Shown here one piece after another: positions 1-64,000 of a DNA stretch of 64,000 nt. The DNA lies in NCBI RefSeq assembly GCF_040807025.1, contig NC_090964.1, positions 10,192,214 to 10,256,213 on the forward strand. Reading direction: 5' to 3'. Under the pieces are notes generated by a model, which saw nothing but the letters and a program-made list of their open reading frames with translations, did no database searches and was not told the origin of the DNA. A program made the translations under genes and the position numbers. The first letter of the stretch is position 1. Each line of letters begins with the position of its first letter. The DNA is from Struthio camelus (Eukaryota; Chordata; Aves; Struthioniformes; Struthionidae).

Positions 1-1915
1 CACGTTTGCAACATGACCATGCAGCACCTATCTCGCCAACACATTAGCCGCAGCTGTTGATGTAATTCTCTGACTGCTTGTAAAGTGACTCACTGCCCCT
101 TTACAGGACATACAAATCACATAGGGGCATCCACGCGCACAACCTAAAGGGATTCATTTGGGAAAAAAAAGAACTAGCTGAGCCACCCAGAGTCCAGATG
201 ATTCAATGTGCAATAACCTGCCTCCCCTGACAACCCTAAATTACTAGCAGGTGAACTAATGAGAATGGTCACAGCTCAGAGGTTCATTTCAAGCCTTCCA
301 CAACCTAGTTAAAACCCCCCCTGGCGAAACGGGCTTAGCCTGTAGAGTTCAGTCCATCACCTCAGCCTAACCCCTTCCAAGGGAGAGGGACAGTGTTTGT
401 CCCAAATGCAGACTCAAGCTGGCCTAAAGCAGGGTGAATTATTTGGGACGTTTCAAGTACAACAAAGAAGGAACTTACAGGACTGGATATTTTACTTTAG
501 AGAAACACAAGAGGTCTGTAGCCTGACTCCCACCAATACATATGGCATAAACGGCAGCTTTTTCTCTTACACCTTACACTCAGGCATAAACCTACAAAGG
601 TGTTCAAGCCACTAGCTCCTGTGGAAGCCAATGGGAGCTAGGGACTTCAGGCTCCTACTTATCCCTGTGGATTTGTGCCTTCATGCTATGTAAAGTGATT
701 AGAGAATTAAATGTCTGACTGCATTTTCTGGCTGAATAGGGTGGCAGAAGAAGAGGATTTTGCAATTTCTTGGTTTCTGACACATAGCATTACTTTGTGT
801 ACTTACTCTACACAACAGCAGGTATTAGACTGCTGTATCTTGCCAATTCAAATAACATGGAAAACTGCGGTTTAGCCTAAACACACACGTGAGACTGTAC
901 CCTGGAATCCCCTTCACCCTGTGCAGTATTTAAGAGGAGAATAGACTCTATTTGCTGAAATGCATTTAACGCTTCCCAGTTGTTATTCTGAGTTCCATCT
1001 TTTAGTTCTGTCATCCCACCAAACAGGCCCAAAGCGGCACACACTGCAGAACACCAAAGGCATTCCCGCCACTAGTTCCGTTTCTCCATTTAAAATATTC
1101 AGTGCTTTTCCCATACAGCTTACTAGCCCTCCCCTTCCAGACGGTGAATGAAGAGACCAACACACAAACAACATCCCGTTAGAGAACGGTGTTGCTGAGT
1201 CTGCTTTCACAAACGCTGCTGGGGGGAAGAGAGAGGGGCAGAAAGGCCCAGGCAGCGCAGACCTCCTGAGTCTGCCAGCGCTATGCGATGCCATTGCCCT
1301 CTGAGAGAAGGAACCTCTCTGACAGGACGCCAAGCACTAAAACAGCTCGCCCAAATCACCCCTTAGGATCAAGTTTGCGTTTTACTAGTAACTTCAGAAT
1401 CAATTACAGGAAGCCAGTTTGGTCTACAGATATACTATGCGCTTACGTCAGAGTGCATTTTAGCAACCTCTTTTTAAGAACAGCATTTAACAGACTCAGT
1501 GGGCACCCATTTCTTGATCTCCAATTCTGGTTATAAAACTTGGATTTCAGATTTGAGCAGACTGAAGCTCTTTTAGAGTTTGAGCAGTAGTTCTCACACT
1601 ACCAAATATCACAATTAGAAACGGCGTAGAAAGAGTCCCCAGAGGGATATGAAAAAGACATCACCTTATGAAAAAGCTTCAGAATGAACCTGTGAAATAA
1701 ACAGCAACCAGACAATTGTCTTCTAAGGAAGATGGAAGTAACGGTAGAAGAATATAACATCTTAAACAGTCAGTGAGTCAGTCTGAATGTACAGGGGCAC
1801 TATATCCCTACAGATCTGTGATAAAAGCACACTATATCCCTACAGATCTGTGGTGAAAGCTAACAGCCACAGCCAGCTGGTCCCCTCAAGTCCCAAAGGG
1901 AGACTGGGCTGCAAT
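1..1915 (-). other. TRAPPC3: TRAPPC3 3' UTR and downstream flank
   Basis: This is sequence downstream of the TRAPPC3 stop codon, read on the minus strand. I find no canonical AATAAA on that strand. Two AGTAAA variants (complement of 1381-1386 and 491-496) are the best polyadenylation candidates, so the 3' end is not fixed. A 32-base tandem duplication lies at about 1799-1862. No second gene is recognisable. In human the next gene on this side is COL8A2, and none of its collagen repeats are visible here. Confidence 0.5.
1799..1862. repeat. 32-base tandem duplication
   Basis: Two near-identical copies containing ACTATATCCCTACAGATCTG lie head to tail with a 32-base period and a few substitutions in the second copy. 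The duplication falls in the presumed TRAPPC3 3' UTR. Confidence 0.8.
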
Positions 1916-7137
<5,222 letters not shown>

Positions 7138-7298
7138 CCTGCCCGGCCCGTTGCGTCGCCCGGCCCGACCCGACCCGGCCCGGCCCGGCCGCCTGCCGCC
7201 CCGCCTCGCCCCGCCGCAGCCCCGAGCGCGCCGCGCGGGGCGCGACGGGACTTGGAGTCCGCGCGCCGCCCGCCGCCGCCGGCCCCGCCGCGCCGCCG

Positions 7299-7318
7299 AA
7301 CTACGCGCCCCAGAAGGC
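7299..7318 (+). promoter_or_regulatory. ZNF143/THAP11-like motif 1
   Basis: AACTACGCGCCCCAGAAGGC is a weaker match to the AACTACAATTCCCAGCATGC consensus. It is the TRAPPC3-proximal member of three in this promoter. Confidence 0.45.
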
Positions 7319-7384
7319 AGCGCGCGCCGCCCCGCCTCGCGTTGTCACCGTTCCCCGGGAGGGCGGGGCCGCTGTCAGCGGTCC

Positions 7385-7392
7385 CACGTGAC
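7385..7392 (+). promoter_or_regulatory. E-box (USF/TFE-type) CACGTGAC
   Basis: Exact CACGTGAC, a high-affinity bHLH-zip site, about 250 bases upstream of the TRAPPC3 start codon and next to the ZNF143-type motifs. Binding is inferred from the motif only. Confidence 0.5.
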
Positions 7393-7401
7393 CGTGAGCG
7401 C

Positions 7402-7420
7402 CTACACTTCCCGGCATGCC
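7402..7420 (+). promoter_or_regulatory. ZNF143/THAP11-like motif 2
   Basis: CTACACTTCCCGGCATGCC is a strong match to the ACTACAATTCCCAGCATGC consensus, including the diagnostic TTCCCRGCATGC core. It is the best of the three motifs in this promoter. Confidence 0.7.
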
Positions 7421-7433
7421 GTGGGAGGCGGCC

Positions 7434-7453
7434 GACTACGGCTCCCAGCAGGC
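7434..7453 (+). promoter_or_regulatory. ZNF143/THAP11-like motif 3
   Basis: GACTACGGCTCCCAGCAGGC retains the ACTAC and CTCCCAGCA halves of the consensus. It lies 32 bases from motif 2 in the same orientation. Confidence 0.6.
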
Positions 7454-9159
7454 TGTGGGCTGGGCGGGGCTGCAGCGCGCCTGCGCGCCGCCTGGAGGCG
7501 CCCGCGGCGCGCGGCGGCTCGGTCCGGTTCGATCCGGTTCAGGCCGGCGGGGCCGGTCCGCGCGGCCCTCCGCGCGCAGGAGGCCGCCGCCGTTGCCGGT
7601 GTCGCAGTTGCTGAGGAGGCTGAGACTGGTTAAATCGGTGCAGCGATGACTGCTGCGCAGCTCGTGGTTGTCTGTGGGTTTTTTCTTCCCTCTGACTTGT
7701 GATTTCCTGGGCATCCGCAGGGGAGCGGCGCTAGGCGTGGCCGTGCCGCGCTGGGCCCGAGAGGACGAGGGCCGAGGCGCCGTGCCCGTGGCATCGCTGA
7801 TGCTCCTTGTGAGAGTCCCCAGGTCCCTCCTCCAAATGAAGTCGAGATGGCAATCCGTCAATGCTGCGGCTTCAAGCGGGACCAGCGTGTATCTGGCTGC
7901 CTTTGCAGAGACTCGTCCAGCCCCTGGTGATGTTAAATTAAATTTTTGCCAGATGAATTATTTTTACTGAAAGGGGAATTGCTAAAGAAAGGGCCTGCTC
8001 GTTAAAAAAAGTTAAATCCCCAAACATACCTGAGTAGACAGGTTGTGTTTTGTCTCTTGCAGTGTTTTTCCTCTGCCTAGTGATACCTCTGCAGAGCACC
8101 ATTAATAATGGGAAATGTCGAGGGGGTTATGCGGCCCTGCAAGACAGGCGCAGGCAGCCCCCGGTGCAGCGCGTGTTGGTTAGTGGCTGTGGCCTCTACG
8201 CTGAGGCAGTCGTGGGGGAAGCCTGCTGTCAGCTTCCTCCCAGGTTCGGGGTCAGTGAATGCCTCCGAGGAACAGGTTTAGCGAAGGCCCTTGCACAGAC
8301 CTCTGCCCTGCTCAACCCCAGGGGTAGCTGCAGTTCCTCCATGTGCTGAGAGGGAGCTTGGAACGGCCTCTGGGATCCCTATGGACACAGGAACCCCCAG
8401 GTCGGGCTCTGTTCCTCGTGCGGTTCCCTGGCGGCTGTCTCGGAGCGGCAAGAAGCTATCCGAGAGCTTCGTGTTTATCCCAGACTTAACCCACAGAGTC
8501 TCAAGTCATCGGAATTGCCAGCGACCAGTAATTCCTCTGTCTCTTTTCTGGATAAGGAATTTTCACCGAGCTTTGAAGCCGCAGGTCACTGCAGTGGCAG
8601 GCATACATCCTGCAAGCCTGGGGGATACACCAGATTAACAGGTCTTCTCTATAATTTATGTGGGTTTTACACTGGTCTTACGGAAAAAGCCATAATGGAA
8701 CGTCTCAAGCAAAGCATTGCAGGCACCACAAATCCCTTCATCGATCAAGAGGATTTGAGATCCTGGCCAGAGCGAGGCAGGTTTTCTATCGCAAGAACAG
8801 CAGCCCTCTGCCACTTCAAGGGAGCGTCTGAAACGGAAAACCTGAGGTTTCAGGAGCCTCTTCCTGAGCGCTCCCTCCCCAGACCGGCGTTCCTTAGGTT
8901 TGCTCTGGTCGAGAGGTGCCCATGCGCTTCAGCAGCACAATTTACCAGGGAATCGTCCTTAAATGAGACAGATAGCGGGTGCTCCCGGGGGCCAGGGTGT
9001 GCAGCCCCCCAGGTAGGACGGGCCCCAGGCGTGCTGGCCGCGGGAGATGCTGAGGGGATTAGCGGTGCCCTAAAGAGCCAAGAACCCCTTCCCTGCACAG
9101 CGGGGACACAGCAAGGTGGGGTGCACCACGGCTCATGCTCTTTTCCCAGCACCTAATGC

Positions 9160-9480
9160 AATATGAGACACTTGCTCTGCAGATATATGCAACCTCCAGG
9201 AAGGGATATATTGTCTTTAGTAGGGAATCAATTAATCATTATTATGGCTCACTTTCCAATGGCTCCCTTGGCTGAAAATGAGCCAGAATTAATAAAATAT
9301 ACATTGACTACATATGACCTAATTCCCCAAACAGACATTCCTTGTTTCTTTTTCCAAGTCTGGGGCTCGTATTTTATCCCCATGTAGCAGGAAATATTTG
9401 GTTCAAATGAATGGCTTTCTGGACCAGGCACTGGTTTCCATACTTTGCAGCTATTTATGGCATTGCAAAAAAGGCAGAGG
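9160..9480. promoter_or_regulatory. AT-rich island, candidate conserved noncoding element
   Basis: A block of about 300 bases with AATTAATCATTATTATGG, GAATTAATAAAATATAC and similar motifs, embedded in GC-rich DNA. It resists the local base composition and has TAAT-type homeodomain cores, as vertebrate enhancers often do. No coding content is evident. The call rests on composition only. Confidence 0.3.
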
Positions 9481-10189
9481 ACGGTGCTTTAATGAGGGAC
9501 AGCGAATCCGCAGGTCACCGGGAAGCGGCAGCCCAGCGTGGGACAGCCGCCAGTCGTCGCGCGGGACTTGGGAACTGGTGGCTTGCTCCGGCCGAGCGCG
9601 CCAGCACCTGCCCACAGACGCCGAACGCCGCTCTGCCAGGCCTGCCGTCTGCGTGTCCCTGGGCTGGGTGACTACGGGGCACAGCTCCAGGCTGGAGACG
9701 GATATCTAGCCCGTGCAGTACAACTTCCTTGCTTGCTGCCTTCCTTCCACTGGGGAAGTGCTCCTTTCAGAGGGGTTGCAAGGTTTTCCTGTGATTATGT
9801 CAAACCAGATTTCAGCATCCCAATGAGGCTGTTACCATTTCTCTCTTCTGATCGCTGCTGGCTGGAAGCAGCCATCCAGGCCAGGGTGCTGCAAGCCCTG
9901 GGCTTGGCAGTCTCTCCCTCTCCGGGGCTGGGCACTGTGCTGGATTCTCCGGAGGAAAAGTCCTGGCCAGACACAGCAAGTCCAGATATTGCAGGAGAGA
10001 AGCTCTTCTAAAGAGATCAGGTGCTCTCCCATGCCTGGTGCACCCAGGGCGTTCCCAGCGAGCGCAGCAGGGCAGGGTGCCCAGTGCTCGGCCGTGTCCC
10101 CGCGTGGCCGGGCAGGGCTGGCAGGACCGGGTCCGCAGTGAGCTGCAGCACCCCAGCCTTGCTTCCTGCCCGGACTGCTGGTGCACCAG

Positions 10190-10335
10190 CCCTCGCATAT
10201 TTGAAATTGTTCATTATCCTCATGGCATGTTCATTAATAACCCCATAGCGTAAATCTGCCAGCTGGGCCAAGCTCTGATTTATAGGGCACTTGAATCAAA
10301 TATTTCTCTCCAGATCCGGAAGAGTTTAAACACAG
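10190..10335. promoter_or_regulatory. Second AT-rich island, candidate noncoding element
   Basis: Contains TTCATTAATAACC, TGATTTATAGGGC, AATCAAATATTTC and GTTTAAACACAG in about 150 bases between GC-rich flanks. The composition contrast is sharp on both sides. It may be an enhancer or the remnant of an old insertion; I cannot tell which. Confidence 0.28.
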
Positions 10336-11864
10336 ATTGACCCACTGACTTGGGTGGCTGCTTTGCCAGAGTGAGGAAAGTCAGACGGGCTTTGCTGGAG
10401 CGAGACACGCAGCATCGGAGCAGCTGGGAGAGGCCGGGGCCGCGGCCCGTGGCCGTCCCGCGCGGCCGCCGCTGGGTCAGCCTACGCTTGCACAGACCTG
10501 CTCGCGGGCATCCGGGCAGAGCCGTGCCCCGTCGGAGCAGGCTGCTGCCGGGCGCCCGGGCAGGCGGCACCCTGGGGCTTCCCCGCACCGGCCCGGCATG
10601 CCTGAGCCACCTTTTGTCCCCGCACCGGCAGGTAATCTGGTCCGCGGGGTCGAGCACTCGTAGGAGACACTGAGCAATGAATTGCAGGCAGGCTTTTGTG
10701 CCAGAGCGCTTAAAGAGAGGAAGTGAAACCAGGCTGGAAATCTGTGGGCTGTGCAGTAAAGCGGAGAGGAAGCACCCTCCCTGGAGAACCCGCACATCTT
10801 CTCACTTGTTGGGAAGCAGCAGGAGGTTTCTGTGTTGCTGGAGTTGTAAGTGTATTGTTTATTAACCCAAAGGAAAATAAATTGGAAGGTGAGACTTTAA
10901 GGTGAATCTCACAGCAGCCTTAAAAGCTGGTGCTGCAGCGCTGCGACCCTTTGTGCATGGGAATCCTCCAGCCAACAGGAATAGAAGCAGTGTCTCCTGA
11001 CGTTCCCTTCTTTCTCCTAATCCCAGGATCTTTAACCCCTTTCTCCTATTTTCAACCAGGTCCAGGTGATGAGGCTCTGGGGTGCACTTCTGCCCCGACC
11101 GGAGCTGGCAGTCGAGGGAGCGCTGCCCGGTGCTCCCGGTGATGGATGTGTCCCAGGCTGTCCTGTGGGCAGGACAGCCCAGAGCCCCTGGCGGGGATGA
11201 GGCTGGGAACTGCTGGGAACAAGCACATCGCTGTCACGAGCCGGGATGAAGTTTGTGTCTGGGAGTCCCGACTCACCCTGGGCAGCACGGGCCCCTGGCC
11301 GTTTCCAGCTCGGGGTGCCAGGACCGTGCTGGAAGCACAGGAAGGCCTTGGGCATCTGGGGTAGCTCCGAACTCGTCGTGCCCAGGGCGCTGCCCCGAGG
11401 TTTGTGCCCCGTGAGGGGAGGGCCGGCAGCATCGACGTGCCTGGAGACCCAGCAGCACTTCCCTGCCCTGCCCGGCTGCTGGCCTCCGCTGTCCTGGGAG
11501 AAGCTGGTGTCTCTGGCGTTAGTTGGGGATGTAGCGCGAGGCTAGCTGGCATCTGGATGGGGGGGACAGAGCAAGTCTTGGCCTAGCGGGGGACAGGGCC
11601 GGCTCCAGCTCAGCCTCCAGCTGTGAGGATGGGCTGCAGCCCTGCCCTTGGGAACGTGAACAGTTCGCTGCAGGGTTTCCACGCCTGGGATGCAGGAGAA
11701 ACAAACCTGGGCCGCACAGAAATGCGGCAGAGGGCAAGGGTGTCACGGAAATCGGCCCAGCTCGGAGCTCCATGGAAGTGCAGTAAATATTTACTGGAAC
11801 AACTGTGCTCCCGCTGACCCCGCCAAGCCGGAGCAGTCTCCCAAGCAGAGTCCTCTGCTCCCAG

Positions 11865-11945
11865 ATGGACACTGCCTGGCAATTATTTATCTATCCGTCT
11901 ATGTCTTTATTTTAGACGTGCTGCTGAGCGAGCGCTAATTGTGGA
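11865..11945. promoter_or_regulatory. Third AT-rich island, candidate noncoding element
   Basis: A short block with CAATTATTTATCTATCC, TCTTTATTTTAGACG and GCTAATTGTGG within GC-rich DNA. It includes GATA-like and TAATT cores. The call rests on composition only. Confidence 0.22.
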
Positions 11946-13054
11946 CCTGCGCTCGGGCACAGGGCAGCAAACGCTGGAGTCGGAGACGTTCCTCGGACGC
12001 CCAGAGCCCTCCCTGGTGCGTGTCCTCGCCCCAGTGGGAGCCTGTGGCCACCCCGAGCAGGGGGCTGGAGGGGCCCAGCCCAGGGGTCTGGCCGTGGGCT
12101 GTCCTCCTTGCAAGGGTGCCACCGCGGAGCTGCTCGCAGACAGCCCTGGGAGCCGGGGCTGGGGCTGGGGAGCGAGCCGGGGTCAGGCGATGGCCAGGGC
12201 CAGGAGATGGCCTTGGAGGTGGCAGGGCCTTCGGGAAGAGCCTTTCACATGCCTGGCGTGCCACGGCTCGGAGCTGGTGCTGGTGTGCCCTGGCACGGAG
12301 CCGTGCCGGTGGGTTTGGGCACGAAACCATCCCCGGGGCGTTTGGGCACAGAGTGGCCCCCTGCACTGGGGAGGACGTGCAGGCTGGGCCGGCCAGGGGA
12401 GGGCTCCCAGCGGTGGTGGTGGGGGGGGGGGGAGTTGCTGCTGTGGCACGCCATCCCGCGGGGAGCAGAGACCCGACGGGCTCATGATGTGTGTGCTGCC
12501 AGGCCCTCACCTTGGGGTGTGCGCAGCACTTGGGGCCAGCTTTCCGTGTCCTTTGCCACTGGGTGAGATGCTGCGGGGGGTCTTTCCTCTCCTCCCCGTG
12601 CGGGCTGCAGGCGGGGGTCTGGGGGCTGCACTGGGCATTCCTGCCCACGGCTCTGCCGCTGAATCACCTCGCCGTCCCGGAGCCGCCCTGGGCTCGTCCG
12701 GGCAGGGAAGCTGCAGCTCTGCCCGGCTGGCCGGCTGCCCCCGGGAGCATGTGCACCTCTGCGGGCGGAGGGTTGTGTCCCTGCTGCAACTGCTGGTGGG
12801 CTCGGAGGGGCTTCGAGCCCCTGGGGTCGCTGCTTGGCACGTGCCAGGTGTTGCGGGGTCCAGGCTCTCAGCTTCCTGTTTATGGTAGGTTTTACTGTGG
12901 GCCCCCGGCTGCCTCTTCCCAAATGCCCGCAGCAGCGCCTGGGCCCCCTCCCCGCACACGGGGAGCGGGAGGCCGGGGCCGGCTCTGCTCCCCCCGCTGC
13001 CCTCCGGCCTGTCGTTACGGGGCGGGTGCATTGCTGGGAGGAACGGCAGGGGAG

Positions 13055-13095
13055 CCCCCCTACCCCTACCCCTGCCCTTACCGTTACCGTTACCC
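13055..13095. repeat. Degenerate CCCTAC/CGTTAC hexamer tract
   Basis: Six hexamers in register: two CCCTAC, CCCTGC, CCTTAC and two CGTTAC. It resembles the telomeric CCCTAA unit, but no unit is exact. Read as a short hexanucleotide microsatellite. Confidence 0.6.
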
Positions 13096-14568
13096 AGCGT
13101 CTCCTGCCGGCACAGCTCTTTAAGCAGAAGTGGCCAAAGCGAGGTGGTGCCACCATGCAGAGGTGCTGCCTCTCTTGACCCGGCGCCTCCGGGATTCGCT
13201 GTAACCCCGGCCTGCCTGTGCTGAAAGGCAGCCGGGGTCCAGCTGAGCGGCGCTGCAACTGCGGGGGGGAGTTTTGGGGGTCGGTGTTTTGAGGGGGGAA
13301 GCGGGGAAAGGACCCTGAATTGTGCCTTCCTAGCGGCTGTCAGAGCTTTGCTGGTCCAGGTGGGCGTCAGCAGGCGCAGGTGACATAAAGCAGAGCCAGA
13401 TCTAAGAGGTCAGGGTGTTTGCCAAGAGAGAAGGCACCGACTGCCCTGGGAGGCAGCAGATTGTGCGGGGTTTGCGTTCTCGCCAGCTTTGTTGCAGGAG
13501 TAACTCAGTGCTGTCCTGGCTGGCGGCAGGGGAGAGGCGACTGCAAACTGAGGCTGAGGACACCCAGGTTGCTTCTCCTGCATTCCCCGCGCAACCCTGG
13601 CCAAGTGACCTCTCCTGCCTGGCCGAGCTGCTGCGACCAGCTGCTTCGTGCTGTGCTCAGTTCCCAGCACAAGCTGCCAGTCCCAGCTGGCTCCGGCGCG
13701 GCTGCTAGCCCGACCAGGCTCTGGCGGGGGGGACCAGCGCCAAGAGCCACCCCGCTCAAGACAGGTTCAAAGCACACCCCTTTTCCTGCCTCGCCGTTCC
13801 CATCCGCCGGGGTTACAGCCTGGCTCCTCTCTAGCCACCAGCTCCCATTTCCTTGGCAGAGACGGCTGCAGCACTAAGTGCCGGGCGACGCTCTGAGCTG
13901 CCGCGAGGGCTCCCGAAGCCTGGCAGGCCGTCAGCCCCCGGTGCTCCGTCCGCCTCCAGCACGGAGCCGCTGTGCTCCGCTCGGGGCTCGGGGAGGGGGC
14001 AGGGGGACCCCAGGGCTGCAGCTGGGCAAGGATGGGAGCCACCTGGGAGGATGTCTGAGCACAGGGGAAGCCCGGGGAGCCCCCGCCTGCTGCGGAGGGA
14101 CCTAGCAGCTGGGTGCTGAGCAATCGCTCGGTGTCACCGCCCAGCAGCCGCGCCGGGAGCGCGAGGCCAGCCGGGCTCTCCCCAGCTGCAGCCGACCTGC
14201 TGCATCGCCTTCGACGGCTGCATCCCCGAGAGCGCGCAGCACCGTGCGCCTCGCTCAGCCCCTGGCTGGCCTGCCGGGCTGCCAGCCCCCAGGCCTGCTA
14301 CCAGCTCTCAGCGTGCTCGATCTGGGCTGGGGAATCTGCCAGCCTCGCCGCCGGCCCCGGCAGGAGCCCGACGCTGCGCGAGCAGGAGGCTGCGATGCGG
14401 CTGCTCCCGCATCTCCCAGCCCTGAAGCGCAGGGCAGCAGCCCGCGAGCGCGGCCTCCCTGCTGCGGCGGGCGCTGGGCAGGCGGCAGAGGGGCAGTTCC
14501 CTCCACGGCACCCGGCAAACGGCCATCTCCTGCGCTCCTCTGACCCCTGCCCTGTGCTTCCCCTGCAG

Positions 14569-15957
14569 CTGGAGAGCTACTTCCAGGGCGGCGCGAAGAC
14601 GGAGCCGGCGGAGACGCAGCTGCACGCGGTGCACGACCACACGGCCGCGATGCTGAAATGGGCACGAGCCTCCTGAGCCAGGCGGCCGAGCAAAGCCACA
14701 AGCTCACCGACACGGAGACGCGGGTAGCGCCCGGGGCTGCCCTGCCTGGCCGGCCCCGGGGGACGTGCCGGGCTGGGGAGGTGAGAGGATCCCCAGGCTG
14801 GCGCCACGGCCGCTGCTGACTGTCCCCTGCAGAGACCTCCCTGGCGCCCGAGGCAGAGCCGAAGGGCTTCGAGGACTGTGCAGCGCCCACCGCTCCGGCT
14901 TGGCTGCCAGCAGCGTCTACATGCTGCACGTCCCCAACTCCGCGGCCTCGGCCCGGGTGAGCCTGCGCGTCCCCGCGGCCGAGCTGGGCCAGCCCTCACC
15001 TCTCTGCCCCGTGTCTTGCCCAGGACGTGGCTGCGAGGGGTGCTCAGGGGGCGTCTGCACGTATGCGGCCCGGGGGACAAGCGGGTAAAGCACTGGGGCG
15101 CCTCGGCTCTCTCCCTGGTCTGTGCAGGGCACCGGCTCAGTGCACAGCTTGTGGCAGTGACATCCTCTCCTGGGCCTCAGTTTACCTGGTACCATGTTCT
15201 GGTACCGCGTGGGAAAGGGAAGATGCTCTGGGGTTCAGTGCCTGGAAACGCAGCAGATTTTCCTTAGCCCAGAAAAGCTGCTGCAGGGATCGAGGAGCGC
15301 GGCTGGCCCCCGTGCCGCTGGCTGCTTGCCTCCCCGGGGAGCCCAGCTCGCCAGTGTCACCCATCTGCGGCCACAGGGCTCGCCTTGCTGCAGCCCCCAC
15401 TTTGGTGCTGGCCGTGGGACTCCTGGTGCCCCGGCATGAACCTGCCGTCCCCTTCCCAGGCGCTCTGTGACATGGAGACCAGGGCAGGGGGCTGCACCGT
15501 CATCCGGCGCCGGCAGGACGGCTCCGTGGACTTCCACCGCACCTGGCACGTAAGACCCTCCCGCCACCCCACGCCGCTTGGGAACACCAGCGCTTCCTTG
15601 CTGGGGCAGGAAGGGCTTCCCGTGCAGCCAGGAATAGCCGGCTATTTCCAGGGGCCGGGGGACCCGCAGCCCAGCTGCCCGGCACGTGCTGGGGCTGATG
15701 GTGGAGCAGGGGTTGCGTGCGGGGCTGCAGCGGGCATTGAGCGGGAGGCAGCATCGCCCATGCTGCTCCCCATCACCACCTTCCCCTGCAGGGCTTCGGG
15801 TCGCCCTCGGGGGAGCACGGGCTGGGGAACGAGCTCCTGCACCGCCTCACCTCGCGGAGGCCCTGCGCCCTGCGGATCCAGCTGCGGGGCTGGGACGGCA
15901 ACCAGGCGCATTGCCTGTACGGGCACTTCCCGAGGGCGGCGAGGAGCAGAGCCACCG
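14569..15957 (+). pseudogene. Angiopoietin-family (ANGPT1/2/4-like) unitary relic
   Basis: Four exon remnants with intact-looking AG/GT borders. At 14569-14723, LESYFQGG...QLHAVHDHTAAML matches the first angiopoietin coiled-coil exon; a one-base loss after AAA breaks the frame, which resumes as GTSLLSQAAEQSHKLTD. At 14833-14956, FEDCA then, one base out of frame, AHRSGLAASSVYMLHVPNS begins the fibrinogen-like domain. At 15460-15549, ALCDMETRAGGCTVI has Cys where the family has Trp. At 15792-15957, GFGSPSGEHGLGNELL continues the domain; a third shift separates GHF from EGGEEQSHR. The signal-peptide exon, the remaining coiled-coil exons and the last fibrinogen exons (WWFDACGPSNLNG region) were not found. 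A functional angiopoietin would be a secreted TIE2 ligand; this copy cannot encode one. Three shifts could be consensus errors, but the missing exons argue for a real pseudogene. Confidence 0.85.
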
Positions 15958-17097
15958 GTGAGTCCCGGGGAGCCTGGCCAGGCCCGGGCTTCGGCAGCTG
16001 CTCTGGCACCGGGTCTGGCCAAGCATCTGGCTCCGACCCGCTGGAATCGCTCCTCCCCGCTCCGTGCCTGCCCTCGGCTCCCAGGGCTGGGCGACGCCGG
16101 CTCTCCCCGCGCAGCCGCGCTGCTCAGACCGTGCGAGCCATAGCCCCGGCCTGCCCAGGGCCAAGGCGAATATCGGCTGTCACCACCCCGTTTGTTTTAT
16201 CGGGGCAACCGTGCGAGAAAGCCACAAAGCAAACAGCATCTGCGTGGTGCCCGGGGGCTGCCCGCGGCTGCCCGTGCCGCCCTGGCTCGCGCAGCACCCG
16301 TCCTCACGGCTCTGGGATGGTCACCGGGCTGGACCCCAGGCTCCTTCCAGGCCTGACCTGCCTGGCACACTCACCATGGGGCCAGGCTGGGAGCTGCCCC
16401 CAGCCCCGGTCCGCGCGTCCCCAGGCTGCCCACCTCGAGGCCGAGCAGGATGAGAGCGAACGCGGTGCAGCGTGCCGTCCATGCGCACCGCAGCCCTCCC
16501 CGCCCTGCCGCCAGGCGCTCGCGGCTGTGCCGGAGCCGGGGGCAGCTCTGCTGCGGCCGAGCTGAGCTGTCCCCAGGAGCCGGCTGGGCTGCGCGGGGCT
16601 GCTCTGCGCGTCCCTGCCTGCAGCCCCGTTGGGGCCGGGCGGCGCACGGGCGGTGGGGTGGAAGCGTGTCCTGCCATCAGCGAAGGGTGGCAGGGCCAGG
16701 GCGCAGGAGGGCACCAGAGCCAGGGCCTCACAGCAGGCCAGGCACGGTGTGGTCTGGGGCCAGCGCCGGTGTCACGGACGTGCTGGTGGGGGGCTCTGGA
16801 CCCATGGCAGGAGGGAGCAAGACCCTGCCCACCACGGCCAGCAAGCGTGCATGCTCAGGGCTTGGTGGAGACGGGGCATCGCAGATGCTGGGCTGGGCTG
16901 GCCAAGAAGTCACTGGCCTTTGCCCTGGAGGCCAGGGCTGGGCAGGGGCACCTCTCCCTGGGGAGCAGCGGGGGCTCCCGGGCCGTGTGCGCTCCCTGAG
17001 CCACCGCAGCCTCTCCTGCCCGGGCCACGCGCGGGCCCGGGCTGCCCCGACGCTGCCCGCGCCGCGCTCCCCTCGCCGCCCTCGAAAAGCAGCTCGA

Positions 17098-17183
17098 GCT
17101 CGGGACCGCGCCGGCTCCGCTCGGGACCGCGCCGGCTCCGCGCTCGGGACCGCGCCGGCTCCGCTCGGGACCGCGCCGGCTCC
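17098..17183. repeat. Four-copy 21-base GC-rich repeat in the GH3 gene 5' region
   Basis: Four copies of CTCGGGACCGCGCCGGCTCC, separated by short GC spacers, about 300-390 bases upstream of the GH3 start codon. The copies are nearly identical, so copy number may vary between individuals. Confidence 0.8.
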
Positions 17184-17309
17184 GCCGCCGCTTCTTCGTG
17201 TCAGCGCAGAGCGTCGCCCCCGCGGCCGCCCCGCTCCGCTTCGCCCCGCCGCGCCCATCGGCCGCGCAGCGCCGCCTCGGGGCCCGTCCCGGGAGCGGAG
17301 CGGAGCCGC

Positions 17310-17410
17310 GCCGAGCCGGGCCAGGCCGAGCCGGGCCAGGCCGAGCCGAGCCGAGCCGAGCCGAGCCGAGCCGGGCCGAGCCGGGCCGATCCGCGCCGAT
17401 CCGCGCCGGC
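17310..17410. repeat. CCGAG/CCGGG pentanucleotide tract
   Basis: Runs of GCCGA and GCCGG pentamers followed by two GATCCGCGCC units, less than 200 bases before the GH3 start. Similar pentamer tracts occur at about 6832-6875 and 41376-41404, each inside a CpG-island promoter. Confidence 0.8.
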
Positions 17411-17485
17411 CGCCGGGCTGGGCGCTGCGGCCCCGGGAGCGCCCGTCGGGCCCGTCGGGCCGCTGCGCGCCGCGGCGGCGGGGCC

Positions 17486-20400
17486 ATGGCCGGGCTGGGC
17501 GCCGCCGCGCTGCTGCTGGGCGCCGCGCTGTCCTGCGGGCAGCCCTTGCCTTTCCCCTTCCCCTTCCTGGACCCGGCGCTGCCCTGGCACCGCCGCCTCG
17601 ACGACCTCGTGGGCCGCCTCACCCCCGCCGAGATGGTGCTGCAGGTGCGGGCGGGGGTCCGGCGGGTGCGGCGGGTGCGGCGGGTCCGGCCCCCCCACCC
17701 CGGTGCAGCGTTTCTGCCCCGCAGGTGGCGAGGGGGGGTGCCCTGAGCAACGGCCCCGCGCCCCCCATCCCGCGCCTGGGCATCGGGCCCTACAACTGGA
17801 ACACGGAGTGCCTGCGGGGCGACGCCGAGGCGGCCGGCTGGGCCACCGCCTTCCCCCAGGCGCTGGGGCTCGCCGCCTCCTTCAGGTACCGGCCCTCCGA
17901 GCCCCGGGGCCAGCTCTCGTAGCCCCGATGCCGACCCTCGGGGCCCCGGGGCTGGCGGGGATGGGGGCGCGCGCGGGACGGGGCCCTTGGGCTCCCCGTC
18001 GCTCCCTAACGCTTCTCGCCCCGCAGCCCTGAGCTCGTCTACCGCGTGGCCAACGCCACCGCCACCGAAGTGAGAGCCAAGCACAACCATTTCGTTGCCA
18101 CGGGCCACTACGAGGACCACACGGGGCTCAGCTGCTTCAGCCCGGTGCTGAACATCATGCGGCACCCGCTGTGGGGCAGGAACCAGGTGCCGCGGGCGTG
18201 GGGAGGCCGGGCCGCCGGCCTGGGTGCTGGGCCAGGCGGGGAGCTGCAGGCCAGGATTAGGCCTTGCAGGACCGTCCCCGAACAGCCTCAGGGTGGCAGC
18301 AGCTCCATGGGGAGCTGGCGAATCCCGGGGGCAGGAGCACGTGCTGAGGACGGGAAGGTGCTGGGGCTGGAGCGGGTCCCCCCCCCACCCCGGGGGGAGC
18401 CGTACAGCGTGGCCGACTGGAGCAGCGGTGACGCATCGCTCTGTGCACCCGTCAGGAGACGTACGGGGAGGACCCGTTCCTCACCGCGGAGCTGGGTGTG
18501 AGCTTCGTGCAGGGGCTGCAGGGCCAGCACCCGCGCTACGTCAAGGCGAGCGCCGGCTGCAAGCACTTCAGCGTGCACGGGGGTCCCGAGAACATCCCTG
18601 TCTCCAGGCTCAGCTTCGACGCCAAGGTGAGCTCGGCCGGGCGCGCCACGGGGGGGTGGGCAGGGGGCTCCCCCAAGCGCTGACCCCGTCTCTGCTCCTC
18701 GGTGCTCGCAGGTGCTGGAGCGGGACTGGCGCATGACCTTCCTGCCCCAGTTCCAGGCCTGCGTGCGTGCCGGGTCCTACAGCTTCATGTGCAGCTACAA
18801 CAGGTACCGAGCGCGGCAGGGCTCGTGGTGGGGCGGCCGCGAGGGTGCAGGGATGCCCCGTGGCCGTGGCCCGTTCATGCTTGCCGGTGCCAGCTGCCGT
18901 GCTGCAGCCCACCCGATGCCCTCTCCTCCGGCAGGATCAACGGCGTTCCTGCCTGCGCCAACAAGAAGCTGCTGACGGACATCCTGCGGGGCGAGTGGGG
19001 CTTCGAGGGCTACGTGGTGAGCGACGAGGGTGCTGTGGAGCTCATCATGCTGGGACACCACTACACGAGCAGCTTCCTGGAGACGGCCGTGGGTGAGCGC
19101 GCGGGGCCCGCGGGAGGGACGCGGGATCCCCAGGGGCCGCGCAGTGACAGCGCGCTGTCTCCCATCCCTCGGGCACGGCAGCTGCGGTGAACGCCGGCTG
19201 CAACCTGGAGCTCTCCTACGGCCTGAGGAACAACGTCTTCATGCACATCACCCAGGCCTTGGCCATGGGCAACGTCACGCTGGAGGTGAGCCGGGAGGGC
19301 GCTGGGGCGCGGGGCAGGGCTGGGGCTGCTCCCTGCCCTCGCTCTGCGCCCCGGCCGCCCCGTGCTGAGCGTGACCGAGGTCTTGGTGCTGGGGGTCTTT
19401 GCAGACGTTGCGTGCCCGGGTCCGGCCCCTCTTCTACACCCGCCTGCGGCTGGGGGAGTTCGACCCCCCGGCCCTGAACCCCTACAGCAGCCTGGACCTG
19501 AGCGCCGTGCAGAGCCCCGCGCACCGCACCCTCGCGCTGGAAGCTGCCGTCAAGAGCTTCGTCCTGCTGAAGAACGTGCGGGACACGCTGCCCCTCCGGG
19601 CGCAGGAGCTGCGCGGCCGGCGCGTCGCGGTGAGCCGGGCAGACCGGCCGGCCGGCGCCGGAGCTGGGGGCCGCCGGCGAGCCCGCGGGGCCGCCTCGCT
19701 CCGCAGCCGGGGCGTCGCGTCTCCTGCCTGGGAGCGCAGGGCTGCCCCTGCTCGTCCTCAGCCCCCTCCGCTCTGCAGGTGGTGGGCCCCTTTGCTGACA
19801 ACCCCAGGGTCCTGTTTGGGGACTACGCGCCCATCCCGGAGCCGCAGTACATTTATACGCCCCGGTAAGACAGGACGATGCCTCCGTCCACCCCTCGGTC
19901 CCGCCGGGAGAGCCCTGGGGCTCGCTTTGCCCCGGGCTGCTGCTGGGGCCGCGCGGCCCGTCCCTGCGAGGGACATGCTCGTCCCCAAGGCAGAGGTGCC
20001 TTAACGCTGCCGGCGTCGGAGCCTGGACACGCGCTGGTTTTCCCTGGCGCAGGAGGGGTCTGGAGATGCTGCCAGCCAACGTCAGCTTCGCGGCGGGCTG
20101 CAGCGAGCCGCGGTGCCAGCAGTACTCGCCGGCCGAGGTGGAGGGAGCAGCGCGGGGCGCCGACGTGGTGGTGGTGTGCCTGGGCACGGGTGCGTGGGGC
20201 CGGGGCGGCCGGCCGGCCGGCGGGCAGAGCCACGGGGAGGAGCAGGGCGCCGGCGGCCGCTCCGGCCTGCTGAGCCCTCGGCGCTGCTCTGCCCCGTCCG
20301 TCCGCGGTGCCCGGCTTAGCCAGCTCTTCCTTGGCTCTCGCCCGCAGGGACGGACGTGGAGATGGAGGGGAAGGACCGCGAGGACCTGTCCCTGCCAGGC

Positions 20401-21468
20401 CACCAGCTGGAGCTGCTGCAGGACGCCGTGCGCGCAGGTAGGGGCTCAGCGCCGGGGCTCAGCGCCAGCTTGACGCCACCCGTTGCCCATCCCATGGGGC
20501 GCCCCAGGCACCCGCCAGTGGCGGGTCGCGGTGACAGCCCGTGTCCCTCCAGCTGCCGGGCGCCCCGTCGTGCTGCTGCTGTTCAACGCGGGGCCGCTGG
20601 ACGTGAGCTGGGCGCAGGCGCACGACGGCGTGGGGGCCATCCTGGCGTGCTTCTTCCCGGCCCAGGCCACCGGCCTCGCCGTCGCCCGGGTGCTGCTGGG
20701 CGAGGAGGGCGCCAACCCGGCCGGCCGGCTCCCGGCCACTTGGCCGGCCGGCATGCAGCAGGTGAGGCCAGGGCAGCCCCCGCGCCGGCCGCCCCGCGGT
20801 CCACCCCCAGCCTGCCTCCGACGCGGCCGCTTCCCGCAGGTGCCGCCGATGGAGAACTACACCATGGAGGGGCGGACGTACCGCTACTACGGGCAGGAGG
20901 CCCCGCTCTACCCCTTCGGGTACGGGCTGTCCTACACCACCTTCCGCTACCAGGACCTGGTCCTGAGCCCCACGGCGTTGCCCGCCTGCGCCAACCTCTC
21001 CGTGTCCGTGGTGGTGGAGAACACGGGGCAGCGGGACGGCGAGGAGGTGAGCGCCGCGGGCCCCCGGCTCTGCCCTGGCCGCAGCGGGGGGTACGGACGG
21101 TGCCGGGATCCCTCCTGGGGCGTTCGAGGGAGGGGGCAGCCGGGGGCCCGGAGGGTGCTGACGCCCGTCCCTGCTTCCAGGTGGTGCAGCTGTACCTGCG
21201 GTGGGAGCAGGCGTCCGTGCCGGTGCCCCGCTGGCAGCTGGTGGCCTTCCGCCGGGTGGCCCTGCCGGCCGGCCGGGCGGCCAAGCTGCCCTTCCAGGTG
21301 ACGGCGGCGCAGCGCGCCGTCTGGGCGCAGCAGTGGCGCCTGGAGCCCGGCGCCTTCACGCTCTTCGCCGGCGGGCAGCAGCCGGGCCAGGAGAGGCGGG
21401 CCAGCTCCGAGGTGCTCAGCCGGCAGTTCAGGGTGACCGGCGCCGCCCGGCCCCTGAGCCGCTGCTAG
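17486..21468 (+). CDS. Secreted glycoside hydrolase family 3 protein, beta-xylosidase-like
   Basis: Predicted to hydrolyse terminal beta-linked sugars in the secretory pathway, lysosome or outside the cell; substrate unknown. Fourteen GT/AG exons: 17486-17644, 17725-17885, 18027-18186, 18456-18626, 18712-18803, 18935-19092, 19182-19285, 19405-19629, 19779-19864, 20053-20189, 20348-20437, 20553-20761, 20840-21046, 21181-21468. All phases agree, giving 748 residues. A signal peptide (MAGLGAAALLLGAALSCG) starts at a strong Kozak ATG. The GH3 N-terminal barrel holds GPYNWNTECLRG, CKHFSVHG (Lys196-His197) and the nucleophile Asp278 in GYVVSDEGAVE. The C-terminal GH3 domain holds VVGPFADN and EMEGKDREDLSLPGHQ. 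FGYGLSYTTF and a fibronectin-III-like module (VVQLYLRW onward) follow. Sequons NAT, NVT, NVS, NYT and NLS support a secreted glycoprotein. It resembles plant and fungal beta-xylosidase/arabinofuranosidase sequences; humans have no GH3 gene. AATAAA follows at 21525. Confidence 0.93.
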
Positions 21469-21524
21469 GGACGGCAGGGGCGCCGGAGGCGGCGGGGCGC
21501 CGGGAGCTCGGATGTCTGCCTTGC

Positions 21525-21530
21525 AATAAA
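21525..21530 (+). terminator. Polyadenylation signal of the GH3 gene
   Basis: Exact AATAAA 57 bases after the TAG stop codon, followed by a short GT-containing stretch. It implies a very short 3' UTR of under 100 bases. Confidence 0.85.
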
Positions 21531-21715
21531 GTCTGCCGGCGCAGCTCGGAGGAGGCCGGGGGCTGGTGCGGGGCCGGCCGGGCGCTCCTGCCCGGCGGAT
21601 GTGCTGCGGCCGGGGAGGCACCCTGCCCGCCGGGGCTGCGGGGCAGAGGCGGCGCTGCCCGCTGCCCCTCGCCTGGGGAATGCGCTGGAGCAGGCCCAGG
21701 CGCCTCCGGGAGAGC

Positions 21716-21723
21716 TATAAATA
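21716..21723 (+). promoter_or_regulatory. Strong TATA box without a recognised gene
   Basis: TATAAATA inside GAGAGCTATAAATAGAGCCC, an excellent core-promoter match, about 190 bases after the GH3 poly(A) signal and pointing right. A start site would be expected near 21745-21755. I see no convincing spliced ORF downstream. It may drive a noncoding or unrecognised transcript, or be fortuitous. Confidence 0.4.
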
Positions 21724-22133
21724 GAGCCCGGGGCGCAGGCACAGGCGGCCAGCGCGGGGGCACGGGCAGGGTGCGGGGCCGCCGGGACGGCACGGGACGC
21801 GGGCCCGGGGGGGCGCGGGCTGCTCCGACCCGCGCCTGCCTCGCTGCGGGGCCCCCGGCATCTGTTCCTCTGAAAATAGCCCTGAGCGTTTTCTCTTGCT
21901 GCCGGGGCTCAGGGATTTCCCAAAGCCGCCTGCCCGGCCCCTGCTCAGCCCCTCGGCGGCAGCAGCGGGACCGGCGCTGGGGGAGCAGCTCCCTCCCTGC
22001 GGGGCGGCCGGCGGTCCGGCAGCGGTGCCGGCGTGGGGCGCCGCGCGGCAGGGACGGGATCCTCCCCAGCGCCGGGGGCCGGCGGGCAAGGTGGGGCTGG
22101 CGGTGAGCATGTGAGGCTGCCCCGGCCCAGCAC

Positions 22134-22180
22134 AATTACATCAGGGCACTAATTACAGATGCTGCCCAGGATAATTACAG
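22134..22180. promoter_or_regulatory. Triple AATTACA homeodomain-type cluster
   Basis: AATTACA at 22134-22140 and TAATTACAG at 22150-22158 and 22172-22180, all in the same orientation and about 17-22 bases apart, in otherwise GC-rich DNA. Repeated TAATTA cores are typical of homeodomain-bound enhancers. Function is inferred only. Confidence 0.35.
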
Positions 22181-23500
22181 CGCGGCTGCGGCAGGGCAGG
22201 GCTCAGCCTGGCGCTGGCCCGTTTGGCACCCACGTGCCCGGGGTGCAGGCCCTGCCGCCGCTCGGCGGCCAGCGCGATGCCATCCCCGCCTGCCCTGGGG
22301 ACAGCGCCGGCCCCCTCCGGGCTCCCTGCGATGCTGCCTGCCCCCGGCAAAGCCCTGGGGCGAGCGCAGCCAGCGGCGGTGGCTTCCCCCGGCCCCGTGC
22401 AGGCAGGGATGTGCCGGCTACGCGGAGCCGCCGCCGCCGCCACCGCCTGGGCAGCCGCCAGCCCAGCCCTGCTCCGGGGAGAGCGCTCGGCCGGTCCCGC
22501 GCTCCGGCTGCCCTGCAGCTCGCGGGGGCAGCGGGGGGATTTTGCGGGCAGAGGTTCGGATCGACCCCTGCGGGTGCAATAACACCGGCTAGGTGCCGGT
22601 CCTGGCATCCTTTCTGGGACTGCGCCGTCCCTCTCTCGACCGCCGCCGCTGCGGGCTCTTCGGGGTGCCGGGCTGGAGGGTGCCCAGCGCCTGCGACGGG
22701 AGCGCGGGCGGGTGACATCGCCCTGCGCACGGGGCGGCGGGGCGGGAGCAGCCCGGGGCTGGGCGGGCGAAGGCAGGGGGGAAGGGGGGGGCGGCGGCGG
22801 GGATGGGGACTTTGCCCGCTGATGTCAGTGCCGTCAGCACTGATTTGTTTGCCATCCTCGCATCGCTGTTTGCCTGCCGTCGGCGTGCGGGCCGGGAGCA
22901 GCCGGGGCGAGCCGGCTCGCGTCTTTGCTCCGATCCTGCCGTGGTTCGGGCTCCGGGGGGGGGCTGCCGTGACCCGGCCGAGCAGCTGTTTGCAGGGGGC
23001 TGAAACAGGCCCTTTGGGACCCCTGGGCTCAGGGGCATCAGCCCTGCCGAGGACGCGGTGGCAGGCCATGGCGCGGTCCTGGGGTTTGCATGCCGTGCGC
23101 AGCCCGTGGGACATGGGGGGGCTGTGGATGGTGCTGAGAGGGGCTCACCGAGACTCCGGGCTGCCCGTGCAGCGCCGGGGGGACATGCTGGCCGGACGCC
23201 GGCCTCCGGCAGCGCCAGCTCCCGCGCTGGTGGGGCCGGGCTCCTCGGGCAGCAGCTGCTCATTGCTCTTGGATTTTGGGGGATGCTCAGCACCCCGCCA
23301 GCTCCCTGCAGGAGCTGAGCATCTCTGCCCCACGCGGTGTCGCGGCGAGGTGTCCGGGGCACGGGGCTGGGACGAGAGCTGCCCGGGGTCCCTCTCCGCA
23401 GCCCCCTCCCCGGCCAAGGTCGAGCCCTCGGCAGGGAGGGCGAGGAGCACGGCTGGCCTTGAGGACTGCAGCGCCATCGGCCCAGCCTGCTCCTAATTAG

Positions 23501-23520
23501 CTCATGGATTTTTCCATGAG
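23501..23520. other. Perfect 8-bp inverted repeat with TTTT loop
   Basis: CTCATGGA and TCCATGAG flank a TTTT loop, directly after TAATTAG. It could form a hairpin in RNA or bind a dimeric protein. No gene ends or starts recognisably beside it. Confidence 0.5.
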
Positions 23521-26161
23521 ACGGGGAAGGGTGGCCGTTCCCAGCACCCGCGGGAACTGGGGGGGGATGGCCCCGGAAACCCGGACGTGGCGGGGGCTCA
23601 GCCGGCAGCGGAGCGATCCATAGCTGCTCTGCCTGTTACATAACCCTATCGACGCGGCCGGCCCAGGCAGCCGCAGCCCTCGGCATCGCCGCCCGGCGCC
23701 GCGAGTGCCGGCACAGCGCCCGGTCCCCTCCGCGCTTCCCGGCTCCGTGCCCCCTTCCTCGCCATGCCCCCTGCTCCCGGCTGGCCCGGCAGCGCGGAGG
23801 ACCCCGGCCCGGCCGGACCCCGGCGGGGCCCCCGCTGCCTGCTCCAAGCCGAGGCGGGGGCGCGAGGCGCTGGGCAACGCGCCTGCGGTGCTCCCCGACC
23901 TCCGTGCCGCCCGCCCGTGCCTCGGCCTCGCCAGGCAAAGCTGGCTGCGGAAGCGGCCCGGCGGCGGGGCGGCCCGGCGGCCCCAGCCCGGCTCCGGCTC
24001 CGCTGGGGCCCCTTGCGTGCCGGCCTTTGTCGTGGAAACGAGGGGCTGCAGGGCCGAGGCCGGGGGCTGCGCGCGCAGGCGCAGCGGGGCTCGCTGCGTC
24101 CCCGTGCCTCTCCCAGCCGGGGCCGGCGGCTCCCGGCTGCCCCAGCCCCGCCGGTTCCTTCTCGCCGGCATGTCCCCTGCGTCTGCGCGTGGGTGCGGGC
24201 CCGCCGGGCTCTCCGGGGTAAGGGGAGGGCGTCCCGCGCTGGGCACGTCCCGGCGATGCTCCTGGGCCGCGCGCGCTCCCGGCACGGCCCCGGCCCGCGT
24301 GGGTTGCGCAGCTCTCGGCGCCGCCGCTCGGCGTGCGGCATTCCCCGGCGGAGAGCCCGCCGGGAGGTTCGGGGAAACCTCTGTCCTGAGCTGAGCCAGG
24401 CGAAGAGCCCGGGGGCCGCCCAGGCCCCTGCTCCTTTCCTTAGCGGGGCCGGGAGAGCAGCATCCTGCCGGCCCCACCGGGCTCACGCGTCGCGGGAGCG
24501 CGTCCCCCACGGCCCCATCTGCAGCGGGGCGAGCGGGGCCGCCTCGCCCGCGTTCCTCCTCCCTGCGCCCTGGCCCCTCCTGGGCACGTGCCGGGGCGCC
24601 CCACGAGCTGCGGTCTCCCCGCGGGGCCCCCGCACCGGGCACCTCTCCCCGCCTTTCCCCCGCAAGCCTGGCTGGCGGCTTGCCGGCCGGCGGCCGTGCT
24701 GCCTGCTCGTTCCCGTCCCGCGAGCCCCAGCAGCTCCGCCAAGAGAGCAACGTGTTTCCGGAGAAGAGGGCTGAGGTGCCAGGGAACCTGTTTGCCGGGT
24801 AGGTGAGGACAGACGGATTGCAGGGAATCTCCTGGGCTCGTGGTGACATCACCCCCAAAGGAGGCGTCTCTGGCGGGGCGCTGCCCTCAGTAAAATCGCG
24901 TCTGTCTGTTCATCAGCGCAGATGTGAACCCAAACGCCTCTGCCCCCCCGGCTCCTCCCGCCGCGTTGCCATCCCGCCGCCGAAGGGGTACTCGGCAGGG
25001 TGCTCAGGCCGCGTTCACCGTACGGGTGAGCGGGGGACGTATCCGTGCCTCTGCTGCGCTTGCAAAGCTCTTGCAAGTGCTTTGTGTTTCCGCCCTGTGG
25101 GCCCTGAGCAGCGGCTCCCTGCCGTCGCCGTGCCCCTCGGCCGTGCCCCGGCAGCGGGCAGCCCCCTCCGGCCCCGCTCTGCCTCCCGCCGGAGCTGGAG
25201 ATGCCGGCAGCGCCGTGCAGCAGGACAAGCCGCCTCCTGCACCCAGAGCCCTCCGCTCCGCTGCCCAGGGCCGGCCCGGCCCGCCTCGGCGCCTTACAAG
25301 GCCAAGAGGAATTTTACCTATGGATAAAGCTGAGCCCGGGGCTCCGGCGCTGCACGGGGCTGGAGCGGGAGGAAAGGCTCGTCGTCGCTCTCCGCCACCG
25401 AGGCCGGGCGGGCTGCGGTGAGGGCGACGCGCTCGTGCTCGCCGGGAAGCGCAGCGCGGCTGCTGGCGGTGACTAAGGCTCATGTGCGAGGGGGTGGGTG
25501 GCTGCCGGGCCTCGCTCGCTGCGGGGATGGGGCTCCGGGACAGCAAATCAATGTGTCTTTGGGATGATTTGAAGTGGGATAACTGAATTAGCCAGTCGGC
25601 ACCGCGCGCGGCAGAGCGCTGGCCGCCGCTCCAGCTGGCGCCAGGGCCGCGGCTCGAGCCCGCAGCAAGGGCAGAGGGTGAGCGGGGAGGGCAGGCAGCG
25701 TTCCCGCTGGCGTGCCAGGGCTTTGCCACGACCCGAGCATCTTAAAATGTTGGGAGCGGGAAGGGTGGGTCCAAGCAAGGAAATCTGGGAGAAGAGGCTG
25801 GAGGGCGAGCGGGTGCCTGTGCGGGGCTCAGGGATGCCGGGCGCAGCGGGCGGGGGGCAGCCGGGCAGCCCCGGCACCGGGGGCGGCAGGAGCCGGGGGG
25901 GGGCGAGACCCTCGGGGCGGGGGGCGGCAGAAGCGTCGTTTTGAGGAGGAAAGGCGCGGGCCCGGCCGCGGGGCAGCGCCTCGGGGTGCAGAGCGGGGGA
26001 CGCAGGGACAGAGCATCCGCTGGGCTGCCGCGGGGGTGCCGGGGCGGGGAGCGCCGCGCGTCCTCCCCCGCCGGGCCGGGGGGAGCGGGGCGGCGCGGCA
26101 CGGCACGGCGCGGCACGGCACGGCACGGCGCGGCCAGCCCCCGGCGCCTCCCCGCCACGCC

Positions 26162-39545
<13,384 letters not shown>

Positions 39546-39901
39546 GCGGCGGAGGGGGCCGCCGCGCGCCGGCCCGCCCCGGACTCTCGCGCAGGACCGT
39601 AGCCGTTGTCGGAAGAAAAACCTCGCTGCTCCCCTCCGCCCGCCGCCCGCCGGCGGCCCGGGCGGCGCGGGGCCCTGCCGGGGCGGCTCGCGGCCCCCCG
39701 CCTGCTCCGGGGACTCCTGGTTTCTCTTTTCATCCTTGTTTTTATTTCGGTTTTTTTTTTATTTTATTTTATTTTAATATGCACCTTATCAGACTGACGC
39801 CCTCCCACCCTAGCAGCCTGCCAGAGCCGCCCCAGACGTGTGGTGTAATAATGTAGTTATTTAACTTGCTGGGTACAATATATGTGAATACTGTAAATAA
39901 A
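39546..39901 (+). other. MAP7D1: MAP7D1 3' UTR
   Basis: Runs from the TGA stop to the first polyadenylation signal. GC-rich at first, then T-rich (TTTTTTTTTATTTTATTTTA near 39752) and AT-rich up to the signal. Confidence 0.85.
39896..39901 (+). terminator. MAP7D1: MAP7D1 proximal polyadenylation signal
   Basis: AATAAA in CTGTAAATAAAGCAGG, about 350 bases after the stop codon and preceded by AT-rich 3' UTR. This is the probable main cleavage signal. Confidence 0.85.
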
Positions 39902-40095
39902 GCAGGTGAGGCATGGGGGCCGCCGGCCCAGGCCCGGCCGCGCGCGCGGGGCCGCCCGGGGCTCGCGGGCAGGCAGCCGGGCAGCGTCGCCCCCGCGTCC
40001 CCGGCGGGCGGGCGCGCTCGGCGCCGTCGGGCTGGGACCACGCAGCTCTCCGTGCCGTTGTGACAGTGTTATGCATCCGGACAACCTTTGCAAAC

Positions 40096-40101
40096 AATAA
40101 A
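40096..40101 (+). terminator. MAP7D1: Possible distal polyadenylation signal
   Basis: A second AATAAA (CAAACAATAAAGGGG), 200 bases downstream of the first. It could give a slightly longer MAP7D1 3' UTR. Confidence 0.55.
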
Positions 40102-41000
40102 GGGGACAAACCACGCTCGCCCTGCCCGTCTCTCCGCCCTGCGGCCGCTCTCGCCTGCCCGCCCCGGGGCTCGGCCGCTGCTTCGCGCCCGGCTGCTCCC
40201 TGCTCCCAGCCGGAGCACCACGTCACCAGCCCGGCCGCCGCGCTGACGGCTCGCAGGCCTCCTGCCGCGCTTTCGGGAACTGCAGCCATCCCGCCTGCGG
40301 GCGGAAAAAAACCCCACGCAGGCGTGCGGCCGCGCGAGCCTCCCAAGGGGCGAGGGCCGCGCCGGCCCGCTGGGGCACGTGCAGCCCCCCGCGCGCTGCT
40401 CCGGCCAGGCCCGGACCCTCGGCCTCGCACCGACCGCGGCAGCGACTCGTTGCTTTGGCGCTTCGCTCGCCGCCGGAGCCGGTCGGGGGCTGCGCCGCGG
40501 GGCCCCCCGGGCGGCAGGCTCAGCCCTTCCCAGCCCCGACGGCGCGCGGGCGACCGTGCCGAAGCGGCGGCCGAAACCGCCGGCTTCCCGGGCCGGGGAG
40601 GCAGAGCCCAGGCCTGCGGGGAGCCTGGGGAAGCGAAACAGCGCTGGGGGGCGGCGCTTCCCTCCGCCGCCCCGGGAGGAGCCAGGAGGGACCCTGGGGG
40701 GGCTCAGCCCCCCCGCCCCGATACCCTCTGACCCCCAGCCAGGGGCTCAGCCCCCCACTGACCCCCATTTCTCCCTGACCCCCAGCCAGGGCTCAGCCCC
40801 CCCACTGCCCCCCCATTTCTCCCTGACCCCCAGCCAGGGCTCAGCCCCCCCACTGCCCCCCCATCTCCCCTAACCCCCAGCCAGGGCTCAGCCTCCCCAC
40901 TGCCCCCCCATCTCCCCTGACCCCCAGCCAAGGGCTCAGCCCCCCCACTGCCCCCCCATTCCTCCCGGACGCCCAGCCAGGGCTCAGCCCCCCCGGGAGC
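40102..41000. other. Short intergenic interval between MAP7D1 and THRAP3
   Basis: GC-rich spacer with no recognised gene. Its right third is the 48-base minisatellite. The distance from MAP7D1 poly(A) to the THRAP3 promoter is only about 1 kb. Confidence 0.7.
40729..40998. repeat. C-rich 48-base minisatellite
   Basis: About five and a half head-to-tail units containing GACCCCCAGCCAGGGCTCAG, then CCCCCCACTGCCCCCCCAT and a CTCCCCT end. The period is about 48 bases and units differ by few substitutions. It sits between the MAP7D1 3' end and the THRAP3 promoter. Confidence 0.9.
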
Positions 41001-41184
41001 CCCCTGCCCCGACCCCGTCTGCCACCTCCGTGGCCGCTGCCCCCCCGCCATAGGCTTAACCCTTTCCGCCCCAGGCAGGGCCGTAGCCCCGCCCCCTCCC
41101 CTGGCCCGCCGGAAGCCCCGCCCCATCCGTCGCGCGAGGGGCGTGAGGGGGAGGAGGCGGAACAGACGTAGCGGCCCGCGCAGC

Positions 41185-41205
41185 GCCTGCTGGGAGTTGT
41201 AGTCC
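41185..41205 (-). promoter_or_regulatory. ZNF143/THAP11-type motif in the THRAP3 promoter
   Basis: The minus strand reads GGACTACAACTCCCAGCAGG, a near-perfect match to the ACTACAATTCCCAGCATGC consensus. Confidence 0.75.
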
Positions 41206-41241
41206 GCTTGGCTCCGCCAGCCAAAGCTGGGGGCGCCGGAG

Positions 41242-41262
41242 GACTGCAATTCCCGGCAGGCC
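41242..41262 (+). promoter_or_regulatory. Second ZNF143/THAP11-type motif in the THRAP3 promoter
   Basis: GACTGCAATTCCCGGCAGGC matches the same consensus on the plus strand, 57 bases from the first and facing the opposite way. Confidence 0.65.
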
Positions 41263-41290
41263 CCGCGGGAGGCCAGGCGGGCGGGCGGGA

Positions 41291-41302
41291 ACCGGAAGTG
41301 CG
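41291..41302 (+). promoter_or_regulatory. ETS/GABPA site
   Basis: ACCGGAAGTGCG is an exact high-affinity ETS-family motif, about 60-70 bases before the first-exon splice donor of THRAP3, so it lies at or near the transcription start. Confidence 0.65.
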
Positions 41303-41363
41303 CGACGGAGGAGGAGGTGGAGGCGCCTGGCTGCTGAGGAGGCCGCGGGCGGAGCGGGGTCCG
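41300..41363 (+). other. THRAP3: THRAP3 noncoding first exon (5' edge uncertain)
   Basis: The 3' edge is set by the consensus donor CCG|GTGAGTG at 41364, inside the CpG island and just after the ETS site. No start codon compatible with THRAP3 occurs here; translation begins in the exon at 60862. The 5' boundary is a guess from the promoter motifs. Confidence 0.5.
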
Positions 41364-44300
41364 GTGAGTGCGAGCGGCCAGGCCCGGCCCGGCCCGGCCC
41401 GGCCCGCTCCCCCCCCCCCCCCCCGCCCCCAACCCCGGCTCTCCCCGCTCCTTCGCGGCTCCCCCCCGCCGCGGCCCCATCCGCCGCCGCGCCGCCCTCC
41501 GCGGCCGGGCCTGGCTCCGGCTCCCTCTCTGTGGGCCTGAGCGCGGCCTCCTGCTCCCCCCCCCCCCCGCCGGCCGCCACGTGCCGGGCGCGGCCGCAGC
41601 GCGGCGGGGTGGGGGCGCCCCGGGGCCTCTGGGCCGCGCCGCTTCCTCGAGCTCCCGCGGCGCCTTCGGCCAGCCCGGGCCTGGCCCCGGAGACTCCCTC
41701 TCCCGGGCCTCCGCGCCCGGAGCTCCCCTCCACCCCCCCCCCCCCCCCGGCCCCGGAGCCTGCCGGGCCGCTACCCGTGCCTGGAGCTTCCCCCGCTCTT
41801 CGGCACTGCCCCAGGCCGGGCCCGGCGCTTCCCGGCTCCGCTCCGGGGTTTCCTCGTGGCGGGCCCGGCGTGTAGGCCCGGGAGGGAGGCGGGGGCGGAG
41901 GGCGGCCCGGCGGGGGGAGCGGCGGCTCTGCCGCGGCGGGTTCCCGCTCCGGCGCTACATGCTTCATCCGTCGGGGCAGCAGGAGGATTTTGTTTGCTTA
42001 CTTTTCCCTATTCTGCAGCTTGTTATTTAAGAGTGAAGTTTTAGTAGAACTTTGGGTAATGCAATTCAGCTTAGTTCTTCTGTGGTGTAGAGGCACACGT
42101 GAGTCCTGAATCCTTTTTTTTCCCCCCCCTCTATGTCGATGAGTTTGGTTTTTTTGTTTTTTTGGTTTTTTTTTTTTTTGCTTAACCCTAGCTTGAGTTT
42201 AACGTGCTTGGGATTTCTCTAAATATATTTTAAAAGTCTCTATGACGTTTTTGGTCACTATATTTGCCTGCTGTGTGGCTTTCTCGGTGAATTTCTGTGC
42301 CAGAAAATGACACGATGAGTTTGAAATAAGCAACAGTCTGCGTAGCAGCCTTGAAAGACTTGCGTTAAAGTCTGTTTATCTCTATGAGCGCTCCATAGAC
42401 TTGGAGCATGTGGTTTATCATTTGTATGGCATTTATCATTTGTATGGCACTATTTCTTCATTATTTGTCAGAGTGATAGGGTACCTGTTGTTTTTAAATA
42501 TACAGTAATGTGTCTTATGAAAACACTTTCTGCTGGGGGAAGGGCCTCATGGATAACACATGAAACAATTTGAAAAGTGGTATAGCATAGTGTCATAACT
42601 GAGTAAATGGAAGGAGAAAAACCTTTATCTTCCTTTGTTTACTGCTTCTTTGGCAGTGTATCAGTACAGTGCACGTGCAAGAGACTACTGGGCCACAACA
42701 GCAAGTGGATGTTTTCACGATGCTCATTTAAATGACCGAATTATTCTTCTCAAAAGGTCTCTTGCAGTATTTCTTTCCTCTAGTAGCAAAGTCAGGTGGT
42801 TAATGTAAATGTTTGTGGTAAGTCTAATATGGAGTCTTCTGTGTGCTTTTAGTGTGCCTTTTATGTGGTCACTCTTATCAACTGATGTTGCTAAAAGGAA
42901 GTAGTTTTGCACTACATAACCTAGTTTTCCTTCCATGAAAAAGGTGTATTTTTCCTCATTTGCGTTTTGAAGCTTAGGCTTTCAGATTGCCTTTAAAGGA
43001 GTCTATTGTAGAGTTAAAAAATATATATATAAGTATTTAGATATGCTGATGCTTTCTCCTGAAGAATTTACTAGTTCTTACCTATGCTGGCTGGGGCACT
43101 TTGAAGGTGCCTCAGCAAAGAGCTGAAGAAATGGCTGACTTCATGAATTGCATTGTTTTTTTATCCTCATCTCTATTGTTAGACTGTATAAGGCAGTTAC
43201 GCTAGAGAGCTGTCTGAAGTGCCTGTTGTTGTGACAGAGGATCCTAGTAGAGTCTAGGTCCTTGTCACTGTATCTAAACTTTCTTTGGATTCCACTGTGA
43301 TAAGCTCTAGCATCCTGAAATGTCTTTCAAAATTTGTGTTCTGTAAGACTGAGAATGTGTGATCTGTAAATTATAAGAATCTGACCACAAGGAGAATTAG
43401 AGTTCTAGCACCTAAACTGATAGCTGTGGTGTTACGTCTTTCTCTTTAAGTTTGGGTTTCTGCCTGTGGTGAGGCGGAAAGTACGACACAGCATACAATC
43501 CATTACAAGGATGCAAGAGGTCTTGTCACGTGTCAACTTGAATGACTGCATTTCTGCATCCTTTTGCATTGACTTTTTGCCTCTCGTTTTCAGCAGCCCT
43601 GGCTGTAAGCTTCCTTTGAAAACAGCAGGTTTGAGAAGCTGTCGTGAGCAGATTGGTGTTGATAACTGCTGTTCTAAAGGTGGAATTGTAGCTATGGGGG
43701 GGAGGGGAAGGTGAAACCTTATACGTATGTATCTTCCAGCGTACACTAAAGAAAACTGACCATGTAAGGAGGCATCGATATCATGGTCTATCTTGTATCC
43801 TCTTTTAAGGTGCTTGTGTTTGTTAGATGCATTAGAGCAGTGGTAAATCTAACTACTATATAGTATGTCCGTAGCTGGCTGTGTGTTGACAGTGGCAGGT
43901 GCATGCTGTGATGAATCCTCTGCCTATGTTTTGTTTGTAGTTCCTTGTTTATAGAAGTTGTGCCTGTCTTTCTGCTGAGTTATGCTGTGGAGTCTTGCTG
44001 CTTTTTGCTTGTTAATTCCACGTCCCTTTGGGAGCTCTGCAGCAGTGAAAAAGTAGTCTGTACTGCTCTTTAGTGCTACAATAAGCACTGACCAGAAAGA
44101 GATTTCCATAAGTGCCTTCATAAGCTGTATGCTGCTATTTTAGGTATGCTGAGATTTCAGAAGGCAGTCGTGTGTATGTGACGTTAACTTCTTCTCACAC
44201 CATTTAGACTAAAGCAAAGTTTTGTCAGGCAGATTTCTAAATTAAATGTTCATTTTATTATTAGTGTTGTGACAATACTGTTCAGCTGTCTGCTGGTTTC

Positions 44301-46701
44301 TCCAGCTTATTTAAGTCAAGAAGCTTTGTAAACTCTACTTAAGAAAATAATCAGTAATTCAAGTTAAGCCACGTCTGGGTTCTGTGAGTTTACCAGTTGT
44401 GTTTGAAACTGGCACACTTCAGAAAAGCTAGTGAATACCTTTCAGCACGGTTAGAAAACAAAAACACTGACTATATGAAACCCTGATATGTTAAATAGGT
44501 GCCAATCTATGCAAGTCAGCAGACTTTTTTTGTTTTAACCTGCTCCCACCAGAGTCTGATCTAGATACCTTTGCTACAAAAAAAATTTTTTCTCCTAAGC
44601 CTGAGGATACTTCCAGTTAAAAAGCCATAGTGTTCCCTTTGTAGATGTAGCATTCATTCCTTAAAAGAATAGTGGAGTTTTGCCAGGAACTTGATTTTTA
44701 GCCCGCTTGGCCTTGTCTTTGCAAAATGACAGTTTGGCTTGTCAGAACTCATTAATTGTTTAAGCAGTGACACAACCCTTTAACTTTTTTCCATATCTGG
44801 AAAAGTTTACATATACTGAGCTGTGTTTAATAGCTTGGTGTGCCAGTACGATAACATATGTTCTTTGGGCCCTATGGTTTATTCTGAATTATGATGGTAT
44901 GGAGTTGCTCTGTGTAACAAAATTCCTGCTTTTTGTGTAACCATATGGCATAGTCCATGGGCGTTGAATGAGAGAGTAACGGCGTTAACTTCAGAAGCTG
45001 CTCTGGCTCCCTGAGGAGCTTGTGGAAGATGATCCAGGCACGGCTGTATAAACGGCTCGTGGTAGATGTTACAGTTGTGCTGGCATACCTGGTGCTTAGC
45101 ATATTTCCTACCTGTGCTTTGAACTGCCCCCTATTTTAGCTTCCTGTGTTGATAGATTCTCATTCAGCAAAGATTCACTACTTGAACTTGAGCATATCTT
45201 GAAAACTGGTCTGTGAAATTGATAATGGGCTCCTGAATGAGGAGATCACGTTATATTTAGCAGAGGAGCTCATCTTGACCTGTTCTGTGACGGCTGGAAT
45301 CACTCTGAAGTGGTAGCTGAGAACATGTAGGTGCCATTTTGTTTCTGGATAACAAGCTGGACTTGTAAAGGCTGTGTATTTGTTATCACATAGGGAAATA
45401 TTCTTCTCCTCTTTGCAGTTAAACAGAGCACTAGCAGAGGCTAGATGACGAAGGTAATCACTGTTATTAGGTTTGAGAAAGTTAAGAGTTCCTGCTTAAT
45501 TTAGCTTTATCGTGTCAGAACTATGAATAGTAAAATCATGGGATTGCATTTCATGCCAGCTGAGAATTGTGTTTGCATTGTTTCACTCCATGGTAACCGG
45601 AAGCTGTCATATCCATAGAAAACAATGGCACGTAGAAATGACATCCAGTCTAATTGCAAGAATGCTGAAGTGCTGGGTCATTGTGGGCCAAGTATGCTAA
45701 TGGCCCTGAGGAGGGAAAACTTGCTTTTTTAAAAGTGTTTTGCTGGTCTTTACATTGCTTTAGACATAGGCAGATTCAGGAAAAGCAACACGTTCTCAAA
45801 TGTGGAATTGAATACAGAATGGCATGGCAAATAACTTAGTGTGCTGACCTTCTGTTTAATGAAAATGTTATTTTTGTACCAGGATGGTGTTGCGTGATGC
45901 AGAAATGATGATTTCTGGGGTCAGTGTTCTCCATATTTGAGAATGACATAGCGCTAGAGTGGTTGTCCGGATAAAATATTACTTATGAGAAGCTATTGTT
46001 ATTTAATATTAAACCAATGTGATATTTAAAACTTAACTCTTAATTTCATAGTGTTGTTATGGAAACGGACATTATTCTAGTGTGCAGTGTCAAGATTAGT
46101 TTTATTTTTCTCCAGTGGTGGTCAGTCTTCCTCCACCTCTAAACCCATTCACCGTTTCTGAAAGATTAGAAGAATTGCACTGTAATAGTGCCTGCAGATG
46201 GCTGTGAGAGTTTGTTGCTTTTTTTAGTGGGCTGGGGGGAGGGTCATAGTTTTTCCTGGCACTGCGTTCTCATGTAGATCCTAGCTGGACATGCCTCTTC
46301 TCGTTTGCAGCACTGTACAGAGAGGGCAGCGATGGCTGTGAGGAGCTCCGAACCTGAAGAATCAGAGGTTAAGGTGCTTTAGGTTAGGACAAAGGGATCA
46401 GTAATTAAACAGATTTGAGTGCAGTGTCTCCTCACTTCTCATGTTTAAAACAGTAATTTGGTTCACATGCTTTCCTACCCAAGGAACGGTTTTCTCTCAG
46501 TGCCCTTTTCTTCCAACCATATAGGAAAATATTTAGTATGTTTTTTCCCTTTTGTGTTCTTAGGAGAACGAAGCTTTTTTGCAAAGACCTGCTCATACCT
46601 GCTACTTTGATAGGAAAGGAAATTCGTAACTTTATCTCCAAATCTGTTTCATCCAGCTGTTCTGTAGCCTGTTGGGATTTACAGTGTAAGGTAGTTCTTT
46701 T

Positions 46702-46729
46702 AAAAAAAAAAAAAAAAGGGGGGGGGGGG
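46702..46729. repeat. Poly-A/poly-G homopolymer junction
   Basis: About 16 A followed by about 12 G, interrupted only later by an A. A simple low-complexity tract in the THRAP3 intron. Confidence 0.9.
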
Positions 46730-47277
46730 AGGGGTCCCAGAAAACTGTGGGGGGTGCTGTAGTTTGCAGAATTAGCCAGCATATGTCCTCCTCATTGTGA
46801 TTTGCATTTCACTTTTATAGGTTCCTCTTGCTTTGAAAGCACAAAAGGCAATGACTTGGGTGGGGGTGTGCGGGGGGAGGAGTGAAGCTGAAGTCCTGCT
46901 CTCAAGAGAATTAGCTTCAGTATTAATGATGTTAGCTTATGCCTTAACAGAGCGTTGTATATCTGATATCTTGAGAAGGTTGTGTACCTGATTACTTCAG
47001 GCCCTGTGTTTCTGTGCTTTTTTTTTTTTTTTAATTATTGTAGATAATTGCACCTATAGGGCTGTGGATAAGGTAATTTTCCTGAGTCAGGGATCTGTGT
47101 ATGAACTGTTACTCTGATTAGATTAAATATTTTCAGGACACTTTTTTACTGGAAGAGAATTTGGGAAACAGTATTGGGATGAAAGACTTAGATCGGAATC
47201 CTTTCTTACACTTGTAAAATGCAAGTGTTTGTCAGTATCTTGATTGGTTGAAATTTGATTTTTCCTTTTTCATTTAG

Positions 47278-47343
47278 GTGAGAGCTCAACTACTTCTGAT
47301 AAAGCAGTGTTCAGAAACATAATTGATGGGAGGCTTACATAAG
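47278..47343 (+). other. Candidate alternative 5' UTR exon of THRAP3
   Basis: Sixty-six bases bounded by a good acceptor (TTTTTCATTTAG) and a good donor (GTATGTAA). It has no long frame, as expected for a noncoding exon. Support is the splice-site pair only. Confidence 0.25.
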
Positions 47344-50001
47344 GTATGTAAATGCGGCTCTGAAAGCTATCTGTTCAAATGAGCATGGAAAGCTTGCAAG
47401 CCGTACGTTCTACAAAAATGTCAATAAGCGGTATATCTAATCACTAGTATATACTTAAAGGCAAGACTGGAAGAACCATTTCTGCACATGGTTACTTTCT
47501 CTTTTCCCATGCTCCTCAAGGAGCAGAAATATGGAAAATCTTAAGTGCACAGTTTAAATAGAAATTCAGTGTTTCTGGTTACTTAAGATAGAATGTCATG
47601 TTAAAATCACTGGTACATTGGAGTAGTAATATCATGTCCTTCTAATAAGAAGGATAAAAATAATTAAACACTGTTTCCACAATTTGTATTCTTATTAGAG
47701 GTATCACACCAATAGAGGGGATTTTTTTTAAGGATTTGACTCTATACATGTGTTGCACTGCTATATGAATGCATTTCCTTTTTATCTTTAAATTCTGGCA
47801 ACTAAGCAGAAATCTAGCCTAAAGACTTACCTTGATCTGCAGCTTCTTCTTGCTTCAGATTGAATTATTAATCCTGATGTGTCAGTACAGCTCTGGGACA
47901 ATGATTTACAGTTCCCCTTAGCTCCCTTATCATTAGCTGAACTGTGTTAATTTCCAGCTGAAACTGCTAACATAAGCTTTGATGCTTTAAAAAAAAAATC
48001 ACAAACTAGAGACAGTAAGACTGGAACAGTGTGCCACATAGTCTAAATTTAGTGTAGTTATTCCTACTTCTTCCAGTAGGAATAAAGAATTAATGACAAA
48101 AACTTGCAACAAGAATGATCACTTGCAGAGGTGTACCATTTGCAAAATGGTTTTAATTAAGTTATGGCAGTGGTGTAATTTCTGGAATGAAGTAACAGTT
48201 GCTTTATTTCAGAGAGGTGGAAAATGGAATATGTCTCTTCTATATGTATAGACTTCTTATGCATGAGCATTCACCTCGGTTCTGTAGCCAAGCAGAATGT
48301 AGGAACAGCCTTTTCTAATGGCTTATACTTAAAATGACTCTGATTTTTTTTTTTTTTTTTTTCAAAATAACTTTGTTAGTGTAATACTAGGTCATGGAAA
48401 ACTTCCCCCCCACCCCACCCCGAGTTCATGGGATTAAAGTTAAGGTTCAGATAATTGAAATGCTAGTGTGGGACTAAACATGTGAGTGGTTTTGTTTTTT
48501 GTAGAATATACATGAAAGTTACTGGAACCCTTGTTTTCATAGGTTAAATGTATGAAGAATCTTAATCCTTCAGGACAGATTCGATTTTGGCTGTACTGTA
48601 TGCTTCAGGAAACTTCCCAAAGGGCCCAATATTCAATTATTTTTAACATCACTTGCTGTTTCTTTGGAAGCATAACTTCCAAGTTTTTGTACATGCTTTG
48701 TGGTCTAAATTTTAATGAAACAAATGCTAGTGTATGGAGTCTGCTGGTTTCCAGACTTCAGTGACCTATGGGAGATGAAAACTTCACTGGAGGTCACAGT
48801 TTATTCTTCCATTGCTGCATGGGGAGTAGCACAATAACTTCAGTTATGCATGAGTCTGAATTCTTTTTGTCCACTGACTGGTGAAGAGTTTTCTTATGTA
48901 AAGTAAGGGGATCTCTTTTGGACCATTTCCTGCTTCTCTCGGGGGTCTGAAACTACAGGAACAAGGATTCATGGAACCCCCCCCCCCAACAGTTTTGACA
49001 AGGGTTCAGTTTATCTCCAACAGCTACTGAAAATAATAGGGCTGCACTGTGAGTAGACTATTACTAGTTTTAATTTGCAGTCCACTAGGGTGACAGTGGG
49101 ATCTGTGCAGGTGGTTATTTTTTTCTTCCCGTTAACCGTTCTGCTGATATCAAGGGCATTCTTACTTTCTGGTGCACAACCACAGCTTAGTTTGAAAATG
49201 AAGAATCAAGCAAGTAGTGAGATTATTAGACTTTGGTTTCTGCATGTGCTTTCTGTATGTTACATTACGGTTGGCACTTCTGATGTGCTCTAACATGGAG
49301 ATTGCGGCACCTTTTTTAAATTTTTTTGCGCTCCGAGTGAGTTCACAGCAACATCTAGTACTGCTGCAGGGTGAAGCTTGCTGGTTAATTGGTTTTACAA
49401 AGCTGGTTTAATCTGTCCTGCTTTTGGACTGCTCTTTTAGAACAACAACTTTAGATGGCTTCATTTCAGAGTACTGACAGTTGCCAAGCTTCCTGGTACA
49501 GGAATATTATTTTCACTTTCTAACGTAATGGAGATAGTCACACTGCTACGGTCATTTCTTTGATGTGCTTCTTAATAGAATTGACAGACCTGTCTCCTTA
49601 TGTTGAGATGGAGACTGTTTTTTTTTTTTTTTTTTTAAGCTCAGCTTTGGTTCTTGATCACTAATACAAGAGTAGTTCTGATTCAGTGGTAAAACGATGA
49701 CAAGATCAGGTCCTATGTAATTTCCATAAAGGAGGGGGCATGGTGGTGGTTAGTTCAGTCTGTTGGAATGGAGTACCAGGAAAAGTCCCTCTGTCAGAAG
49801 TAGGACTTAAATCCTGTTGCTGCTGCTGGAATGGTTTTCTAAAGTCCAGGGAAGCTTTCATAGATTTGGGCTGGGAACCGTAAGGGAAGAGCAAGTGTCA
49901 TGTGTCCTCTCATTGACCGTGCTCGGGGTGATGGGGAGATGTGTTTCAGGGTGCCCTGCAGCTGTGTGTTTGCACAAGCTGCCTCTTTGCTCTCCCTACA
50001 G

Positions 50002-50069
50002 CAGGCTCGACAGGTGCAAGTGGCAAGTGCTGCTTGGACTACAGATCCTTTTCAGGGAATTAATACAAG
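50002..50069 (+). other. Candidate cryptic exon in the THRAP3 intron
   Basis: Sixty-eight bases between acceptor TGCTCTCCCTACAG and donor GTATGAAA, open in one frame (QARQVQVASAAWTTDPFQGI). The peptide is not one I recognise. It may be an alternative 5' UTR exon, an exonised repeat or chance. Confidence 0.2.
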
Positions 50070-52399
50070 GTATGAAAAATATCTTGTGTGGGCACTTAGG
50101 GTAGAAAAGAAAAGAATAACTGTTCTCATTCTTTGCCAGATACACATGTAGAAAACAAAGATTGCTGTAAAGTGACACAAGAGTTGGGCTGCTTTTATTA
50201 AGTGTATCGAGTCTGGGTGTAAGAGAGAGTATTGGGAATTAAGTTTTTTAGTTTTGCGTGTCTTTTTTATGAGCCCAGTAGCTCGTGTTTGACTTATTTA
50301 ACTAATTTGTTCTTATAGGTATTGTATTCTTCATAGCAATTTGGCATAAGTCAAGTTGAAAACAAAGCCATGCTGAAATGCATTTGAAATATGCTGATAG
50401 TTCTTAGTCACTGTTCTATTTTATACAGTTGCTGTTGTCTAATAGACAAAACACGTTTTGTAAGATGTTTTGTAGGATTTTCTTTAGAATTGACTAATAT
50501 TGTTACATTTTTGGACTTTAGGATGAGTTGAGAATTAATTATTCGGTGATGATAAAGGCTGTTGTGAGCAAATAAAGTGACAGTTCAACTGTTTCTTCCC
50601 ATACTGAATGTTTGTGTTAATGAACGCTAAATTGGTGGCAAGGAACCCAAGCAGGAATGTTTTCTCTAATGAGATGCTGTCTTGTTTGCTTTGTGTCTTA
50701 CTACAAAATAAACTATAACTGTTTCAATAAATGCTAGCCAGAAAGGAGAAAGTAAAGTTTTGTTTACCTACTACCTCTGTACACAACTTTCTACCAAAGG
50801 CCTTACAAAATATCACTTAATGTTTGCAACTTAGTTTCAATATAATACATATTATTTACAAAATATTATAGCAAGTTTTGCAGGAATGTGCACATTTCTA
50901 AGGTATGTGCATAAGCTGTTTCACTTGTTACTGAATGTTCTTAGTGTTTATGCTCAATGTGTTATAGACAAATTGGAAGACAAATGAAGTGCCTCTTTTT
51001 GTGGGGACATATCTGCTGTGTTTTCTCTCCCAGCTGGCAGACTGTGGTGATGGGTGGTGTAGCAATCCTTAGTGGCATGCTTGAGATTGAGTGATTTCAG
51101 CTGTAATGATTTGTTACATAGCTTGTCTGTACAGGGTTGTGGTGGAGGTTCTGTTTTGCTTTAACATCTGTAAATGGTCTGAAATAATAATGAGTACTAC
51201 TTGAAAAACTTCAGAAAAGGAATGGAGGATGGAAAAAGACAGTAAATAAGGTAGTATAGGCCAACTGGAAATAGCAAACAAATTCCAGGAAAAAAGCATT
51301 GGGAAAACTAGAAATATTCTTTGTTTGACCCGTGTCTTGGCATATAGAAATGTTCTTTACAGTGTTCTGGAATATGAAACTCCTGGACTACAATTTGTGC
51401 TTCAGTAGAAAGCTTTGAGCACGTCCCTGCCTTTCTTTCCATATCTGGAAAAAGGCTAACAGTTCTTGCTGTTAATCAAATAAGAAGATAATGTCAAAAA
51501 TATTTAAAAGGTAGGTATTTTTTTGTTTTGTCTTTTTTTCCCCTTCCAAAGTTTGTTAAGCATGATTGAGGAAAAAGTTAATCCCTAGAATACAGTCTTC
51601 CCACAGTCTTAGGTGAAGCTAGGTCTTAGTTACCATTCCATAGCAGATACAATCTTCAAATAACCTTTGAAACCTTTTATTCAGTGAAGTAAACAGAACA
51701 AGTGGTGAATAGCTATAGACTAATGCATTTTATGACTGTATACTGCTGTTAAATCAGGGGATTAATAATATGGAGTCACTTTTGAGGATCTGTTTACTAC
51801 TGTTTTCTTTCTTAAAACTTGCAGCCTTCTAGAGATGGAGGATACTGAAGTAGAATTCTTGCCCTGTCAGCATTTTGACAGTTCACAATGGACTAGTAGC
51901 ACCTTTTGAGGACAGTGATATGGTGATGGACGAATTTGTCAGGAAAACCATTGTTCCTCTTGGCTTGTGGATTCTCTTTAACAGCATGGGAAAATACTTT
52001 AGTCCTGATTGTGGTCAGTCCATACAAATGGATTGAGACAAACTGCTTCTATACTGCTGTTCCAGATGTAAAGAAAATAGTGTGGATATAAGGGGAGTTG
52101 AGATGTGTGTATATGTGGAGGGAGAGAGAGGTGGAAGAAGAAAGAGAGAAACAGACTTAGAATTTGGAAAGCTTGAATAACCATTCTAGAAATAATGTTC
52201 TTAATGAAAGTAAATGGAAGTGTAATTCATGGTGAAGTGGGAAGTGAATTTAAGCATTTCAGAAGACCGCGTTTGTTGCCAAAGATACGTGATGAACATT
52301 TTGGGCATGGCCCTGGATTGACTCCTATTGATCACTGATAGTAATAAGTAAAAGAATGTAAATATAAAGATTTTTCAATGCATTTTCTTCTCATTTCAG

Positions 52400-52481
52400 G
52401 TCTGTTTCCTGATTTCATAATTGGCAAAGCTGAGATAGCTGACTATTGAAGGGTGCAAGGTGTGAATCTGTGCTCAGGCAG
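52400..52481 (+). other. Candidate alternative 5' UTR exon of THRAP3
   Basis: Eighty-two bases between a strong acceptor (TTTTCTTCTCATTTCAG) and the donor CAG|GTAGGC. No conserved peptide. Support is the splice-site pair only. Confidence 0.22.
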
Positions 52482-55400
52482 GTAGGCACACAAGAGAAAA
52501 TTAAGTCTGCAAAGGTGGTAAAACTGACTTTCTTGGGATTTGGAATATACCTTCTTACATTACCTCTAATGTGGGTATACCATAAATTAAACTATGTCAG
52601 TTAAATTATTTTTTCATTGTTCATATTGCTGTACAAAGAAGTCTACATGTCATGTGTTACTTAAGCAGATTTTGAAGAAAAAAAATCAGCATTACATTTT
52701 GGAATCTTATAGTTTTTGTCTTTTCAAATAGCTGGTAAATGCAAATGTTAAATGGAACAGTTGGGGGAGATAATCTTGAATGACCACAAAGAACAAGTAC
52801 CTACTTTTTTAACATGTTTTTTGGATTTAAAACCTGTTTGTGTTTGCTTGAAGGAGTGCTTCCCTGCCCCCCCCGCCCCCCCAAATATACCTTAACTGGC
52901 CAGATAATTGTCACACTGATCTAAACTGTTAAAGATTTCCATTTAGAAACGTTTTTTGTTTTGCTAAAGCTTCATATCTAAAAACTGATTTGAAACAGTG
53001 GCTATTAGAAAAGCAGAATAAAAGTTCTCATTAACTAAATGAATAGCATATTCTGAATATTTAATAATTCTGAAGTCTTAGTGGCTGATGGGAGTGTATA
53101 GCAGTGGTAAACTCTTGACAATGGAAAAATCACTGATTATTGGAAACTCCATAAGAAAATTTGGTTAGAATCAATCACATGGGAAATGCATGCTTGTTAA
53201 ACTTCCGTTAAGGAGAAGAAAAAAATCCAGATCTACAAAAAGTTTTTTTTTTTTTTTTGTCAAAGGTATGCATGTTATTTCTATCAAGTGTTGACTGTCT
53301 TCTAAATTGAAAATAATAGATCAGCAGATACACTGAGTGGCTTGGCGCAGCACGGTTGTAACGAAAGCAGCATGGTTGTGCATTGAGATGGGTATTACTT
53401 GGTGAGAAAGGAGAATAAGATGCTTCACTTGTATGCTCGAAAGGTAGTGGGAAGACTGAATGTGAAGAGTACTGTCTGAACTAGAGTGGGGATTTTTTTG
53501 GTAGCAATTTCAGTGTAAAGAGAATTTCATTGCTGTGGAGCAAACTTAAGCTGTTTTTTGAGTTCTGTCAGAAGATTTAACTTGTAAAACATTAACTTCC
53601 CTGACCCTGTTTCATGACAAAAGTCTGTCTTCTGGACAAAGTCCATTTTATTGGCATAGTAGGAGCTTTCTCTCTTCCTTTTTTATCCCCCACTTTAAGC
53701 GGTATGGTGGATTGCAGTGAGAGGACTTAGAAATAGAGAAGGCAAAACTTAAGCCTGGAAACAATCCCCCGATTTTAGAAAACAGTGACTTTGACAGTGA
53801 GCCTTCCAGGCTGCTGGTTCTTCATGAACTTTATCTCAAAACCACCTCATTTGTTGGTAAGACTTATTTAAGAGCCACACTATGAACAGGGTCAGAGAAT
53901 TGATGTGGCTTAAAAATATTTTTCTAAAAATATTTGTCACTTGTGTCATGACATTGATTCAGTTTATTGCGTAGCCCCTCAAGGCATTGTATTGGCACGA
54001 TGGGAACTTTATACGCTGGCCTGGTTGCTAAAGTAGTATCTAGTCAAACAGTAATATCTGCAGTCTGAGGCATCTGTTAATTTTTGTTCCGTTTCTTAAG
54101 GAAGTAAAAATGGCTCTACACAGAAAAGTGTCCACAGAGGTTACTGTTAAACATCAAAGGGTTGACTTTGGCCTTTGTCTTCACTTGATAGATTAACTGA
54201 GTTGCCGGCAATTCATGGTGTAGGTCCTGTTTGGACGAGATACTTAGAAACCCGGCTTTTATATTGATATTCATATTGAATGTTTTCATTTGGTGATTGA
54301 CTTCAGTGATTTCAGATCTGACTTGCAAAAAACACGACTAACTTTAAAATCTGTGTGGTATGAATGTATTTAGCAAACTAATTTGGAATATAAGTAGTGC
54401 TTGTTGAATTATGACGTATGTTATGTGGTGTAGTTTTAAGGCCAAAGAAGAGGCTGTGAAGCGTCTGTTTTCCAACAGTATAATAATACTTTACTAGAAA
54501 TGTAAACTCCCCATGCTCAGGATCAGTTCTGATATTTTTAGACATTAGACTGTACTACTTGGGAAGATCTGCTGGACAGCTTATAACCAGGCCTTCAGAA
54601 GAGACAGACAGGAAAGAACAGTTTCAAGAAACACCTAGAAGTGGTTTCGGGAGCACGTATCCACCAGATATATGCAATCTCTGCTTTTTTTCTGCTGGGA
54701 GATGAGACCTGTCTTGCGGCAGGGAATAATCATGCCCCTTTAAAGGTAGAGGTGGAGTCAGTGTCATGAAAAGGCAATTTTGTAGCTGTAAGCAGGAAGG
54801 AGACTTGACCTCTGACTGGCAAGCTGCTAGTGAGGAGTCTCCATAGCATGGTGTAAATGCTCCTACTGAAGTCCCCTCTCACAGGACCAGACACGTTACC
54901 TTGTAATGCTTCACAAAGCAGCTTCCTGCTGTGAGCTGTGTGAGGCTGCGTACCTGTCTGTACTTTGCGGCACAGCATCGTGTTCAGTGGAGAAATTGAA
55001 ATAGTAAGGAACTGTGAAAGCAACTTTGGCTGCTCACTTACATCTTTCAGTTTCATTTAGCGGTATCTCTTTAAAATCAGAATAATCTTTAGGAAGTTTT
55101 AGCCGAATAGATTCCTTCAGAACGTATTTTTGGTTGATCAGCTGAGCATGTTTTATCTCAGCAAGTAAATCATTAATTTTTAGAAGGATGCTGTAAATAA
55201 GTTTACAACTGCAGTGTTAACATAAGGGAACTGAAATGACTTCACTATTTAGTTTATTTAACCTTTTGAGTGCTGATAGAGCATAGAAACTTGGTTCCTA
55301 TTCTAGTAGGAGTTACCTCACATGTTAGGAATTAATCAACCTTAAAAATATTGGCAAATATTAAAAATAACTTCTAAGGCATGAGAGCTTTTGGCACACA

Positions 55401-58400
55401 TACCAAACTAATGTTTGGCTAGTAAGTGCTCTGGATCACAGTAAAATCCTGAAGATGCTTAAACAACTTGAAGCAAATAATACGTTTGCTAAGATCTGTT
55501 CTGGGGCCTTCTCAGGACTTTTTGACCCTGGTCATGAAAGAGGTACAACCTTAAAATCATGTTTCAGAACATATCATCTCTGTATTCTGAGAAGAGTTGA
55601 GTCCTCAAGCTAGCCCAAGGTTGAGATGAGTAGTTGTTTCTCCCCTACGTCTCAGTAGCTGCACTGCTAAACACTGCTGATTACTGTGGGTATTTAGGAG
55701 ATGTCTCTAACAAAAATGGATTGTGCAGTAAACAGAAGATAATGTTGTTAAGACTCTTCCTTTGAACAGTAGTTAGCTCTTTGTGTAGTGCAACATAGCT
55801 GTAACTATGATACTTGAGATATAAGCCACTTTTACTGTGCTCTGTCGGATCAGCTCTAACCTTATTCTTGTTCTTGGAAAATGCTTTAATATTTCAAAAA
55901 GACCCAACAGAGAAGAGCCATAGTGAAAACCATAAGCTGTAATGCTACTTGTCTATTAAAATATTTTAACCACTGTAGATTTTAGCATGCATAAAGATAA
56001 CTTACAAATGGCAATATGTTGAATTGTGGTTTGTTCTTGAGCTGCAGGATTGACTTTTATTAAAAAGCTATACTGAAATTACAAATTTTATTGGCTATTT
56101 TTGTAATCTCCTTGCAGAACGTAGCTTTTTTTTGGCTTTGTTATATCAAAGCTCCCCAGGATTTGGTTGGGAGTGGTTCTGTGGTTCTGAGATGCGATTT
56201 AGATCCACGTTCCTTTTATGATTATTATGAATCTTCCTACTGATCAATTGTTCCCGTTACCATTTGCTTCTTACGATTCTTTTCCATATTTTTGCTTTAC
56301 TGTGCTAAACTTCTGATTGCTTTTGGCTAACGGATTTTGGAAATGTTGATGTTTCAACAGATGTATTTAGTTAAAAATTAAAAGAAAATATTTGTGAAAT
56401 GTCCTTCCACACAGTCTTTCTCTGAAAAGTGGCCATCCATAGGAACATTTCTTCTTCTGCTTGTTGTGTTTTTTTTTTTTTTCCCACCCCTGGTGCTATT
56501 TAGTTTTTCCTAATAGAATAGGAAACTTTTTTTTCTTCCACGCTTTCTGGTATGGGCTATATTAAAATACTTAAGTTGTCTTGATATAGTATCTTTAGTA
56601 TAGTGAAAAGGAAGAACTGGAGCATATAACATGATTTTTCTTAAAAATAAGAACTAACTTCCTGTCTCTGGAGAATATCAAATCTCATGAAGAATGACCC
56701 ACTTTCCCAGCAATTGCTCCTGCAACTGACATTGTGCTCTTCCTGAAAGTGCCCTGACAGTAGTTGGAGTATTCAGTAGTGATGCACGTAATTTGGCGTC
56801 CGGGAGCAACTGGAAGTGCAAATCAGTCCATTGGAATTTGCTTAAAATGGATACATCAGCAGAGAGAAGTATTTGATCTGTTGTGTTTATATACCTAAAT
56901 GTCTCTGTTTTTAAACAGTAAGTGTAAAAAGGATAGACCTGTAGCAATATAGTTTTTCTTTCAACACAGGTGACAGAATCAAAAAGAAGTTTGATAACAA
57001 TCAATGCTCAGTTAGTATCTGCATGTGTATAGTTATTTTTCAACTAAGTGCTTCTTAGCTACTGATTTATGAACAGAGTAGATGTCAGTTTAGTTCAGTG
57101 AAGCCATTTAATTTCAGACTGTGTCTTAAGAACGCGTATTGCATATGGAAAGTGTATATTAAAAAGTTGCATCAGCTTGTGCAGTTAAGTTTTTTACCAA
57201 GTCTTCTGTAGTTCTTGTATGTATTTTGAGCTCAAGTAAGTTTATTTGAGAGAGGATATCTGATGTTTTGAGCTGAAGGGCTCATTACATGTTACAACTA
57301 AATAGGCACTAATAAAAAGCTAGTTCTTAATTAAAAACACATGTGGTGTTTATCCTGTAATACAGTTTCATTAACGCTGTTGCAGTGGTAGTGTATGCTT
57401 GATCGGAAGGGCCTAAATTCTAACTCTGGTTTAGCTACACTGCATAGCCTTTAGATGTATCCTAGAAAAGCCGAGACACATTTTAAAATCTTCTCTAGGC
57501 ATGCCTCCTCTACCTTGAGCTGGGCTAACTTAGTGGAGGATGATTTTTGGAGCAGGTTTTGGAAAATGCAAGTTGGAGGCAAAAAACCATTGATTTGTGT
57601 TATAGGAAGACTTAGTGACTTGCTAATGACCCTTTTGAAAGGGTGAAGATAAGTCAGGAATCTTAAATAAGAGGGGAAAGAGTATAGCAGTGAGTTGCCT
57701 TTTCAGTGCACTGATTTAAAGTAAGGTCAGATTTCTCTGCAGTATTATTGACAGCCTTCATTTTGCTAACGTGAGCATTGCAATCTAAAGCTTCGTTTAA
57801 GGGTTGGTTCTAAAGGAGTAGTTTTCTTGCTTCAGATTGCAGACTGACAGGTCACGTAGAGAAACTGATCAAACGCAATCAAGTATGCATCAAAAATCTG
57901 TCAAATTCCGAAATGAAGCTTCGCAGAATTATAAGGATCCCTTCAGTTTTCTTGTTTGGTAACACTGGGAATATTTTCTGATGAGTCAAAACTATATTAA
58001 ATTTTAATCTGGAAGCTGTGTATCTGGAATTTTCTCCATTTGTGGCATCATGCTTTATGCATTCTATGTGAAATTCCACAACATGAGAAACACTGCATAG
58101 AGATACGTTTTGAGTGATGAATCAGTAGGGTAAGGAATTCTCATTAACTTTAATTTTGCTATTGAGCATGTATAGATACAGGTAGAGCTGTGAATCTACC
58201 CTTAAACTGACTCTTTTTCTCTCTGCCTATGTCAATTAAATCTATGTAATATTTTACTAATGGGGAGGGGGCTGGAGAAAGTGTAATTCCTGGTAGAAAT
58301 TTGTAAAGAATTTCTTGGTAGGGAGTTTAACTGTAAAGATTCATGAAAGAATGTTACTATGCCTGTATGTCATATAAATACAAACTGTGCCTGATGCTTC

Positions 58401-58569
58401 CTGGAAAGCCAATCTGTTGCTCCTCTCCAGTCTGTGCTCTTGTTCTGAAACTAGCAAAGATGGCTTTTTTGGCTTTTGACTTGCTTGGCAGCTGGATCAG
58501 TTTCTTGCCTTGAATCATCAGGGGAGGAGTAAGCAACTTCAGGATGAGATTGGATATGACTGATTTTAT

Positions 58570-58613
58570 TCTCTCTCTCTCTCTCTCTCTCTTTTCTCCC
58601 CCCCCCCCCCCCC
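58570..58613. repeat. CT microsatellite with poly-C tail
   Basis: About eleven CT units, then TTTCT and about 16 C. A pure low-complexity pyrimidine tract. Confidence 0.95.
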
Positions 58614-60861
58614 GAATGAAATACACATAGAACTTAATCCCTTTGCTTCATAATTTTCTTAACCTGATCTAACTGTGCTGCTGCTGCAAGTAGTATTCCT
58701 GTCCGGCCACAAATTTGTCTCTTCCTCTGTGTTGGCTCTGTAATGGTGAGGAGCTTTATGTGGTGAGGAGGTCGGTTTCGGTGCGTCATTCTGGCTGAAA
58801 TATGAAGGGTGATTTTTTTGTGGTGTTAGTTTTCAGTCAGATTAATGAGCTGATATGACTCTACGCTTGTATGGTTGTATAATCCAAGTCAAGGGAAACG
58901 CGGGAGTTTCCCCCATTTCCATCAATGTGGCTTTAAATAGTCTAGATGTGGTTTTGGTCTGCTTAAAAAGTAACATGCTAAGAGGTATGCATCTGCTGAA
59001 ACTGGTCCAAAATCATTGCTCATTTTTCATGCAAAAGTTGCCTTCTGTTACAATGATATGGTCATCTATTAGTCTTGTGCTTGTTATAATTTATGTGGAG
59101 GAAGAGAGAAGTTATTCAGATGATAGGGTGAAGTCAGTGGCCTCTTAAATGCTAAATTTCTTCTGATATTATGAATGAAACTTATGTATTGTTTAATGAG
59201 AGCAGTTCTCAGATTCATCACCTACCTCTGGAATTGCAAAGTTCAAGCCTTGGAACTGAAGGCTAATGTAGAATACTGAAGAATCCAAGCATAAACTAGC
59301 ATAGCACTTGTTCCCTTTTTCAGCCCACTGCTGAAACCTCGAGTTTCTAGGAACGGTAATAGAAAGGAGACGGGGAGCTCCATCTGAGGACTGAGGGAAC
59401 AGAGCTCCCTTTCTCCCTCTTAAGTCGGAGGCCAAAGCACTTTCCATTTAAGCTGAAGAACTGTGCTGAAGAACTATACTGAAACCAGCAGGGAACCAAA
59501 AGCTGGAGCACATTTTGCAGCATGATCAAATTTTAAGTTGTAAGGAATTTTGTTTATGGCTGGATACAGTGATTAAATAGGTCAACTATTACTATAGTTT
59601 TGGAGCACTGTAACTATGGGACAGAAATGGCGCTAGAGCTCTTCTGACCTGTCGCTGTGGTATGCTAGGTTTGTTTCTAGCCCTTTATGGAAAGGAGGTC
59701 GCAAAAGGAGGTCGTTTCTAATGTGCAGTGGAAAGTTTGTGAAGGACCCTGTCTGAAGCCTCAGAACTGTGTATTAGGCGTTTGACTTTTTTGGATGCTG
59801 ACAAGTTGAAAGAGAGAGCAGTCTGAATTTCATCAAAACTTGCTGGGACCTTCAAATGTAAACACTATGAAACCCCACTTTTTTTGTTCTGAATGTTTTC
59901 CTTTCCCTTGAGGCAAGACATAGTGAAAATCCTTTAGAAGATCATGCTCACTGATATAAAACTTGTTCTTATATGGTAATAGTTGTTTCAATTATCTATC
60001 TATAATCTATGTGATCAGACTGTGTGTTTAAAATATTTTTAAAGGGGCTGTTTAACCTTTAGCTGGATACTTTCCTGAAAATGGCACAGGTAATTCATTT
60101 ATTACTGCAGTTATGTCAAGTCACTTAATACTACGACTTAATCTCTTCTGTCTTTAGTATTTGAATGACTGGGTGAATATTTGGAAGGACTTCTGAATTA
60201 TTTTGGCTGCAACAGAACTCCTCACTGGATGATGTACTCTTGTAATTGATCATAGCAACTGCATAAACTACACAAGCAAATAGAGCATGTATGCCCAGGA
60301 TTTAATCTGGAGGTTCATAGCTAGACAGATCTGTACAAATGGCGTTATGTTCAGGTATCTTGGATTATCATTTTCGTTTGTGATTTCTTCTGAAAATTTA
60401 AAGAGAAGATTTTTTTTTTTTTGATGGTAAGCCGCCTTTATTTTTTCATTGTTCTCTAATAGTGACAACTGGTTGTTTTGATAGTGATGTGGTTGAAATT
60501 AAATAGTTCATCTCGTTCAAGGTCCTTTTGCTCTAGCTAACAAAATAGCCTCTCCCCATTCCCGTTTTTTGTGTTAACTTGATGTTTTAAAATGTAGCAC
60601 TCAAATTGGTAATTACTCTGCATTAAAAGCCTTGTTTTCTTTGCAGATTTCCCTCTTAAATTGGGGGGTGGGGGGGGAAGCTTTCTATTCTGAGCCCAGT
60701 TCCGTTTATCTGTTATTAGGCGGCCACTTCAAACGTTCCCATTTCCAGTTTTATCAAGCTTCGTTTCACTTGGTAGTTCCAAACTGCCAGATGCTGCCTG
60801 TTCTCTCAAGTCTACTGTATGACTTCATTTCTGAAAGATATTATATCCCTGTTTCCTTCAG

Positions 60862-61023
60862 GTGTAACTGACAGGTGCTTGCAAAGATGTCTAAAACTAA
60901 CAAATCAAAATCTGGATCCCGTTCTTCTCGTTCGAGATCTGGATCAAGATCACGTTCGCGTTCCTTCTCCAAATCTCGCTCCCGTTCTCGTTCTGTCTCA
61001 CGATCAAGAAAACGCAGGCTTAG
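60862..61023 (+). CDS. THRAP3: THRAP3 first coding exon (partial gene)
   Basis: THRAP3 (TRAP150) is a nuclear Arg/Ser-rich protein that works in Mediator-linked transcription, pre-mRNA splicing and mRNA decay. This exon starts after acceptor GTTTCCTTCAG, has 25 bases of 5' UTR ending GCTTGCAAAG, and opens with ATG at 60887 ([14 protein letters not shown]), followed by RS-dipeptide repeats and ending SRKRRLR at donor GTAAGT in phase 2. That gives 45 complete codons. The N-terminus is the conserved vertebrate THRAP3 start. The rest of the protein lies beyond the window's right edge, so completeness cannot be judged. Confidence 0.95.
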
Positions 61024-64000
61024 GTAAGTGCATGTGGCTCCAGGTCAAAGGGTGCAACGGTCTGTTTTTCCAGTCTCTGTCCTGTTCAGATGGTTTGTCA
61101 CTTAGTGCTTTTCTATGAAAAGCCTTTTTTTAGATTCTAGAATAGATAGTGTCTTAGGGCGTTTCCTGCCAACCTATACTTTTTGAAGTGTTTTTAATGA
61201 GCTAGAATAAATTGTCTGTTTCTCTGTATTGTTAAGTGTTTTTATTTTTATTTTTTTTAAACTTAGCTGTTATTTGAGTCCTTAGCCTGGTCTCTGTAGC
61301 ATTTTTTTTTTTTGATGAAGGGTCATTTTACTTTTCTCTGTGGGATTTTTTTCTAACTTTAATAGTAGCAACTACAATAGTAATGATGCACAATTAAACA
61401 AGAAAATGTTTTTGTTAGTACAGCTAACTTTTACAGTATTATGGTCCACAGTAAAGTTGTTACAGCCTTTCTAAACCAGGCCCTAAGAGAAGGCCTCTTA
61501 CTTTGCTTTTCCTAAAAGGTATTGATAAAAGCCTCTGTCAAAGGATGCATTCCCGCTCCGTTCTTCTGCAGTCTTAATTGCTGCTGTGTGTAAGGTGATA
61601 ACCCATTATACATTTTCCTAATGTTAAGTACACACAATCTTGAGGAAGATCTGGCTTCCTATGTTAGAGGTACTTACAGATGATGATGTGTTTGAAATTG
61701 CCTAAGCAGGGCAATACGCAAAAAAAACAGCTTTTTATCATGATATGACAAAAGTGGTTGGTTTGTTTGTTTTTAGTAGACTTGAAATGCCTTTGATCCT
61801 GGGTTTGCTTTGCTAATATAAGTGGTAGTGAGTGTTAGAGTTTGTGTTCCTTAGTTAGAACAGGGAAGAAATCCGGAAGTTCCATAGCAAAAGAAGCTCA
61901 CTTGTTTTGTTAAACATCTTTTTTCTTTCTTTCTTTTTTTTTTTTTTAAACTTTTGAGTTAATTGATCCCAGATTTAAGAGGCTTTTGCAGATGCTACAT
62001 GCTCCTCCCCGCCGCCCCCCCCCCCCCGGGAATTCAGAGGAGTTTTAATGTAATTCAGAGGAATTTTAATGTCAGTTTAAAACACTGCTGTGAAAGGTAG
62101 AAGCAATTCTTTTTTTCTATTTCCCTTCTCCTCCCCTCAAAATACAGGAGTCAGTTAACCTGTATGGTAATTCTGGAGGGATAATGTAGATAATGTTATT
62201 TTCACTGCAGTTTACTTTTAAGAAATTGTTTATGTGCATAATAGTTACCACCTCCACAAATTGCTTCTGATCAGGCCAGTTAAAGGCTCATCTCTTTCAC
62301 AGATATTGGGAAATCTGTTTTTTTCCCTTTCCTTTTAAGTTAAAGATTTTGTATCTTGCAGCAGCATTCCGGTTGGATCTGGTAAAAATTATGTTCAGCT
62401 GCCTTTTCACTAAGCTTAAGTGAGTAACAATTATTCTGAAAATCATTAGGCTATAAGCACTTGCAACTGTTAACAATTAAAGATTTTCAAAATGCAGAGG
62501 CTGTAATAAACATACAGTTGGAGAGAGAAGGACAGGACAAAACCAAATTAGAGGCGGAGACTTGAGTCAAACTGAGTCCTTTGCAGAAGGAAGCTGGAAT
62601 GCTGGAAGATATGTTGTCGTTTGGGAATATCTGCCTAGCTGTGAAGCAACTTTGACAATTGGAAATGAAGGCACCCTGTATAAACATGATTGTTTCCTCT
62701 GTGCTGCTGCTGAACCTACTTGCGCTTTGCAAATAGCATCTTAAAAAAAAAATCAAAATGGAGGGGGTTAGTACAGACAAATCATCTTGTATGGAGTTAG
62801 CATATTCTCTGAGGTAGGTCTAACGTGTTATTTTAGCATAAAAATCCATTTTAGTGTACTTGAGTGTACATCATGAAAATGGTTTTACTCTTAGTCTTCG
62901 TTCCAGAGGCTTACTTTGTATTCTAGGTTGTCTTCCCATGTTTGAGTCTACCTGAAGTTACTTGCTTTCTTTATGGTTTTGTTTTGCGTTTGTAAGCATT
63001 CTAAAATAGTGGACTCTCTAAAACTTGTAGTGTGTTTTAGCCAGCTAGCTACAGAGACTGCCAGACCTGGGAGAATTATCGTTACTTTTATTGTTTCTTT
63101 TGCATAGCATTTATTGTATTTTTTTTAAATGATTTCTTGTAAATCGTCTCTGCAACTTTTAGAGTTAGATTTTTTCCTGCTGCAAGCCACTCTAAAATGA
63201 CAGAATAGATTTTGGAAGCAGCATACAACAGGTCCCCTGCTCATAATTGGCAACAAATGCAGTAGTTGTCTGAAAATGGGAGCGTATATGTTCTGCTTAG
63301 TGCTTTTGAATAGGATTCCTCTTTTAATTGGTTCATTCTTGCTGTCTGCCCCTGCCTTTCCTTCTTGTTTGTTGCTGTTTTTCGAATGAGGAAGTGTCTC
63401 AGGTAAGTTGCTAGGGTTTTTTTGGGGTGGTTTCAAGTAAAGGAAGACGCATATGTTAAAATTGCCATTAAACGGTTTGCTAGCAGTGACTACAGTATGA
63501 GTAAATTGTTTCCTGTTAAACTCTAATGTATTTGATAGCTGGAAAAAATAAGAATAGATCTAAAGTTTGCTTTAACTGCATGTATGTACTTTACTGTTTT
63601 AGGAATTCTAATGGTAGTTTTTTCTGTTAGGTTTTGGGGGTGTGAGGCAGGGGAAAATAGGGGGCAGCAGTGAGTTGTGTTTTTTGCCAGTCTGGAGAAA
63701 GAAAGGGTGGGGGTAGTACATATCTTATTAGAATATGACCAATGAGCGTTTTAGAGCTGACTGGATCTCTATTAATGTAAGAGGTGAATCTGGAAATGGC
63801 ATCAGTAAACACTATTTACTAATGTTCCGTTTAGAAAATTTCTTCTGTTTAAACCTACTAGTTTGGACATTTTCTGTTTTACTAATACAAAGTTTCAGAC
63901 TTCCAGCGAACTTTATAGTTTTCTAACAGTTGTGAAGTATTTACTGTAAAGCTGGCATTTAATCCTGAGCTACATGGTGCTTTTAAATAGTAATGCAACT
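61024..64000 (+). other. THRAP3: THRAP3 intron after the first coding exon, running off the window
   Basis: AT-rich intron with poly-T tracts (about 61303 and 61932) and a poly-C run near 62015. The next RS-rich coding exon of THRAP3 is not present before 64000. No RNA gene or transposon was recognised. Confidence 0.75.

Follow-up and report, generated by a model that had tools for sequence, protein, structure and literature searches.

The bird genome analysed here carries a single-copy gene for a glycoside hydrolase of family GH3, probably a secreted, N-glycosylated exo-β-glycosidase with an opened sugar pocket. The gene lies on the forward strand at positions 17486–21468 of a 64-kb window; "the window" is the whole stretch of DNA that was analysed, a single contig stretch (C23:10192214–10256213) within a genome of 1.45 Gb and 262 contigs. 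To our knowledge, the GH3 family is absent from human.

The gene had been proposed in a preliminary description that was made from the sequence alone. Splicing the 14 exons at the coordinates given there yielded 2247 nt encoding 748 amino acids and a stop codon, without an internal stop. All 13 introns are bounded by GT..AG and their phases agree, and so the splice sites and phases are as clean as had been claimed. In each of the 14 exons, GC3 exceeded GC2 by 0.32 to 0.65 in the spliced frame, and the two remaining frames gave differences of zero or below; the coding sequence as a whole has GC1/2/3 values of 0.70/0.49/0.96 (GC3 0.956). The whole 64-kb window was also scanned for high GC3 and low GC2 without recourse to a gene model; 13 of the 14 exons emerged, together with some antisense shadows. 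Exon 9 (86 nt) was missed because it is shorter than the 120-nt scan window. The features of the locus are as follows.

17000–17700, forward strand: candidate promoter, rich in CpG, together with exon 1 of the gene (CpG observed/expected 1.07, GC 0.83)
17486–17644, forward strand: exon 1 (residues 1–53), with Kozak ATG and hydrophobic N-terminus
17725–17885, forward strand: exon 2 (residues 54–107), with W78, N79 (replacing the C5-packing Trp) and E81
18027–18186, forward strand: exon 3 (residues 107–160), with F144 and R158
18456–18626, forward strand: exon 4 (residues 161–217), with K196 and H197
18712–18803, forward strand: exon 5 (residues 218–248), with M243 and Y246
18935–19092, forward strand: exon 6 (residues 248–301), with the nucleophile D278 and E279 (replacing Cys)
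19182–19285, forward strand: exon 7 (residues 301–335), with L311 (replacing the second Cys)
19405–19629, forward strand: exon 8 (residues 336–410)
19779–19864, forward strand: exon 9 (residues 411–439), with Y426
20053–20189, forward strand: exon 10 (residues 439–485)
20348–20437, forward strand: exon 11 (residues 485–515), with the acid/base E491
20553–20761, forward strand: exon 12 (residues 515–584)
20840–21046, forward strand: exon 13 (residues 585–653)
21181–21468, forward strand: exon 14 (residues 654–748 and stop), with the Fn3-like domain
21525–21530, forward strand: polyadenylation signal (AATAAA), which follows the stop codon at a distance of 57 nt

The start codon stands in the context GCCATGG within the CpG-rich stretch. 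The N-terminus is hydrophobic, in keeping with the putative signal peptide proposed earlier; the proposed sequons are present as five N-X-S/T sites, at residues 116, 331, 448, 590 and 636. Beyond the gene, the GC3/GC2 scan of the window detected no further coding signal between 21459 and 32961. The sequence TATAAATAG at 21716–21724 (forward strand), about 250 nt past the stop codon, is possibly the TATA promoter of another transcript.

The 748-residue product carries three GH3-type domains above the curated Pfam cut-offs, in keeping with its first description as a GH3 protein of this length: PF00933 (E 2.5e-42; 145.9 bits, cut-off 27), PF01915 (E 4.2e-44; 151.3 bits, cut-off 31) and PF14310 (E 2.7e-15). 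The marks of the family are all there, namely both GH3 domains, the nucleophile D278, the acid/base E491 and K196-H197. The motifs listed previously, that is, GYVVSDEGAVE with the catalytic Asp, the Lys-His pair (196–197) and EMEGKDREDLSLPG, were likewise found in the product. One earlier argument has to be dropped. The C-terminal module had been called eukaryote-type and taken as a eukaryotic mark. It is the Fn3-like domain of Pfam, which is ordinary in GH3: 10 prokaryotic relatives in one alignment also span the region, and PMC6887791 describes it as common at the C-terminus of GH3 enzymes.

Residue roles were mapped by alignment to the β-xylosidase PcBxl3, for which they are given in PMC8913315. 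The PcBxl3 residues D267, E470, R143 and K183/H184 correspond to D278, E491, R158 and K196/H197 of the bird protein, and E62, Y407 and F129 to E81, Y426 and F144. For conservation, we used 43 distinct ORFs that score at least 390 bits; these come from 56 distinct rows (59 matches, 3 of them duplicates), the 13 lower-scoring rows being dropped. The comparison set consists of prokaryotic and viral sequences, with solved PDB structures also matched. Nine residues (D278, E491, R158, K196, H197, E81, Y426, Y246 and M243) are identical in 43/43 relatives; the Tyr and Met at Y246 and M243 are common to GH3. F144 occupies a position that is Trp in all 43 relatives. Because the catalytic machinery is kept, the protein is predicted to be an active retaining exo-β-glycosidase. 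By analogy with the family, it would release single sugars, one after another, from the non-reducing ends of β-glycosides. In the two-step retaining mechanism, D278 would attack the anomeric carbon and E491 would act as acid/base; the hydroxyls of the sugar would be held by E81, R158, K196 and H197.

The sugar pocket itself is altered. Trp60 of PcBxl3 sits on C5 of xylose and is credited with excluding C6 by the authors of PMC8913315. The bird protein has Asn79 at this position, which in the 43 relatives is Trp in 39, Gly in 3 and Gln in 1. The residue after the nucleophile is Glu279 (Cys in 41 relatives, Tyr in 2), and the position of a second Cys is taken by Leu311 (39 Cys, 2 Ala and 2 Gly). 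None of the 43 relatives has the Asn/Glu/Leu trio (79/279/311), and Glu after the nucleophile was seen in none of the 13 dropped rows, two of them (L028 and L031) having no aligned residue at this point. According to PMC8913315, a disulfide lies on the β face of the sugar in solved GH3 xylosidases; the near-invariant Cys pair at the positions of Glu279 and Leu311 is probably this pocket disulfide.

Two changes, Asn79 for the Trp that closes the space beyond C5 and Glu279/Leu311 for two Cys residues next to the nucleophile, lead us to predict a pocket of a non-xylose type. It would take a sugar other than plain xylose, likeliest one with a C6, such as glucose. We give this part of the reading, a non-xylose and most likely glucose-sized sugar, about an even chance. 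Counted against an opened pocket is the finding that 4 of the 43 relatives also are without the Trp. The pocket changes could also be part of a general divergence: the bird protein matches 115 of 133 columns conserved in ≥ 93% of the relatives and departs at 18, against 0 to 14 columns (median 2) when each relative was left out in turn. The same 18 changes, together with a long branch (1.0 versus a median end branch of 0.24), might be taken to mean that catalysis has been lost, with the gene an incipient pseudogene or its product a sugar-binding or regulatory remnant. We regard this as very improbable, since the 748 codons are open, the splice sites intact and the codon signature strong, and the nine catalytic and binding residues are kept.

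The preliminary description had offered dietary xylan or arabinan, or else an endogenous glycan, as possible substrates. One rival reading is a plain β-xylosidase (or xylosidase/arabinofuranosidase) with a digestive role, breaking down plant oligosaccharides in the gut. Several observations point in this direction. The best PDB matches are β-xylosidases, and the best NCBIfam profile is Xyl3A (NF041776), at 517.7 bits. Two snail hepatopancreas transcripts, with matches in Aplysia, are named 'probable beta-D-xylosidase' in PMC5322654. Furthermore, in the top PDB match, 7zb3, which was deposited as a β-xylosidase, His stands where the Trp is expected. A GH3 enzyme can thus be called a xylosidase without this Trp, and its loss is compatible with xylosidase activity; this is the strongest evidence against an opened pocket. 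However, the Xyl3A score is far below the cut-off of that profile (1250), and the Trp that packs on C5 is replaced, as are both residues of the Cys pair. Three marks of the β-xylosidase type are missing from the bird protein: the C5-packing Trp, the β-face disulfide (if the Cys pair is indeed this disulfide) and a Xyl3A score at the cut-off. With the Trp and both Cys residues replaced, we have not filed the bird protein as a β-xylosidase, and we hold the xylosidase explanation to be unlikely. The substrates xylan and arabinan presume a xylosidase-type pocket, two features of which, the Trp on C5 and the paired Cys residues, are replaced here. The product is most likely a secreted retaining exo-β-glycosidase with an opened pocket, and its likeliest role would be the trimming of dietary or endogenous β-glycosides by a secreted or lysosomal enzyme; it may act in the gut lumen, in the lysosome or outside the cell.

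The gene is flanked by vertebrate genes on the same contig.

1–6000, reverse strand: TRAPPC3 exons, exon ends approximate (six-frame pieces match human-type TRAPPC3, PDB 2cfh, E 3.7e-99)
37045–38685, forward strand: exons of a MAP7-family gene that probably starts before 32961 (PF05672 above cut-off at 37045–37182 and 38503–38685)
60887–61024, forward strand: exon whose translation is presumably that of the first coding exon of THRAP3

The MAP7-family neighbour is presumably MAP7D1, as judged by its position in the gene order. The human order is TRAPPC3, MAP7D1, THRAP3, and no GH3 gene is known in between. At 14500–15960 (forward strand), there is a piece of a fibrinogen C-terminal domain (PF00147, 33.5 bits, cut-off 22). 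The stretch before it resembles an angiopoietin coiled coil, and its frame seems broken; possibly, a decayed angiopoietin-like gene adjoins the GH3 gene. A minisatellite with a 26-bp GA-rich unit in about 30 copies occupies 37544–38320, between two exons encoding the MAP7 domain. The GC content drops sharply from 0.78 to 0.40 between adjacent 2-kb bins at about 42000, apparently in the first intron of THRAP3. No Rfam family matched the 64-kb window at gathering thresholds.

As far as the genome search shows, the GH3 gene is present in a single copy. When the product was compared with its own genome by tblastn (best candidates scored), 13 of 14 pieces fell on the GH3 locus, and a search of the genome with the PF00933 profile gave a single match, in exon 6. 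The lone off-locus tblastn piece (contig C9, E 1.86) looks like a chance match and was rejected as a paralogue. Elsewhere in the genome, β-keratin genes gave at least 150 matches (150 of 414 candidates were scored) on contigs C2, C25 and C30. They form long near-identical arrays, many with a spacing of about 4.4 to 4.5 kb, and the translated examples are presumably feather-type keratins of birds.

GH3 is mainly microbial, and the gene might be accounted for by microbial contamination or as a recent acquisition from a microbe. The closest of the 43 prokaryotic relatives, L062, is 44.1% identical over 692 columns, and local segments reach 48%. All 541 plasmid records that matched are below 60% identity, as are all of the 56 matching phage records. 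A pattern scan of a genome collection (84,980 species) returned 8 relatives, with a best segment of 45%. With two candidates scored per genome, matches were found in 18 of 395 genomes from the phylum of G004 (the Bacteroidetes MAG that carries L014) and in 5 of 392 genomes from the phylum of G001 (the Planctomycetota MAG that carries L011), in both cases with E up to 1e-110. Among viral contigs, a scan with the single bird protein gave no match; a profile scan gave 8 loci, the best segment being 39% identical. Two contigs of the viral collection (L024:2501–4528 and L025:2501–4513) contain near full-length GH3 relatives with best segments of 39% and 38%; these retain the Trp and have Tyr and Ala where the Cys pair is expected. 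In view of the introns, the vertebrate neighbours on the same contig, the single copy and the low identity to the microbial sequences compared, we set contamination and recent transfer aside as exceedingly improbable. The data support a genuine resident animal gene, as had been argued from the outset.

By phmmer score, in a comparison that covered bacterial and fungal sequences, the bird protein appears nearer to the bacterial Xyl3A type (L062, 549 bits; L014, 495 bits) than to fungal enzymes (PcBxl3, 304 bits). Placement in a GH3 tree had been suggested earlier. In a tree of 48 rows (the bird protein with prokaryotic and viral sequences, quick method), the bird protein forms the deep, long end branch mentioned above and has an unusual composition. 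The tree did not identify a sister group: no well-supported set of half the rows or fewer includes the bird protein, and the chosen outgroup does not fall on one side. Because of this and of the long branch, we name neither a donor nor a sister group. The tree indicates a deep separation of the bird protein from the sampled microbes; an ancestral animal may have received the gene by transfer long ago.

The bird protein shares the three-domain layout of the solved GH3 β-xylosidases PcBxl3 (Phanerochaete; 7VC6/7VC7) and TrXyl3A (Trichoderma; 5AE6), as well as the residues that surround the sugar there: the nucleophile Asp, the acid/base Glu, an Arg, the Lys-His pair, a further Glu and a Tyr. It differs from both in having Asn79 for the C5-packing Trp, and from PcBxl3 in having Glu279/Leu311 for Cys268/Cys300. 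The bacterial Xyl3A type (NF041776) provides its top family profile and, among the sequences compared, its highest phmmer scores. However, the C-terminal half of many bacterial members contains an insert (probably PA14) that the bird protein is without, the Trp and the two Cys are each retained in 39 to 41 of the 43 relatives, and the bird score is below the Xyl3A cut-off. Other animal GH3 genes have been published already (PMC6011409). Like these and the snail transcripts (PMC5322654), which are annotated as GH3 or β-xylosidase, the bird gene is animal-encoded. A literature search by title and start of abstract, in which some queries were loose and which covered journals outside subscription, found no report of a vertebrate GH3 gene; this is weak evidence, and we do not claim that the gene is unreported. 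Invertebrate GH3 genes are known in print, and what the bird gene adds is the departure in the pocket.

With this gene, vertebrate biology would gain a GH3 glycosidase encoded on a chromosome; we know of no glycosidase list drawn from human that includes the GH3 family. More tentatively, the gene may represent an old animal GH3 lineage kept in birds and perhaps in other non-mammalian vertebrates. Its pocket would have been remodelled, Asn and Glu having taken over from the Trp that selects xylose and from a Cys pair. The outcome would be a secreted exo-glycosidase, absent from mammals, whose target is a non-xylose or endogenous glycoside. Since the locus is defined, other genomes can be checked quickly. 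The sequence predicts that catalysis is intact and that xylose selectivity is lost, and the departure in the pocket deserves an assay. If the substrate is dietary, the enzyme would bear on how birds use plant glycosides with enzymes of their own; if it is endogenous, a step of glycan turnover would differ between birds and mammals.
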